DNA from: Thiomicrospira pelophila DSM 1534
GTDB lineage: Bacteria > Pseudomonadota > Gammaproteobacteria > Thiomicrospirales > Thiomicrospiraceae
Direction: 5' to 3'
Length of the DNA: 64,000 nt
Assembly (NCBI RefSeq): GCF_000711195.1
Contig: NZ_JOMR01000001.1
Location: 1,612,001-1,676,000, forward strand
The position numbers and the translations under genes are program-made. The notes below the pieces were generated by a model. That model was given only the letters and a program-made list of their open reading frames with translations. It was not told the DNA's origin and made no database searches. Positions 1 to 64,000 of the stretch are shown here, piece after piece; within the stretch, counting starts at the first letter, position 1; each line of letters opens with the position of its first letter.

Positions 1-2055
1 GAGACACCCAACTTTTTAACCTTTGGTTCTTGGATTGGCGGAGATCGCGACGGTAATCCGTTTGTAACACACGAAACAACGACCCAAGCTTTATATCTCC
101 AATCACGCGCTGTCATTTATGAATACCAACGTCGACTTTTCGAGCTGAGTTCATTACTTACTCATTCTCGCTATATAGCGGATATCAACCAGGAAGTGAT
201 CAATCGGGCCACTATTGTGGATGCAGACCTGTTAGAAAAAGTGTTTCATAAACGTTCGGAGCGTTTTAAAGATGAACCTTATCGTCGCTTGTTATACCTC
301 ATGCAGGGGCGCCTAAAAGAAAACTTAGACTACATCGAAGCCAAACTCAATGACGATAAACCGGTCGAAAAAGGTCGGTTTGCCTATGTATCGGAAGATG
401 AGTTCTTAGCTGATCTGCAGTTGATTCACGATTCATTATGCGGTCACGGCGATAAAAGCATTGCAAACGCCGATTTAAAAGATCTAATACGCTTGGTTCA
501 AACTTTTGGTTTCTACCTAATGCGCTTGGATATTCGACAAGAATCAACAGTGCATACCAATGCAGTGACCGATTTGCTATCGCACCTAGGCGTTGATTAT
601 CCGAGCTTAAGTGAAAATGAACGTTTGCAACTGCTAGCTAGTCACGTTAGCTCCGCAACGATTATCGATACTCAGCATTTAGCTCTCAATGACATGACAC
701 GTGAAGTGTTAGAAGTATTCAATATCGTGCGCGAAATGCGCAAAGAAATCAGTCCAAAAGCTTTTAACAATTACGTAATCTCCATGACCCATGATGCTAG
801 TCATGTAATGGAAGTTTTGTTCTTAGCACATCAAGCTGGTTTAGCCGGTTATAACGCCGGTGAGCCTTATTGTGATATTCATATCTCGCCATTATTTGAA
901 ACAATTGAAGATCTAAGCCACATCGTGCCTGTTACGTCGGCACTCTTTAACAACCCAACCTATCATGCCTTATTAAAGGCCTCGGGTAACCAACAAGAAA
1001 TCATGTTGGGTTACTCAGATTCGGCCAAGGATGGTGGCAACTTATCTTCGGCTTGGAGCCTTTACCAAGCCCAGCAAAAAATCATGAAGCTAGCCGACGA
1101 ATGTGGCGTTGAATGCCGTCTATTCCACGGTCGTGGCGGTACAATTGGACGTGGGGGCGGCCCTACCCACATTGCGATATTATCGCAACCTACGGGTACC
1201 GTACGTGGTTCGATCAAATTTACGGAACAAGGTGAAGTGCTATCTTACAAATACAGCAACTCTGAAACCGCCACCTATGAGCTCTCATTGGGTGTAACCG
1301 GTTTAATGAAAGCGAGTACCTGTTTAGTGAAGCCAGTCGCGCAAGATAATGAATCACACCTTGAAATCATGCATAACCTGGCTGAAAACGGTGAACACGC
1401 TTACCGTGAGTTAACTGATCACACTGAAGGCTTCTTTAAATTTTTCTATGAAGCAACGCCAGTAAATGAAATCGGGTTATTAAACATTGGTTCACGTCCG
1501 TCGCACCGTAAAAAAGGCAATTTATCAAAATCGTCTATCCGTGCTATTCCATGGGTTTTCGGCTGGGCACAAGCGCGCCTAACTTTCCCGGCTTGGTACG
1601 GAACGGGTTACGCCTTGAATAAATGGGCACAAGAAAATGGTGAAGAACAGCTCAAACAGATGTATGAGCAATGGCCTTTTTTCCGCGCACTATTAAGTAA
1701 CATTCAAATGGCACTGTTTAAAACGGAGTTAAGAACGGGACAAGAGTACAGTGAAATTGCGCAGGACCAAGCTCAAGCTCAAACGATCTATAATATGATT
1801 GCAGATGAGCATAAACGCACGGTTTCTGGCTCCTTAGCTGTCAGTGGGAACCCATTTTTAATGGCTGAAACGCCAAACATTGCCGTTTCTCTGAAACGCC
1901 GTAATCCCTATTTGGATCCACTCAACCATATCCAAATTGTGTTACTAAAGCGTTATAAGTCAGAAAGCACAACCGAAGAAGAGCGCGATTTATGGCTCAA
2001 GCCTCTGCTTAATAGCATTAATGCCATTGCGGCCGGGATGCGTAATACTGGCTAA
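1..2055 (+). CDS. ppc: Phosphoenolpyruvate carboxylase, 5'-truncated by window edge
   Basis: Carboxylates phosphoenolpyruvate with bicarbonate to oxaloacetate, an anaplerotic cytoplasmic enzyme. The frame is open from base 1, so the start codon lies outside the window; about 685 residues of the usual 880-930 are present. The first codons read the family motif FGSWIGGDRDGNP, followed by GYSDSAKDGG, the glycine-rich FHGRGGTIGRGGGPTH loop and RPSHRK, and the gene ends with the conserved C-terminus GMRNTG. An internal GTG at 196 is not the real start because the conserved motif lies upstream of it. A strong terminator follows at 2101, so this is the last gene of its transcript. Confidence 0.97.
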   Translation, partial: ETPNFLTFGSWIGGDRDGNPFVTHETTTQALYLQSRAVIYEYQRRLFELSSLLTHSRYIADINQEVINRATIVDADLLEKVFHKRSERFKDEPYRRLLYLMQGRLKENLDYIEAKLNDDKPVEKGRFAYVSEDEFLADLQLIHDSLCGHGDKSIANADLKDLIRLVQTFGFYLMRLDIRQESTVHTNAVTDLLSHLGVDYPSLSENERLQLLASHVSSATIIDTQHLALNDMTREVLEVFNIVREMRKEISPKAFNNYVISMTHDASHVMEVLFLAHQAGLAGYNAGEPYCDIHISPLFETIEDLSHIVPVTSALFNNPTYHALLKASGNQQEIMLGYSDSAKDGGNLSSAWSLYQAQQKIMKLADECGVECRLFHGRGGTIGRGGGPTHIAILSQPTGTVRGSIKFTEQGEVLSYKYSNSETATYELSLGVTGLMKASTCLVKPVAQDNESHLEIMHNLAENGEHAYRELTDHTEGFFKFFYEATPVNEIGLLNIGSRPSHRKKGNLSKSSIRAIPWVFGWAQARLTFPAWYGTGYALNKWAQENGEEQLKQMYEQWPFFRALLSNIQMALFKTELRTGQEYSEIAQDQAQAQTIYNMIADEHKRTVSGSLAVSGNPFLMAETPNIAVSLKRRNPYLDPLNHIQIVLLKRYKSESTTEEERDLWLKPLLNSINAIAAGMRNTG

Positions 2056-2100
2056 AAACCGACGTGTTTAAGGCACTAACAAAATGAGTTTTAAACTCGT

Positions 2101-2140
2101 AACGCTTCATTAATATCATAATTAATGAAGCGTTTTTTAT
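2101..2140 (+). terminator. Rho-independent terminator of ppc
   Basis: A perfect 14-bp stem (AACGCTTCATTAAT at 2101-2114 with its complement at 2121-2134) encloses a 6-nt loop and is followed by a T-rich run. It separates ppc from panD. Confidence 0.9.
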
Positions 2141-2216
2141 TTTTATGGTTTCGAGTATAATGTGAGCCCGACCAAGATCGGAAGACTTGAATTAACGAAC
2201 GGATAACGAGAATAGC

Positions 2217-2606
2217 ATGCAAATTACCCTACTAAAATCCAAAATTCATCGAGTGACGACAACCCACTCAGAGTTGGACTATGAAGGCTCATGCGCGATT
2301 GACGGTCATCTACTTGATACCGCTGGTATCCGTGAGTATGAGCAGATTCAAATTTACAACATCCGCAACGGTGAACGTTTTACAACCTATGCGATTCGCG
2401 CTGAAGATAACTCCGGTATTATTTCAGTCAATGGTGCAGCCGCACACAAGGCAAATCCGGGGGATCTGCTGATTATTGCGACCTACTGTATGCTGGATGA
2501 AAAACAAGCGGAAAGCTATCAACCTGTCTTAGTTTATGTGGATGGTGATAATAGCATCAGCCATACTCGCAACTTTATAGCCAAACAGCTAAAAACGGCC
2601 GTATAA
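2217..2606 (+). CDS. panD: Aspartate 1-decarboxylase (pyruvoyl enzyme)
   Basis: Makes beta-alanine from L-aspartate for pantothenate and coenzyme A synthesis. The 129-residue protein has the usual length. The self-cleavage site Gly24-Ser25 (YEGSC) that yields the pyruvoyl cofactor is present, with Lys9, Arg54 and Tyr58 at the positions known from E. coli PanD. It stands alone behind the ppc terminator; a TATAAT at 2156-2161 is a reasonable -10 box but no clear -35 is seen. It converges on the minus-strand operon that holds panB and panC, so all three pantothenate genes lie within 3.7 kb without being co-transcribed. Confidence 0.96.
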
Positions 2607-2630
2607 GTCCGCGGTTTTAGGCTTACTAGC

Positions 2631-2652
2631 AAACCACCAGGCCTGGTGGTTT
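2631..2652. repeat. 22-bp perfect palindrome with ACCAGGCCTGGT core (core 2636-2647)
   Basis: Lies between the convergent panD and motB-type genes. The 12-bp core recurs through the window; here the flanks AAACC/GGTTT extend the symmetry. It can fold into a hairpin in either transcript and may act as a shared terminator. Confidence 0.9.
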
Positions 2653-2672
2653 CGCCAAGTTTATTTAAAGAG

Positions 2673-3380
2673 CTATTTTTTCGGTAAAGGCTCTATTAGT
2701 ATCTCAACTCGTCGATTCATAGCATAATCAGACATTTGATCTCCTGTTGAAATTGGCTGTGTATCTGCCAAGCCTATTGCCATCGCCTGCTGTGGGTGAA
2801 TCACGCCATCTCGGATAAATTGTTCAATCACCGCCGCCGCTCGTGCCGCAGATAACTCCCAGTTGGAGCGAAACCGCCCTCCTATTATAGGCAATCGATC
2901 ACTGTGTCCCACCACCTTGATCTGAACATTGCCACGCAATAAGTTAGAAAATTTACGCAACATGGTTACAAATCGTGGCTGTAAATCAGCGCTACCTAAA
3001 TCAAACGCGACCAACTCTGGGAACACCAACTGAATCCGTTGTTTATCAGGGTCAAATGACATCTGCAATTGTTGCTGATTTACCTCTTCGCTGTAGGTAT
3101 CTTTCAAGGCTTCATAAATTTCTAGCAAAGAGCTAATTGGTTGGTTATCGGAGCCCATGTCGAAAATAGGCGGTGCAATCGGTCGAAAATAAGCCTCTTG
3201 AACCAGAGATAATTCTGCCGACTGAGTCAAGGTTTCGGTTAATGAACGCACAATCTGCTCGTATCGGTGTTGATCCACTTTTGATACGGTATAAAGCAGT
3301 ACAAAAAATGCCAGCAACAGGGTAGCCATGTCAGCGTAGGTGACCAGCCAAGGCATTTTTTGACGGAATTTTTTAGGCAT
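2673..3380 (-). CDS. motB: MotB/PomB-type flagellar stator subunit
   Basis: Inner-membrane stator protein that anchors to peptidoglycan and forms the ion channel with its MotA partner. The start chosen is the ATG at 3380 (MPKKFRQKMPWLVTYAD); a longer frame reaches 3479 but would run inside motA and adds an unrelated N-terminus. The single membrane segment holds the ion-carrying aspartate in TYADMATLLLAFFVLL, closest in my reading to PomB. An OmpA-like peptidoglycan-binding domain fills the C-terminal half (VVGHSDRLP, SNWELSAARA). 235 residues is short for MotB (about 300). It overlaps motA by 8 nt (ATGCCTAA), implying translational coupling. Confidence 0.88.
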   Translation of the reverse strand: MPKKFRQKMPWLVTYADMATLLLAFFVLLYTVSKVDQHRYEQIVRSLTETLTQSAELSLVQEAYFRPIAPPIFDMGSDNQPISSLLEIYEALKDTYSEEVNQQQLQMSFDPDKQRIQLVFPELVAFDLGSADLQPRFVTMLRKFSNLLRGNVQIKVVGHSDRLPIIGGRFRSNWELSAARAAAVIEQFIRDGVIHPQQAMAIGLADTQPISTGDQMSDYAMNRRVEILIEPLPKK

Positions 3381-4140
3381 TTTCGACCTTTTTGGACGCC
3401 CCTGCTTCCAAATAGGAATGTAATAAGTCACGCATGATAGCCGGATTAACACCATTGGCAATGCAGTTAATCGCATCAATAATCATATGTTGACGATAGG
3501 ACTCATCATGCGCCCAGGATTCAATCTTATCGGCCATGGGCAACGCAAATAAGTTTGCAATCAAAGCGCCGTACAAAGTGGTTAATAAAGCCACCGCCAT
3601 TGCTGGACCAATAGTTTCTGGGTCACTTAAATAGGCTAACATTTGAATCAACCCGACCAACGTACCAATCATGCCAAAAGCAGGGGCGGCCTCACCAATC
3701 GCCCGAAATACACCCGAACTAGTATCGGCGACTTCATTAAACAAACTGCTTTTTTCTTTTAGCGTTTTTTGAACTAGATCTGCATCATAGCCATCTACCA
3801 GCATGCGTACACCATCCTGATAAAAAGCATTATCAATTTCTTTGTTTTCTAAGGCAAGCATCCCGCCTTTTCGAGACAAACGAATTAAATCTTCCGTTAA
3901 ATCAATTAACTCAGATAAATCACGGGTCTCACTACGAATCTTGACGGCTTGAAATGACACACCAATCGCCGCAAAACTGTCCGCCATTGAAAAACGGATC
4001 ATGGTCGCGGCTAGAGTCCCCCCCACTACAATCATCAGGCCTGGAATATTGAAAAATAAATTAAGGGATGAACCGGCCGACATCGCCATCGTGATAATGA
4101 CAATCCCTGCTAATAAACCGATAAGAGTCGAAAAACTCAT
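3373..4140 (-). CDS. motA: MotA/PomA-type flagellar stator subunit
   Basis: Four-helix proton or sodium channel partner of the MotB-type protein. The N-terminus MSFSTLIGLLAGIVIITMAM, the segment IPGLMIVVGGTLAATMI and the later IGEAAPAFGMIGTLVGLIQML are typical of the MotA/PomA branch. The ATG at 4140 is preferred over an in-frame GTG at 4149 because the AGAGGG ribosome-binding site is adjacent to the GTG but about 10 nt from the ATG. It follows panC with a 63-nt gap on the same strand, so it is probably part of the pcnB-folK-panB-panC transcript. Whether the ion is sodium or proton cannot be settled from sequence. Confidence 0.88.
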   Translation of the reverse strand: MSFSTLIGLLAGIVIITMAMSAGSSLNLFFNIPGLMIVVGGTLAATMIRFSMADSFAAIGVSFQAVKIRSETRDLSELIDLTEDLIRLSRKGGMLALENKEIDNAFYQDGVRMLVDGYDADLVQKTLKEKSSLFNEVADTSSGVFRAIGEAAPAFGMIGTLVGLIQMLAYLSDPETIGPAMAVALLTTLYGALIANLFALPMADKIESWAHDESYRQHMIIDAINCIANGVNPAIMRDLLHSYLEAGASKKVENA

Positions 4141-4203
4141 TCTATACACACCCTCTTGAGGTTAGGTGTTGAAACCAACCCTGACGTTTGTCTGAATTAA
4201 CGA

Positions 4204-5061
4204 TTAACTCAAATCAAGCTCTATATTATCCAACAAGCGCGTTGAACCCAGCCGCGCAACAGCTAGAATGGTCATCGTGTCTTGTCGCTGTGTAAGCTTT
4301 TGTAAACTGGCTGGATCAACTATCGCAATGTAATCCACCTGATCAAAACCATGACCAAGCAAATTCTGCATGGCGGCCTGCTCTAAGCTGGCAAAATCAA
4401 TCTCGTCGATACTCGTCACGGCATGGGCAATTTGCTGTAATTCTAAGTATAACCTAGGCGCAATTTTGCGTTGATTTTCATTTAAAAATTGATTGCGTGA
4501 GCTCAACGCTAAGCCGTCTAGATCACGCTTTATCGGCGCCTTAATCAGCTCAATTGGCCAGTTTAAGTCCGCCACCATCTGATTTAAAACACACCACTGC
4601 TGATAATCTTTTTGTCCAAATATGGCGACATCCGGTTGCACCAAGTTAAACAACTTAGCGACGATGGTGGTCACACCATCAAAATGCCCCGGACGACTTG
4701 CCCCTTCCCAAACTCGACTGAGCTCTGGCGCGGCTAACACCTGTGTTTGAGTTTGACCTTGTCCATACATTTCCGTGACACTCGGTGCAAATAACGCATC
4801 ACAACTAACCGAGCTTAACTTTGCCTTATCCGCTTCTAAAGTTCGAGGATAACGCTCATAGTCTTCGCCTTCGCCAAACTGCAAAGGATTCACAAACACG
4901 CTACTAACCACTTTATCGGCCTGTTGGGAAGCCAATTCAATCAAACTCAAATGCCCAGCATGTAAATTGCCCATAGTGGGTACAAACCCAACTCGCAAAC
5001 CTGACTGTTTCCAAGACGTCACTTGTTGACGTAAAGCTTGAATGCTTGATAATTCAATCAT
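4204..5061 (-). CDS. panC: Pantothenate synthetase
   Basis: ATP-dependent ligation of pantoate and beta-alanine to pantothenate. 285 residues, the normal length. The nucleotide-binding HIGH-like motif is GNLHAGH in [18 protein letters not shown] and the KMSKS-like loop is ALSSRNQ. The ATG at 5059-5061 overlaps the panB stop as ATGA, so the two are translationally coupled. Confidence 0.97.
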
Positions 5062-5855
5062 GCTTTCATCTCATGAATCGCCGCCGGAAAACGTCGCTGA
5101 CGCACCGCTTGTGCATAGCTCGCCATGGCTTCCTTAATGCTGCTTGAACCCTGTAAAAAGTTATGGCTAAAGCTTGGCGTATGACCTGGTGTTAATCCCA
5201 GAATATCGTAAACCACCAAAACCTGACCATCAGTATTAGCGCCTGCACCAATGCCAATCACCGGAATTTTTAAGGCTTGGCTAATGCGCTCGGCCAAAGT
5301 TGACGGCACGCACTCTAACACTAGCATATCGACCCCCGCTTCTTGCAAAGCTAAGGCTTCATCAAGCAAACGTTGTGCTTCTGATTCATCTCGACCTTGA
5401 ACTCGGTAACCTTTCTTCAAAACCGACTGGGGTAGCAGGCCCAAATGGCCGCAAACCGGAACCCCCATTTGACTTAACGCCTTCACAAAGGCCAAAACCC
5501 GTGTGCCGCCCTCAAGCTTCACCATATCGGCACCGCCTTCTTTAATCAAACGCCCACTGGTTTGCAACACTTGCTCCAATGTGGCATCCGACATAAAGGG
5601 TAAGTCAGCAATGCACCAGGCCTGGTGCTGATTGCCACGCTGTACCATTTTGGTGTGATACACCATATCATCCACGCTGACAGATAATGTATTCTGGTGG
5701 CCTTGTACCACCATACCCAAAGAGTCACCCACTAACAGAACATCCACTTCCGCCTGAGCTGCCCAATGCGCAAAGGCAGCATCATAGGCCGTCAAGCACA
5801 CAATAGGTTGTGACTGTTTTTTTAAGCTTTGAAAGTAAACCAAATTGCGTTTCAT
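5058..5855 (-). CDS. panB: 3-methyl-2-oxobutanoate hydroxymethyltransferase
   Basis: First committed pantothenate step, transferring a hydroxymethyl group from methylene-tetrahydrofolate to ketoisovalerate. 265 residues, with [11 protein letters not shown] near the start, the metal-binding [14 protein letters not shown] segment and [16 protein letters not shown] near the C-terminus. It follows folK with 18 nt between them and overlaps panC by 4 nt. An exact copy of the window-wide palindrome lies inside the gene and encodes His-Gln-Ala-Trp-Cys. Confidence 0.97.
5613..5628. repeat. 16-bp palindrome GCACCAGGCCTGGTGC inside panB
   Basis: Intragenic copy of the ACCAGGCCTGGT family, read in the Gln-Ala-Trp frame on the minus strand. 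Confidence 0.9.
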
Positions 5856-5873
5856 GTTTTACCTTTTACGTAT

Positions 5874-6380
5874 CTAGTTGAGCTCAGTCGATGATGGTGA
5901 CAAAATAAATGATTGATCTAACTGAGCCATTAATTCTTCAAGTCTTCCTAAGCCTGGCAAATGATCTTGAGGCCAAACTTGCGCCAGCGGAATCAGTACA
6001 AAGTCGCGTTGCGTCATGCAAGGATGCGGAATTACCAGCCCTGGTTGTTCGATCTGCTGGTCGGCATAAAGCAAAATATCCAAATCGATTAAACGCTCAC
6101 CCCAATGACGCCGTTTAATCCGGCCTTGATTCTTCTCAATCGCCTGCAAGCAAACCAATAATGCCTCTGGCGTTAAACAGGTTTCACACACACACACCGC
6201 GTTAACAAAGTCCGGCTGATCTTGAGGCCCTTGAGGTTTAGAGCGCCATAAGTCTGACAAAGTAAGCTGCCGAATTGAATTCAACGCTTGCAGACTTTGT
6301 ACGGCTGTATTAATTTGCTCAGCTGGATCTGCCAAATTGCTTCCCAACCCAATCGCGACTTGAAACCAAGGTTTATTCAC
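5874..6380 (-). CDS. folK: 2-amino-4-hydroxy-6-hydroxymethyldihydropteridine pyrophosphokinase
   Basis: Transfers pyrophosphate from ATP to the pterin in folate synthesis. 168 residues. The N-terminal VAIGLGSNLADP, the central QPDFVNAVC and RHWGERLIDLDILLY segments with the metal-binding DLD, and IPHPCMTQRDFVLIPL are the HPPK family signatures. Translation starts at a GTG that overlaps the 3' end of pcnB by 8 nt. The pcnB-folK-panB-panC order is common in gammaproteobacteria. Confidence 0.96.
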   Translation of the reverse strand: MNKPWFQVAIGLGSNLADPAEQINTAVQSLQALNSIRQLTLSDLWRSKPQGPQDQPDFVNAVCVCETCLTPEALLVCLQAIEKNQGRIKRRHWGERLIDLDILLYADQQIEQPGLVIPHPCMTQRDFVLIPLAQVWPQDHLPGLGRLEELMAQLDQSFILSPSSTELN

Positions 6381-7776
6381 TGGTATCCGAATCGCGCTTT
6401 CGACGATACATGTTACGCCCTGTCCGACGTCTTTTGGGAGCTCGTGCCGGTTTCTTTATCTCATTAGCGAACGCAATTTGTTCAATCGCGTCTTTTTCCT
6501 GGTATTCCGTCCACCAATTGAATAGCTCGGCCAACTCCAGTTCACCTGCGGCTAATCGAATACCAATAAAGTCATATGCCGCGCGAAAACGAGGGTGAGC
6601 ACGCAACTGAGCGGCTCTAGCACCAAAACGCTTAGACAACCTGAACTGTAAACTCCAAATGTCACGAATTTGCGCCGTAAAGCGTTTAGGGATTGAAGTG
6701 CGTCGAATCTGCTGTTCCAATACATCGTTGGCCGCCGCAAACATCGCATCTTGCGGTGACATGTCCGAATCCAAGTGAATCTGACGACGCTGCATCATAG
6801 GTTCCCACAAAAATGCGGCAAACAAAAATGCCGGATTAACGGGCTTATCTTCCTGAATACGTTTATCGGTACTTTTTAGCGATTCAATCACCAGTTGACG
6901 CGGGAAATGCGCCACCTCGGTTCCCAACATAGCATCCGTTAATGGAAATAAATGCTTGAACAGATCATAATGACGCAGCTTTTCAAACACCTCGACGCCC
7001 ACCCCACTATGAAAGAGTTTTAGCACCTCTTCAAACATACGCGCGTGCGACACATCTTCTAACAACGGCCCCAGTTCAAATAAAGGTTTCTCCGTTTTCG
7101 GCTCTATCGCAAATCCAAGTTTAGCGGCAAAACGTATGGCTCGAATCATACGAACGGGGTCTTCTCTATAGCGCGTCTTAGGGTCTCCAATTAAACGTAA
7201 CTGCCCGGCTTTAATATCAGCCAGTCCACCCACATGATCCACAATTGAAAAGTCTTTAATATCGTAATACAACGCATTGACAGTAAAGTCGCGACGCCAA
7301 ACATCTTCCTCTAAAGTGCCATAAACATTATCACGTAACACTCGACCCGCCGAATCGACTTGACGGTCTTTACCATGATCATCTCCTCCGCGAAAGGTGG
7401 CAACTTCGACAATTTGACGACCAAAACGTACATGCGCTAAACGAAACCGCCGGCCGATCAACTGACATTTATGTCTAAAAATGGACTTCACCTCTTCCGG
7501 TGAAGCATTGGTCACGACATCAAAATCCTTAGGTTCTAGACCCAATAATAAATCGCGCACCCCGCCACCGACTAAATAAGCATCATAGCCTGCACGCTTT
7601 AAGCCATACAGCACATCCAGTGCGGTTTTATCAATTGATTGTCTGGAAACTTTATGATCGTTACGAGAAATTCGATTATGGGACGGATGACCAGTAGCTT
7701 GACCTGACGAGACGGGGGCTTTACTCAAAAAGCGACGGATTTTTCGAAAAATTCTCTGCATCATTAGCATATTCAA
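6373..7776 (-). CDS. pcnB: Poly(A) polymerase I
   Basis: Adds 3' poly(A) tails that target RNAs for decay. 467 residues. The nucleotidyltransferase core reads YLVGGGVRDLLLG followed by the metal-binding DFDVV, then RFRLAHVRFG, RRDFTVNALYYD and the RNA-binding region RMIRAIRFAAKLGF. The C-terminal tail is strongly basic (RAPKRRRTGRNMYRRKRD), as in the bacterial poly(A) polymerase branch rather than CCA-adding enzymes. It is the first gene of the pcnB-folK-panB-panC-motA-motB run. Confidence 0.95.
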   Translation of the reverse strand: MNMLMMQRIFRKIRRFLSKAPVSSGQATGHPSHNRISRNDHKVSRQSIDKTALDVLYGLKRAGYDAYLVGGGVRDLLLGLEPKDFDVVTNASPEEVKSIFRHKCQLIGRRFRLAHVRFGRQIVEVATFRGGDDHGKDRQVDSAGRVLRDNVYGTLEEDVWRRDFTVNALYYDIKDFSIVDHVGGLADIKAGQLRLIGDPKTRYREDPVRMIRAIRFAAKLGFAIEPKTEKPLFELGPLLEDVSHARMFEEVLKLFHSGVGVEVFEKLRHYDLFKHLFPLTDAMLGTEVAHFPRQLVIESLKSTDKRIQEDKPVNPAFLFAAFLWEPMMQRRQIHLDSDMSPQDAMFAAANDVLEQQIRRTSIPKRFTAQIRDIWSLQFRLSKRFGARAAQLRAHPRFRAAYDFIGIRLAAGELELAELFNWWTEYQEKDAIEQIAFANEIKKPARAPKRRRTGRNMYRRKRDSDTSE

Positions 7777-7901
7777 TTAGGGTTATAAAACGCCATTTTA
7801 GCAAGAGTTTGCTTCAATGTTTGGTTAAAAGTTGAGTTCGTTGTGCAAGCTTGACAATATCCGTTAAAATTAGCCTTAAGAATTCAAAAAAGGAAGCCAA
7901 C

Positions 7902-8318
7902 GTGCCGAACAATATTGATGAAGTCCAAGCAGATCTGATTAAGCGTCTGAATTATTTTGAAAACTGGAAAGATCGCTATAAATACATTATCGACATGGGG
8001 AAACAGTTAGACACTATGCCTGAAGAATATAAAACCGAGGCCAACCGAATTCACGGCTGCCAATCGCAGGTTTGGATTCATATAGAAGAACGCGATGGCC
8101 GCCTCTACATGCAAGCCACTAGTGATGCGGCGATTGTCGCCGGTTTGATTGCCGTTTTGCTGCGTGTTTATTCTGGACGTACACCTAATGAAATCATCAA
8201 TATGCCATTAGACTTTTTATCCCAAACTGGTTTATTGCAACATCTATCACCTAACCGTTCAACCGGCCTCTATCATATGATTAAACGTATCCAAGCTGAA
8301 GCTCAATCTCGCGTTTAA
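7902..8318 (+). CDS. sufE: SufE-type cysteine desulfuration protein
   Basis: Accepts sulfur from a SufS/IscS-type cysteine desulfurase for iron-sulfur cluster assembly. The acceptor cysteine is in NRIHGCQSQVW. The GTG at 7902 (VPNNIDEVQADL) is chosen as start because AGGA lies 7 nt upstream; the frame also opens at a TTG at 7851 but that adds a poorly supported leader. 138 residues match the family. No suf or isc genes are adjacent, so the partner desulfurase must be elsewhere. Confidence 0.92.
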   Translation: MPNNIDEVQADLIKRLNYFENWKDRYKYIIDMGKQLDTMPEEYKTEANRIHGCQSQVWIHIEERDGRLYMQATSDAAIVAGLIAVLLRVYSGRTPNEIINMPLDFLSQTGLLQHLSPNRSTGLYHMIKRIQAEAQSRV

Positions 8319-8340
8319 ACAACCAATCCAGCTTCCGCAT

Positions 8341-8378
8341 AAATAAAAAAAGCCCGCTTTAAATCATTAAAGCGGGCT
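8341..8378 (-). terminator. Rho-independent terminator of htpX
   Basis: A 12-bp stem (AGCCCGCTTTAA, 8351-8362, with 8367-8378) and 4-nt loop are followed on the minus strand by a T-rich run, the complement of 8341-8350. The T-run polarity assigns it to htpX. Confidence 0.85.
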
Positions 8379-8385
8379 TGATTAG

Positions 8386-8407
8386 AAAGCACCAGGCCTG
8401 GTGCTTT
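8386..8407. repeat. 22-bp perfect palindrome with ACCAGGCCTGGT core (core 8391-8402)
   Basis: Between convergent sufE and htpX. The flanks AAAGC/GCTTT extend the core. On the plus strand it is followed by a short T/A run, so it may terminate sufE, complementing the minus-oriented terminator beside it. Confidence 0.9.
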
Positions 8408-8427
8408 TATATTACCTAATTTCTCAA

Positions 8428-9327
8428 TTAAGCAATTTTAAGCTCTTCTTGACGCGTCGCTTCTAAAGCCGCAATACGATCTTCTAAAGGCGGATGCGAC
8501 ATAAACAAAGCACCAAACTTGCTTGGACGATCTGAAATACCAAACGCCGCCAATTGATCTGGCAACTCGCCTGGCTGCATCGAACTTAGACGACGTAAAG
8601 CGGCGATCATGTTTTCTTTACCGGCTAAGTAAGCACCACCGTTGTCGGCATGAAACTCTCGACGGCGCGAGAACCACATGGTGATAATGCTCGCCAAAAT
8701 ACCGAAAATAATCTCGAAAATAAAGGACGCCACAAAATAACCAATCCCGTGGCCTTCTTCATTTTTAAGAATCACACGATCCACGAAATGACCGGCGACA
8801 CGAGCAAAGAAAATAACAAAGGTGTTAACAACCCCTTGCAATAACGACATTGTAATCATGTCACCATTTGCAATATGCGCGACCTCATGAGCCAAAACGG
8901 CTTCCACCTCGTTACGTGCCATATGGCGTAATAAACCAGAGGAAACCGCAACCAGTGCTTTGTTTTTATTCATACCGGTTGCAAACGCATTTGGATCGGG
9001 TGCGTTATACACTGCGACTTCTGGGCGACCAATTCCGGCTTTATCAGCAAAACGATGAACCGTCTCAACCAACCATTTTTCATCCGCCGTAGTTGGGTTC
9101 TCAATGACCTGAGCCCCCGTCATTTTTTTGGCCATAAACTTTGACAAAGCCAAGGACACGAATGAACCAGCAAAACCAAACACCGCAGCAAATATTAATA
9201 GATTACCTAAGTCTAAATCGACACCGTTTGCTTGTAGTGTTGACCCCACTCCGAACAAACTTAGAACAATCGAAGCCACCGCTATGACCGCGATGTTCGT
9301 TAATAAAAATAAACCGATACGTTTCAT
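8428..9327 (-). CDS. htpX: Membrane zinc metalloprotease HtpX
   Basis: Inner-membrane M48 protease that degrades damaged membrane proteins. 299 residues. Two N-terminal membrane segments (MKRIGLFLLTNIAVIAVASIVL and the one near residues 40-60) are followed by the zinc motif LAHEVAHIANGD and two further hydrophobic segments around residues 160-215; RREFHADNGGAYLAG supplies the third zinc ligand. The upstream TTTTCCTCC complement shows a good ribosome-binding site (GGAGGAAAA). Monocistronic with its own terminator. Confidence 0.96.
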   Translation of the reverse strand: MKRIGLFLLTNIAVIAVASIVLSLFGVGSTLQANGVDLDLGNLLIFAAVFGFAGSFVSLALSKFMAKKMTGAQVIENPTTADEKWLVETVHRFADKAGIGRPEVAVYNAPDPNAFATGMNKNKALVAVSSGLLRHMARNEVEAVLAHEVAHIANGDMITMSLLQGVVNTFVIFFARVAGHFVDRVILKNEEGHGIGYFVASFIFEIIFGILASIITMWFSRRREFHADNGGAYLAGKENMIAALRRLSSMQPGELPDQLAAFGISDRPSKFGALFMSHPPLEDRIAALEATRQEELKIA

Positions 9328-9447
9328 GGATTGTTTTCCTCCTGTTAAAAACGCAATTGATAACTCAAAGTCGAAACCTTGCTCTAATATAAAGGTTTTT
9401 TATGGGCTTTCAAGACCCAATACACCGACTGTAGAATTTTTTCTTTT

Positions 9448-10872
9448 TTAACTCAGTTTTGCTTTTAACAACTCGTTGACCTGAGCCGGGTTAGCCTGGC
9501 CTTTGGATAATTTCATCACCTGCCCCACAAAAAAGCCAAACAACTTCTCCTGACCATTTTTATAGGCTTCTACTTGGCCAGCATTAGCCGCTAGTACGTC
9601 ATCCACAATCTTTTCAATCGCACTCGTATCTGTAATTTGTTTTAGACCGTGTTTTTCAATGATCTCATCCGCCGAGCCTTCCCCCTGCCACATTGCATCA
9701 AACACCTGCTTTGCAATTTTGCCTGAGATGGTGTTGTCCATAATGCGTTTCACTAATCCGCTTAAAGCTTCCGCTTTAACCGGTGAATCTACAATGGACA
9801 AGCTTTCCCGGTTCAACGCTTTTGACAAATCACCTGTCATCCAGTTTGCGCATAATTTGGCATCCGCACCCTGTTTGACCATAGCCTCGTAATAAGCCGC
9901 CGTCGCTTGTGATGCCGTCAACTGATTCGCATCATAATCCGATAAACCATATTGCTCAACAAAGCGCGCGCGCATTTGCGCTGGCAATTCGGGTAAAGTT
10001 TGACGCACCGCATCGATATCTTCTTGCGTAATAATCACCGGCAACAAATCTGGGTCAGGAAAATAGCGGTAATCATTCGCTTCTTCTTTCGCACGCATGC
10101 TGCGTGTTTCATCACGATCAGCATCATATAAACGCGTTTCTTGCACAATCTTGCCGCCACTTTCCAGAATATCAATATGACGATCTAGCTCGTATGCAAT
10201 CGCTTTTTCAATAAAACGGAAGGAGTTAATATTCTTAAGCTCGGTACGCGTACCAAAGGGTTCACCCGGTTTGCGAATTGAAATATTCACATCCACTCGG
10301 AATGAACCTTCTTGCATATTGCCATCGCAAATACCAATAAATTGAACCAACTCATGAATCGCTTTAGCGTAAGCAATCGCTTCATCAGCCGAGCGCATAT
10401 CCGGCTCCGAAACGATTTCTAATAGCGGCGTACCAGATCGGTTCAGGTCGATACCGGTCATGCCATGAAAATCTTCATGCAAGGATTTACCGGCATCCTC
10501 TTCTAAATGGGCACGCGTAATGCCAATGTGTTTGGTTTCGCCATTTACGTCAATATCAATCGCACCGGTGGATACTACCGGCAATTCAAATTGTGATATT
10601 TGATAACCTTTAGGTGAATCAGGGTAAAAGTAATTTTTACGTGCAAACACCGATTTTTTGGGCAATTCAGCCCCCACCGCCAAACCAAATGCAATCGCCA
10701 TTTCAACCGCTTTTTTATTTAAAACCGGCAACACTCCTGGCAAAGCCAAGTCAACCGCGCAAGCTTGAGTATTAGGCTCCGCCCCGTATGCGGTTGAGGC
10801 TCCTGAAAAAATCTTTGATTTTGTCGCCAGCTGCGCATGGATTTCTAGACCAATTACTGTTTCCCAACTCAT
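9448..10872 (-). CDS. gatB: Asp-tRNA(Asn)/Glu-tRNA(Gln) amidotransferase subunit B
   Basis: Binds mischarged tRNA and catalyses its ATP-dependent amidation together with GatA and GatC. 474 residues. The N-terminal [55 protein letters not shown] and [12 protein letters not shown] segments are diagnostic, followed by the YqeY-like tail. ATGA overlap with gatA gives translational coupling. Presence of gatCAB indicates indirect synthesis of Gln-tRNA and/or Asn-tRNA. Confidence 0.98.
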
Positions 10873-12350
10873 GCTTGTCTCCCGCCTTCAATCCACTCTG
10901 GTGTTTGTTTATGCCAATCGGTCACTTGCTGATATTGGTGCGCGACATTTAAAATTTTAGCTTCACTAAAATACGGCCCCACTAAGTGCAGACCAACTGG
11001 TCGTTGATTCACAAATCCAGCCGGAACTGACATCGCAGGCAATCCGGCCAAGTTGACCGGTATAGTAAATAAATCAGCCAAATACATGCTAACTGGGTCA
11101 TCGGTTTTTTCGCCCAGATTAAACGCAGGGGTTGGCGCGACTGGCCCTAAAATCACATCACAAGATTCAAACGCCTTAGTAAAATCATCTCTTACTAAAC
11201 GACGTACTTTTTGGGCCTTTAAGTAATACGCATCGTAGTAACCTGCTGACAAAGCATAAGCGCCTACCATAATACGTCGTTTGACTTCTGCGCCAAAGCC
11301 TTCAGCGCGTGAACGTGTATATAAGTCGTTTAGATCTTTCGGATCCTCACAACGATAGCCATAACGTACACCATCAAAACGCGACAAATTAGAGGAAGCC
11401 TCAGCGGGGGCTAACACATAATAAGCCGACACGGCTAAATGTTGATTTGGCAAATGCACTTCAACCAACTCAGCGCCTTGTTTTTCCAGCTCAGCCATTG
11501 CATGCTTAATCACAGTCGCAACTTCTGGATCCAGACCTTCACCAAAGTATTCAGCCGGTACACCAATACGCAGACCTTTAATGGAGTCGTTTAAACTCGA
11601 TGTATAGTCAACTTTATCCATTGTCAGGCTGGTTGAGTCGCGCTCATCAAACCCAACCATAGCATTCAATAACCAAGCATTGTCTTCCGCGCTACGGGCC
11701 ATCGGGCCACCTTGGTCAAAACTAGAGGCATAGGAAATCATGCCAAAACGAGAAATCGCACCATAAGTCGGCTTGATACCACTAATGCCGCAAAACGAAG
11801 CCGGTTGACGAATTGAGCCACCCGTATCGGTGCCACTGGCAAAAGGCACCAGGCCTGCTGCCACAGCCGCCGCCGACCCACCAGATGAGCCGCCAGGAAC
11901 TGCTTGTAAGTTCCACGGATTTTTGGTCGCGCCATAATAACTGGACTCAGTAGAAGAACCCATCGCAAACTCATCCATGTTGGTTTTACCTAAAATTGGC
12001 ATATCCAGGGCTTTTAGTTGACTCACCACATGTGCATCATAAGGTGCAACAAAATTGTCCAACATTTTGGAGCCACAACTGGTTTTTATACCATCGGTAC
12101 AAAAGATGTCTTTATGCGCCATCGGAATACCCGTTAATGGGTGCGCGTTGCCCTTGGCCAACTTAGCATCTGCCACTTCGGCCATCTGCAATGCTAGTTC
12201 AGGCGTGACAGTAACAAAACTGTTAATTTCAGAATCCAATGTTTCGATTCGATTTAAAAAATAACGTGTCAGTTCTACACTGCTCACTTTTTTGCTTTGC
12301 AAAAGTGCGCTTAATTCTTTTATTGATAAGTTATGCATGCTGTTAATCAC
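10869..12350 (-). CDS. gatA: Asp-tRNA(Asn)/Glu-tRNA(Gln) amidotransferase subunit A
   Basis: Glutaminase/amidase subunit supplying ammonia to GatB. Amidase-signature protein with the catalytic Lys in [11 protein letters not shown] and the serines in [14 protein letters not shown] and [14 protein letters not shown]. The GTG at 12350 overlaps the gatC stop (GTGA) and has AGG upstream; an ATG at 12338 (MHNLSIKEL) is the alternative and would shorten the protein by four residues. A degenerate palindrome copy (CACCAGGCCTGCTG near 11848) lies in the gene in the Gly-Leu-Val frame. Confidence 0.97.
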
Positions 12351-12634
12351 TCAATTACCTGGGGAACAAGATAAAGTCCCGCTTCTGTAGAGGGGGCGTT
12401 GGCTTGATATTTTTCGCGCTGATTGCTCTCTGTCACCAAGTCTTCACGTAATCGTTGGGTTTGATCTAATGGATGAGCCATGGGCTCAACTCCAGATGTG
12501 TCAGCTTTTTCCAACTGCGCAAACACATCTAAAATATTTGATAGCTTGTTTCCAACTAACTCAAACTCAGCTGGTTCGACTGCAATTGCCGCCAATTGGG
12601 CAATTTTCTTAATTTCAGAGACTTGCAAAGACAC
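12347..12634 (-). CDS. gatC: Asp-tRNA(Asn)/Glu-tRNA(Gln) amidotransferase subunit C
   Basis: Small structural subunit that joins GatA and GatB. 95 residues, with the typical [10 protein letters not shown] start and [21 protein letters not shown]. It begins at a GTG with a GAGGAG ribosome-binding site 6 nt upstream and is the first gene of gatCAB. It is divergent from mreB. Confidence 0.95.
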
Positions 12635-13991
<1,357 letters not shown>

Positions 13992-14025
13992 TCTCGTGCC
14001 CAGAAACTAAGCTAGGAGCCCTCCC

Positions 14026-14859
14026 ATTAGCCTTAACGCCACACCACCCCAGCAAGACGGACTCCACTTTGTTACGGTGTTCATCTTAAGTATTTTCTTA
14101 ATGGCCTCTGACTACTATGGTCAATACATGGGGTCATTCCGTAATGTCATCACTACCACACTTGAACCCCTAGAAAGAGTGGCCGATCTACCGGTACAGG
14201 CTCACCATTGGTATATGCAAGGTGTAACTGACCTGGCCTTACTCGAAAACGAACTCCTGCAAGTTAAAACAGAAAACCTGATGCTCAAAGCTCGTTTGCA
14301 GCGTCTGGATAGCTTAGAACTTGAGCTTGATCGCCTTCAACGCCTACTCGGAACTACCGGCCGCATGAGCACCCAATCTTTGCGGGTCGCAAGTGTGCTT
14401 TATTATAGTTCCAGCCCGGTATCTCAGTACCTAACCATCAATAAAGGCAGCATGGATGGCGTAAAAACCAATCAATCCATAATTGATGCTTATGGAGTAC
14501 TCGGGCAAGTAACCAGCCTTACCCCCACTACTAGTCGAGTTTTATTGATTACGGACCCAGATCATCAACTACCAGTACGCGTACAAAGAACGGGCCAACG
14601 AGGGATCTTAACAGGCTTAGGTCATGACAAACTCAACCTTGATTTTGTACCGCTTTCGAGTCGTGTCGAGGTAGGTGACATTTTAGTTACGTCAGGGTTA
14701 GGTGGCGTGTTCCCTTCAGGCTATCCAGCCGCCGAGGTAACCCAAGTCATTCAAAGCCCTGGTATGAGCTATTTAACAATTAAAGCTAAGCCCTTAAGTG
14801 ATATTAACAGCAGTTATGAAGTGCTGGTGTTATCCAATTCGCGAGACGAGAATGAGTGA
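14026..14859 (+). CDS. mreC: Rod-shape determining protein MreC (probable AUU start)
   Basis: Periplasmic scaffold linking MreB to the wall elongation machinery. The first conventional start in frame is a GTG at 14077, but that cuts the membrane helix to about 11 residues and has no ribosome-binding site. Extending upstream gives SLNATPPQQDGLHFVTVFILSIFLMASDYY with a full helix; the only initiator-like codon after the in-frame TAA at 14008 that fits is ATT at 14026, 7 nt after AGGAG. The periplasmic coiled coil (ENELLQVKTENLMLKARL) and the beta domain with TNQSIIDAYGVLGQV follow. It overlaps mreD by 8 nt. The start is inferred, the identity is secure. Confidence 0.9.
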   Translation: MSLNATPPQQDGLHFVTVFILSIFLMASDYYGQYMGSFRNVITTTLEPLERVADLPVQAHHWYMQGVTDLALLENELLQVKTENLMLKARLQRLDSLELELDRLQRLLGTTGRMSTQSLRVASVLYYSSSPVSQYLTINKGSMDGVKTNQSIIDAYGVLGQVTSLTPTTSRVLLITDPDHQLPVRVQRTGQRGILTGLGHDKLNLDFVPLSSRVEVGDILVTSGLGGVFPSGYPAAEVTQVIQSPGMSYLTIKAKPLSDINSSYEVLVLSNSRDENE

Positions 14860-15355
14860 TAAATATCAAGAAATCGAATTACACCAAGTCCGCTGGTTAG
14901 TGATCAGCAGCTATCTGGTAGGAATTATTTTTAATATCTTCGCGCTAAGAGAGACCCTTCTTATCATTTTGCCACCGTTAGGTTTGATGCTGGTCTTGTT
15001 TTGGAGTGTACAGCTTTTACGTAACACCCATTTAATTACAGCATTTCTGATAGGCCTGTTATACGATGGTCTATATCAAACGTTACTAGGCAGTCACTCA
15101 ATTCTCTTTGTTTTATTAACCTTTTTCATGTTACGAATGCGGTTAAGATTCCGCAGTTATCGTTTGTGGCAACAAGGCGTAGTAATTGGCTTCTATATGG
15201 GCGCTTATCAGTTACTACACCACTTTTTCTTTTCACCGACACTCACGGAACAAACCGCATTACTCTACTGGTTAATGCCGTTTTTCAGTGCTGTTATTTG
15301 GCCAGGCCTGGTGGTTTTAATGCGTGGACTATCTAATCGCATCTCGACTATTTAA
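14852..15355 (+). CDS. mreD: Rod-shape determining protein MreD
   Basis: Integral membrane partner of MreC. The ATG at 14852 overlaps the mreC stop (ATGAGTGA); 167 residues with about five hydrophobic segments (ISSYLVGIIFNIFAL, LLIILPPLGLMLVLFWSV, LITAFLIGLLYDGLY and two more). A 10-bp core copy of the palindrome near the 3' end (CCAGGCCTGG, 15302-15311) encodes Pro-Gly-Leu-Val. Confidence 0.93.
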   Translation: MSDKYQEIELHQVRWLVISSYLVGIIFNIFALRETLLIILPPLGLMLVLFWSVQLLRNTHLITAFLIGLLYDGLYQTLLGSHSILFVLLTFFMLRMRLRFRSYRLWQQGVVIGFYMGAYQLLHHFFFSPTLTEQTALLYWLMPFFSAVIWPGLVVLMRGLSNRISTI

Positions 15356-15366
15356 ATACGGACAAC

Positions 15367-17184
15367 ATGAATAACCTTACGTTCGACGAAACTCAATCCC
15401 GCATTCGACAGAAAGCCATGTTTACAAATCGCTTACTGTTTGCTGGGTTAATAGTATTTGCGGTATTTTGTCTATTCATGGCTCGAATGGCTTACCTACA
15501 ATGGTTTAACCACGAAGAATATTTAGGCTTGTCAGAGGGTAACCGAATCTCGGTCGAACCCCTCGCACCTGAGCGCGGCAAAATATACGATAGAAATGGT
15601 GTTATCTTGGTCGACAACCAGCCAGTTTATTCCTTATCGTTTATGCGCGAATCAATTTATGATATTGATTACACCATCAACGCGATTCAAGAACTGTTAC
15701 CGTCCATTCGCCCAGAAACACTTGCGCAATTTAAGACCCGCTTAAAACGAACACCTCGCCACCGAGCTATTATCTTACCCTATACACTAGATGAATCTGA
15801 AGCAGCGCGCTTTGCTGTTAACAGTTATCGCTTTTCTGGAATTGCGTTAAATGCTCGCCTTAAGCGGGTTTATACTCAAAATAAGTCAGCCGTGCATTTG
15901 CTGGGGTACGTCGGGAGAATCAGCCAACAAGACAACCTAAGCATTGATCGCAGTCGCTACCGTGGTACAGATATCGTTGGAAAAACGGGGATTGAGCATT
16001 TTTATGAAGACAAGCTACAAGGTTATCCTGGCTTGCAGCGTATCGAAACCAACGCACAAGGCCGAACGATCAGAAGCCTGGAAACCATTCCCCCTACCTC
16101 CGGCGAAAACTTGACCTTAACCATAGATATTAGACTGCAAAAATATCTAGAAAACTTATTCGAGGGTCGACGTGGAGCGGCCGTGGCAATTGATCCCGAA
16201 AACGGTGAAATTTTGGCCTTTGTCAGCAGCCCCATGTATAACCCCAATTTGTTTGTAGATGGCATTAGCCATACTAATTACAATTCTCTATTACATGACC
16301 GCAATAAGCCATTGATTAATCGAGCATCACGTGGGCAATACCCTCCAGGCTCAACTACCAAACCATTTATTGGCCTAGGCGCTTTAGAGCAAGGCTTCAC
16401 TACCATGAGTGAGTCGATATTCGATCCTGGTTATTTTGAATACCAAAACCGCCGTTACCGCAACTGGCGACGAGACGGTCATGGCTGGGCGGATTTGAAA
16501 CGTTCGATTGTCGAGTCGGTAGACACTTACTATTACAAATTAAGCCTGGATATGGGCATCGACTCTATTCATGACATACTGGCGCCTTTTGGATTTGGCT
16601 CACAAACTGGAGTTGATATTCCCGGCGAAGCAAACGGGATCTTGCCATCCCAAGCCTGGAAAATGGCTACCTACGGTAAGGCTTGGTTCCGAGGTGAAAC
16701 TATTATTTCTTCGATAGGGCAAGGCTTTAATTTGGCCACTCCATTACAGCTGGCAAAAGCCGCATCTATTCTAGCGAACCGAGGACGCATTATTAATCCT
16801 CATGCCCTAAAAGGCCAATCACATGAATCGCCCGAACAGATCCCAATTAAAAACCGTGAGCATTGGGAGTACATAATTGATGCCATGACAGATGCCGTTC
16901 ATACGCCTCGAGGTACCGCTTGGAGTTCTGGTCGTCACATCACAGGCTATAAAATTGCCGGCAAAACCGGTACGGCTCAAGTATTCAGCTTAAACGATGG
17001 CGAGTACAACGAAGAAGAGCTCGATAAACGTTTACACGATCACTCATTATTTATTGGCTTTGGCCCTGTCACTCGTCCAAAAATCGCAATCAGCGTCATT
17101 GTTGAGAACGCCGGTGGAGGAAGCCGTGTGGCCGCACCGCTTGCACTTCAAGCCATGAACCATTATATAAAAGAGTTACAGTAA
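15367..17184 (+). CDS. mrdA: Penicillin-binding protein 2
   Basis: Elongation-specific class B transpeptidase. 605 residues. One membrane anchor (LLFAGLIVFAVFCLFMARMAYL) is followed by the dimerisation domain and the transpeptidase domain, with the active-site serine in PPGSTTKPF (SxxK), the second motif SVDTYYYKL and KTGTAQ. It forms the Rod complex with the adjacent rodA. Confidence 0.98.
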   Translation: MNNLTFDETQSRIRQKAMFTNRLLFAGLIVFAVFCLFMARMAYLQWFNHEEYLGLSEGNRISVEPLAPERGKIYDRNGVILVDNQPVYSLSFMRESIYDIDYTINAIQELLPSIRPETLAQFKTRLKRTPRHRAIILPYTLDESEAARFAVNSYRFSGIALNARLKRVYTQNKSAVHLLGYVGRISQQDNLSIDRSRYRGTDIVGKTGIEHFYEDKLQGYPGLQRIETNAQGRTIRSLETIPPTSGENLTLTIDIRLQKYLENLFEGRRGAAVAIDPENGEILAFVSSPMYNPNLFVDGISHTNYNSLLHDRNKPLINRASRGQYPPGSTTKPFIGLGALEQGFTTMSESIFDPGYFEYQNRRYRNWRRDGHGWADLKRSIVESVDTYYYKLSLDMGIDSIHDILAPFGFGSQTGVDIPGEANGILPSQAWKMATYGKAWFRGETIISSIGQGFNLATPLQLAKAASILANRGRIINPHALKGQSHESPEQIPIKNREHWEYIIDAMTDAVHTPRGTAWSSGRHITGYKIAGKTGTAQVFSLNDGEYNEEELDKRLHDHSLFIGFGPVTRPKIAISVIVENAGGGSRVAAPLALQAMNHYIKELQ

Positions 17185-17185
17185 C

Positions 17186-18316
17186 ATGATCCACTCACTT
17201 ACCTCATCAACCGATTCGCTGTATGTTACGCCGAAAAGTTGGCTACAAAAACTGCACATTGACGGATGGTTGCTACTTGGTTTAGTACTTCTATTATCAA
17301 CCAGTTTGTTGACCGTTTTCAGCGCGTCAGGCGGCGATTGGCACACGACTCAACAGCATGGATTTCGTATTTTATTTGCGTTAGGACTCATGCTGGCCGT
17401 CGCTCAAATCTCGCCCTCAAATCTCGCCCTTATTACCCCTTGGGCTTTTTTAATTGGTTTGCTCATGCTTGTTGCCGTACTCCTATTTGGTGACATGGGA
17501 AAAGGCGCGCAGCGCTGGTTGGATTTTGGCTTTGTGCGTTTTCAACCGTCTGAACTAATGAAACTTGCATTACCGATGATGGTAGCCTGGTTGTTTGCCT
17601 ATAGCGACTTCCCTGCTCCTGCCAGTCGTTTTATTATGGGACTGGTCATTGTTGCGGTGACCGCTAGCTTAATTGTCGTGCAGCCGGATTTAGGCACCTC
17701 GATCTTGATCGCAATGAGTGGTTTATTTGTTATTTTCTTTGCAGGATTGCCCTGGAAAATTATTATTGGTGCGCTGGCTGCCCTAGCTGTAAGCATGCCG
17801 ATAGCTTGGAATTTTATGCATGCGTATCAAAAGCAGCGTGTTTTAACCTTTATGAACCCTGAATCTGACCCACTCGGCAGTGGCTACCATATTATCCAAT
17901 CGAAAATAGCAATTGGCTCTGGTGGCATTGATGGAAAAGGATTTATGGGAAGTACTCAAGCTCACCTTGAGTTTTTGCCCGAAAGTACCACCGACTTTAT
18001 CTTCTCTGTATTCGCCGAAGAATTCGGTTTAATTGGTGTTGCAGTGCTTTTAAGCCTCTACAGTTTTGTACTAATTCGAGGTTTGATGATCGCTTATTTT
18101 GCCCAAAATAATTTCAGCAGATTGGTTGCAGGTAGCTTTACGATGACCTTATTTATTTATATTACGGTCAACATTGGCATGGTAAGTGGCCTACTCCCAG
18201 TAGTGGGCCTCCCCCTGCCTCTTGTAAGTTACGGTGGTAGCTCTATGGTCACACTTATGATCAGTTTTGGCATCTTAATGTCGATTCACACACACAAAAA
18301 AATGTTGACCGATTGA
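17186..18316 (+). CDS. rodA: Rod-shape determining protein RodA (SEDS glycosyltransferase)
   Basis: Multipass lipid II polymerase that works with PBP2. 376 residues with about ten hydrophobic segments. The SEDS signatures GKGAQRWLDFGFVRFQPSE, VVQPDLGTS, FLPESTTDFIFSVFAEEFG and GLPLPLVSYGGSSM are all present. It begins one base after the mrdA stop. Confidence 0.98.
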   Translation: MIHSLTSSTDSLYVTPKSWLQKLHIDGWLLLGLVLLLSTSLLTVFSASGGDWHTTQQHGFRILFALGLMLAVAQISPSNLALITPWAFLIGLLMLVAVLLFGDMGKGAQRWLDFGFVRFQPSELMKLALPMMVAWLFAYSDFPAPASRFIMGLVIVAVTASLIVVQPDLGTSILIAMSGLFVIFFAGLPWKIIIGALAALAVSMPIAWNFMHAYQKQRVLTFMNPESDPLGSGYHIIQSKIAIGSGGIDGKGFMGSTQAHLEFLPESTTDFIFSVFAEEFGLIGVAVLLSLYSFVLIRGLMIAYFAQNNFSRLVAGSFTMTLFIYITVNIGMVSGLLPVVGLPLPLVSYGGSSMVTLMISFGILMSIHTHKKMLTD

Positions 18317-18394
18317 AACTAGAATTGCTAGACAAAGGTTTTGATTTGCAGGCTTTTGTGATAAATTAAGCTAATTCTTTAACTTGATAATTTA

Positions 18395-19582
18395 ATGGCA
18401 AATATTCCCTCTATGAAAGCTTCGTTTTACAAACTGTTTTTTGTTTTACTCGCCCTGACATTGAGCACTGCAAAGGCTCACGCTAATACACCATTTGTGT
18501 CTCCAGTTCCGCCTTCTATCGCGGGAACGGCCCACTTTGTGATGGATTATCATAGCGGCGCCATCATCACCGAAAAAGACCCAGACATGCAAATAGAGCC
18601 AGCCAGCCTAACTAAAATCATGACGGGTTATGTGGTATTTAACGAGCTTAAATTAGGTCGCATACAAATGGCTGATATGGTGACCATCAGCAAAAAAGCT
18701 TGGCGCATGCCCGGTTCCAGAATGTTTATAGAAGTGGGTAAACAAGTATCGGTCGAAGACTTAATTAAAGGCATGGTGATTCAATCCGGTAATGATGCCA
18801 GTGTGGCCTTGGCTGAACACATTGCACGTACTGAAGAAAACTTTGCAGACATTATGAACCAGTATGCTGAGCAACTCGGCATGACAAATACACACTTTGT
18901 TAATGCGACAGGCTTACCCGATCCGGCTCATTTAACTACGGCACGTGATCTAAGCATCTTAACCAAAGCCTTAATTCGTGACTTCCCAGATTTTTATCCT
19001 TGGTACTCTGAGAAACGCTTCACCTTTAACGGTATCACCCAATACAACCGTAACCGTCTTCTATGGCAGGATCCGACAGTAGATGGTTTAAAAACAGGTC
19101 ATACTGAATCAGCCGGTTATTGCCTAGTTTCATCTGCTAAACGAAATGACATGCGAGTAATTGCGATTGTAGTAGGCACAGACAGTGCTACTCAGCGCGT
19201 TTCAGAAAGTCAAAAACTATTAAACTATGCCTTCCGTTTTTTCGAAACACATAAGTTATTTGAAGGCTCACAACGCTTAGTTGATGCTCGTATCTGGGGC
19301 GGAGAACGCGACACACTTGGCGTAGGTTTAGCTGACGAATTATTTGTTACCGTACCACGTGGTCAATATCAAAACTTAAAAGTAGAAACTTCACTACCAC
19401 CACAAGTTAACGCACCAGTGCAACATGGTGACAACATAGGTCAATTAGTGATTAATTTGAACGATCAAGTTTTACTTGAGAAGCCTTTAATTGCCTTGTC
19501 TGCAATTGAAGAAGGATCTTTTTTCAAAAAGCTATTTGATCGTATCAAACTATTTTTTCAAAACTTATTCGGATGGCTCTAA
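18395..19582 (+). CDS. dacA: D-alanyl-D-alanine carboxypeptidase (PBP5/6 family)
   Basis: Trims the terminal D-Ala from peptidoglycan pentapeptides. A signal peptide (YKLFFVLLALTLSTAKAHA) precedes the S11 domain with SLTK (active serine in EPASLTKIMTGYV), SGNDAS and KTGHTE. The C-terminal PBP5 domain ends in an amphipathic tail (FFKKLFDRIKLFFQNLFGW) that would attach it to the outer face of the inner membrane. The start is uncertain between ATG 18395 and ATG 18413; neither has a convincing Shine-Dalgarno sequence. Confidence 0.96.
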   Translation: MANIPSMKASFYKLFFVLLALTLSTAKAHANTPFVSPVPPSIAGTAHFVMDYHSGAIITEKDPDMQIEPASLTKIMTGYVVFNELKLGRIQMADMVTISKKAWRMPGSRMFIEVGKQVSVEDLIKGMVIQSGNDASVALAEHIARTEENFADIMNQYAEQLGMTNTHFVNATGLPDPAHLTTARDLSILTKALIRDFPDFYPWYSEKRFTFNGITQYNRNRLLWQDPTVDGLKTGHTESAGYCLVSSAKRNDMRVIAIVVGTDSATQRVSESQKLLNYAFRFFETHKLFEGSQRLVDARIWGGERDTLGVGLADELFVTVPRGQYQNLKVETSLPPQVNAPVQHGDNIGQLVINLNDQVLLEKPLIALSAIEEGSFFKKLFDRIKLFFQNLFGWL

Positions 19583-19588
19583 TCTGAC

Positions 19589-20455
19589 ATGAACCCACAA
19601 ATCGTCTACTTAGATGGCGAGTTTATGCCGATGAATGAGGCCCGCGTATCCCCCATGGATCGCGGGTTTTTATTTGGTGATGGCGTGTACGAAGTCATAC
19701 CGGTATATCAACGCCAAGTATTTGAATGGGCGGCGCATTTAGCCCGCCTAAAGTACTCTTTAAAAGCGACCTCTATAAACAATCCATTGAGTGACGAGGC
19801 CTGGTTAGATATGATCAACCAGTTGATTAAACGCCACGACTGGGCTGATCAGTTCATCTACTTGCAAGTTAGCCGTGGTGTGCAAATCCCACGTGACCAC
19901 ATGCCCGCCGCCGATTTAACACCAACAGTCTATGCTTACACCAATCCACTTAAACCCGTAGCGGATCACATCCTCCAACACGGCATTAAAGTGATTAGCC
20001 TAGAAGATATACGCTGGCTACGTTGTGACATCAAAGCCTTAACACTATTACCCAATGTCATGGCCAAACTTCAGGCTCAAGCGGCCGGTGTAGATGACGT
20101 GATTTTGGTGCGTGCCGACGGTAGCGTTAGTGAAGGTTCGGCGAGCAACTTGTTTATGGTGAAAGATCAAACCCTGATCACCCCTCCCAACTCACACAAA
20201 ATTTTGCCAGGTATTACGCGCCTAGTGATTGAAAAACTCGCACGGCGTCACCATATTGATTTAATCGAGCGAGACATTCAACAAGATGAACTCAATTCAG
20301 CGGATGAGCTTTGGTTAACCAGTTCAACCAAAGAAGCATTGCCGATTACACAATTGAATGGTCAAGCGGTCGGTTCTGGTAAGCCTGGGTCCGTTTGGCA
20401 AACATTACGCCAACACTACCAAGCTTATAAAAACGAAATTTTAAACCCAAACTAA
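19589..20455 (+). CDS. dat: D-amino-acid (D-alanine) aminotransferase
   Basis: PLP-dependent class IV aminotransferase that interconverts D-alanine and D-glutamate with their 2-oxo acids. 288 residues. The N-terminal DGEFMPMNEARVSPMDRGFLFGDGVYEV, the PLP lysine in RCDIKALTLLPNVMAK and the SEGSASNLFMV and ILPGITR segments match the D-amino-acid branch; RCDIK distinguishes it from IlvE. Its place 6 nt after dacA suggests a role in peptidoglycan D-amino-acid supply. Confidence 0.9.
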   Translation: MNPQIVYLDGEFMPMNEARVSPMDRGFLFGDGVYEVIPVYQRQVFEWAAHLARLKYSLKATSINNPLSDEAWLDMINQLIKRHDWADQFIYLQVSRGVQIPRDHMPAADLTPTVYAYTNPLKPVADHILQHGIKVISLEDIRWLRCDIKALTLLPNVMAKLQAQAAGVDDVILVRADGSVSEGSASNLFMVKDQTLITPPNSHKILPGITRLVIEKLARRHHIDLIERDIQQDELNSADELWLTSSTKEALPITQLNGQAVGSGKPGSVWQTLRQHYQAYKNEILNPN

Positions 20456-20459
20456 GACT

Positions 20460-20741
20460 ATGACTGATTTACACCACCCAGATATTGATACCTTAATTGA
20501 ATTCCCTTGTGATTTTGAGCTCAAGGCCATGGGGCGTCACTGTGAAGAATTTATTGACCTAGTATTCAATATCACCCAAAAACACGTGCCCGATGCCAGC
20601 CGAGAAAATATTCGCCTTAACGAATCCAAAGGCAGCAAGTTTGTGTCGGTAAAAATCAAATTTTACGCCACTCACATTAACCAAATCCACGGTATTTACG
20701 GCGATTTGAACGAGCACCCAGACGTGCTTATGACACTGTAA
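20460..20741 (+). CDS. ybeD: YbeD family protein (DUF493)
   Basis: Small ACT-like regulatory-fold protein of unclear function, conserved between dacA and lipB in gammaproteobacteria. 93 residues with the family features IEFPCDFELKAMG near the start and VSVKIKF followed by a short helix and DVLMTL at the end. It starts 4 nt after dat. Confidence 0.9.
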   Translation: MTDLHHPDIDTLIEFPCDFELKAMGRHCEEFIDLVFNITQKHVPDASRENIRLNESKGSKFVSVKIKFYATHINQIHGIYGDLNEHPDVLMTL

Positions 20742-20745
20742 AAAG

Positions 20746-20759
20746 CACCAGGACTGGTG
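20746..20759. repeat. Degenerate palindrome copy overlapping the lipB ribosome-binding site
   Basis: CACCAGGACTGGTG differs from the family by one central base. It fills the ybeD-lipB gap and supplies the CAGGA used as ribosome-binding site. Confidence 0.7.
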
Positions 20760-21428
20760 ATGAGCATTGAGATAAAAAACCTAGGGTTGCAAGACTATCA
20801 ATCCACTTGGCAAGCCATGCAAGATTTCACCGCCCAGCGTCACGTCGATACACCTGACCAAATCTGGCTAGTTGAACATCCGCCGGTGTATACCCAAGGC
20901 CTAAATGGCCAGCCAGAACATATCCAACAATCCTTAGGCGATATTCCACTCGTGCAATCCGATCGTGGCGGCCAAATCACCTATCACGCCCCTGGTCAGT
21001 TGATTGTTTATACGCTGATTGATCTCAAGCGCCGTCATCTTGGCGTAAGAGCCTTAGTCAGCTTGCTTGAAAATGCCTGTATCGCCCAGCTCACGGAACT
21101 TGGGATTTCAGCGCAATCTAGGAAAGACGCCCCCGGCATTTATGTTAATAGCCAAAAAATTGCTTCACTGGGTTTAAAAATTAAACGCCAATGCAGTTAT
21201 CATGGCCTGGCCTTAAACGTCAATATGGACTTAAGTCCATTTCAACGCATTACCCCTTGTGGGTTGAGTGGTATGCAAATGACTCAGGTCAGCCTGTACA
21301 ACTCAGAACAAACGGTTCAAAGCCTCGCACCAGGCCTGGTAGATCGCATTCAGCACGGCCTATTAAATTGGCCTATAATAAGCCATCATTTAAACAACGA
21401 AAAAACACAACCCCATCCGATTAGATAG
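20760..21428 (+). CDS. lipB: Octanoyl-ACP:protein N-octanoyltransferase
   Basis: Transfers octanoate from acyl carrier protein to lipoyl domains. 222 residues. Family motifs VQSDRGGQITYHAPGQLIVY, the lysine in QKIASLGLKI and the catalytic cysteine in ITPCGLSG are present. Start taken as ATG 20760; CAGGA, part of a degenerate palindrome (CACCAGGACTGGTG, 20746-20759), serves as ribosome-binding site, and a GTG lies directly in front. An exact palindrome copy near the 3' end encodes Pro-Gly-Leu-Val. Confidence 0.97.
   Translation: MSIEIKNLGLQDYQSTWQAMQDFTAQRHVDTPDQIWLVEHPPVYTQGLNGQPEHIQQSLGDIPLVQSDRGGQITYHAPGQLIVYTLIDLKRRHLGVRALVSLLENACIAQLTELGISAQSRKDAPGIYVNSQKIASLGLKIKRQCSYHGLALNVNMDLSPFQRITPCGLSGMQMTQVSLYNSEQTVQSLAPGLVDRIQHGLLNWPIISHHLNNEKTQPHPIR
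21329..21340. repeat. ACCAGGCCTGGT copy inside lipB
   Basis: Exact 12-bp palindrome read in the Pro-Gly-Leu-Val frame. Confidence 0.9.
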
Positions 21429-21437
21429 GTTGTTCTG

Positions 21438-22439
21438 GTGAATAGAATGCAGCAAATACAAGAAATATCTTTGGATCAAATTACCGGTTTAAAAGCGCGC
21501 AATGCGGCGATGAGTAAAGGCGAATACAAAACTAAATCGCTCAAGCATCGTCCCGATCCTGAGCGTGAACGCCTTGCCAAGCCTAGTTGGATTCGCGCCA
21601 AGCTGCCCAAAGCCAAAGATATTCACCGCATCGCCGAGCTCAAAAGCATCTTGCGCGAAAATAAATTGCACACAGTTTGTGAGGAAGCCTCTTGCCCAAA
21701 CTTAGGTGAATGTTTTGGCCACGGCACCGCGACCTTTATGATTATGGGCGATATTTGCACGCGTAAGTGCCCCTTCTGCGATGTTACGCACGGCCGACCA
21801 AAACCGTTAGATTCCAACGAACCCATGCATATGGCGAAAACCATCCAAGCAATGAAACTTAGATATGTCGTAATCACATCGGTTGATCGTGATGATCTGC
21901 GCGACGGCGGTGCCCAACACTTTCTCGATTGTATTCAAGCGGTACGCCAACACGCCCCACAAACCGAAATCGAAACACTGGTACCGGACTTTCGTGGTCG
22001 TTTAAGTGTGGCGCTCGATACCTTAAGTATCGCCCCGCCTGATGTGCTTAACCACAACCTTGAAACCGTACCAAGCTTATATGAACAAGCACGTCCAGGC
22101 GCAGACTATCAAGCCTCGCTAGATCTGCTTCAACGCTTCAAACAAACGAACCCACAGGTCAAAACCAAGTCTGGCTTAATGGTGGGGTTAGGCGAAAGTT
22201 TTGCTGAAATGGTTCAGGTTTTAAAAGACCTACGCGCGCACCAAGTCGACATGCTAACCGTTGGCCAGTATTTACAACCCAGCCTACACCACTTAGCGGT
22301 CGAACGTTATTGGACACCAGACGAATTCAAACAACTCGAAATTAAAGCTTACGAATTAGGCTTTACGCATGTGGCTTGCGGCCCGATGGTTCGGTCGTCT
22401 TACCATGCTGATTTACAGGCGAAAGGTGAATATAAATGA
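21438..22439 (+). CDS. lipA: Lipoyl synthase
   Basis: Radical SAM enzyme that inserts two sulfurs into octanoyl groups. 333 residues. Auxiliary cluster cysteines lie in [12 protein letters not shown], the radical SAM cluster in CTRKCPFCD, and the C-terminal RSSYHA serine ligand is present. A GTG start at 21438 has AGG 8 nt upstream; ATG 21447 is an alternative. Confidence 0.98.
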
Positions 22440-23305
22440 TTCAAGATGTCATGACACGCTCGCATGCCGATGCGATTCAACGCTTTTTATTTCAAGAGCA
22501 TGATATTCGTGGTCAGCATATTCATTTAAGCCAGGCCTGGCAGTCGATGCTTGCCGATCGGCATTACCCGCTGGTATTGGTTAAATTATTAGGTGAACTC
22601 ACGGCTTTTGCTGCTTTGCTGGCGAATGGCTTAAAACACCCCGGCCGCATCATTTTGCAAGTGCAAGGTCAAGGACCGGTCAACTTACTAGTAGTCGAAG
22701 TGACGCATGAACTTAAACTCAAAGGCCTAGCTAAAACCAACGCGCCGATTACCGACCAGCTTTCAGCTAATGAGCTACTAGGCGAGGGCCAGATATTAGT
22801 TACACTAGAAAACAGCTTAAACGATCATTTATACCAATCTTACGTGCCGCGCGAAGGCGAACAGCTAATTGAGGCCTTGCAGAATTTTTTAAGCCAGTCT
22901 GAACAGCTTGACTCAAAGTTAGCGATTGAAGTCAGTGAACAGGCAATTGGTGGGCTGTATCTGCAAAAAATGCCACAGACTGACGCGCACGATGAAGATG
23001 CTTGGGATCGGATTAGCCATCTAGCCAGCACGCTTAAAGCCGATGAGTTATTAGATTTGGACACCCCCATCTTATTAACAAGGTTGTTTCATGAAGAAGT
23101 GGTTGAGCTTTACGAACCGAAAGAAGCTGAGTACGAATGCATTCAAGACCGCCAACGTATCGCAACGATGATTCAATCTCTAGGCGAACAAGAAGCCCGC
23201 CAAATTCTAGCGGATGAAGGTGAAATTGTGGTGTTTAACGATATGTGCAACTATCACGAGCGCTTTAGTGCAGCCGATATTGACGAGTTATTTAAGTCTC
23301 ATTAA
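22436..23305 (+). CDS. hslO: Hsp33-type redox chaperone lacking two zinc cysteines
   Basis: Hsp33 is a cytoplasmic holdase activated by oxidation of a four-cysteine zinc centre. The substrate-binding core is intact in layout ([44 protein letters not shown]), and the 289-residue length is normal. The C-terminal switch normally reads CxC then CxxC. Here the positions, each offset by 3 from E. coli numbering, are Cys235, Gln237, Asn268 and Cys271, so only two of four ligands remain, and there are no other cysteines. It overlaps lipA by 4 nt (ATGA). Confidence 0.88.
22531..22540. repeat. 10-bp core palindrome CCAGGCCTGG inside hslO
   Basis: Core copy flanked by G/C instead of A/T, read as Gln-Ala-Trp. 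Confidence 0.7.
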
Positions 23306-23360
23306 TAGTCTCAAACTTTGCTTTGCCAGTTTTGCACTGGCAAAGCACCAGGCCTGCTGT

Positions 23361-24137
23361 CTAGTCAGCTAAGTCTCGAGTAAATACCCAGTCTTTTTCA
23401 GATGAGAGCTGCGGCGCAAACTTATAACCGGCATAATCAAAATACTTCAAATCTTCTGCATTTTCGATTTTATGATCGATTGCATAACGCACCATTAAAC
23501 CCCGCGCTTTTTTGGCATAAAAACTGATGATTTTGTACTCACCCTTTTTTAAGTCCTTAAAGATGGGTGTCACCACCGACGCGTCCAATAACTTAGGTTT
23601 GACCGCTTTAAAATATTCATTCGACGCTAAATTCACCACTGGCTTACCGGCTTGCGTCAGCGTTTTATTCAAGGACTGAGTCAGGCTTTCCCCCCAAAAC
23701 GCATATAAGTTCTTACCTTTTGGGTTGGCCAATTTCGTACCCATTTCTAAACGATAAGGCCGCATTAAGTCTAACGGTTTTAACAAGCCATATAAGCCCG
23801 ACAAAATACGCAAATGAGTTTGAGCGTAAGCTAAGCCTTTATTATCCAAACTCGCCGCATCCAGCCCTTGATACACATCACCTTTAAACATGAAGATCGC
23901 TTGTTTTGAGACCTCATCGCTATCCGATGGTTTGCACCAAGCCTGGTTGCGATCAAAATTCAATTGCGCCAAATCATCGCTAATATGCATCAACTGACTC
24001 AAGTCTCTAGGCTCTAATGGCTTAACAACTTGCATTAACTCAGCCGATTGGCTTAGAAAATCCGCTTGGGTAAAATCCACATCAGCCGGTCGGGCCGATT
24101 CATCAAGCGCCTTGGCCGGGGAAATCAACATCAACAT
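23361..24137 (-). CDS. yaaA: Peroxide stress protein YaaA
   Basis: DUF328/UPF0246 family; in E. coli it lowers free iron and DNA damage during hydrogen peroxide stress. 258 residues from [13 protein letters not shown], with the conserved [22 protein letters not shown] and [14 protein letters not shown] segments. It is convergent with hslO, another oxidative-stress gene, and a degenerate palindrome (CACCAGGCCTGCTG near 23347) fills the gap. Confidence 0.95.
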
Positions 24138-24195
24138 CTTTTGTCTCCAAAATCACTATAAAACGCTAGCAGGCATGGCCTAAAAACTAAATACA

Positions 24196-24459
24196 TTAAG
24201 CTTTCGGTGCGAAACCCTGAGCTTCTAAAAAATGGCGTAAATTCATAATATCATCTTTGCCTTCAATATCATGACCATGATGCGGCGTACTAATCACCAA
24301 TTCGGCACCATTTATTACAATTTTTGCGCGTCCGTGATGAGACGTATCAATCGTGGCGCCAAAATGTTCTAAAGCGGAGGATAATTTCTTCCAATCAATA
24401 TTCGCCGCCATCGGATGCGCAAAGATTTTTCCAATAACAACATCATGTTTGTGGCTCAT
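24196..24459 (-). CDS. Small HicA-like conserved protein
   Basis: 87 residues. The layout IDWKKLSSALEHFGATI, a basic stretch around HHGRAKIVI and STPHHGHDIEGKDDIMNLRHFLEAQG resembles the dsRBD-like HicA fold, in which the histidine near the middle is catalytic in toxins. No hicB antitoxin gene is adjacent, so a toxin role is not supported. Ribosome-binding site AGGAG (complement of GCTCCT) precedes the ATG. Function unknown. Confidence 0.75.
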   Translation of the reverse strand: MSHKHDVVIGKIFAHPMAANIDWKKLSSALEHFGATIDTSHHGRAKIVINGAELVISTPHHGHDIEGKDDIMNLRHFLEAQGFAPKA

Positions 24460-24630
24460 GGTTCGCTCCTAAATTATTGCGGCCAACCTCTAAATTGACT
24501 TACTTTTTTTATTATATCACCAGCTCAAAGCCATACCGCAGCTTTGCTGCTCTATAAAGAACGCAAGTCGTTGTGATTTTAGGCGAGGTTTGTTAGTCTT
24601 GTCGGCCAACAAAAAAACAAGGAAAGGGTT

Positions 24631-25383
24631 ATGCGTTTAGCAATCGGACTGACCAGCTTAATCATCAGTCAATCGGCCTTAGCCATCGTGAATATTGAAA
24701 ATCTAAGAATGGATGAAACTCAAGCTGGATGGGGTACTTCGACAACCCTCGGCGCCAATGGAAAGCGCGGTAATACAGAAGAGGATAATTTTTCAATCTC
24801 GGGCGGCATTCAGCATATTTCTGACAACTTAAAAAGACGCGATTTATTATTATACGATGCTGGTCAAAGCCAATCTAAAGGCGAAACCTACTCAGAATCT
24901 TACTTTGCGCATTACCGTCATACCGAGCAGCTTACCCATAAATGGGCTTGGGAAACTTTTTTGCAACACGAAAGTGAGCCCTTAAGTAATGACAGCCTGC
25001 GTAATTTAGTGGGTATGAACGCTCGTTACCGTCTAAACGCTTTTCCATTTAACGGATTTGGTGGTGTTGGTCTAATGTATGAAGAACGCTCCATTGAACT
25101 TTTGGGAGAGAAGATAGAAGATACTGGCACGCGCTTTAACTTCTACCTTGATTCCAAGTATCGTCTAAGCGATAACACCGACTGGAAAATCAGTTTATAT
25201 GCACAACCTAAAACGGACGACTTCAGCAATTTGCGTACAGTGACCAGTACAGGCTTAACCACACGCATTAACAGCGTGTTTGCCTTTACGCTGGATGCCG
25301 CTTATACCCATGATTCGGAGCCTCTCACCGATCAAGAAAATTATGATTTTTCTTATACAACAGGGATTAATATCCGATTCTAA
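24631..25383 (+). CDS. DUF481 outer-membrane beta-barrel protein
   Basis: 250 residues with a signal peptide (MRLAIGLTSLIISQSALA). The rest is alternating short amphipathic strands ending in IRF, a typical outer-membrane barrel terminus. The pattern of GNTEEDNFSISGG, HYRHTEQLTHKWAWETFLQHE and GVGLMYEERSIEL matches DUF481 (YdiY-like, salt-induced outer-membrane proteins). GGAAAGGG precedes the start. The substrate is unknown. Confidence 0.85.
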   Translation: MRLAIGLTSLIISQSALAIVNIENLRMDETQAGWGTSTTLGANGKRGNTEEDNFSISGGIQHISDNLKRRDLLLYDAGQSQSKGETYSESYFAHYRHTEQLTHKWAWETFLQHESEPLSNDSLRNLVGMNARYRLNAFPFNGFGGVGLMYEERSIELLGEKIEDTGTRFNFYLDSKYRLSDNTDWKISLYAQPKTDDFSNLRTVTSTGLTTRINSVFAFTLDAAYTHDSEPLTDQENYDFSYTTGINIRF

Positions 25384-25404
25384 AACACTCTCTCACGAAG
25401 CCGG

Positions 25405-26085
25405 CTATTTGGCCGCTTCGCGATCCGCAATAACCGATTCAATTTGTTCTAAACGTTCAAGTGTGCCTACATCACTCCATAAACCAGGATATACCTCACC
25501 GGTGACCAACCCAGCTTGCATCGCTTCACGCAAAATCGGAGCCAAAGCCAAGCGTTGGGCTGGCATGTTTTTGAATAAGTCTGGGTGAATTAAGCTGATG
25601 CCTGCAAATGTCCAGTCGCCCTGCGATTCAACTTTACCCTGCTGACTAAGTCCAAAATCCCCTTTTGACTTAAACTCAGGCGTCGGTACTAATACCAAGT
25701 GTGCCAAGCAGCCAGGGGCTAATTTAGTCGGCAAACACGCAAAGTCCATCTCGGTATAAACATCGCCATTAATCACCAAAAAAGCCTCGCTACCTAACAA
25801 AGGTAAAGCCTGAATAATGCCCCCCGCTGTTTCGAGTCCGCCTACCGGTTCAGCCGAATACACAATGGGTAAGCCAAATTGATCACCTTGTCCGAATGCT
25901 TGCTCAAATTGCTCGCCTAACCAGGCATGGTTAATAACCAAACCCTCCACTTCTAATAACGCCAATTTTTCGATATGGTATTGAATCAAAGGTTTGCCAG
26001 CAACGGGTATGAGTGGTTTAGGCGTTTTATCTGTTAAGGGGCGTAAACGCTCTCCACGCCCTGCAGCTAGAATCATCGCCTTCAT
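25405..26085 (-). CDS. murU: N-acetylmuramate-1-phosphate uridylyltransferase
   Basis: Nucleotidyltransferase that converts MurNAc-1-phosphate to UDP-MurNAc, bypassing de novo synthesis during wall recycling. 226 residues, starting MKAMILAAGRGERLRPLT with the KPLIPVAGKPLI and FLVINGDVYTEMD motifs. It overlaps amgK by one base (TAATG). The amgK-murU pair beside lptD is the known arrangement in Pseudomonas. A near-copy of the palindrome (ACCAGGCATGGT, 25920-25931) lies inside. Confidence 0.93.
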   Translation of the reverse strand: MKAMILAAGRGERLRPLTDKTPKPLIPVAGKPLIQYHIEKLALLEVEGLVINHAWLGEQFEQAFGQGDQFGLPIVYSAEPVGGLETAGGIIQALPLLGSEAFLVINGDVYTEMDFACLPTKLAPGCLAHLVLVPTPEFKSKGDFGLSQQGKVESQGDWTFAGISLIHPDLFKNMPAQRLALAPILREAMQAGLVTGEVYPGLWSDVGTLERLEQIESVIADREAAK

Positions 26086-27095
26086 TATTTAGCTTCTCCG
26101 ATTCGAGATACGAGTTTTTGTGTCCAGTTCACTAAATCTCGCATTTCATTATAGTGTGACCCTACTTCGGTGATGTAGTTTAAGGTCGCCGGGATATCGT
26201 TTAAATAGCCGTCCTTGCCATCTCTATGAAACAAACGCGCAAAAATACCTGCGGCTTTTAGGTGGCGCTGAATTCCCATTAAATCCATAGACTTAGCAAA
26301 ACCAGACCATTCCGACTGGGTTAAACGACCAGCCTGGCAAAGCATCAAAAAATATTGTCTTTGCCATTCGCGCACTTGCTCGGCGGGCCATACGATATAA
26401 CAATCCCGCAATAAAGACACGGCGTCATAGGTTAACGCGCCATGCACCGCGTCCTGAAAGTCCAAAATCCCCGGATTGCGCTGTTCGGTTAGCATTAAGT
26501 TTCGGCTATGATAATCGCGATGCACATAAACTTGAGGCTGAGCCAGTGCAGATTCCACCAAGCGATGTTTGACCGACAACCAGGCCTGGTGCTCTAATTT
26601 ATTCATGCCAAGGTCGCAATGACGTTCGCCCAGCCAGTCGGTAAACAAGTCCATTTCGCGATTAAGCAAGGCGGCATCGTAAATCGGCAAATGCGAACTT
26701 TTGGCTTGGGTTTGCAGCACCACTAAGGCACGCAAAGCATCCGTGTAATAGGTTTCGGCATTCGACTCGTTTAAGACTGATAAATAAGTGGTTGATCCTA
26801 AATCGGTCAATAATAAAAAGCCTCGCGTTAAATCCTGCTCGAGAACTTTAGGCACATGTAAACCCAGCGCATCCAATTCGGCCGATACCGCAATAAAGGG
26901 ACGACAATCTTCCTGTTCAGGTGGCGCATCCATAATAATAAAGCTTTGCTGTTGGGTTGGGTCGTTAAATCGAACTCTAAAATAACGCCGAAAACTGGCA
27001 TCACTCGAGGCCGATTCCGGCAAAGACAACTCACCTTGTTTAAAACGGCTCAAACCCGCTAACCAGGTTTGCATTTGTTCAAATCTTAAATCCAT
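26085..27095 (-). CDS. amgK: N-acetylmuramate/N-acetylglucosamine anomeric kinase
   Basis: Phosphorylates recycled MurNAc and GlcNAc at C1, feeding MurU. Aminoglycoside-phosphotransferase fold, 336 residues, with the catalytic loop VHRDYHSRNLML and metal-binding GILDFQDAVHG. Divergent from lptD. An exact palindrome copy encodes His-Gln-Ala-Trp. Confidence 0.93.
   Translation of the reverse strand: MDLRFEQMQTWLAGLSRFKQGELSLPESASSDASFRRYFRVRFNDPTQQQSFIIMDAPPEQEDCRPFIAVSAELDALGLHVPKVLEQDLTRGFLLLTDLGSTTYLSVLNESNAETYYTDALRALVVLQTQAKSSHLPIYDAALLNREMDLFTDWLGERHCDLGMNKLEHQAWLSVKHRLVESALAQPQVYVHRDYHSRNLMLTEQRNPGILDFQDAVHGALTYDAVSLLRDCYIVWPAEQVREWQRQYFLMLCQAGRLTQSEWSGFAKSMDLMGIQRHLKAAGIFARLFHRDGKDGYLNDIPATLNYITEVGSHYNEMRDLVNWTQKLVSRIGEAK
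26579..26590. repeat. ACCAGGCCTGGT copy inside amgK
   Basis: Exact 12-bp palindrome read in the Gln-Ala-Trp frame on the minus strand. Confidence 0.9.
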
Positions 27096-27253
27096 AAACT
27101 CTGCTTTTAAATGACGGCGATGATTCGCTAAATCGGCTAGGCAAGAAAATACACTTTCTAACCTAATTTTCAGACTTAATAAAGCCTCTATTAGACAACG
27201 AACTCAGGTAGAATAATCGGCTAAGTCGCCAATTAGATAATTTTGCCTTTAGA

Positions 27254-29602
27254 ATGTCAATTTTTTCCAAGTTATCCCTTGTTTGGTTTGCGCTCACCAC
27301 TAGCAGTTTGGCGTATTCCCAAACCGCTCAGTTAATGCCAAGTCCAGATAACCCTTGTCTACCGGAGTGGATTGCTACCCCGCAAACCCTACCGCCATCT
27401 GGTTCGTTGACTCAAGTGGAAGGCGACCAATTACTTCAAACCCAGTCTAATCAAATCACCCTAACCGGTCACGTACGTTTATCAGAACCAGGCCTGGTGG
27501 TATTAAGCAATCAATTATTTTATGATCGAGATAACCAACATATTCGTGCGTTTGGTCAGGTTGAACTTCACCAGAAAAATACTATCTTATTAGGCGAGCA
27601 AGCGGAATTCAATCAGTCCAACCAAATCGGTTTCATAAATCAAGTTCAATACCAACTTTCTGAAAGCCGCGCTCATGGATCCGCAGAACGTCTAGAGTTT
27701 AATCAAACTAAACGCATCAGCCACTTAAACCAAGCCAGCTTTACTACCTGCCCATTAACCGATCCGGCTTGGAACATGCACTTTGGCGAATTAGAAATTA
27801 ATGACCCTAAACGCCGCTTGTACGGTTATAACACCTGGCTTGAATTCAAAGGTGTACCCATTTTTTACACGCCCTACATTGATATTCCGTTGGATGATCG
27901 AGCCAGCGGTTTTTTATTCCCCTACATCGGCAACCATAAAACCGCGGCTCAAAGTCAGCCAGAACCTCTATCGGTGGTCGCCGCGCCCTACTATTTTAAT
28001 ATCGCCCCCAATATGGATGACACCCTCACCTTAATAGGCATTCAAGATCGTGGTGTGGTGTTGGACAATGAGTTTCGCTATTTGCAGCCCAACCATAGCG
28101 GCGAACTGCAATTTAGCCTACTGCAAGATCAACTCGCCAATAGTGAAGGCTTACGTTATGTTGATCGCAGTGGCGACATCATCACCGAACAACCGCTTTC
28201 TGAACGCTGGCGTATCAGCTACGCAGGCCGCCAAAACTGGGGCGCCGGTTTTAGTTCAAGCTTAAACTGGCAAGAAGTATCTGACCCGGATTTCTATAAC
28301 GATATTCCACTCTCATTTACGGCCTCCGAGTCTCGTATTGGTTCACAAACCACCACCATTAACCGAAGTGCGCGTTTAAGTTTTAACCGCGGACCAATAC
28401 AAGCTCATATTCAACACTATGGCTATTTGCCCTTACGAAATGGTGAGCGTAACTATCTCGAGAAAACGCCCGAAGTTGGATTTAATCTGGGTCAGAGTTT
28501 CGGTGCTGTTCGTACCAATCTATATTTAGAAACGACTGAATTTAAACGTTATGACGGCTTTAATGACTTCTTGGAAGATGGCCATGTCAGTGGACAAACC
28601 TCTACCGGTGTCATGGGACGGCGTAGTTTAGCGATACCCAGCCTTCAATACCAATTAAACCGCCCCTATGCGCGCCTGCAAGCACAAGTACAAGCCAACT
28701 ACCGTGAATACGATCTAATTAACGCAGCAGATACGGCCTCAACAGACAATACCGTAATGCAATATGCCTTACGTGGTGGTTTGTTTTTTGAACGTGATGT
28801 CAGTCTATTCAATACCGACTTCATCCAAACCCTTGAGCCAGAAGTGCAATGGCTTTATGTTCCTTACGTTGACCAGAGTCATTTGCAACGTTTTGATACC
28901 GGGCGCACAAGCCTTGATTTTAGCAACCTTTTTCAACTTAATCGTTTCTCAGGTTTTGACCGCATTGGTGACACTCAACAAATCAGCACCGCCCTCACCA
29001 CAAGATTACTTAACCAAACCGGTTTACCGCTGGCCGATGCGGCTATCGGGCAAGTGTTTTATTTAGCGGATAGAGAGGTCGAACTGGACAGCAATCAGAT
29101 TCAAGACGACCCGCGTTCTGACTATTTTGTTCGCCTAAGCACCAATCTAAAATCATTTAATTTTGCCTCCACCAGTCAATACGACTACCAAACCACCGAA
29201 CTCACACAAATGCAAAACCGGATAAAATGGCAAGCATTTAATCGTGTCGAATTTTTAGCCGTTCATCAAGCTTTAAACCTAAATGCCGATTCGACTTTAG
29301 ATGACACAGAAAGCGTCAATCGCCGCCAACAAACAGTCGGTGCTGGCTTAATGCTTGGCTTAACTTCTAAATGGCAGCTCGCCAGTTACCTGAACTACGA
29401 TTTTCAAAAAAAGGTGCGCCGTGAGTTTCTCGGCGGGCTACGTTATGATAGTTGCTGCTGGGCTTCAGAGCTGGTATTTGAGCAACGACAATTGGCGGAT
29501 GGTCGATACAATGCCTCGGTTAACTTAGTGTTCGAACTCAAAGGTCTAAGTACCGTCGGCAGCCGAATGCGTGATACCATTCAAAACACTCTCAACTTTT
29601 AA
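27254..29602 (+). CDS. lptD: LPS-assembly outer-membrane protein LptD
   Basis: Outer-membrane barrel that inserts lipopolysaccharide into the outer leaflet. 782 residues: signal peptide (LSLVWFALTTSSLAYSQ), N-terminal jellyroll of the OstA type (about residues 55-150), then the barrel. The four cysteines that form the maturation disulfides are present at Cys35, Cys166, Cys734 and Cys735 (DSCCW). It leads the lptD-surA-pdxA-rsmA-apaH run. An exact palindrome copy at 27487 encodes Pro-Gly-Leu-Val. Confidence 0.97.
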   Translation: MSIFSKLSLVWFALTTSSLAYSQTAQLMPSPDNPCLPEWIATPQTLPPSGSLTQVEGDQLLQTQSNQITLTGHVRLSEPGLVVLSNQLFYDRDNQHIRAFGQVELHQKNTILLGEQAEFNQSNQIGFINQVQYQLSESRAHGSAERLEFNQTKRISHLNQASFTTCPLTDPAWNMHFGELEINDPKRRLYGYNTWLEFKGVPIFYTPYIDIPLDDRASGFLFPYIGNHKTAAQSQPEPLSVVAAPYYFNIAPNMDDTLTLIGIQDRGVVLDNEFRYLQPNHSGELQFSLLQDQLANSEGLRYVDRSGDIITEQPLSERWRISYAGRQNWGAGFSSSLNWQEVSDPDFYNDIPLSFTASESRIGSQTTTINRSARLSFNRGPIQAHIQHYGYLPLRNGERNYLEKTPEVGFNLGQSFGAVRTNLYLETTEFKRYDGFNDFLEDGHVSGQTSTGVMGRRSLAIPSLQYQLNRPYARLQAQVQANYREYDLINAADTASTDNTVMQYALRGGLFFERDVSLFNTDFIQTLEPEVQWLYVPYVDQSHLQRFDTGRTSLDFSNLFQLNRFSGFDRIGDTQQISTALTTRLLNQTGLPLADAAIGQVFYLADREVELDSNQIQDDPRSDYFVRLSTNLKSFNFASTSQYDYQTTELTQMQNRIKWQAFNRVEFLAVHQALNLNADSTLDDTESVNRRQQTVGAGLMLGLTSKWQLASYLNYDFQKKVRREFLGGLRYDSCCWASELVFEQRQLADGRYNASVNLVFELKGLSTVGSRMRDTIQNTLNF
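27487..27498. repeat. ACCAGGCCTGGT copy inside lptD
   Basis: Exact 12-bp palindrome read in the Pro-Gly-Leu-Val frame. Confidence 0.9.
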
Positions 29603-29637
29603 TGAAACCTCTATAACAAAAAAAGAAAGTCATAATT

Positions 29638-30618
29638 ATGTGGTCAAAACCGACAAAAAAAATCCTTAACAGCCTCGTATTGATTTGCCTGTTAAGTTTT
29701 TCAAATCTATTGCACGCCAACACCTTGCTCGATCGAATTGTCGCGGTCGTTAACGATGATATTATTCTGTTAAGTGAACTCAATGAACAAAGCGACCAGG
29801 CCTTAGCTGAACTCCGCCAACGCCAAATTCAGCGCCCAAATATGAACGTGTTGCGCGAGCGCGTACTCGACAACATTATTATGCAAAAGCTACAAGAGCA
29901 ACGCGCTAAACAACGTGGTATTCAGGTTTCGGACGAAGAGATCAACGCCCAACTTAGCCAAATGGCTGAAGCCAACAATTTGACGTTGTTACAACTTCGT
30001 GAAGCGCTCAATCAACAAATGCCGAATGGTTTTAGCACTATTCGCAAACAAATTAGTGATCAAATTTTGATTCAAAAATTACGTGAAATTGAAATTATCA
30101 GTCAAATCCAGGTGAGCGAAGGAGAGGTCGACAACTTCATACAGCGCCGTCAACTACAAGACAGTAACGAAGAATTTAAACTCGCGCATATTCTGATTAC
30201 CCGCCCCGACTCACCCACCGCTGAACAGAGTCGCGAAGTCGAACAAAAAGTAAAGGATATTTACCAGCAACTTCTCGACGGTGAAGAATTCGCACAAATG
30301 GCGGTTCGCCACTCAGAAGCAAGCCAAGCCTTAAATGGTGGCGATCTCGGTTGGTTAAATCTTGACGAAATGCCCTCTTTTTTTACGGATACGGTCAGCG
30401 CACTCCAGCTCGGTCAAATTAGTCAAATCATTGAAACACCAAGTGGTTATCACATTCTAAAACTCAACGATAAACGCCGTGGTGAAAACCAAGGCCAAGC
30501 GTTGGAACAAGAGGCGATCCAAGCGATTCGTTCCCGTAAAGCCAATGAAACCTTTGACTTGTGGATGCGTCGCTTGCGTGATGAAGCTTATGTCGAAACG
30601 CGGTTGGAGCAACCATGA
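29638..30618 (+). CDS. surA: Periplasmic chaperone SurA with one PPIase domain
   Basis: Escorts outer-membrane proteins such as LptD. Signal peptide ([17 protein letters not shown]), then the SurA N-terminal chaperone region starting [19 protein letters not shown], and a single parvulin domain ([12 protein letters not shown] to [13 protein letters not shown]). 326 residues compared with about 430 in E. coli, which has two parvulin domains; only one copy is visible here. The pdxA ATG overlaps its stop codon. Confidence 0.95.
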
Positions 30619-31610
30619 TCGATTCTCGCATCGTTATCACCTCCGGCGAACCAGCCGGCATTGGGCCAGACTTGGTGATTCAACTAGCACAGCAAAACTG
30701 GCCAATTCAATTAGTGGTAATTGCTGACCCGGATCTGCTAAAAGCACGCGCTCGGCTTTTAGGTCTGCCGCTCGAAATCCGGCCTTATGAAGCCAACCAG
30801 CCCGAACAAATCAGTCGTCCCGGCCAACTCTGTGTGTTGCCATTGAGCCTTAATGCCCCCACTCACGCGGGTGAACTCAACCCAGAGAATGCCGATTATG
30901 TCATCCGCATGTTAAAGCGTGCAACCCAAGGTTGTTTAGACGGTGAATTTACCGCGATGGTCACCGGGCCAGTACACAAAGGTGTGATTAATCAGGCCGG
31001 TCTAAAGTTCAGTGGCCATACCGAATTGTTGGCGGAACTGAGTCATACCGAACAAGTGGTCATGATGTTGGCCACTCCCGGTTTACGTGTCGCACTCGCC
31101 ACCACACACTTGGCTCTAGCCGATGTACCCAAAGCGATCACCCAGCCTTTATTAGAAAAGGTCATGCGCATCACTTATCAAGCTTTGCAACACCAATTTG
31201 GCATTCAATCACCGCGTTTATTTGTGGCCGGGTTAAATCCACACGCGGGCGAAGACGGTCACATGGGTCGTGAAGAAATTGATGTTATCCAACCGGTGAT
31301 TGATCAACTCCAACAACACAAGATGGACATTACTGGCTGTTACCCTGCCGACACAATGTTTACGCCTCACAAAATGGCGCAAGCCGATGCCTTCTTAGCC
31401 ATGTATCATGACCAAGGTTTGCCAGTGTTAAAACACGTTGGTTTTGGGAAAGCGGTCAATATTACCTTGGGTCTGCCGTTTATTCGCACCTCAGTCGATC
31501 ACGGCACCGCACTAGATTTAGCCGGCACAGGCCAAGCCGACACTGGCAGCTTTCATTACGCGATTCAAGTCGCACTTGAAATGTTAGAGGCGCGCCGTAT
31601 CAATGAATAA
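30615..31610 (+). CDS. pdxA: 4-hydroxythreonine-4-phosphate dehydrogenase
   Basis: NAD-dependent step of pyridoxal phosphate synthesis. 331 residues, starting [16 protein letters not shown], with metal ligands in [24 protein letters not shown] and [16 protein letters not shown] overlap with surA and 8-nt overlap with rsmA. Confidence 0.97.
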
Positions 31611-32418
31611 ACCATCAAACCACAAACATAAAAAGCAATTCGGCCAAAATTTTCTTAATAACCCAAGCGTGATTGCGCACATCATTGATACGATTTCACC
31701 TCGCCCAGAACAGCACTTGGTCGAAATTGGGCCGGGCGAAGCGGCTTTAACCGAGCCATTATTGGATCGCGTTAATCACCTAGACATTATTGAAATTGAC
31801 CGTGATTTAATTGGCCCACTCACTCAGCGTTTTAAAGACCATCCGTCTTTTCACCTGCACAATGCCGATGCGTTACGATTTGACTATCGCCAACTGGTTA
31901 AGCAAAAAGGCGAAACGCTCAGAATGGTTGGCAACCTACCTTATAATATTTCCAGTCCATTAATGTTTCATTTGCTTGAGCAGTCTGACATTATCGAAGA
32001 CATGCATTTTATGTTGCAAAAAGAAGTGGTCGAACGCTTAACGGCTGAACCAGGTCGCAAAGCATTTGGACGCCTAAGTGTGATGATTCAATATGCCTGC
32101 CAAACCGAATATCTATTTACGGTTGGTCCAGAGAATTTTACGCCTCCACCCAAAGTTGATTCGGCCATTGTGCGCTTGATTCCTTACGCATCACCACCTT
32201 TTAAAGCCGATAACTTTGCGGATTTTGCGGCTCTGGTTAAACAAGCCTTCAGTCAAAAACGGAAAACCTTGCGCAACACACTAAAAAACTGGTTAAATAG
32301 TGAACAAATCGAACTTTGCCAAATTGACCCTGGCTTAAGAGCGGAAGCTTTATCGGTAGAAGATTTTGTGCACTTGGCCAATTTATACAGCCAAGTGAAA
32401 CCTCAAAAGGACGGCTAA
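31603..32418 (+). CDS. rsmA: 16S rRNA dimethyladenosine transferase
   Basis: KsgA; dimethylates A1518/A1519 of 16S rRNA. 271 residues, with [11 protein letters not shown], the SAM motif [11 protein letters not shown] and the catalytic NLPYNISSP. It abuts apaH directly (TAA then GTG); the apaG gene that separates them in E. coli is missing. Confidence 0.97.
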
Positions 32419-33279
32419 GTGGCAACCTACATTATTGGTGACTTACAGGGTTGCTTTGACCCGTTACAACAATTGTTGGAAAAAATTAACTATCAGCCTA
32501 AACAGGATGAACTTTGGTTTGTGGGTGATATTGTTAACCGTGGACCCCAATCGTTAGAGTGTTTACGCTTTGTAAAGTCTCTAGGTGAGCGCGGCCAAAT
32601 GGTATTAGGTAACCACGACTTCCATCTGCTCGCCGCCTCCAGCGGTTTAGAAAAATACCGCTCCAAGTCTGACACGCTCGAAGACATATTCAATGCGCCA
32701 GATCACGATGAACTGATTGATTGGTTGCGTCAACAACCCTTAATGGTTCGCCACCCGACCCAGCCTATAGCGATGGTTCACGCCGGTATTCCGCCTCAAT
32801 GGACGGTTGATCAAGCCGCCATCCATGCAAATGAAGTCCAACAGATTATGCGCTCAGATGATTGGCGTGAATTTATTACCCAGCATTTGTTCGGTTCCAA
32901 AACCAAAGTTTGGCATGATGCCCTCACCGGCTGGGAAAGGTTGCGCTATATTGTGAATGCGTTTGCGCGCATGCGTTATTGCAACGCCCAAGGTGAATTG
33001 GACTTTGACCTAAAAGGCGCCCCCGACAAGCACACCCATGCCGAGCACCAGGCCTGGTTTTTACACACCAACCGCCGCAATAAAGATCACGAAATCTTTT
33101 TTGGTCACTGGTCAACCCTAGGCGCCATGGATGCCTATCAAGTGCATGCTACCGATACCGGCTGCTTATGGGGCGGTCAACTCACCGCATTTTGTCTTGA
33201 AACTCGAGTTCGCCACACGCTGAATTGTGAGCAAATGAGTAAACCTAAAAAATCGAAGGTAGCGAAGAAGTCATTATGA
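32419..33279 (+). CDS. apaH: Symmetrical bis(5'-nucleosyl)-tetraphosphatase
   Basis: Hydrolyses Ap4A. 286 residues with the metallophosphatase motifs GDLQGCFDPLQQLL, VGDIVNRGP and LGNHDFHLL, and HAGIPP later. GTG start. An exact palindrome copy at 33047 encodes His-Gln-Ala-Trp. The last codons overlap the next gene by 4 nt. Confidence 0.97.
   Translation: MATYIIGDLQGCFDPLQQLLEKINYQPKQDELWFVGDIVNRGPQSLECLRFVKSLGERGQMVLGNHDFHLLAASSGLEKYRSKSDTLEDIFNAPDHDELIDWLRQQPLMVRHPTQPIAMVHAGIPPQWTVDQAAIHANEVQQIMRSDDWREFITQHLFGSKTKVWHDALTGWERLRYIVNAFARMRYCNAQGELDFDLKGAPDKHTHAEHQAWFLHTNRRNKDHEIFFGHWSTLGAMDAYQVHATDTGCLWGGQLTAFCLETRVRHTLNCEQMSKPKKSKVAKKSL
33047..33058. repeat. ACCAGGCCTGGT copy inside apaH
   Basis: Exact 12-bp palindrome read in the Gln-Ala-Trp frame. 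Confidence 0.9.
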
Positions 33280-33869
33280 GCGAAGCGCCACTAGAACAAA
33301 CCCAAACCAATGAAGATATTCCCAGCGCACAAACGATGCTGGAAAGATTGCATGCCATCAATTTAGAAGATTTTGATATTAAAAAAGTGGAAGAAGAAAT
33401 CCGAGGCAACCGTATCTGGATTAACACCCTAACCATTCCGGTGGCCATGATGAGTTTGCTACTTTTCACCTTTTTAGGAGCTTGGATAAGCGGTCATTTA
33501 ATCATGAGCTTTTTAATCGCAGCTGGTCTGGTGTTTTTTATTGGTAAGATGTTTGAAGGTTATGACAGACAAGTCAAATGGGACGCGCGTCGAGAAACTG
33601 AACGCCGAATTGCCGAAACTGAAGGTGAGTTTGGTTTGTTAGTTCACTTCAAACCTTTTTTGCCGACACGCTATCGTCATTTAATTCAGTCACTCAAACG
33701 TCGGCGTTATTTGTACATTGATCAATACATTCAAGCCATCAATTTATTGCAGCGCAAACTAGATCACGATAAGTTTACTCAAGCTTGGTACATCGTCTAT
33801 CCGCACCTCAAACCCAATACGGATTTGGAGGCCGATTTTGATGATTCAGACTCGCAACAATCATCCTAG
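33276..33869 (+). CDS. Two-helix membrane protein of unknown function
   Basis: 197 residues, not recognised. The acidic N-terminus (about residues 1-45) is followed by two hydrophobic segments (TLTIPVAMMSLLLFTFLGAWI and SFLIAAGLVFFIGKMF) forming a hairpin, then a basic cytoplasmic region (KWDARRETERRIAE, LIQSLKRRRYLYIDQYIQAI) and an acidic tail. Its ATG overlaps the apaH stop, so it is translated with apaH, which is the only clue to its role. Confidence 0.8.
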   Translation: MSEAPLEQTQTNEDIPSAQTMLERLHAINLEDFDIKKVEEEIRGNRIWINTLTIPVAMMSLLLFTFLGAWISGHLIMSFLIAAGLVFFIGKMFEGYDRQVKWDARRETERRIAETEGEFGLLVHFKPFLPTRYRHLIQSLKRRRYLYIDQYIQAINLLQRKLDHDKFTQAWYIVYPHLKPNTDLEADFDDSDSQQSS

Positions 33870-33872
33870 CTA

Positions 33873-33908
33873 ATTTACACAAGCACCAGGCCTGGTGCTT
33901 GTGTAAAT
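33873..33908. repeat. 36-bp perfect palindrome around ACCAGGCCTGGT (core 33885-33896)
   Basis: The longest member of the family: 18 bases each side of the centre at 33890/33891 are fully complementary. It lies between the convergent membrane-protein gene and trpB and would form a strong hairpin in both transcripts. Confidence 0.95.
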
Positions 33909-33924
33909 CTAATTATTTAAGATC

Positions 33925-35127
33925 TTAGACCTGAGTCGCAAACCCAAAATTCTCGGTAACATAATCAATATCTTTATCACCACGTCCTGATAAGTTAATC
34001 AGAATCGTTGACCCTGGATTTTCACGGCCATGACGCATCGCCCACGCCACCGCATGCGCACTTTCTAACGCAGGGATAATACCTTCAGAGCGCGACAACT
34101 CAAAAAATGCGTCCAGAGTTTCTTGGTCGGTTGCACCATGATACTTAACCCGCCCTTCCGTTTTCAAATACGAATGTTCCGGCCCCACGCCCGGATAATC
34201 CAAACCCGATGCAATCGAATGAACCGGTGCCGGATTGCCTTCGGCATCCGACAACAACATACACTTAAAGCCATGAATCATACCTGGTTCACCATAGGTC
34301 ATGGTGGCCGAATGCTCACCCAAATTCGTGCCTTTGCCGAGTGGCTCAACCCCGTTTAAGCCCACATTTTGATCTTCAATAAAGCCGGCAAACATACCCA
34401 TCGCATTGGAACCCCCGCCAACACAAGCACCCACCTCATCTGGCAGTTCACCCACCATCTCTAAAAACTGTTCGCGCGACTCATGCCCCACCACTGATTG
34501 GAAGTTACGCACCATCATCGGAAATGGATGTGGCCCCACCACCGAACCTATTGCAAATAATGCGGTGTCCGCTTGGGGGACATAAGACTGAAAAGCCGAA
34601 TCCACCGCTTCTTTTAAACTTCGCCCACCAAAACTAACTGGCACAACATTTGCACCCAATAGTTTCATACGTGTCACGTTTGGGGCTTCTTTGGCAATAT
34701 CGATTTCACCCATGTGAATTTCGCATTCCATACCAAAATAGGCGGCCGCGGTCGCTAAGGCTACGCCATGTTGACCTGCTCCGGTTTCGGCAATCAGCTT
34801 GGTTTTACCCATGTGTTTCGCTAACAAAGCCTCAGCCATACAGTGGTTTAACTTATGTGCACCGGAATGGTTTAAATCTTCGCGTTTAAGGTAAATATGC
34901 GCCCCCACCTGCTTGCTGATATTGTGCGCATAATACACAGGCGTTGGACGACCTTGATAATGTTTACGGATGTATTTAAGTTCATTTAAAAAGTCCGCTG
35001 AACGCCCCAAAGTTAAATAGGCTTTGTTAATTTCCTCAAAGTGTGGCACTAACTCTGGCGGTAAAAACGCCCCACCAAACTCGCCAAAATAACCTTCCTG
35101 ATTGGGAAACTGCTTTAAGTAAGACAT
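33925..35127 (-). CDS. trpB: Tryptophan synthase beta chain-like protein
   Basis: PLP enzyme condensing indole and serine to tryptophan. 400 residues with the PLP lysine in [12 protein letters not shown], the catalytic glutamate in [12 protein letters not shown], the phosphate loop [13 protein letters not shown] and [15 protein letters not shown]. Two conserved spots differ from mainstream TrpB: HKLNHC where HKINNA is usual, and VEPLGKG where VEAGG is usual. No trpA is adjacent, although trpB normally lies next to it. It may be a second, stand-alone beta-type enzyme. Confidence 0.88.
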
Positions 35128-35193
35128 GTTTGCTTTCCTTTTAAATGCACTAAAAAAAACATTAGCCTACACTTTTTTAGCTTTTCTGGAAAC

Positions 35194-35217
35194 AAAAAAA
35201 GGGGCCGAAGCCCCTTT
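35194..35217 (-). terminator. Terminator of the DUF4168-like gene
   Basis: An 8-bp stem with a UUCG tetraloop on the minus strand (35198-35217), followed by seven Ts (complement of 35194-35200). Classic strong rho-independent terminator. Confidence 0.93.
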
Positions 35218-35243
35218 ATAAGTTGAATGCATTGCATTATGAG

Positions 35244-35609
35244 TTACTTAGATTGCACCTCTTCTACTTTTTGCTTCACCATTGCAAGGAATTGCTTATC
35301 CTGCTGCATTAAATTAATCATACCGCTGTACTCATTCACGCTTAAGCCTTCAGCCGAAATAACATGAATGGCTTGCTCTTGAAACTGAGCATTGACCTGT
35401 TGCAACAATTGATCATTAACTTCATTTTTTGGACGCTTTGCTAACTCAGCTTGTAGGCCTTGCTTAATCTCTTCAACCTTAATTAAAGATACGGCAAATT
35501 GCTCAACCTTTTCTGCAGATGGCACTTGCTGTTGCTGAGGCATAGACATCGCGTTGGTTGCAAATATTGATGAACTTAAAACCACGATTGATAAAAATAA
35601 CTTAAACAT
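35244..35609 (-). CDS. Small periplasmic protein, DUF4168-like
   Basis: 121 residues with a signal peptide (FKLFLSIVVLSSSIFATNAM). The mature part is a Gln-rich helical protein (VEQFAVSLIKVEEIKQGLQ and LSVNEYSGMINLMQQDKQF) resembling DUF4168. Function unknown. AGGAG precedes the start. A TTGACA (complement of 35677-35682) with TTGAAT 18 nt downstream is a plausible promoter, so it has its own transcript and terminator. Confidence 0.8.
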   Translation of the reverse strand: MFKLFLSIVVLSSSIFATNAMSMPQQQQVPSAEKVEQFAVSLIKVEEIKQGLQAELAKRPKNEVNDQLLQQVNAQFQEQAIHVISAEGLSVNEYSGMINLMQQDKQFLAMVKQKVEEVQSK

Positions 35610-35741
35610 ACTTCTCCTTGCAGATTATTGACCTTTTTCAAGGTTAAAAACCATTCAAACATGAGTAAAACCGGCCTGTCAAACGGCTCAGCCACTCAAG
35701 CGAGATGGTAAAAGCGGCCTATAATCTAGCTAGGTTCGATT

Positions 35742-36050
35742 TTAAGTTTTATTTTGGCCAGCACATAAAGGTGAATCAGGTACCACACCGCCTTGCTCTT
35801 TCCACTCATCTAAAGTAAAGGTATGCAGTGCTAAAGCATGGATTTGAGACATTTCATTGGCCAGCGTTTTATACACCATTTGATGACGTTTCACTCGGCT
35901 GACACTTTCAAAATCATCGGATACCAGTACTAACTTAAAATGCGACTCAGTGGCTGGACCAGCATGCATATTACTTTCATTTTGTATATCCAATACCCAT
36001 ACAGAAAATCCTTGTTTGATCGCGGCTTCAATTTGTTGCTGCATATTCAT
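35742..36050 (-). CDS. bolA: BolA family protein
   Basis: BolA proteins pair with monothiol glutaredoxins in iron-sulfur handling and can act as transcription factors. 102 residues from the ATG at 36050, chosen because AGGAG sits 7 nt before it; the upstream ATG at 36068 has none. Family features are HFKLVLVSDDFESVSRVKRHQMVY and IHALALHTFTLDEW. It directly follows the channel gene on the same strand. Confidence 0.9.
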   Translation of the reverse strand: MNMQQQIEAAIKQGFSVWVLDIQNESNMHAGPATESHFKLVLVSDDFESVSRVKRHQMVYKTLANEMSQIHALALHTFTLDEWKEQGGVVPDSPLCAGQNKT

Positions 36051-36068
36051 CCATACGCTCCTATTCAT

Positions 36069-36920
36069 TTATCGGTTTTTGGGATCGGATTGGCTTAGCA
36101 ATTGATCCAGTTTGCGATGCAAGTCCGACACTTCAGTGTGTAACTGCTCAATGCTTTTAGCTTCATTATCCAAACTTTCATGCAAACCTTCATCCATACT
36201 TTTGCGATGCTCTTCGTCCAACACCGACACCACAATCCCAATCATCATATTTAAGAAAATGAAAGTCGACATAAAGATAAAGGTTAAATAATAGATCCAA
36301 CTGTAAGCATACACCTCCATGGTCTCGTACATCACATCCGTCCAGTCTTCAAACGTCGCTACTCGAAAAAGCGTTAACAGAGCGGCACTTAAGTCTCCCC
36401 ATAAAAACTCATTAATCGGTGCAAATATGAAACTGCCCACCACCGCGTAGAGATAAAAAATCACAAACATTAATAACGCCACATAACCGATACGCGGAAT
36501 CGCGATTAACAAAGCTGTCACGAGCACGCGCATTTCAGGAATAAATGAGATCAAACGCAACACACGGAACAAGCGCAACATACGAGCTAATAATGCATAT
36601 TGCGAGTCGTCAACTGGAATCAGGCTCACAACCACGATGGTGAAGTCGAAAATATTCCAGCCTTTTTTAAAAAAGTCCCAGAATTTTCGCTCGGCGGCCA
36701 TGCGCACCAATATTTCCAATAAAAAGAATAACGTCACCCCCACGTCTAATATCGCCAATACACTTAATGCCGTGGGTGAAATATCATAGGTCTTAGCGCC
36801 AATCACAATGGATGACAACACAATCACCGAAATAACAAACCATTCAAAGGCCTTGTTATCACGAATTTGCATAAATTTAACTTGTAACGCTTGCCAAGAA
36901 TTTAATACCGAAGTCTGCAT
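36069..36920 (-). CDS. Voltage-gated cation channel, single-domain (BacNav/Cav type)
   Basis: 283 residues forming one six-helix channel repeat that would tetramerise. The S4 sensor has arginines every third residue (Arg113, 116, 119, 122 in LARMLRLFRVLRL). The pore selectivity filter is TFEDWTD at 189-195, where sodium channels such as NaChBac have TLESWAS. The extra aspartates at 192 and 195 resemble the calcium-selective engineered CavAb filter TLDDWSD. A C-terminal helix with heptads (about 255-280) would form the tetramer coiled coil. The gene is immediately upstream of bolA. Confidence 0.9.
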   Translation of the reverse strand: MQTSVLNSWQALQVKFMQIRDNKAFEWFVISVIVLSSIVIGAKTYDISPTALSVLAILDVGVTLFFLLEILVRMAAERKFWDFFKKGWNIFDFTIVVVSLIPVDDSQYALLARMLRLFRVLRLISFIPEMRVLVTALLIAIPRIGYVALLMFVIFYLYAVVGSFIFAPINEFLWGDLSAALLTLFRVATFEDWTDVMYETMEVYAYSWIYYLTFIFMSTFIFLNMMIGIVVSVLDEEHRKSMDEGLHESLDNEAKSIEQLHTEVSDLHRKLDQLLSQSDPKNR

Positions 36921-37048
36921 GATGGTTTTCTCAAAATAAAGGTCGCGCTATTGTACTCAATCCATACAAATCACAAGCAACCGAATGATTAAATAAATAA
37001 ATTTTTGCTAGAATAAGGTTTTATTTATGACTTTCAAGAGGAAAAATC

Positions 37049-37300
37049 ATGGCGACCATTACTGTAATCGGCCAAGGCACCTGCGAATTTGACGGCGAAT
37101 TCTCATTATTAGAAGCATTAGACGAACAAGGCTTTGATATGCCCTATAGCTGCCGTGGTGGAAACTGTGGTGCGTGCGAAGTCAAACTGGTTTCGGGTGA
37201 CGTCGAATACATTCAAACACCGGCTTACGATTGCGACAAAGGCTTTGTTTTAACCTGTAGCGTAATTCCAACCTCGGATATTGAAATCGAAATACTCTAA
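37049..37300 (+). CDS. 2Fe-2S ferredoxin, YfaE-like
   Basis: 83 residues, plant-type ferredoxin with cluster cysteines in YSCRGGNCGACEVKLVSG (Cys35, 40, 43) and a fourth in LTCSVIP. Length and the DIEIEIL end resemble YfaE, which maintains the class Ia ribonucleotide reductase radical, but no nrd genes are nearby. AAGAGGAAA precedes the ATG; TGCTAGAAT ending at 37014 is a possible extended -10. Confidence 0.9.
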   Translation: MATITVIGQGTCEFDGEFSLLEALDEQGFDMPYSCRGGNCGACEVKLVSGDVEYIQTPAYDCDKGFVLTCSVIPTSDIEIEIL

Positions 37301-37320
37301 TCAACGCAATCAAACTTAAA

Positions 37321-37336
37321 GCACCAGGCCTGGTGC
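37321..37336. repeat. 16-bp palindrome GCACCAGGCCTGGTGC after the ferredoxin gene
   Basis: Intergenic copy of the palindrome family. Unlike other convergent junctions, a separate ordinary terminator lies 27 bp downstream, so this copy is not needed for termination. Confidence 0.9.
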
Positions 37337-37363
37337 GGTTCAAATTGTTAAATTTAGGACATA

Positions 37364-37391
37364 AAAAAACCCAGCCTAGGCTGGGTTTTTT
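37364..37391. terminator. Bidirectional terminator between ferredoxin gene and pstS
   Basis: A 28-bp perfect palindrome (CCCAGCCTAGGCTGGG core) with six As before and six Ts after, so it terminates both converging transcripts. Confidence 0.92.
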
Positions 37392-37405
37392 GTCATTGGC
37401 TGAGC

Positions 37406-38374
37406 TTATTTAAGCTTCGCTAGCTCACGTGCTGCCACCTTAGCTGGTAGTGGAACATAACCATCTTTATAAACCACTTCCTGACCTTCTTTTGATAGAA
37501 CCATCGTCATGAATTCTTTCACCACTGGGTCTAACTGCTGGTTAGGCGCTTTGTTTACGTAAATGTAAAGCAAGCGTGACAATGGGAATTTACCAGCGAC
37601 GGCATTTTCTGGGTTCGCGTCATAATAAGTTTCACCGGCCTTTTTTGCTAATGGAACGGTCTTAACGCCCGCCGTTTTATAACCAAGGCCTGAATAACCA
37701 ATACCATTGATAGAAGCCGAAACCCCCTGTACAACAGAAGCCGAACCTGGCTGCTCGTTCACTGAGTTTTTATAGTCGCCTTTACACAAAGCGTTTTTCT
37801 TAAAGTAGCCGTAAGTACCCGATACAGAGTTACGACCGTACATTTGGATTGAACGGTTCGCCCATTCCCCTGTTAAGCCTGCGCCACCCCAGGTTGTAAT
37901 ATCTTCTTTTGCACCACACTGACGAGTGGATGAGAAAATGGCATCCACTTCTTGCATGGTTAAACCCTTAATCGGGTTATCTTTATGCACATACACCGCC
38001 AAGGCATCAATCGCGACACCAATTTGAGTTGGCTTATAACCATATTTTTTCTCAAACGCGGCAATTTCACCTGACTTCATCGCGCGGCTCATTGGGCCCG
38101 CTTGTGAAGTACCTTCTGTTAATGCGGGTGGTGCCGTAGATGAACCAGCTGACTGAACCTGTAAGTTCACATTAGGGTAATGACGTTTAAATTCTTCAGT
38201 CCACAATGTCATCATGTTAGCCAAAGTATCTGAACCTACTGATGAGAAGTTACCTGAAACACCAGATACAGACTTATAAGATGGTAAAGCTGAATCAACT
38301 TCGGCCATAACAGGTTGAGCAACCAGTGTTGCCGCAGCAAAGCCCATTGCAGCGAATAATTTACGATTTAACAT
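37406..38374 (-). CDS. pstS: Phosphate ABC transporter periplasmic binding protein
   Basis: Captures phosphate for PstCAB. Signal peptide ([17 protein letters not shown]) followed by phosphate-binding segments [26 protein letters not shown] and [17 protein letters not shown]. 322 residues, of the PstS type that pairs with enlarged PstC/PstA. It is last in the gene order, 217 nt beyond phoR, with its own Pho box, rather than first as in E. coli. Confidence 0.96.
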
Positions 38375-38461
38375 GCGTGTAAGCTCCTTAGGAGAGTTAA
38401 AAGTGTTGTAAGACTCAGGAGCTATTGTGGCGAACTTAGATAACAGCTTAATGAATGAAGC

Positions 38462-38479
38462 ATGACAGTTTTATTACAC
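38462..38479 (-). promoter_or_regulatory. Pho box upstream of pstS
   Basis: On the minus strand the sequence reads GTGTAAT, AAAA, CTGTCAT, a 7-4-7 direct repeat matching the PhoB consensus CTGTCAT-N4-CTGTCAT. It lies 88 nt before the pstS start codon. Confidence 0.8.
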
Positions 38480-38542
38480 GGGGAGAAAATAGAAAATCTA
38501 ACATAAACCCTAGGGCTAAATTAGCGCCAAGACCATCTTTAA

Positions 38543-38570
38543 AGCTAAGCACCAGGCCTGGTGCTTAGCT
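38543..38570. repeat. 28-bp perfect palindrome with ACCAGGCCTGGT core (38551-38562)
   Basis: Between phoR and the pstS promoter, both on the minus strand. The flanks AGCTAAGC/GCTTAGCT extend the symmetry. It would end the pstC-phoR transcript before pstS. Confidence 0.93.
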
Positions 38571-38590
38571 GAATGAGGTTGAAAACGCTA

Positions 38591-39928
38591 TTAAACTTCG
38601 ACTTCGGCGGCCGGCAATCCGAGTGACAAAGGAAATTCACAACGAAAGGTTGATCCGACTTTCAAGCGGCTTAACACCACTAACTTAGCGCGGTGTCGCT
38701 CCAGAATATGTTTAACAATCGCCAAACCTAAACCCGTGCCACCCGTACTGCGTGAACGTGCGGTATCGACCCGGTAAAAACGTTCGGTTAAACGCGGAAT
38801 GTGTTCACGCGCAATGCCGATGCCGGTGTCTTTGACCTCATATACCAAAGCCGTATCGGTTTTGTACCAACGCACGTTGATACGTCCTCCCGCTGGCGTA
38901 TAACGAATCGCATTCGACACCAAATTGGTAAACACACTTCGCAGCGGCTCGCCCATCCCCATCAATCCCAGATCGGTTTCAAGGCTAAACTCAATTTTAT
39001 GTTTACCTTCGCTTAAATGCTCCGCATCCTGTTCGAGCTTCGTTAACATCGCACGTACATTAACCGGCCCAGCGAGCACATTTAAGTTGTTGGATTCAAT
39101 GCTTGATAAGGTCAGCAAATCGCCAATAATATTTTGCATACGCAAAGACTGCGCCTGCATTTGATTTAAAGGCGCTTGCCAAAGTTTGGGGACGGATTCT
39201 GGCGCATCCAGCATTAACTCTAAATAGCCATTTAACACGGTTAAAGGCGTGCGTAACTCATGTGAGGCATTCGCCACAAAGTCACGCCGAATTTGCGATA
39301 AATTATGGGCGTCGGTAATGTCACGAATAATCAATAAATAATGCTTTTCAAAATAAGGCACAATTTGCGCGCTTAATCGACGGGTGCTTTCGGCACTGGT
39401 ATAAAACTCGACTGTCTCGTCAAAATCACCCGACTCTAAATAGGTCAACATTTCGGGCTGGCGCATCAAGTTGGTAATTTTTTGACCAACATCCGTTTGT
39501 CGTAACCCCAATAGTTTTTCAGCACTTTGGTTGACCCATTCAATACGAAACTTGCGCGTTAAGGAAATATGCATATCCGGCAGTAAATCCATCGCTTGTT
39601 GAACTTGCTGAGTCTCGGATCGCAAGCGTTTGATGTGACGTTTATCTTGATAAAGCTTCTCAAAATAGGCTTCGTAAACCTCGCCCCAAATACCAAACGG
39701 CGCGCGAATTGGACGCGATTCTTGACTTCGAATCAAGCTGACAAATCGCCAGAAATAATACAGGTTTCGAATAATATAAATGGTGAAAGCTAACAGGATG
39801 GATGGAATCCAAAATTGGGTCGTTAAGCCAAGAATAACGGCGAGCGTAATTAAGCTAGCAATGCCCACTAGCTCTTCAAACAAGCGTGTGGATTGCTCTA
39901 GCGAGAGTACGGGCTTAAGACTTAACAT
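38591..39928 (-). CDS. phoR: Phosphate regulon sensor histidine kinase
   Basis: Membrane sensor kinase that controls PhoB according to PstSCAB-PhoU activity. 445 residues: two N-terminal membrane segments (residues about 15-60), a PAS-type domain (RKFRIEWVNQSAEKLLG), the phosphoacceptor FVANASHELRTPLTVL, and an ATPase domain with VSNAIRYTP, VKDTGIGI and GGTGLGLAIVKH. It follows phoB with a 23-nt gap filled by a palindrome copy. Confidence 0.97.
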   Translation of the reverse strand: MLSLKPVLSLEQSTRLFEELVGIASLITLAVILGLTTQFWIPSILLAFTIYIIRNLYYFWRFVSLIRSQESRPIRAPFGIWGEVYEAYFEKLYQDKRHIKRLRSETQQVQQAMDLLPDMHISLTRKFRIEWVNQSAEKLLGLRQTDVGQKITNLMRQPEMLTYLESGDFDETVEFYTSAESTRRLSAQIVPYFEKHYLLIIRDITDAHNLSQIRRDFVANASHELRTPLTVLNGYLELMLDAPESVPKLWQAPLNQMQAQSLRMQNIIGDLLTLSSIESNNLNVLAGPVNVRAMLTKLEQDAEHLSEGKHKIEFSLETDLGLMGMGEPLRSVFTNLVSNAIRYTPAGGRINVRWYKTDTALVYEVKDTGIGIAREHIPRLTERFYRVDTARSRSTGGTGLGLAIVKHILERHRAKLVVLSRLKVGSTFRCEFPLSLGLPAAEVEV

Positions 39929-39940
39929 TGAGATTCAACC

Positions 39941-39952
39941 ACCAGGCCTGGT
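39941..39952. repeat. ACCAGGCCTGGT copy between phoB and phoR
   Basis: An exact 12-bp palindrome that touches the last base of the phoB stop codon. It lies in a co-transcribed gap, so it cannot act as a strong terminator there. Confidence 0.9.
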
Positions 39953-40647
39953 TATACCGGCTCAGAGAAACGATATCCGGCACCCCGAATGGTTTGGATA
40001 TAATCTTGCGAACCGGTAGGTTCTAATAATCGGCGTAACCGACGAATGTGTACATCCACGGTACGCTCCTCCACCACGACGGTTTCGCCCCACACTCGAT
40101 CGAGCAGTTGGGTTCGCGAATACACACGATTGGGGTGAGTCATAAAAAACTGCATCAAACGAAATTCGGTTGGACCAAGTTTGACTTCTTCTTCGTCCAC
40201 CCAAAAACGATAACTGGTTAAATCCAGTTTTAAATTACCTTGTTTTAAAATATCGGTGCTTAAGGCTTCGGGGTCTTTACGTCGTAACAAAGCTTTAATG
40301 CGCGCCACCAATGCACGTGGCGAGAAAGGCTTCACCACATAATCGTCCGCCCCCGCATCAAAACCAGCGACTTGATCTGACTCTTCACCGCGGGCGGTCA
40401 GCATGATAATCGGCAAACTACGGGTCTGGTCATTTTGGCGAATGCGTTGTGCCAAACTGACCCCGGTTACGCCCGGCAGCATCCAGTCCAATACCAACAA
40501 ATCCGGTTGATGTTCTAAAATCATCTTCCAGCCTTGCTCTGCGTTCGGGGCTTCGAGCACTTCAAACTCGGCGGCATTCAGGGTGAAATTCAACATGTCG
40601 CGAATCGCGGATTCGTCTTCGACCACCAGTATTTTAGCTTGAGACAT
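39952..40647 (-). CDS. phoB: Phosphate regulon response regulator
   Basis: OmpR-family activator that binds Pho boxes. Receiver domain with KILVVEDE, the phosphoacceptor in LLVLDWMLPG and VKPFSPRALVARI, then a winged-helix DNA-binding domain (RTVDVHIRRLRRLLEP). The ATG at 40647 follows a strong AAAGGAGG and gives 231 residues; the frame opens further upstream at 40680 without support. The targets visible in this window are discussed as Pho boxes. Confidence 0.97.
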   Translation of the reverse strand: MSQAKILVVEDESAIRDMLNFTLNAAEFEVLEAPNAEQGWKMILEHQPDLLVLDWMLPGVTGVSLAQRIRQNDQTRSLPIIMLTARGEESDQVAGFDAGADDYVVKPFSPRALVARIKALLRRKDPEALSTDILKQGNLKLDLTSYRFWVDEEEVKLGPTEFRLMQFFMTHPNRVYSRTQLLDRVWGETVVVEERTVDVHIRRLRRLLEPTGSQDYIQTIRGAGYRFSEPV

Positions 40648-40697
40648 TCCGCCTCCTTTTATCATGAGCGAATCTTTCATAGATCACCCAACTTGCG

Positions 40698-41435
40698 TTA
40701 AGAACGATTAAGTTCAACTAACATCTCGGCCATACGTTCTGAATCCATATTGCGCAATTCTTTACCATTAACCAGGTAGACAATAATTTCAGCAATATTG
40801 CAGGCATGGTCCGTAATACGTTCACTCGCCTTTAGAGCATAAATCAATTCCAATAAACACTCAATATCGCTATCACTGTCTTTAAAACGCTCGGTCACTT
40901 CGACTACCGCATTTTTATAGATCACATCCACCTGTTCTTCTTCACGAATAATCGCAACACAGCTAGGTAAATCTAAGCGTGAAAAGGCGTTTAGAACATC
41001 CTTGAGCATGTTCATGCCATGAGCGGAAATTTCGATTAACTCTTTGTAGCCTTGAAGATTAAGACACGCATCCGAACCAATTTTATCTAAATGCACCACC
41101 AGTTTCGCAATCTTAACCACTTCATCACCCATACGCTCTAAATCTAATCCAATTCGGATCGCGGAGATGACCAGACGCAAGTCTGATGCCGTAGGTTGCT
41201 GACGAGCCAATACACGTGAACAAAGTCGGTCAATTTCAATTTCTTCACGATTGATAAATTTGTCTAATTGAATCACTTCTTTCGCTAGAGCCACGTCGGC
41301 ATTTTGTACCGCACTGAGTGCAGACGACAGTTGTTTTTCAACCATGCCGCCCATTTCAAGCACCAGATTAAAAAGATCTTCTAAATACTGGTTGTAGCTG
41401 GCGGAGACATGTGTTCCAAATTCTTTACGTTCCAT
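40698..41435 (-). CDS. phoU: Phosphate transport regulator PhoU
   Basis: Cytoplasmic metal-binding helical-bundle protein that couples Pst activity to PhoR repression. 245 residues in two PhoU repeats, each with a RMGDE or RITDHACNIAE motif. It sits between pstB and phoB. Confidence 0.97.
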   Translation of the reverse strand: MERKEFGTHVSASYNQYLEDLFNLVLEMGGMVEKQLSSALSAVQNADVALAKEVIQLDKFINREEIEIDRLCSRVLARQQPTASDLRLVISAIRIGLDLERMGDEVVKIAKLVVHLDKIGSDACLNLQGYKELIEISAHGMNMLKDVLNAFSRLDLPSCVAIIREEEQVDVIYKNAVVEVTERFKDSDSDIECLLELIYALKASERITDHACNIAEIIVYLVNGKELRNMDSERMAEMLVELNRS

Positions 41436-41468
41436 GCTTCTGATCCTTATATTATTAGTTTTATCATC

Positions 41469-42287
41469 TTAACCATAACGACCGGTTATGTAGTCTTCTG
41501 TACGCTTAACTTGCGGATTGGTAAATAAAGAATCCGTATCACTGTATTCAATCAATTCACCCATATACATAAACGCGGTGTAATCTGATACACGTGCCGC
41601 TTGTTGCATGTTGTGTGTCACGATTAAGATGGTGAAATCTTTCTTAAGCTCGAAGATCAATTCTTCAATCGCCAAGGTCGAAATGGGATCGAGCGCCGAA
41701 GTCGGTTCGTCTAGCAATAACACTTCTGGCTGAACCGCAATCGCACGCGCAATACACAAACGCTGCTGCTGACCACCCGATAAACCCAACGCATTATCAT
41801 TTAAACGATCTTTAGCTTCTTTCCATAAACCCGCACCTTTCAGGGCCCACTCAACCGTCTCATCCAAGGTTTTTTTGTCATTAACACCTTGCAGCCTTAA
41901 GCCATAGGCGACGTTCTCGTAAATTGATTTTGGAAACGGATTAGGTTTTTGGAACACCATGCCAATGCGACGGCGGATTTCCGCCACATCCAATTCCTTG
42001 GCATACATGTCTTGACCGTGCAAATGCATTTTTCCATCAATATTTACGATATCAATTAGATCGTTCATTCGGTTAAAGCAACGTAATAAGGTCGATTTAC
42101 CACAACCGGACGGGCCGATAAATGCGGTAACGCGGTTTTCCGGTAAATCCATATTAATGTTGTTTAACGCCTGTGATTTGCCGTAAAACAAGTTCCAGTC
42201 TCTCACTTCGATGGCGACTTTTTCTTGTTCTAACGACAAGCCGCGATGATCATGCCCCATGGCTAGACTAATCGTTTTTTCGCTCAT
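41469..42287 (-). CDS. pstB: Phosphate ABC transporter ATPase
   Basis: Powers phosphate import. 272 residues with Walker [13 protein letters not shown], the Q-loop VFQKPNPFP, signature [14 protein letters not shown], Walker [14 protein letters not shown] and the switch His in IVTHNMQQA. Confidence 0.98.
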
Positions 42288-42335
42288 GCTTTAATCCTTT
42301 AATAACTTAATTCGTGCTTAGTATCAGTTGGCCGG

Positions 42336-42363
42336 GTCGAACCACCAGGCCTGGTGGTTCGAC
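42336..42363. repeat. 28-bp perfect palindrome with ACCAGGCCTGGT core (42344-42355)
   Basis: Between pstA and pstB in the same operon. Flanks GTCGAACC/GGTTCGAC extend the core. There is no T-run, so it may stabilise or punctuate the mRNA rather than end it. Confidence 0.93.
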
Positions 42364-42368
42364 GGCTA

Positions 42369-44018
42369 TTAATTTTCTAACGCTTTATATTTTTCACGCA
42401 GACGATTTCGAATCGAAATCGCGCCTAAATTCAGCGACACAATCACCAACACCAATAATAAAGAGGTCGCGTAAACCAACGGCTGAGATGCTTCAACATT
42501 TGGACTTTGGAAGCCGACATCATAAATATGGAAACCTAGATGCATGAACTTTTGATCCAAGTGCACAAACGGTGCATTCAAGCTGACCGGTAATTCAGAT
42601 ACCAACTTAACCACGCCCACCAACATCAAAGGCGCAACTTCACCCGCGGCGCGCGCAATCGCTAAAATCAGCCCCGTCATAATAGCCGGCGTTGTTAAGG
42701 GCAACACGATGCGCATAATCACCTCAGCGCGAGTCGCGCCCAAGGCTAAGCCGCCCTCCCGCAAAGCACGTGGCACACGTGACAAACCTTCCTCAGTAGA
42801 CACAATCACCACCGGCAAGGTAAGTAACGCCATGGTTAGCGCCGCCCAAAGCAGGCCTGGTGTACCAAATGTTGGGGTTGGTAAGGCATAGCTATAAAAC
42901 ATCTGGTCAATTGAATGACCCAAGACATACACAAAAAAGCCCAAACCAAAAATACCAAATACAATGGATGGCACCCCGGCCAAATTATTAATCGAGATAC
43001 GAACCAAACGTAATAGCCAACCTTCACGTGCATACTCACGCATGTAAATCGCGGCAATCACGCCCATTGGCATAACAAACAAGGTCATTAACACCACCAT
43101 GGTTAAGGTACCAACAATAGCGGGGAAAACACCGCCTTCAGTATTTGCTTCGCGCGGATTATCAAATAGGAAGTGACCAATCGAGCCCATGAAAAACCCA
43201 AACTTTTGATCAAAACGCATTTCATTCGGCTGCCATGAGCGCACCATGTTTTTAATAGGTACTTGAACTTGTTGGCCACCCGCGACCATGATCGTGGCCT
43301 CACCTTGTTGATTTAACTCGGTATACATTTCATCCAGGCCCGCTTTCAGGGTTTGATACTGCGCCTCTAATTTGGCTTTTTCCTGTTCAATACGCTGGGC
43401 ATCGGCTTGGGTAAAGCTATTCGCCATTTCTAACTTTCGTTGTTCATAGCGAAGCGATTGCAGCTGGTAGTTGATCGCGCCCACATCCATCTTTTCAATC
43501 GCATTTATTTTAGTGCGCAGTTTTTCTGAAGCCGCGATACGCTTAGCTAAGGCTTCCTCTACGCCTTCACCCGCCGCTACCACTTCGCCGTTTTTTCTCA
43601 CCTCATGCACATAACCGTATAGATTGCCCCACTCGTGACGCTCAATCACCGTAATACCCTGCGCCAAGGACCAGGCCTGGTTATTAATGTCTTTTTCGCT
43701 AATCCAACGGAAATCCAAACCATATAAGTCGCGGTTGCCAGTTTTAATCAACAACTGGGGTTCTTTAACTTTAAAACCCGGCTTGTCTGGATTATCAAAC
43801 TCTTTAATGCGCGTGTTGTGGATTTCACCCGTCACCACTTCCGATTGGGCTGGTGCTGAAGCCGCCATTTCAAAGTTATAGACTTCATGTGGCCAAAAAT
43901 GACTTAAGCCACGAACGGCAATCAACATTAATAGGCCAAACACCAGTACGACCGCTACACTCACCGCAGAGGCACTAAACCAAACCCAGTGTTCACCTTT
44001 GTTAAACCATGCTTTCAT
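42369..44018 (-). CDS. pstA: Phosphate ABC transporter permease PstA, enlarged
   Basis: 549 residues, against about 295 in E. coli. One N-terminal membrane helix (VSVAVVLVFGLLMLIAVRG) is followed by a periplasmic insert to about residue 290 that contains a long charged coiled coil (RYEQRKLEMANSFTQADAQR), matching DUF3333-type PstA. The permease domain follows (GTLTMVVLMTLFVMPMGVIA, and the EAA-type loop GLALGATRAEVIMRIVLP). It holds one exact palindrome copy (Asn-Gln-Ala-Trp) and one degenerate copy. Confidence 0.95.
   Translation of the reverse strand: MKAWFNKGEHWVWFSASAVSVAVVLVFGLLMLIAVRGLSHFWPHEVYNFEMAASAPAQSEVVTGEIHNTRIKEFDNPDKPGFKVKEPQLLIKTGNRDLYGLDFRWISEKDINNQAWSLAQGITVIERHEWGNLYGYVHEVRKNGEVVAAGEGVEEALAKRIAASEKLRTKINAIEKMDVGAINYQLQSLRYEQRKLEMANSFTQADAQRIEQEKAKLEAQYQTLKAGLDEMYTELNQQGEATIMVAGGQQVQVPIKNMVRSWQPNEMRFDQKFGFFMGSIGHFLFDNPREANTEGGVFPAIVGTLTMVVLMTLFVMPMGVIAAIYMREYAREGWLLRLVRISINNLAGVPSIVFGIFGLGFFVYVLGHSIDQMFYSYALPTPTFGTPGLLWAALTMALLTLPVVIVSTEEGLSRVPRALREGGLALGATRAEVIMRIVLPLTTPAIMTGLILAIARAAGEVAPLMLVGVVKLVSELPVSLNAPFVHLDQKFMHLGFHIYDVGFQSPNVEASQPLVYATSLLLVLVIVSLNLGAISIRNRLREKYKALEN
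43670..43681. repeat. ACCAGGCCTGGT copy inside pstA
   Basis: Exact 12-bp palindrome read in the Gln-Ala-Trp frame on the minus strand. Confidence 0.9.
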
Positions 44019-44040
44019 CAGAATCTATCCTTTATAAAAC

Positions 44041-46311
44041 TTATAGTGAGCCGTATTTACGGCGCATTCTCTGACGCACCACTTCTGCCAGGGTGTTAAA
44101 AAAGAAGGTAAAGATAAACAGCACCAAGCCGGCTAAGAACAACACCCGATAATGCGTACTATCCACTTCGGTTTCGCCCATTTCCACAGCCAAATTGGCC
44201 GATAAAGTTCGCATACCTTCAAATATATTCACGTCCATTAATGGCGTGTTACCAGAGGCCATTAACACAATCATGGTTTCCCCCACGCCACGCCCAAATC
44301 CCAGCATGATAGCGGAGAAAATACCCGGGCTGGCGGTGGGTAGCACCACGCCGGTTAGGGTTTGCCAACCACTCGCACCTAACGCATAAGAGCCGTTTAC
44401 CAAATAAGACGGCACACTATAAATCGCATCTTCCGCCACTGAAAAGATAGTTGGAATTAAGGCAAAGCCCATCGCAAAGCCGATAACCATCGCATTACGC
44501 TGGTCAAAATCGATACCCGCGCTTTCGGTTAACCAACTGCGCATATCACCGTTAAAGAAAGCGACCTCCAACGGGCCACTTAAGGATAAGGAGAACCAAC
44601 CTAAAAACGCGATAACCGGCAGCATTAAGATGGCTCGTCGTCCAACCGGCACAATTAACTGCCACTTTTCAGGTAAACGAGACCAGAGCAAACCAAAGCC
44701 AATAATACCCAAGGGAACAATCACGACTATGGCAAAGAATCCAGGCAGATTTGCCTCCATATAAGGCGCCAACCACAGACCGGCTAAAAAGCCCAAAATA
44801 ACCGTTGGTAAGGCTTCAATAAGTTCAACCGAGGGCTTAATCCATTGGCGCGTTTTCTTATCCATAAAAAAGGCGGTATACATGGCCGCAAAAATCGCAA
44901 TCGGCACCGCAAACAACATTGAGTAAAGTGCGGCTTTAATCGTGCCGAATGTTAAAGGCGTTAAGGAAAACTTAGGCTCAAAATCACTCGTACCAGAAGA
45001 AGACTGCCAAGTGTGAGTAGGTTCTTCATAACCTTCATACCAGACCTTCGACCAAATACTTTCCATGGAGACTTCAGGGTGGTTATTTTTAATGTCATAC
45101 ACCACTAATTCGCCGGCTTCGGTTTCAACCACCGCTCCATTTGCGCGAGGTGAAATTCGGATCATGGTTAAAGGATCATCGGACACTTGCATTGAGCGCA
45201 AATGACGATGGGCGGTTGAGTGATATAAATTAAACGTGCCGGATTCGTCACCTACCGCAAAACCTTTGCGCGCATCTTCAATCCCAATGCTTACGATAGG
45301 TGATTGGCCGCGTTGAAATTCGCGAATTTGCTTAATCGAAAAATCGTTATTATCATCCCGCACCGGAAACCATTGCAAAATACGGCCTTGATTGGTACCA
45401 AACATCATCGAGTAATTACCCGTTAAAAACCGAGCCGCAGTAATACTTTCCCCTGGGTTAGTAATTTCAAAAGACTGAAGTTTCATAGGCTCTTGAATAT
45501 CCGCAATATTATAATATTCGGCATGACCTTGGTTCGACACCAACACCAAATCACGCATGCGTCCACCCAACATAATATGATCCGCATCAAAGTCGAGTGA
45601 AACATTCGACTGACCGTCGTATTCCAACTCAGTGGAGTCCGTTAAAAATGAACTGGTTTTGCTATAGGTTCGGATTGAAACGGTTGTCGCGTCCTGCGGC
45701 TTGGCCACTAGCATCATGCGGCTATCGCTATCACGCACCGCGAGCTGACTGACGGCTTCGTCCAACAACTGTACCGACTCATCCCCAAACGGCCACTCTA
45801 ATACTGGTGTGATGGTTCGCACATCATCCGGATAGGTCACTTCCATCTTTATTTGACCCACCAAAACATGACCGTTTGATAGGCCATAAGCAAACACATT
45901 TGCAGGTTCATTTGCGATTGAAAAACTGGTTACTTTGGCTCCTCCTGTGGGGGCTTGTTGATCCAGCAACAATTCACCATCACGAAGATTGATACCCAAT
46001 ATTCGTCCAGACTCAGTCAAACGCACCGCCACTTCTTTATAGTCATCCACCGCATAATAAACACTAGGATCATCCGTGCCGCCAGGCAGACTAAACACGT
46101 TACGCTTGTCCATCGTCGCCGGCACAAACATCGGTAGAACCACGTACAACAAGAAAAACATAATTAAGAAAACGGCAAAAATAATACCGACCCCACCTAC
46201 ACTGATACCATATTTGGCGGTATGATCTTTTAGTCGGCGGCGCATCATGCGTTTTTTAAACGTGGGGCCGCTCAGCGTTTGCTGTAAAGCTTGCTTAGTC
46301 TGTCCGCTCAT
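44041..46311 (-). CDS. pstC: Phosphate ABC transporter permease PstC, enlarged
   Basis: 756 residues, more than twice E. coli PstC (about 320). A basic N-terminus and one helix (GGVGIIFAVFLIMFFLLYVVLPM) are followed by about 390 periplasmic residues rich in beta strands (repeats such as SDSRMMLVAKP, DLVLVSNQGHAEYYN, SMMFGTNQGRILQWF, GFAVGDESGTFNLYH) that look like propeller blades. The permease domain starts near residue 455, with the EAA loop SYALGASGWQTLTGVVLP. It is the first gene of pstC-pstA-pstB-phoU-phoB-phoR. Confidence 0.95.
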   Translation of the reverse strand: MSGQTKQALQQTLSGPTFKKRMMRRRLKDHTAKYGISVGGVGIIFAVFLIMFFLLYVVLPMFVPATMDKRNVFSLPGGTDDPSVYYAVDDYKEVAVRLTESGRILGINLRDGELLLDQQAPTGGAKVTSFSIANEPANVFAYGLSNGHVLVGQIKMEVTYPDDVRTITPVLEWPFGDESVQLLDEAVSQLAVRDSDSRMMLVAKPQDATTVSIRTYSKTSSFLTDSTELEYDGQSNVSLDFDADHIMLGGRMRDLVLVSNQGHAEYYNIADIQEPMKLQSFEITNPGESITAARFLTGNYSMMFGTNQGRILQWFPVRDDNNDFSIKQIREFQRGQSPIVSIGIEDARKGFAVGDESGTFNLYHSTAHRHLRSMQVSDDPLTMIRISPRANGAVVETEAGELVVYDIKNNHPEVSMESIWSKVWYEGYEEPTHTWQSSSGTSDFEPKFSLTPLTFGTIKAALYSMLFAVPIAIFAAMYTAFFMDKKTRQWIKPSVELIEALPTVILGFLAGLWLAPYMEANLPGFFAIVVIVPLGIIGFGLLWSRLPEKWQLIVPVGRRAILMLPVIAFLGWFSLSLSGPLEVAFFNGDMRSWLTESAGIDFDQRNAMVIGFAMGFALIPTIFSVAEDAIYSVPSYLVNGSYALGASGWQTLTGVVLPTASPGIFSAIMLGFGRGVGETMIVLMASGNTPLMDVNIFEGMRTLSANLAVEMGETEVDSTHYRVLFLAGLVLFIFTFFFNTLAEVVRQRMRRKYGSL

Positions 46312-46358
46312 ATAAAATTTACCTTGCTGAATTCGTTCAATTTATAATTCGTGCGCAC

Positions 46359-46392
46359 ACTATAACCAGCAAATATTACAGTTTTATTGCAA
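46359..46392 (-). promoter_or_regulatory. Pho box and -10 for the pst operon
   Basis: On the minus strand TTGCAAT, AAAA, CTGTAAT (46392 to 46375) forms a 7-4-7 direct repeat with the same AAAA spacer as the pstS box. Exactly 10 nt later comes TATAGT, as expected for a PhoB-activated promoter that lacks a -35. The start codon is at 46311. Confidence 0.75.
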
Positions 46393-46435
46393 TCTGTAAC
46401 AAAGCTGAAAACAATCAAAATCGGGCTCAGCAAGC

Positions 46436-46467
46436 TGCACCAAAAAGAATAGTCCTATGCACCAAAA
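46436..46467 (+). promoter_or_regulatory. Two NtrC-like half-sites upstream of glnA
   Basis: TGCACCAAAA occurs at 46436-46445 and again at 46458-46467, 22 bp (two helical turns) apart. Each matches the left arm of the NtrC site TGCACNN...NNGTGCA; the right arms are degenerate. Confidence 0.5.
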
Positions 46468-46571
46468 CAAGACAGCTCAACCGGCCAAAACTTAACCAGC
46501 GATATAAAACCAGAAAAGATTAAATTAATAAAAACAGCAACTTAAGAAAAATTAAATTTTGTCTCGCAAAC

Positions 46572-46587
46572 TGGCATGGTTCGCGCT
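46572..46587 (+). promoter_or_regulatory. Sigma-54-like promoter of glnA
   Basis: TGGCATGGTTCGCGCT has GG and GC elements exactly 10 nt apart (-24/-12 spacing) and matches TGGCA and GCT; the usual TT before GC is missing. Transcription would start near 46598, 47 nt before the ATG. Confidence 0.5.
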
Positions 46588-46644
46588 AATATTTGATAAA
46601 GAATTTTACAAACCCATATAAAAAAACCAACGAAGGATAATGCT

Positions 46645-48051
46645 ATGCCACAAACAATTATTGACCTTATCAAAGAACAAGATGTGAAATGGGCTGACTT
46701 GCGCTTCACGGATTCAATTGGTAAAGAACAACACGTCACCATTCCGGCTCATGAAGTAGACGATGAGTTTTTTGAAGACGGCCACAACTTTGACGGCTCA
46801 TCTATTCGTGGTTGGAAAGGCATCCAAAGTTCTGACATGGTTTTAATGCCACAAACTGATGGTTTTTATTTAGACCCATTCACCAATGATCCAACTATCA
46901 TCATTCGTTGCATGATCGTTGAACCTTCAACGCTTGAACCTTATGAGAAAGACCCTCGTGGCATCTCTAAAAAAGCCGAAGTCTACCTACAATCGACCGG
47001 TATTGCCGACACCGCTTTCTTTGGTCCAGAACCAGAATTCTTCATTTTTGATGACGTTCGTTGGGGTGCAGATATGTCTGGCTCTTTCGTTAAGATCGAC
47101 GGTAATGAAGCCGCTTGGAACACTGAAAAAGTTTACACCGACGGCAACATGGGGCACCGCCCACGTGTTAAAGGTGGCTATTTCCCAGTACCACCGGTTG
47201 ATCAGTTGCATGAAGTACGTGCTGATATTTGTGCCATGGCTGAAGCTATGGGTCTTAAAATTGAAGCTCACCACCACGAAGTGGCCGCGGCTGGTCAGTG
47301 CGAGCTTGCCGTAGCAGGTAACACCCTAACTAAGAAAGCCGACGAAGTTCAGATTTTGAAATACGCGGTACACAACACTTGTCACGCAGTTGGTAAAACC
47401 GCAACCTTTATGCCGAAACCAATCGTTGGTGATAACGGTTCAGGCATGCATATCAACATGTCTCTAAACAAAGGCGGAAAAAACATTTTCGCGGGAGATG
47501 TGTACTCTGGTTTATCACAAGAAGCTTTATGGTACATCGGTGGTTTGATGAAACATGCACGTGCTCTAAACGCTTTCACTAACCCAGGCACTAACTCATA
47601 CAAGCGTTTGGTTCCAGGCTTTGAAGCGCCGATCTTATTGGCTTACTCAGGCTCTAACCGTTCAGCTTCGATCCGTATTCCATACGCACCTTCTGAACGT
47701 GCGCGTCGTGTTGAATTACGTTTCCCTGACCCAACAGCTAACCCTTACCTAGCGTTTGCTGCGTCATTAATGGCTGGCCTTGACGGTATCATCAACAAAA
47801 TTGATCCGGGCGAGCCTGCAGAAAAAGATTTGTATGACCTACCGCCAGAAGAAGAAGCGACTTATAACACTGTGTGTGCTTCACTTGAAGAAGCTTTGGA
47901 TGCACTTGATAAAGATCGTGAATTCTTAAAAGCTGGTGGCGTGTTTACGGATGAAGCTATTGACTCGTACATCAAACTAAAAATGGAAGAAGTAACACGC
48001 ATGCGTGCCACCACTCACCCAATCGAATTCGATATGTATTACTCTATGTAA
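46645..48051 (+). CDS. glnA: Glutamine synthetase, type I
   Basis: ATP-dependent amidation of glutamate. 468 residues, with metal and substrate sites [45 protein letters not shown] and RSASIRIP. The adenylylation tyrosine is Tyr397 in DLYDLPPEE, the same number as in E. coli, and the enzyme that modifies it, GlnE, is encoded 13 kb downstream. AAGGA precedes the ATG. A strong terminator follows. Confidence 0.99.
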
Positions 48052-48085
48052 GCCATTCGCGCTAGATTGATTTAGTTTACTTAAG

Positions 48086-48106
48086 ACCCGCTTCGGCGGG
48101 TTTTTT
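48086..48106 (+). terminator. Rho-independent terminator of glnA
   Basis: ACCCGC stem, TTCG tetraloop and GCGGGT, followed by a T run. Confidence 0.93.
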
Positions 48107-48157
48107 GTTTTAAGCATCTAAATAAAGCCAACCTCAATTCCCTGTCAAATCATAAAA

Positions 48158-48202
48158 TCCTCACATGAGCGTCACCTATTTGTCACATTGCTAGCGCATA
48201 CT
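48158..48202 (+). promoter_or_regulatory. Pho box and -10 for the olsF-like gene
   Basis: GCGTCAC, CTAT, TTGTCAC (48169-48186) is a 7-4-7 direct repeat; a third, weaker TCCTCAC is in phase 11 bp upstream. CATACT follows after exactly 10 nt (48197-48202), the same spacing as at pstC. Confidence 0.65.
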
Positions 48203-48233
48203 CCGATGGAAATTAACCATCGTGAGAATCCGC

Positions 48234-49955
48234 ATGCTCAATCTAGAAGCTAGCCTGCAACAACACTTTCCAGATTTAACCACTCGCCCTGGTGCCAAGC
48301 TTATTATGAAACTACTCAAAGCTTTGACTCACCAAGATGAAATTAATCAATTTATTGAAACCCATCAGCATTTGCGTGGTTTTGCGTTTTTGGACAAAGT
48401 ATTGGAGCACTTTAATTTCAGCTACCAGGTGAATGCGCGCCAGCTCTATTCGATTCCGTCTGAAGGCAAAGTCATTATCATCGCCAACCATCCTATTGGT
48501 TCGCTTGATGGTTTAGCATTGCTTAAATTGGTTCGCACCGTGCGCCCGGATGTGCGCATCGTCGCTAATGAGTTGTTGGCACAACTCGAACCCATCCAAT
48601 CCTTATTTATTTCGGTCGACAATTTATCCAGCAAGGCGTCACATAAAGCTCAATATAAAACCATGCTAAACGCACTTGAAAACGAGCAGGCCCTCATTAT
48701 TTTCCCTGCTGGCGAAGTATCACGTATTCGTCCGAATGGAGTGCGAGATGGCAAATGGAAAACCGGTTTCTTGCGTTTGGCCAAAAAAACCAACGCCCCT
48801 ATCCTGCCGATCTTAGTTGAAGCCAGAAACTCGGCTTTGTTTTACAGCCTATCCGCCATCTACAAACCCATCGGCACCATGATGCTAGTGCAAGAGATGT
48901 TTAATAAAGACGATCAAGAAATCAGCTTTCACATTGGCAAACCGATTAAATGGAAAGCCGTGCAAGCCCTAGACCTCAATAAAAAACAATTGGCGGCACG
49001 CTTTCGCAAACATCTATACCGATTAGAAAAACCCAAAAAGCTGGCTAAAAATTCGTTATTTGACGGTGAAATAACAGTGGCTCACCCGGTTGACCGTAAA
49101 GCCCTTAGACAAACCTTAAAAAAAGCTCAAAAACTCGGCCAAACCAGCGACGGCAAGATTATTTATTTATACGACTATGAAGAAGATTCGCCGGTCATGC
49201 ACGAAATTGGTCGTTTACGCGAACTCACCTTCCGCACGGTTGAAGAAGGCACGGGTACGAGTCTGGATTTGGATAAATACGACACCTATTATCGTCACCT
49301 AGTTTTATGGGATGACGAAGCCTTGGATATTGTCGGCGCATACCGAATTGGCGAAGGCAAAAAAATTATCGAAAGCCATGGTTTAAAAGGGTTTTACACC
49401 CATAGCTTGTTCGATTTTCAGCCAGACACCGAACCTTATTTAAATGACGCGATTGAGCTGGGGCGAAGCTTTGTACAACCACGTTATTGGGGTTTACGCA
49501 GTTTAGACTACCTTTGGTACGGGATTGGGGCTTATATTGCGACACATCCAGAGATTAAGTACTTGTTTGGTCCGGTAAGTTTAAGCGCCGCTTATCCTGA
49601 AGAAGCCAAACAAAAAATCATCGGCTTTTACCAGCAACAGTTTGGCAGCTGGTCACATTTAGCCCAAGCCAAAACACCTTATAAACTAAACGAACCAACC
49701 CAGCAGCTAATGCAAACGGATTTTGCACAAGATTACGCGACCTGTTTTAAACGCTTAAATAATCAGCTTGACCAAATTGGCGTAAAAGTGCCGACTCTCT
49801 ATAAGCAGTACAGTGAACTCTGCGATGACAAAGGTTGCCACTTTATGGCCTTTAGCGAAGATGCGGATTTTGGCTACTGCATTGATAGTTTAATTATGGT
49901 GGAATTAGACAAGGTTAAGCCCAAGAAAAAACAGCGTTATATGACGCCATTATAG
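48234..49955 (+). CDS. olsF: Two-domain acyltransferase, probable ornithine lipid synthase OlsF
   Basis: 573 residues fusing two acyltransferases. The N-terminal PlsC-like half (residues about 50-280) has the NHPIGSLDGLAL box and FPAGEVSRI; the C-terminal half has the OlsB/hemolysin GNAT layout (GRLRELTFRTVEEGTG, DKYDTYYRHLVLWD, IVGAYRIGEG, ELGRSFVQPRYWG). This order is that of OlsF, which makes phosphorus-free ornithine lipids from ornithine. The Pho-box-like promoter and neighbouring plcP/agt genes fit a phosphate-starvation role. Start at ATG 48234; GTG 48222 is an alternative. Confidence 0.82.
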   Translation: MLNLEASLQQHFPDLTTRPGAKLIMKLLKALTHQDEINQFIETHQHLRGFAFLDKVLEHFNFSYQVNARQLYSIPSEGKVIIIANHPIGSLDGLALLKLVRTVRPDVRIVANELLAQLEPIQSLFISVDNLSSKASHKAQYKTMLNALENEQALIIFPAGEVSRIRPNGVRDGKWKTGFLRLAKKTNAPILPILVEARNSALFYSLSAIYKPIGTMMLVQEMFNKDDQEISFHIGKPIKWKAVQALDLNKKQLAARFRKHLYRLEKPKKLAKNSLFDGEITVAHPVDRKALRQTLKKAQKLGQTSDGKIIYLYDYEEDSPVMHEIGRLRELTFRTVEEGTGTSLDLDKYDTYYRHLVLWDDEALDIVGAYRIGEGKKIIESHGLKGFYTHSLFDFQPDTEPYLNDAIELGRSFVQPRYWGLRSLDYLWYGIGAYIATHPEIKYLFGPVSLSAAYPEEAKQKIIGFYQQQFGSWSHLAQAKTPYKLNEPTQQLMQTDFAQDYATCFKRLNNQLDQIGVKVPTLYKQYSELCDDKGCHFMAFSEDADFGYCIDSLIMVELDKVKPKKKQRYMTPL

Positions 49956-49985
49956 AATTTAGATAGTCTTAAACAACATTAAAAA

Positions 49986-50009
49986 CATACCACCAGGCCT
50001 GGTGGTATG
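49986..50009. repeat. 24-bp perfect palindrome with ACCAGGCCTGGT core (49992-50003)
   Basis: Between the convergent olsF-like and plcP-like genes. Flanks CATACC/GGTATG extend the core. Confidence 0.93.
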
Positions 50010-50014
50010 AGAGG

Positions 50015-50857
50015 TTATGAATTAAGTGGCTCTGAATTAGTCTGTTCTGATCTTGCCCAGCGCACCAAGTGTAACTCACCGTCTTGATCTTCTATCAACG
50101 CACTTAACGACTCAACCCAGTCACCACAATTGTAATAGGTCACGCCCATTTCAAACTCTCGGATTTCAGGGTGATGAATATGGCCACATACCACCCCTTG
50201 TACACCTTTTTGAATCGCACTTTTGGCGACAGCGGTTTCAAAATCACTAATAAAATTGACCGCACGTTTGACTTTATATTTTAAGTAAGCCGATAAAGAC
50301 CAATAACCGAAGCCCAACCGAGCACGCACGTGGTTAAACCAGCGATTAAAATGCAATACTGTTTCATAAGCCCAGTCGCCCAAAAAAGCTAACCAACGAT
50401 GACATTGCACCACGCCGTCAAATTGATCGCCGTGAATCACCCAGAGCTTTTTACCGTTTTTTAAGGTATGAATATATTCATCCGTTAAAAATACGTTACC
50501 AAATTCAATTCCTGAATAACGCCGCAACATATCATCATGGTTGCCGGTAATATAAATCACCTTCGTGCCACGTTTTGCTCGGGTTAATATGCGACGAATC
50601 ACATTGGTATGCGCTTGAGGCCAATAAATCTTTTTGCGCATACGCCAACCATCAATAATGTCGCCCACTAAAAACAAGGTGTCGCAGTTATAGATCTTTA
50701 AAAACTCCGCCAACTCGTCGGCACGCGCCCCTTTAGATCCTAAGTGCACATCTGACACCCAAATAGTCCTAACATCTACCGGCTCGGAGCTCGCGTCTTC
50801 TAAAGGCACGTCGAGTTCATTCATCCAGATAGGTAATTGCTGGGGCTTAAATGGCAT
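50015..50857 (-). CDS. plcP: Metallophosphoesterase, probable PlcP phospholipase C
   Basis: 280 residues of the calcineurin-like superfamily: WVSDVHLGSKG, FLVGDIIDGWR, YITGNHDDML, WVIHGDQFD and VCGHIHHPEI supply the metal ligands. Such proteins are usually labelled UDP-2,3-diacylglucosamine diphosphatase, but true LpxH has GNRD instead of GNHD. In Sinorhizobium and marine bacteria this family includes PlcP, which removes phospholipid head groups under phosphate starvation to supply diacylglycerol. Four Pho-box repeats upstream and a divergent glycosyltransferase gene support PlcP. ATG 50857 is preferred to 50869 because GGAGA precedes it. Confidence 0.8.
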   Translation of the reverse strand: MPFKPQQLPIWMNELDVPLEDASSEPVDVRTIWVSDVHLGSKGARADELAEFLKIYNCDTLFLVGDIIDGWRMRKKIYWPQAHTNVIRRILTRAKRGTKVIYITGNHDDMLRRYSGIEFGNVFLTDEYIHTLKNGKKLWVIHGDQFDGVVQCHRWLAFLGDWAYETVLHFNRWFNHVRARLGFGYWSLSAYLKYKVKRAVNFISDFETAVAKSAIQKGVQGVVCGHIHHPEIREFEMGVTYYNCGDWVESLSALIEDQDGELHLVRWARSEQTNSEPLNS

Positions 50858-50901
50858 AACTGTCTCCATAGATTGATTTAAGACTATGCTAGAAGGTAGC
50901 C

Positions 50902-50941
50902 GTGACCAAAAAATGACGCTACAGTGATCAATTTATGACAA
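50902..50941 (-). promoter_or_regulatory. Four phased Pho-box repeats upstream of plcP
   Basis: On the minus strand four 7-mers, TTGTCAT, TGATCAC, GCGTCAT and TGGTCAC, follow each other at exact 11-bp intervals, each separated by 4 nt (AAAT, TGTA, TTTT). TAGCAT lies 10 nt after the last. This equals two tandem Pho boxes, 45 nt from the start codon. Confidence 0.78.
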
Positions 50942-50945
50942 GGAT

Positions 50946-50968
50946 TCGTCATATTTACTTAATATAAG
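50946..50968 (+). promoter_or_regulatory. Promoter with Pho half-site for the glycosyltransferase gene
   Basis: TCGTCAT (50946-50952) is followed after 10 nt by TATAAG (50963-50968); 11 bp upstream is ATGACAA, a poor repeat. The site adjoins the plcP boxes, so both divergent genes could share PhoB. Confidence 0.5.
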
Positions 50969-51019
50969 TCCGTTAGTTTTGAGGATATGCTTACTCAAAA
51001 TAAAGTGGAATGAAATCCG

Positions 51020-52042
51020 GTGAAACCGATCAAACGCATTAGCCTTGTAACCGATGCTTGGTCACCACAAATAAATGGCGTGGTAACCACTCTTTGTCAC
51101 TTGGTCAAACATTTAGAAGCACAGGGAATTGAAGTCGATGTTATACACCCCTACGATTACAACCAAATTCCGCTCCCAACCTACCCTGACATTCCACTTG
51201 TTTGGAGAGCTAAAGACTTAAAAAAGCGCCTATTAAACTATCGACCCGATGCAATTCACATTGCTACAGAGGGCACCATTGGCTGGCGTGTCCGTAGACT
51301 TGCCTTAAAATATAACCTAGCCTTTACTACCGCTTATCACACCAAATATCCAGAATACTTCGCTAAGCGATCCCCCATTCCTTCAAGCTGGATTTACAAG
51401 CTTTTGGCCAAATTTCATGCCCCATCGCAGGCTACATTTGTGCCGGCGCAAGCCATCTTGCACGAACTCCAATCACATGGGTTTCAACATTTAGTTTTGA
51501 TGGGACGAGGAGTCGATAAACGGATTTTTAATCCGCAACAGCGGATTGAGTTACCCTATAAAAAACCCATTTACTTATACGTTGGTCGCCTGGCGGTTGA
51601 AAAAAATATTCAAGCATTTTTATCGCTGGATCTCCAAGGTACTAAATTAGTAGTGGGCGACGGTCCACAAAAAGGATTTCTAGAGAAACATTACCCCACC
51701 ACTGTTTTTGTAGGTTCAAAACAAGGTAAGGAGCTCGCACAATACTATGCCAGTGCTGACGTAATGGTTTTTCCATCGTTAACAGATACCTTTGGACTGG
51801 TTAACATCGAAGCGATGGCTTGTGACACTCCAGTGGCAGCATTTCCGGTTACTGGCCCAATCGACATTATCACTCCAGGTTTAAATGGCGCCTTAAATCA
51901 CGATTTGAAACAAGCGATCCAGCAAGCACTTGCACTGACAAGAGAACCGATATCCCAAAGTATTAAACATTATGACTGGCAAGTGGTTGCCACCGAGTTT
52001 CTAGGCGGTCTTGCACCAATTAACTGGACAGACTGGGAATAA
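51020..52042 (+). CDS. GT4 glycosyltransferase, probable glycolipid synthase (Agt-like)
   Basis: 340 residues of GT-B fold. N-terminal RISLVTDAWSPQINGVVTTL, the middle GRLAVEKNIQAF and the sugar-nucleotide motif SLTDTFGLVNIEAMACDTPVAAF are those of GT4 enzymes acting on lipids. Beside plcP it matches the plcP-agt pair that converts diacylglycerol into glycolipids in phosphate-starved marine bacteria; the sugar is not predictable. GTG start; GGA 10 nt upstream is a weak ribosome-binding site. A sulfolipid (SqdX/SQD2-type) or mannosyl role is possible. Confidence 0.78.
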   Translation: MKPIKRISLVTDAWSPQINGVVTTLCHLVKHLEAQGIEVDVIHPYDYNQIPLPTYPDIPLVWRAKDLKKRLLNYRPDAIHIATEGTIGWRVRRLALKYNLAFTTAYHTKYPEYFAKRSPIPSSWIYKLLAKFHAPSQATFVPAQAILHELQSHGFQHLVLMGRGVDKRIFNPQQRIELPYKKPIYLYVGRLAVEKNIQAFLSLDLQGTKLVVGDGPQKGFLEKHYPTTVFVGSKQGKELAQYYASADVMVFPSLTDTFGLVNIEAMACDTPVAAFPVTGPIDIITPGLNGALNHDLKQAIQQALALTREPISQSIKHYDWQVVATEFLGGLAPINWTDWE

Positions 52043-52169
52043 CCACGAGACTCAAGACCCTGCCGATTGTATAAATTTTATAAATGTCATATATACGCTA
52101 TCTAAGCGTAACAAATCAGTCATGTGTGATTGCTAACATTTGCGCCTATAAATTGGAGTTAAGCAATCT

Positions 52170-53999
52170 ATGAGACCGATACAAACCCTCTCTAAAAAAA
52201 TTGAAATGGACAAGCTCAAGATGGACACAATAGCGGATAAAATGCTGGGAAATCTATCTTCTAAACAACTTGGCTTAGAGCTGTCTAGTATTTTTAGAAA
52301 TCGAAACTTAACCCCCTTGTTTCAACCAATTATTGATTTAAAGTCCCGTCTAATTTATGGACACGAAGCCTTAATTCGTGGCCCGATTAACTCAAGTCTG
52401 CACAGCCCGATAGATTTATTTCAAGCCGCTGAAAAAAGTGGCTGTTTATTTGAAATGGATTGGTTGGCTCGCAGCACCGCGATTGCGTCTTTTCAGCAAC
52501 AACAATCTGATGACTTATTGTTTATTAACATCACCGTCAACTCCATTATGGCGCGTGGTCATCGCCAAGGTATGACGCTGGACTGTTTGCATGAACTGGG
52601 TGTGCCGGTTGACAAAGTGGTGATTGAAATTACCGAGCTACAGCCGGTCGAAGACTTTAACTTATTTATTGAATCCATCAATCACTACCGAAAAATGGGA
52701 TTCAAGGTGGCGTTGGATGATCTTGGTGGTGGCTATAACGGATTGCGTCTATGGTCAGAATTGCGCCCAGATTTTGTCAAAATTGATAAACACTTTGTGC
52801 TCGGTATCGCTCAAAGCAAAGACAAGCGTCACTTTATTGAAAGCATCAAAACCCTAGCCGAAGGCTTAAATACCAAGCTGGTCGCCGAAGGGATTGAAAC
52901 CGAGGAAGACCTGTGTGTTATCGAAGATATTGGGGTTGATTATGTGCAAGGATTTTTATTCCGCCGCCCAGAACCCAAGGTTCAACCCAAACTCCATTAC
53001 GAATGGCCGAACACCAATCCTAGCCCCACTCTGCATGATTACAGCAATGAGTTAGCGGCGATTTTAATTGAAACCGAATCGGTTGACCCTTTATCACCAG
53101 TGCATTGGGTATCACAACTGTTACATAAAAATAACCACCTCGATTTTATACCGGTGGTGGAAGATAAAACCGTCCTTGGCATGGTATGGCGTCGTGAGCT
53201 CATGGATTTACTTGCACAACGCTACGGACACGACTTACACCACCGCAAACCCATTAGTAAATTTATGGATCGTCAACCTATCGTGGTCGACATTCACACA
53301 CCAGTTGAAACTCTAAGTCGCTTAATCACCGACCATAAAAACAATCATCGTGGTGATGCGTTCATTATCACCAAGTACAATCAATACGCCGGTTGCGGGC
53401 GATTCTTGGATCTATTGCGTTTAATCACCGACTTAAAAATTCGCAACGCGCAATATGCTAATCCGTTATCCGGCTTGCCGGGCAATGTGCCGATCCAAAA
53501 ACAACTGCAAAACTTGATTCATCAAAAGCGCGGTTTTTGTGTTTTTTATATCGATATTGATCATTTCAAAGCCTACAACGACTACTACAGCTATGAGCAA
53601 GGCGATGATGTGATTCGTTTAGTATCCCACCTGGTGCAGGACTCGGCACAAAGAGCCGACGATTTTATAGGTCACATTGGTGGGGATGACTTTATTCTGA
53701 TTCGCACCAAAACCGATAGTTTTGTTGAAGTCTGCGACGTTTTGCTAGATCGATTTAATACCCAAGTGAAAACCTTATACAGCGCTGAAGACATCAAAAA
53801 TGGCGGTATTCAAAGTCAAAATCGCGAGGGCGAAACGCAACGTTTTCCGATCATGAGTTTATCCATCGGCGTGTTAGTGGTACCACCAGGCCTGATAGAG
53901 CATCAACAAAAGTTGGCCAGTTTAGCCACCAAAGCCAAAAAACAAGCCAAGCACTCAGGCGGCAATACCTGGGCGCTCCTGAATGCACTTGATGCCTAA
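52170..53999 (+). CDS. EAL-CBS-GGDEF cyclic-di-GMP protein
   Basis: 609 residues with an N-terminal EAL phosphodiesterase domain (about 45-280), a CBS-type pair (about 290-425) and a C-terminal GGDEF domain (about 430-605). EAL residues are complete in appearance: EALIRG, FINITVNS, VIEITE, ALDDLGGGYNG, VKIDK, VAEGIE and YVQGFLF. The cyclase signature is GGDDF, with Asp in place of the usual Glu. No membrane segment is seen. The CBS region could sense nucleotides. It lies before a chemoreceptor gene, suggesting a motility role. Confidence 0.92.
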   Translation: MRPIQTLSKKIEMDKLKMDTIADKMLGNLSSKQLGLELSSIFRNRNLTPLFQPIIDLKSRLIYGHEALIRGPINSSLHSPIDLFQAAEKSGCLFEMDWLARSTAIASFQQQQSDDLLFINITVNSIMARGHRQGMTLDCLHELGVPVDKVVIEITELQPVEDFNLFIESINHYRKMGFKVALDDLGGGYNGLRLWSELRPDFVKIDKHFVLGIAQSKDKRHFIESIKTLAEGLNTKLVAEGIETEEDLCVIEDIGVDYVQGFLFRRPEPKVQPKLHYEWPNTNPSPTLHDYSNELAAILIETESVDPLSPVHWVSQLLHKNNHLDFIPVVEDKTVLGMVWRRELMDLLAQRYGHDLHHRKPISKFMDRQPIVVDIHTPVETLSRLITDHKNNHRGDAFIITKYNQYAGCGRFLDLLRLITDLKIRNAQYANPLSGLPGNVPIQKQLQNLIHQKRGFCVFYIDIDHFKAYNDYYSYEQGDDVIRLVSHLVQDSAQRADDFIGHIGGDDFILIRTKTDSFVEVCDVLLDRFNTQVKTLYSAEDIKNGGIQSQNREGETQRFPIMSLSIGVLVVPPGLIEHQQKLASLATKAKKQAKHSGGNTWALLNALDA

Positions 54000-54056
54000 T
54001 TTAATAACCAATTAAACCCTAACACAACAAGAAACTTGTTCTGGAGACGCTTTCGT

Positions 54057-56558
54057 ATGAATATATTTAATCGCCTTACAATTGGTTCACGACTTTGGTT
54101 AAACCTATTTTTAACCTTAGTTTTTATCACTTTTGTCACCCTAACCTCTTGGTTGGCGACTCATCAGTCGGCTCAACAATCCAATCAGTTAGTTAATAAA
54201 GAGCAAAAAATTACCAAGCGTATCGCTGAATTTCATAAAGGTTTCATCACCACCTTACAGCAGTCAAATAACTTTGTGCTGACCGGCACAGAAGCGCACG
54301 GCCAAGCCTTTAATGAAATGATTGATCAACAAAAAAAATCACTTTATAGCCTAATCGCCGATCTAGGCGCGTCAGTTGAATTTGACCAATCCGGTTTTCT
54401 AGCGTTTACAGAAGAACACACCGGTAAACACACCGCGATTATTCAAGCCCTGTTTCCGCTTGATCGCGTATTACAAAACCTCGAAAAATCCACCAATTCA
54501 AATGTGTTTATGAAAGAACGCATCGGTCAATCAATTGAATTTGGTTTAGATTTAAGTGCGAATAACCTCAGCCAAGATTTTAAAGACGTCTTGCCGCTTA
54601 TCGAAGATCAACCAGGCCTGGTGACTCACTTAGACGAGTTGCAAACACGTCTTGAAAAGTCACAACTATTGGCCGCAAAAATGATTGCAACCCAAGACTC
54701 CAGTCTTAAGCAAGAATTTGACGAACAAGGGTTAGGTTTTGCCGCCAGCCCGCTGGTAAAAGAAATTGTTGAACCTTTTAGCGCGGATTTATTTAACGGT
54801 GAAGCCGCTCGCAACTTAGACAGTCACCATGCCGAATACATGGATGCCTTTGGCGATTTGCGCGACACCCTCACCACCATGTCACAAAACAATCAAAGCT
54901 TGGCCGAACTATCCGAATCCGGCAACCTGATTTTATTAGACCTAATGTCTGACCTACAAAACCAAAGTTTAAGCGCACTCCAGCAGCTTGAAAGCGCGAG
55001 TTTAACGCAAGAAAATCGTCTTATTTTAATCGGGATTTTCGCCGTATTAGTATTGCTAACATTAAGCTTTAGCATTAGCCGTTCGATTGTCCAGCCCTTA
55101 ATTCGTATGCGCGACCAAGTATTACAAGTCGCACAAACCGGCCAATTTAATCAGTCAAAAATCCTCAATGGTAAAAACGAACTGGCTGAGATGAGTCAAG
55201 CACTGCAAGGTTTATTACAATCCGTTTCTCAAGCATTAAATGAAATCAAGACGGTCAGCCACTCTCTCGCTCAAGGTGAAACAGATCAACGCATGAGCCT
55301 AAATTACAACGGTGATTTATTACTACTGAGTCAAGCCTTTAACCAGAGTCTCAATTCGGTGGATGCGACCTTAAACGAAATCGCTCAGGTCAGTCATGCA
55401 TTAGAAGCGGGTGAACTATCCATCAATATCGACCTGTCTAGCCATTCCGGTCAATTTTCGCATGTTCTTAACGCCATGATGAATGCTTTATCCGTGCAAA
55501 AACAAGCGATTGATGGCGTGCGCCATGTTACTCATGCGATGCGCGCTGGTGATTTTGGACAACGTGTTGAAATTGATATGCCCGGAGAATTGCACAATTT
55601 AAAGCGTTACCTTAATGAATCGTTGGAACGCTTAGAAAACGCCATTAATAGCAAATCCATCGCGCTAAAAGCTTACAGCCAAGGCGATTTTTCTCACCAA
55701 AACGACCACGAGTTTGAAGGTAAACTGCAAGAACTCAACACCCACATGTTGAACATGGCACAAAGCGTGAGTTATATGTTACAAGACGTCAAACACGCCA
55801 CCGACCATGCGGTACACGGAATTAAAGAGATCAGCTCGGGCAATCAAGACCTTAATCACCGCGTGCAAAAACAAGCCGCCGCTGTGCAAAATACCAGTGC
55901 GAATATGTCACTGATGTTAAGTTCTGTGCGCGAAACCTTAAATGAAGCCAACCAAGTAACCCACTCAACCGATCAAGTCCAACAAGACTCGCAATCAGGC
56001 CTGGTGATTGTTGAGCAGATGGTGCAAGCCATGCAAGACATTCAACAAGCCAGCCAACAAATTGCGCAGATTACCGGTTTGATTGATAGCATTGCATTCC
56101 AAACCAATCTACTCGCACTCAATGCGGCCGTGGAAGCGGCTCGCGCTGGTGAAGCCGGACGTGGTTTTGCGGTGGTGGCGACCGAAGTTCGCAACTTGGC
56201 ACAGCGGTCCGCCGAAGCCGCCCAACAAATCCGTCAAGTCACCGATACCAATATGCAACGAATTGATCACGGCATGCAATTAAGTCAACAAACCCAAAGT
56301 GTGTTTGAACAAAACACCGCTTCAATTGAAGGCATTGCCAAGATGATTTTGAAAATGAACAAAGCACTCGAACTCCAGAGCCACGGCATTAAAGAAGTCA
56401 CTGATGCGCTTAGCGAAATCGACGAATCTACCCAACAAAACGCCGCACTGGTCGAGCAAATATCCACCACCTCATCGCATATTATCGAAGAAGTGCTCGG
56501 ACTCGAAACCAAAGTAAGCGGTTTTAAGCTAATCAAGAACACCAAACAAGCGGCCTAA
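54057..56558 (+). CDS. Methyl-accepting chemotaxis protein
   Basis: 833 residues. N-terminal helix ([21 protein letters not shown]), a helical periplasmic domain of about 290 residues, a second helix ([19 protein letters not shown]), then several HAMP-like stretches in series and the signalling hairpin with [19 protein letters not shown] and [15 protein letters not shown]. No C-terminal CheR-tether pentapeptide is seen. ATG 54057 is preferred over TTG 54036 because GGAG lies 10 nt upstream. The ligand is unknown. Confidence 0.95.
54611..54622. repeat. ACCAGGCCTGGT copy inside the chemoreceptor gene
   Basis: Exact 12-bp palindrome read in the Pro-Gly-Leu-Val frame; a degenerate second copy (TCAGGCCTGGTGA) lies near 55995 in the same frame. 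Confidence 0.9.
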
Positions 56559-56618
56559 AACTTCTGATTGCAGCCAAACCCAACTCCTCAGATAATAAAG
56601 ACACAAGGGGAGTGATGA

Positions 56619-58205
56619 ATGCGGCTGACTTATCCAGGTTTAAAACTTTATATTTATAGCCTAAGCTTAGTTTTAAGCTTAGGCTGGGCCGCCAGCGCTA
56701 AAGGCGAACTTATAGAGCTCAGCTTTCAATCTGGTGATAAAACTCTAACCTATCAATCGCAGGGTCAAGATCAGAATGTGGTGCTTTTATTGGGCGGAGG
56801 CCCTGGCTTTAGCAGTTGGAACTTAACCCCCATTCAACAACATCTAGCAACCAATTACCGCGTATTACGCATGGATATGCGCGGTATCGGTCAAAACAAA
56901 CAGCAAGAAGCGGTGCCGCGCGACTTAATAAACCAATGGATAAAAGATATAGATCGTCTACGCCAACATGAACAGGCCGCGCAGTTTATTCTCATCGGCC
57001 ATTCATGGGGCGCATTAATGGCGCAGCTTTATGCGCGCGAACATCCTCACCGTATACAACGTTTGATTTTACTCAACCCGGTTGACCCTAACCTAAGCGC
57101 AATGCAAAACTTAGTCGAACGCATTGACACCAAAGCTCGCCAAGCAGGTTTAATTAGCCAAAATTCAGACGAGTTTGAACTCAGTTTTGACAGCCCAACT
57201 ATCGAAACGGTCATTCAGCACCAACTTACTCGAGTTCTGCCCACTTATTTTTATGATATTCAACAAGGTCAAGAATATGCCAAACAATTTGGCACGGACG
57301 ACTTTAATATGGCGATTAATCATGCCGGTTGGCAAGCCTATCAAAACCAACCCATTCAAGCCGAACTTCTACAAACCCTGGCACAAAATCGTGCAATCAG
57401 CTTAATCACCTGTCAGCAAGATTTACTCATGCCAGAAAGCTTACAAGCCTACCAAGCCATCCTGCCCAAATTGCATAGCCAAGTTTTGCAACAATGTGCC
57501 CACTTTCCCTGGGAGGAACAACCCAAAGCCTTTTATGATGCGCTTGATCTAGCGTTAACGCGCGAAGCTGAAGTTGACGACTACTCAGACCTGACACCAC
57601 AAGAGCGCGCTTGGCTATTGGATGATAGTGAACTTAATGAGTTGGTGAGCGCATTAGATAACCTAGTTGTTGAAACTAGATTTTTGCCACCTTTTGATTT
57701 GACCGAACATTATTACATGACCAATCAGATTGAACTGAATCACGAATCCCTCTCAACAGGTTGGGCCAAATTAACCCAATGTCATTACAACCTTGACCCG
57801 GTGGCTCGCTTGCAAATCGTCTACCACCCAGAACATACAAAAAACCTGAGCATTCTTGAAGATAAAGCCATAGATTTAAGCTGGGTAGAAAACAAAAGCA
57901 TCCAAATGAATGGCTTACAAAAAGGCGCGAAAATCTGCGTTCGAGCCGACACCTATGCTCTGACGCCACAAGCAAACGGTTATAAAGTTGAACGCGGCCC
58001 ATTTATGCGTAAATTTTTAGACGGTTATTACCCACTACACGTTGAGTTAAAAATTAGCTGGCCTGACTTGCCTTTAAAAGTATCAAACCTCATCCCCTCC
58101 CCTCAAACCGGCGTGGAAATGAACCTTAGTGACCAATCGCTTAATGCGCGTTATTGGTTCCGCGGAGAATTAAGACCCCAAATTAATTTTAGCGAAGCGC
58201 CTTAA
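56619..58205 (+). CDS. Secreted alpha/beta hydrolase with an unknown C-terminal domain
   Basis: 528 residues. Signal peptide (LKLYIYSLSLVLSLGWAASA), then an alpha/beta hydrolase of the proline iminopeptidase-like S33 type (about 30-310) with oxyanion GGGPGFSSW, nucleophile elbow IGHSWGALMA, and a C-terminal His in CAHFPWEEQP. About 200 further residues (325-528) form a separate, strand-rich domain with paired cysteines that I do not recognise. AGGGGAG lies 6 nt before the ATG. Substrate unknown; convergent with the DUF4105 gene. Confidence 0.82.
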   Translation: MRLTYPGLKLYIYSLSLVLSLGWAASAKGELIELSFQSGDKTLTYQSQGQDQNVVLLLGGGPGFSSWNLTPIQQHLATNYRVLRMDMRGIGQNKQQEAVPRDLINQWIKDIDRLRQHEQAAQFILIGHSWGALMAQLYAREHPHRIQRLILLNPVDPNLSAMQNLVERIDTKARQAGLISQNSDEFELSFDSPTIETVIQHQLTRVLPTYFYDIQQGQEYAKQFGTDDFNMAINHAGWQAYQNQPIQAELLQTLAQNRAISLITCQQDLLMPESLQAYQAILPKLHSQVLQQCAHFPWEEQPKAFYDALDLALTREAEVDDYSDLTPQERAWLLDDSELNELVSALDNLVVETRFLPPFDLTEHYYMTNQIELNHESLSTGWAKLTQCHYNLDPVARLQIVYHPEHTKNLSILEDKAIDLSWVENKSIQMNGLQKGAKICVRADTYALTPQANGYKVERGPFMRKFLDGYYPLHVELKISWPDLPLKVSNLIPSPQTGVEMNLSDQSLNARYWFRGELRPQINFSEAP

Positions 58206-58220
58206 AAGCCTGACATCAAA

Positions 58221-58743
58221 CTATCGGAAATACTGATAAGAAAGCATCAAGCTTGAACGTTCTTCATCGCTTGCTTCAAGACGAATTGCATGCTTGGGTG
58301 TCAAGAAGTAACTAGCTTTTAAATAAGGCCGCGTTGTCCAATCTTCCGCATCTAAATCATAACTTTGCGCAACTTCAAACCAAACCTTAAATCGCTCTTG
58401 CTGGTAATACCAAGCTAAGTAAGGCTCTGCATAAACCAACGATTCATTATTGGGTTGGACTCGAATATTTGCACCATATAAATATTTAGCGTTATCAATT
58501 GTAAACCCGTCAAATAGGCCAGTTTTAATATTGGCCGCCAATTCATCAGTTTGATTACGCTTTACACCAAGCTGAACCGTCCACGCCCACTCTTTTTGCT
58601 CCGCTTCAACCGGGTTAAATGCAGGCATTTTTCTTAAGCGAATCAGGTCAACCCCTTCAAGCTCAACCTCGTCTTCATTGACACGCAATTTTGCATCAAA
58701 CACAACCAATTCACTGCCTTGCAGACTATTCAAACTAACGGTG
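58221..58743 (-). pseudogene. Out-of-frame C-terminal part of the DUF4105 gene
   Basis: About 174 residues that continue the upstream DUF4105 protein in another frame. The only initiator codon nearby is a TTG at 58733 without a ribosome-binding site. Content is that of an outer-membrane-like strand-rich tail ending in LMLSYQYFR. Dropping one base from the T8 run at 58748-58755 joins the parts as WSPFFYDTVSLNSLQG, a natural continuation. It is best viewed as one broken or slippage-expressed gene. Confidence 0.75.
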
Positions 58744-60078
58744 TCATAAAAAAAATGGTGACCAATTTAAACTTAATGATTGTGCATTATTAGGTTGGTC
58801 GCTGTGACGCATTCCAACACCAAACATCATAGGCGGAGAGGTTTCCTGTGGCGATGGTAAAGCCGGAATATCAATCTCATCTTCTGGCGCAACGGGTAAG
58901 GCTAGCCGCTTGAGTAGAACTTGTCGTTTCAGTTGTTTAAAGGTGTGGTTTTTGTCATCCATTATTCCTACATCTTTAAACTCATAATAGCTAATTAAGC
59001 TGTTGAGAATCTTAATTTTAGATGCCTGATCTAACTCAGCCAACTCAAAATCTCCTAACTCGATTGCACGATTAAACGAGATTAATTCCAAATCATTTAG
59101 ATCATCTAGACGCGCATATAAATTACGTTGATAGGAAGGTACAAAACTTATGTCGCGAATATAATTACCCGACTTTTTTTGGTTAATATCCTCAATTCGG
59201 TTAAAGAGTTCGACTGGTGCGTACCAAAGGCTAGATCGACTAGTTAAGTGATCATCGCCTTCAACCAATTCCAATACTTCCGCAATTCGAAAAGCGCAAT
59301 TTTTAGTCAAAAAATAATAATCAAACTTTTTACCCGCGACTTCCCATAAATGGCTTATGATCAAATGACGCTCATATTCTGACAAATTAAGCTCATAGTC
59401 CCACATGTCACGAAACTCAGTACGTGAATAAACCATATCTTGCGAGTAATAATGTCCATCTGAAAAGCCCGATTCATACCCACCGAGAATGCCTTTATAG
59501 ATATATCGAAGAATCGGTTCATCGTCAGGCACTAATGCGCCATAATTAAACGTCAAATCCAGATAACGAGATGTTTTGTCACTATTAAACTTTAATAACG
59601 AATGACCAAACGTAGAGGCCGGATTCCCAAAGTAACCACTTACCATAATGGCGCTAATTGAGCGCACTTCATCTAATTTAGCCCAACGTTCAAATGATGA
59701 ACAAGCTGGTTGTCTAAACTTGTAATCAGGCAAATTAAGTTGGCGATCCAGCCATAAATAACGAGCCGGGAATTGACACTGTATCAGCATTGAATCATGA
59801 TCACTCAAATCTGAAAAATAGGCTTCTAAGGTTGCAATAAGCTCCTGTTTTGGATCGGTTCGCCCGAAGTCAGCGATAAAAAACGAATCCGTTAAGACTT
59901 CACTACGCATAAGCAGTGGGTCGTAATGCAACAGCTTATGCCAAGTGACATTGTTTTGCAGTTTTAATGCCAGTGCACGCTCAACATAATGCTCACCGGA
60001 AGATTGACTAATGGCAATGCTTGAAAATAGCAGTGAGGCTAAGGGAAGAAAAAGAGGGGGAACCCGAAAAAAAAACAT
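58744..60078 (-). CDS. DUF4105 (Lnb N-terminal-like) periplasmic protein, frameshifted at 3' end
   Basis: About 444 residues before a TGA at 58744. The start is taken at ATG 60078, which begins a signal peptide (FRVPPLFLPLASLLFSSIAI); the frame opens at 60093. Signatures are SGYFGNPASTFGHSLLKF, the YYSQDMVYSRTEFRDMWDYEL block and LTKNCAFRIAEVLEL, with a possible Cys-His catalytic pair of the NlpC/P60-like fold. Full-length relatives are near 600 residues, so the product is truncated. It follows a DUF3015 gene, a frequent neighbour, from which a terminator hairpin separates it. Confidence 0.85.
   Translation of the reverse strand: MFFFRVPPLFLPLASLLFSSIAISQSSGEHYVERALALKLQNNVTWHKLLHYDPLLMRSEVLTDSFFIADFGRTDPKQELIATLEAYFSDLSDHDSMLIQCQFPARYLWLDRQLNLPDYKFRQPACSSFERWAKLDEVRSISAIMVSGYFGNPASTFGHSLLKFNSDKTSRYLDLTFNYGALVPDDEPILRYIYKGILGGYESGFSDGHYYSQDMVYSRTEFRDMWDYELNLSEYERHLIISHLWEVAGKKFDYYFLTKNCAFRIAEVLELVEGDDHLTSRSSLWYAPVELFNRIEDINQKKSGNYIRDISFVPSYQRNLYARLDDLNDLELISFNRAIELGDFELAELDQASKIKILNSLISYYEFKDVGIMDDKNHTFKQLKRQVLLKRLALPVAPEDEIDIPALPSPQETSPPMMFGVGMRHSDQPNNAQSLSLNWSPFFL
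58748..58755 (-). other. T8 homopolymer that shifts the DUF4105 reading frame
   Basis: Eight Ts on the coding (minus) strand at the point where the frame changes. Seven Ts would restore one continuous gene. Confidence 0.8.
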
Positions 60079-60094
60079 ATTTATTTCAACCATA

Positions 60095-60122
60095 AAAAAG
60101 GCAAGCTATTGCTTGCCTTTTT
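60095..60122 (-). terminator. Terminator between DUF3015 and DUF4105 genes
   Basis: A 12-bp stem (AAAAAGGCAAGC with its complement) and 4-nt loop. On the minus strand the T run leads straight into the first possible start codon (60093) of the DUF4105 gene, so DUF4105 expression would need read-through. Confidence 0.88.
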
Positions 60123-60141
60123 GAACTGACTCAATCTGTAA

Positions 60142-60645
60142 TTAGATAGAGCATGAACCAGCAGCGCGCTGGCTTAATTGACTATGCAATACTTCCGCTT
60201 GCTCAAAACGCGTTTGTGTTGCGTAGCTATCCGCTGATACTGATGCCGCTAAATCAGCACGTAAACCCTGTGAAACTTGTGCATGTGACTTCGCATCACA
60301 ACCCGCAACATTTAACAACGCAGTTAAATGTTGGCCTTCACCTTTTGCCAAATCGGCTTCGATCTGTGGATAGGTTTCAAGAATGAATGCAGCCATTTTA
60401 GCCTTGTTATTTGCACAGCTTTCAGGTGTAGTTAAATTAGAACTGATTGCAGTTGTACCTAAATCCCAAGTAACGTTGGTGATAATCGCCATGACATTAG
60501 CGGTTGATTTATCTTCGATTTGCGCACCAATCAAACCACCTAACCCGCAGTCAGTATAAATCTGACCAAAATCACGATCCTGCGCATGAACTGATGACAT
60601 AGATAGAACCGACGCGGCGGCTACCGCAAATGCTAACTTCTTCAT
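60142..60645 (-). CDS. DUF3015 periplasmic protein
   Basis: 167 residues with a signal peptide (KKLAFAVAAASVLSMSSVHA). The mature part has CGLGGLIGAQIEDKS, NVTWDLGTTAISSN and SCANNKA, the layout of DUF3015, a family of unknown function often encoded beside DUF4105. Four cysteines could form two disulfides. A GGAGAA ribosome-binding site precedes the ATG. Confidence 0.88.
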   Translation of the reverse strand: MKKLAFAVAAASVLSMSSVHAQDRDFGQIYTDCGLGGLIGAQIEDKSTANVMAIITNVTWDLGTTAISSNLTTPESCANNKAKMAAFILETYPQIEADLAKGEGQHLTALLNVAGCDAKSHAQVSQGLRADLAASVSADSYATQTRFEQAEVLHSQLSQRAAGSCSI

Positions 60646-60794
60646 AAAAATTCTCCAAAATATTTAATATTACTGGCTACTAAGCCAGATTTAATTATAA
60701 CAACGTAACTAAAAAAATCTTCTTAATTCTGTCTAAATTACAAAAAAATACACCCGTAAAAATAGTTAATTTGATCAATATCATTAATCTAAAT

Positions 60795-63539
60795 TTAACC
60801 CATTAATTCATGCCATATCGCGCTTGTCTCGGCGCGTTCAATCACAAATTCTTTGGCACTCACTATGGCCTTTTGTTTTTGTAAAGCTAAACGATGATAC
60901 GCACTTCGGTAAGTTCGATAATGATCTTGTAATTTTTCAATCGCGTCGTTCGATAAAATACCCGAATCTTTCAGTTCATCCAAAATTCGCATATTGTCGG
61001 AATAGACCACCAGGCCTGGTTGTTGATGCGCAAAGGCTAAAACCAAATATTGCACGATAAACTCAATATCCACAATCCCGCCAGTTCCATGCTTTAAGTC
61101 AAACTCATGTTCATTTGACTTATCTAACCCTTCTCGCATTTTGCGGCGCATTTCGGCTACTTCAGCTTGAACTTTGGTCGCATCACGTGGCTGAGTTAGG
61201 AAGGCTGTCCTAAACGCTTCAAAATGTGACCTAACTTGATCGGAACCCACCACCGCACGTGCTCGAATTAAAGCTTGATGCTCCCAGTTCCAGGCTTTTT
61301 CTTTCTGATATTGTTCAAAATTCTTTAAGGTTATGACCATCAAACCGCTTGCGCCATTTGGGCGTAAACGTGTGTCAATTTCATACAACTGACCGGCCGG
61401 CATTAAGGTCGTCAGCACCGAAATTATTTTTTGCCCCATGCGGGTAAAAAACGTGGCGTAATCCAGCGATCGTTGATTTTCCTGGCTGGCTTGAGTTTTT
61501 GCATCACTTGCATCCAGGTCGTATAAAAACACCACATCCAAATCTGACCCATAGCCCAACTCAATCCCACCTAGCTTGCCATAACCCAGTACCAAAAATG
61601 GCGACTCAGATTGCCCAGCGGGCAAGCCATGTTTGGCGGTCATTTTCTGCCAAACATAATCATGTGTAACATTTAGCACGGCTTCGGCAATCCAAGTTAA
61701 ATAATCACTCACATGCATCACCGGTACTTGTCCTGTAATATCCCCTGCGCCCACTCGGAATACTTGGGCGTGACGCCAATGACGCAGCTGCAACATAAAT
61801 TGCTCTTCGTCATCACCATAGGTGGTTAATAAGGTTTGCGCTTCAGCGAGTAATTCTTTTAACTCAAGTGGTCGATACAAACTACGCAGGTCCAACAATT
61901 GATCCATCAAGGCCGGATATTTAACCAGCATATCCGTTAACCATGGACTGGCCGCACACAACTTAATTAAATGCGCCAACGCGACTGGGTTTTCTTTTAA
62001 CAACACCAAATACACACTGCGACGTACCACACTTTCAATCACACTTAAGGCACGTTGCAATGCGATTTCTTGGTTATCTTCCTGACCAGCCAATTGTTTT
62101 AATAACAACGGCATTACGTGCTCTAATCGAGTGGTCGCTTCGGCACTCATCTGCCCGACAGAGCGCGCCTTTTTAAATTGGCGCAATAAATTCAAAATTT
62201 CGCCCGGCTTATGGAAACCAAACTGCGTCAAAATCACCAGCGCGTCATCTTCAAGCGGTCCCTTCCATGCCTGTGCCAACGCATCCGTTAAATCGCACAC
62301 ATCGGCTTCCTCAGCAAACACATCGTCAAAGTGCTGTTGTACGATTTGGCGATAGTCATTGAGTTGTTGCATAAACTCCGCATAGTTGGCAAAGCCCATG
62401 GCTTCGGCTAACACTTGTCGTTGCGCTTCGTCATCAGGTAGATCATGAGTTTGTTGGTCGTTCCATTCTTGCAGACGATTTTCGGCACGACGTAAAAACA
62501 CATAGGCCGCTTTAAGCTCCTCAGCATCTTGGGTCGCAATATAATCCTGCTCTGCCAAGTATTGCAGCATGGGTAATAACGAACGCCCTTGTAGCACCTT
62601 ATCTCGGCCACCATGCACCAATTGGAAGGCTTGCACGATAAATTCTATTTCGCGAATGCCGCCCGCCCCCAACTTTATGTTATTTTCCATGCTCTTCTTG
62701 CGCACTTCGGTTTTAATCATTCGCTTTAAATCACGTAACGAATCCATCGCGGTGTAATCGACATAACGGCGATAAACAAACGGACGCAAAATTTCAAATA
62801 ACTCTTGCGCCTTGTCCCTATCCCCTGCTATTGCACGTGCTTTCACTAGTGCATAACGCTCCCACGCTCGGCCATGCATTTCATAATAATGCTCGCTACC
62901 CGCAAAACTTATCGCTAATGGGCCGGCCTCGCCAAATGGACGCAAGCGCATATCCACACGATACACAATGCCTTCGGGCATCATTTCGGTTAGCATTTTG
63001 TTTAGCATCTGCCCTAGTTTGGCGAAAAACTGGTCATTCGACATCGCCCGCGCACCGTCCGTTTGACCGCTTTCAGCGTAAACAAAAATCAAATCAATAT
63101 CGGACGAAAAGTTAAGTTCATAGCCGCCGAGTTTCCCCATTCCCAATACAATTAAAGTTTGAGCTTCACCGGATTCCTGCCCAATTGGTGTGCCGTATTT
63201 TTCGCAGAAACGTGGATACAACCAATCCAATGCGCCTGACACCAAGCCATCCGCCAAATCGGAAACATCACGCATGGTTTCATTCAAATCCGCCAAACCA
63301 GCCAAATCACGCACTGCAATACGCACCATCTGCTCACGTCTGAGTTGGCGTAGCATTTGTTTGAGTGCCAATTCCGACTCACAAGCCAATAAGGCTTCAC
63401 GGCATTCGGCTACCAATTCATTCGGTTGATACAGTCGTTCATAATTGAGCTCGATCAGTTCTGGATAACGCTGATATTCACGTTCGACAAACAAACTCCA
63501 AGGCGTAACCGACTCGATTAATGAACGCGCATCATGCAT
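60795..63539 (-). CDS. glnE: Glutamine synthetase adenylyltransferase/deadenylase
   Basis: Adds and removes AMP on Tyr397 of glutamine synthetase under PII control. 914 residues with two nucleotidyltransferase domains: the N-terminal removase with GMGKLGGYELNFSSDIDLIF and the C-terminal transferase with GYGKLGGIELGYGSDLDVVF, both with intact DxD. It overlaps the upstream methyltransferase gene by 8 nt. An exact palindrome copy near the 3' end encodes Pro-Gly-Leu-Val. Confidence 0.97.
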   Translation of the reverse strand: MHDARSLIESVTPWSLFVEREYQRYPELIELNYERLYQPNELVAECREALLACESELALKQMLRQLRREQMVRIAVRDLAGLADLNETMRDVSDLADGLVSGALDWLYPRFCEKYGTPIGQESGEAQTLIVLGMGKLGGYELNFSSDIDLIFVYAESGQTDGARAMSNDQFFAKLGQMLNKMLTEMMPEGIVYRVDMRLRPFGEAGPLAISFAGSEHYYEMHGRAWERYALVKARAIAGDRDKAQELFEILRPFVYRRYVDYTAMDSLRDLKRMIKTEVRKKSMENNIKLGAGGIREIEFIVQAFQLVHGGRDKVLQGRSLLPMLQYLAEQDYIATQDAEELKAAYVFLRRAENRLQEWNDQQTHDLPDDEAQRQVLAEAMGFANYAEFMQQLNDYRQIVQQHFDDVFAEEADVCDLTDALAQAWKGPLEDDALVILTQFGFHKPGEILNLLRQFKKARSVGQMSAEATTRLEHVMPLLLKQLAGQEDNQEIALQRALSVIESVVRRSVYLVLLKENPVALAHLIKLCAASPWLTDMLVKYPALMDQLLDLRSLYRPLELKELLAEAQTLLTTYGDDEEQFMLQLRHWRHAQVFRVGAGDITGQVPVMHVSDYLTWIAEAVLNVTHDYVWQKMTAKHGLPAGQSESPFLVLGYGKLGGIELGYGSDLDVVFLYDLDASDAKTQASQENQRSLDYATFFTRMGQKIISVLTTLMPAGQLYEIDTRLRPNGASGLMVITLKNFEQYQKEKAWNWEHQALIRARAVVGSDQVRSHFEAFRTAFLTQPRDATKVQAEVAEMRRKMREGLDKSNEHEFDLKHGTGGIVDIEFIVQYLVLAFAHQQPGLVVYSDNMRILDELKDSGILSNDAIEKLQDHYRTYRSAYHRLALQKQKAIVSAKEFVIERAETSAIWHELMG
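61009..61020. repeat. ACCAGGCCTGGT copy inside glnE
   Basis: Exact 12-bp palindrome read in the Pro-Gly-Leu-Val frame on the minus strand; the only copy after 56 kb. Confidence 0.9.
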
Positions 63540-64000
63540 GACTTAACTCCTGGTTTGACTCGCTCGGCGAATCTTTTTTATACACAAATAATTCGGTTTG
63601 ACGCTTATCGGCCAGCTGCCAAATCGCATCGGGAATCACATCCGGTATCGCAAAACTATTACTCACAAATAAAGCGTTGGGCGACATCTCAGCCTGCACC
63701 TTTCGCCAAAGCTGCGCCATAGGCTCGGGAGATAAAAACGCATAGATCAGATTGTATTGCGATAAATCCACCGAGTCGATATTCTGCCTGAATACTTGCC
63801 CGCCGCTCAACAGGCTTTGAAATTTTGCCCACCAATAAGGCAACCAAGCCGTTTCGACACCCACGGATTGGGTCACATTCGTCAAACCATTCATATAAAC
63901 TACGTTATGACCCATGCCACAACCCAGATCAATAAAAAGAACATCAGTACGATCACTTACCAACTCTTTTAAGGCCTGACGCGTAATCTGATTGGTCAGA
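63532..64000 (-). CDS. SAM-dependent methyltransferase-like protein, 5'-truncated
   Basis: The frame is open to the window edge, so the N-terminus is missing; about 155 residues are seen. VLFIDLGCGMGHNVVYM is a SAM-binding motif I, followed by GVETAW (motif II position), YNLIYAFLSPEPMAQLW and FVSNSFAIPD, typical of a class I methyltransferase. The substrate is unknown. It precedes glnE with an 8-nt overlap. Confidence 0.75.
   Translation of the reverse strand, partial: LTNQITRQALKELVSDRTDVLFIDLGCGMGHNVVYMNGLTNVTQSVGVETAWLPYWWAKFQSLLSGGQVFRQNIDSVDLSQYNLIYAFLSPEPMAQLWRKVQAEMSPNALFVSNSFAIPDVIPDAIWQLADKRQTELFVYKKDSPSESNQELSHA

Follow-up and report, generated by a model that had tools for sequence, protein, structure and literature searches.

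In the 64-kb stretch of DNA analysed here (the window), a perfect palindrome of 36 bp (33873..33908) lies in a gap of 55 nt on which a hypothetical gene (+ strand) and a second trpB gene (− strand) converge. Its center is a 12-bp core (33885-33896) that recurs with other flanks elsewhere in the window. What keeps this core in place, and why does it sit within such a long symmetric sequence between two gene ends? Here, we follow the palindrome from the window to the genome and to the family.

RESULTS

Palindromes of the window

A sequence-only reading of the window had listed six palindromes, and we recovered all of them with the same start and length: 2631 (22 bp), 8386 (22 bp), 49986 (24 bp), 38543 (28 bp), 42336 (28 bp), and 33873 (36 bp). 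In addition to the 36-mer, the copies at 2631..2652 (panD/motB), 8386..8407 (sufE/htpX, adjoining a separate classical terminator hairpin), and 49986..50009 (olsF/plcP) are in convergent gaps, as is a 16-bp palindromic copy at 37321..37336 (ferredoxin-like/pstS); a degenerate copy, GCACCAGGCCTGCTG, is found at 23345..23359 in the convergent hslO/yaaA gap, with another hairpin alongside. The copies at 38543..38570 and 42336..42363 are outside the convergent junctions; phoR/pstS and pstA/pstB, between which they lie, are co-directional. A 12-bp core copy marks the phoB/phoR boundary (39941..39952). Inside genes, we found a 16-bp palindromic copy at 5613..5628 and core copies at 21329..21340, 26579..26590, 27487..27498, 33047..33058, 43670..43681, 54611..54622, and 61009..61020. 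The gene names used for the ORFs of the window (phoR, pstS, pstA, pstB, and the others) are presumptive.

The sequence-only reading had also stated that nearly every convergent junction has a copy. This describes the window reasonably well, with copies at five of the eight junctions, or six if the degenerate copy is counted, but not the genome, in which 56 of 179 convergent gaps have one. The window junctions were delimited by a crude gene caller; at the two that have no copy of either kind, the genes are 21 and 15 nt apart.

As RNA, the 36-mer is predicted to fold into a hairpin of −24.0 kcal/mol (+ strand) or −25.6 kcal/mol (− strand), with z values of −5.2 and −5.8. Using one fixed U-tail score with a threshold, applied per arm direction, we found that its U-tails are weak (best scores, 2.45 and 2.47) and that the threshold is reached only with a tail that begins inside the palindrome. 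The two co-directional 28-mers also give strong hairpins (−22.6 kcal/mol for 38543..38570 and −25.3 kcal/mol for 42336..42363). The copy at 42336, which probably sits inside an operon, has poor U-tail scores (1.74 and 1.71), and its hairpin could possibly be an attenuator or a stabilising hairpin. The gap containing the copy at 37321 also holds a perfect palindrome of 28 bp that lacks the core (37364..37391) and consists of an A-tract, a stem, and a T-tract; it is not a member of the motif family but an ordinary bidirectional terminator adjoining a motif copy.

The trpB gene next to the 36-mer (33925-35127, − strand) is a second copy; the other one in the genome (697608-698789) is 52% identical to it. 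A full-length match of 92% identity was found in G040, a genome of genus g6, versus 88% in G006 and G008 of the own genus, while partial matches within the own genus reach 94% (G002) and 91% and 85% (G004). The closer relationship to G040 than to the own-genus full-length matches may, as far as these identities tell, reflect exchange between genera.

The core is a genome-wide repeat in part of one family

What the sequence-only reading saw as individual palindromes is, at its core, a repeat of the whole genome and of much of the family, which it overlooked: the 12-bp palindrome ACCAGGCCTGGT is present in 613 copies in the genome of 2,108,215 bases. In 1.264 Mb, we counted 376 copies, compared with a mean of 0.15 and a maximum of 3 for control palindromes of the same composition, which were obtained by shuffling the ACCAGGCCTGGT half-site in sixty draws; the next commonest 12-bp palindrome in the same 1.264 Mb has 4 copies. 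Copies are spread along the chromosome in a near-Poisson manner (variance/mean of 1.20 for 32 bins of 50 kb in the first 1.6 Mb).

All nine genomes of the own genus have between 181 and 688 copies. Among the 62 genomes of the family surveyed, 27 have 84 to 718 copies, 5 have 6 to 38, and 30 have 0 to 3. By genus, the motif-rich genomes amount to 9/9 in the own genus, 7/11 in g6, 10/32 in g3, 1/1 in g4, and 0/9 in g2, g5, and g7 together. A search with PstS in named genomes gave relatives of ∼72% identity, some of them labelled Thiomicrorhabdus; two genomes with this label have zero copies. Outside the family, each of 365 genomes drawn from the class has at most 5 copies. No substitute over-represented word stood out in the motif-poor relatives G010 (79 kb) and G052 (120 kb). 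In the first 140 kb of G041, word counts are dominated by the 12-mers of an unrelated long repeat, each present ∼28 times. No virus was enriched; 20 IMG/VR stretches contain CACCAGGCCTGGTG, once each. Among the literature matches listed, which cover text other than hyphenated, supplementary, and subscription text, there was no report of the ACCAGGCCTGGT motif, and none of the top-ranked papers prints the full 12-mer.

Most copies are intragenic and occupy permissive places

To place the copies relative to genes, we applied a crude gene caller based on ORFs to 2.064 Mb, or 97.9% of the genome; it gave 1888 genes and 91.4% coding sequence. Of 604 copies, 408 are in coding sequence and 196 are intergenic, the latter comprising 61 convergent, 115 co-directional, and 20 divergent copies. 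In terms of density, convergent gaps come first with 2.93 sites/kb, followed by co-directional gaps (1.06), divergent gaps (0.46), and coding sequence (0.22). Counting gaps of at least 20 nt with a copy, the convergent figure given above compares with 100/729 for co-directional and 20/222 for divergent gaps.

In coding sequence, the 268 copies of the 1.264 Mb are distributed over the three frames as 119, 116, and 33; the peptides that the motif imposes include xQAWx, xPGLV, and TRPGx. For comparison with orthologues, we kept 59 site-genome comparisons with an identity of at least 45%, a coverage of at least 0.7, and a site no closer than 10 residues to either end of the alignment. At the sites, residue identity is 0.40 versus 0.62 at random places in the same alignments, and gaps occur in 13/59 versus 60/2723. 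Coding copies, therefore, occupy places where orthologues vary, i.e., protein-permissive places, as do those of DUS and USS. In G020, a genome of a different genus, 7 of 39 testable sites have the exact 12-mer in the same position; over all comparisons, the figure is 7/59, versus 27/2723 when 12-mers of matching phase are picked at random. Point substitution together with tolerated small insertions fits the coding copies better than the movement of a unit. A copied element as the origin was ruled out: flanks differ between sites, and the copies therefore did not multiply as units.

Arms were lengthened locally around a fixed core

The intergenic copies share a consensus beyond the core, with G at ±7 (0.77), G or C at ±8 (0.80), T at ±9 (0.83), and T at ±10 (0.61), and coding copies have the same preferences in weaker form (G, 0.54 at ±7; T, 0.61 at ±9). 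These preferences suggest that the recognised word is ∼20 bp, AASCACCAGGCCTGGTGSTT. Because the consensus accounts for part of the arms up to approximately ±10, the copies of 22 bp at 2631 and 8386 depart little from it. Pairing that varies from site to site is seen at ±8, in the choice between G and C, and at ±10 to ±13.

At these positions, the arms of intergenic copies (n = 196) covary beyond what column composition predicts, with z values of 4.5, 3.5, 4.0, 2.8, and 3.1 at ±8, 10, 11, 12, and 13, respectively, while the corresponding values for coding copies (n = 408) are 0.7, −0.4, −0.8, 0.8, and 2.0, i.e., a weak signal at ±13 alone. The sequence-only reading had argued from the differing flanks that symmetry grew locally around a fixed core; the flanks are indeed site specific, and covariation of the arms in intergenic copies, but hardly in coding ones, bears this out.

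The genome (2.064 Mb analysed) has 61 perfect palindromes of at least 22 bp, and 55 of these contain the core; the longest measure 48, 42, 40, 38, 36, and 36 bp, making the 36-mer of the window joint fifth. As a null for arm length, we exchanged entire 3′ flanks at random between the 196 intergenic copies of the 2.064 Mb in 2000 shuffles. A half-length of at least 18 (36 bp) was observed six times versus 0.035 times on average in the shuffles (never more than 1), and a half-length of at least 11 was observed 42 times versus 4.95 on average (never more than 14). By position, long arms, i.e., a half-length of at least 11, occur in 26/61 of the convergent and 16/115 of the co-directional copies, in 0/20 of the divergent ones, and in 13/408 of those in coding sequence; shuffled flanks predict 2.4, 2.3, 0.4, and 3.1, respectively. 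Convergent and divergent copies differ significantly (Fisher p = 1.7e-4); between co-directional and divergent copies, the difference is not significant (p = 0.13). The excess in coding copies was reached in 0/500 shuffles, and 5 of the 13 long-armed coding copies belong to the 258 copies deep inside long genes (at least 600 nt, with >150 nt to either gene end). The coding excess counts against selection at 3′ ends as the sole cause of long arms.

Copies at 3′ ends and transcription termination

The suggestion that the palindromes double as bidirectional terminators gains from the high convergent density, the long arms, the U-tails, and the smaller number of other terminators, but it does not extend to every copy. 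U-tails reach the threshold in 42/122 convergent directions, compared with 3/40 divergent and 20/816 coding directions. For co-directional copies, the count is 19/115 in the 3′-end direction and 12/115 in the antisense direction; convergent directions exceed the antisense co-directional ones (p = 1.1e-5), while the excess of 3′-end over antisense directions among co-directional copies is not significant (p = 0.25). Convergent 3′ ends that have a copy are less often accompanied by another U-tailed hairpin (25/104) than convergent 3′ ends without a copy (89/216; p = 0.0028); the counts for co-directional ends are 15/97 with and 124/539 without a copy. At the 3′ end of trpB, comparison of 28 orthologues, including that of the window, showed a U-tailed hairpin within 160 nt in 15, the full motif in 3 (the own genome, G020, and G013), and both in none; the hairpin finder skips loops of >8 nt, and one such hairpin is visible in L203. 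In the window, a classical terminator shares the gap with a copy in two cases (8318-8427 and 37300-37405), i.e., for two of the five intact convergent copies.

Altogether, the terminator reading is supported statistically and not copy by copy; termination itself is what we infer from position, arm covariation, and U-tails. The weak or poor U-tails of the 33873 and 42336 copies, the pstA/pstB position of the latter, and the neighbouring terminators suggest that some copies are probably terminators, while others are perhaps mRNA stabilising or attenuating. Because 408 of the 604 copies are intragenic, termination is not supported as the reason for the motif.

The motif in a second genus

In 400 kb of G020, which has 81 copies, the convergent enrichment recurs: 15 of 38 convergent gaps have a copy, and the densities are 1.75 sites/kb in convergent, 0.92 in co-directional, and 0.21 in divergent gaps. 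Arm growth was not reproduced in these 400 kb, as a half-length of at least 11 is found in 1/14 convergent and 5/26 co-directional copies, and arm covariation was absent, with no z above 1.4 and a value of −2.6 at ±12 in 42 intergenic copies. The G020 consensus consists of the core, any base at ±7, A at ±8 (0.87 of intergenic copies), and, further out on either side, an A/T tract; the own genome has the same core flanked by G, S, T, and T at ±7 to 10. Judging by the two genomes compared, the core is fixed and its flanks appear to form a genus dialect.

DISCUSSION

Comparison with known repeats

The motif resembles the DUS of Neisseriaceae and the USS of Pasteurellaceae in the over-representation of a short word (∼10 to 12 bp) to hundreds or thousands of copies, many of them coding and in permissive places. 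Passages of PMC3630211 and PMC1852404 describe for DUS and USS permissive coding places, dialects along phylogeny, and intergenic copies that act as terminators through inverted pairs. According to the relevant passages of PMC1939737, the uptake sequences described are not palindromes. In DUS and USS, hairpins form from two inverted copies of a non-palindromic word (PMC3630211 and PMC1939737, in the same passages), whereas here a single copy is a palindrome, and its arms in the own genome have been lengthened locally. In its genomic behaviour, the motif resembles an uptake sequence; its symmetry does not fit, and its membership among DUS and USS would be putative. Both the symmetry and the density, which at ∼1 per 3.4 kb is lower than for the uptake sequences of Neisseria and Haemophilus, count against an uptake role.

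As a short, GC-rich, perfect palindrome that is highly iterated, mostly coding, and lost in some relatives, the motif also resembles HIP1 and the alternate HIPs of cyanobacteria, which are described as palindromes tied to a cognate methyltransferase and lost in some relatives (PMC4390886). It differs from HIPs in that the over-represented site is at least 12 bp and not 6 and in that, for PF00145, PF01555, and PF02086, no cognate methyltransferase is found across the own genus. By this comparison, the motif joins a distribution of the DUS/USS type to a symmetry of the HIP type.

With bidirectional intrinsic terminators, the motif shares the location at convergent gene ends, the strong symmetric hairpin at gene 3′ ends (the window hairpins fold strongly, and copies are enriched at convergent ends), and U-tails in part of the convergent directions; unlike in these, the core is fixed in sequence, the stem is long, the U-tail is weak, and most copies are intragenic. 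REP/BIME elements resemble the motif in having many palindromic intergenic copies close to 3′ ends. They lie outside genes, however, and move as units, and the motif differs from them in its largely coding location and site-specific flanks.

A proposed uptake-type sequence with co-opted 3′-end copies

We propose that a sequence-specific drive keeps ACCAGGCCTGGT at ∼600 copies genome-wide and that this drive would be self-recognition in natural transformation, with the motif serving as an uptake-type sequence read by a receptor of two-fold symmetry. Copies at 3′ ends would then have been co-opted, with point changes on both arms lengthening the palindrome until a strong hairpin could form in the transcript of either strand and end the mRNA or protect it; where two genes converge, a single palindrome could serve both. 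We give this reading as a whole, i.e., a palindromic self-recognition sequence with 3′-end copies co-opted as hairpins, a probability of roughly 0.55. The uptake or self-recognition part taken by itself we hold tentatively and at somewhat below even odds. A further reading, which we regard as possible but doubtful, would make the motif the first palindromic uptake sequence: it would be maintained in several genera within a single family of gammaproteobacteria, its 12-bp core staying constant while the flanks differ by genus, it would be gained or lost as a whole, and its intergenic copies would have been extended arm by arm into two-way hairpins.

A drive is supported by the abundance of the motif, its restriction to one family, the permissive intragenic sites, the fixed core, and its retention in some G020 orthologues. 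ComEC is present in 55/60 and DprA in 60/60 family genomes, and both are present in the own genome (DprA at 2084931-2085548); a motif scan of 97.9% of the own genome, a portion that excludes the DprA locus, gave no match for ComEA. The own genome also encodes prepilin-type proteins and, by motif alone, a PilT-like ATPase and a prepilin-peptidase-like ORF; the prepilin-like protein tested has matches in 57/60 family genomes. Competence machinery is thus present as in DUS and USS carriers, but none of ComEC, DprA, the tested prepilin, and PF00145 separates motif-rich from motif-free genomes among the 60, and the genes examined yielded no candidate for an uptake receptor. Competence is possible, and the presence of these genes points to no receptor. 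Judging by translations, loci of the own genome resemble an MSHA-type pilus cluster (955574-965861), a Tad/Flp cluster (1699239-1707542), and a prepilin-type gene group (564515-567684), in the last of which two of three proteins have the Pfam N-methylation domain.

Alternative explanations

The hundreds of copies could also be sites for a dimeric DNA-binding protein that has no part in uptake, whether one that organises the chromosome or another, with the hairpins being secondary. The two-fold symmetry over ∼20 bp, which is partly retained in coding copies, and the symmetric flank of different sequence in G020 would suit such a protein. However, copies do not cluster along the first 1.6 Mb, divergent and thus promoter-bearing gaps have the lowest intergenic density (0.46/kb), and no candidate DNA-binding protein was identified, so that we consider this explanation unlikely, although it deserves to be kept in mind. 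An origin of the HIP1 type, in which a DNA methyltransferase and methylation-dependent repair make and keep the palindrome with no role in uptake, would account for a GC-rich palindrome that is mostly intragenic and missing from some relatives; HIPs have been linked to methyltransferases (PMC4390886), and within the core are the words GGCC and AGGCCT and, twice, CCWGG. Yet the C5 methyltransferase family PF00145 is found in 0/9 own-genus genomes and PF02086 in 1/9, while PF01555 is above the cut-off in 5/9 and absent at E ≤ 0.001 from three, including G002, which has 660 copies and none of the three families at E ≤ 0.001. Moreover, AGGCCT outside CAGGCCTG is at background, with 349 occurrences versus 388.7 expected (105 versus 111.6 in G020), from which it follows that the drive does not act on the 6-bp site; a 6-bp restriction or methylation site as the unit was ruled out on the same counts. 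The background frequency of AGGCCT, together with the finding that no one of the three methyltransferase families is common to the nine own-genus genomes, speaks against an origin of this kind, which we judge to be very improbable.

The other alternatives concern the arms and the hairpins. Long arms could have grown by mutation, for instance by template switching that perfects imperfect palindromes, and not by selection of RNA hairpins; the excess of long arms in coding copies (13 versus 3.1), including those deep inside long genes (5/258), is what such a process would leave. Against it, divergent gaps, which are without coding constraint, have long arms in 0/20 copies compared with 26/61 in convergent gaps, and the U-tails at convergent ends follow the direction of transcripts. 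We therefore regard mutational growth as a quite unlikely explanation. To the idea that the copies are no more than intrinsic terminators multiplied into a family, we give almost no credence: the hairpins do fold well and concentrate in convergent gaps, but two-thirds of the copies (408/604) are intragenic, where U-tails are rare (20/816 directions), and site-specific flanks speak against multiplication as units.

Implications

Returning to the reading of an uptake-type sequence with co-opted 3′-end copies, if the drive is uptake, then this family would add a third lineage to those that mark their own DNA, and its marker would be of a new symmetry, which would imply that the receptor recognises DNA as a dimer. 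Because motif-rich and motif-free genomes occur side by side in one family, they offer a natural comparison for finding this receptor. The motif is also usable as a marker of phylogeny and of DNA exchange. Whatever the drive, the compensatory changes in the arms around a fixed core present a clear case of how a repeated DNA word is turned, site by site, into RNA hairpins.
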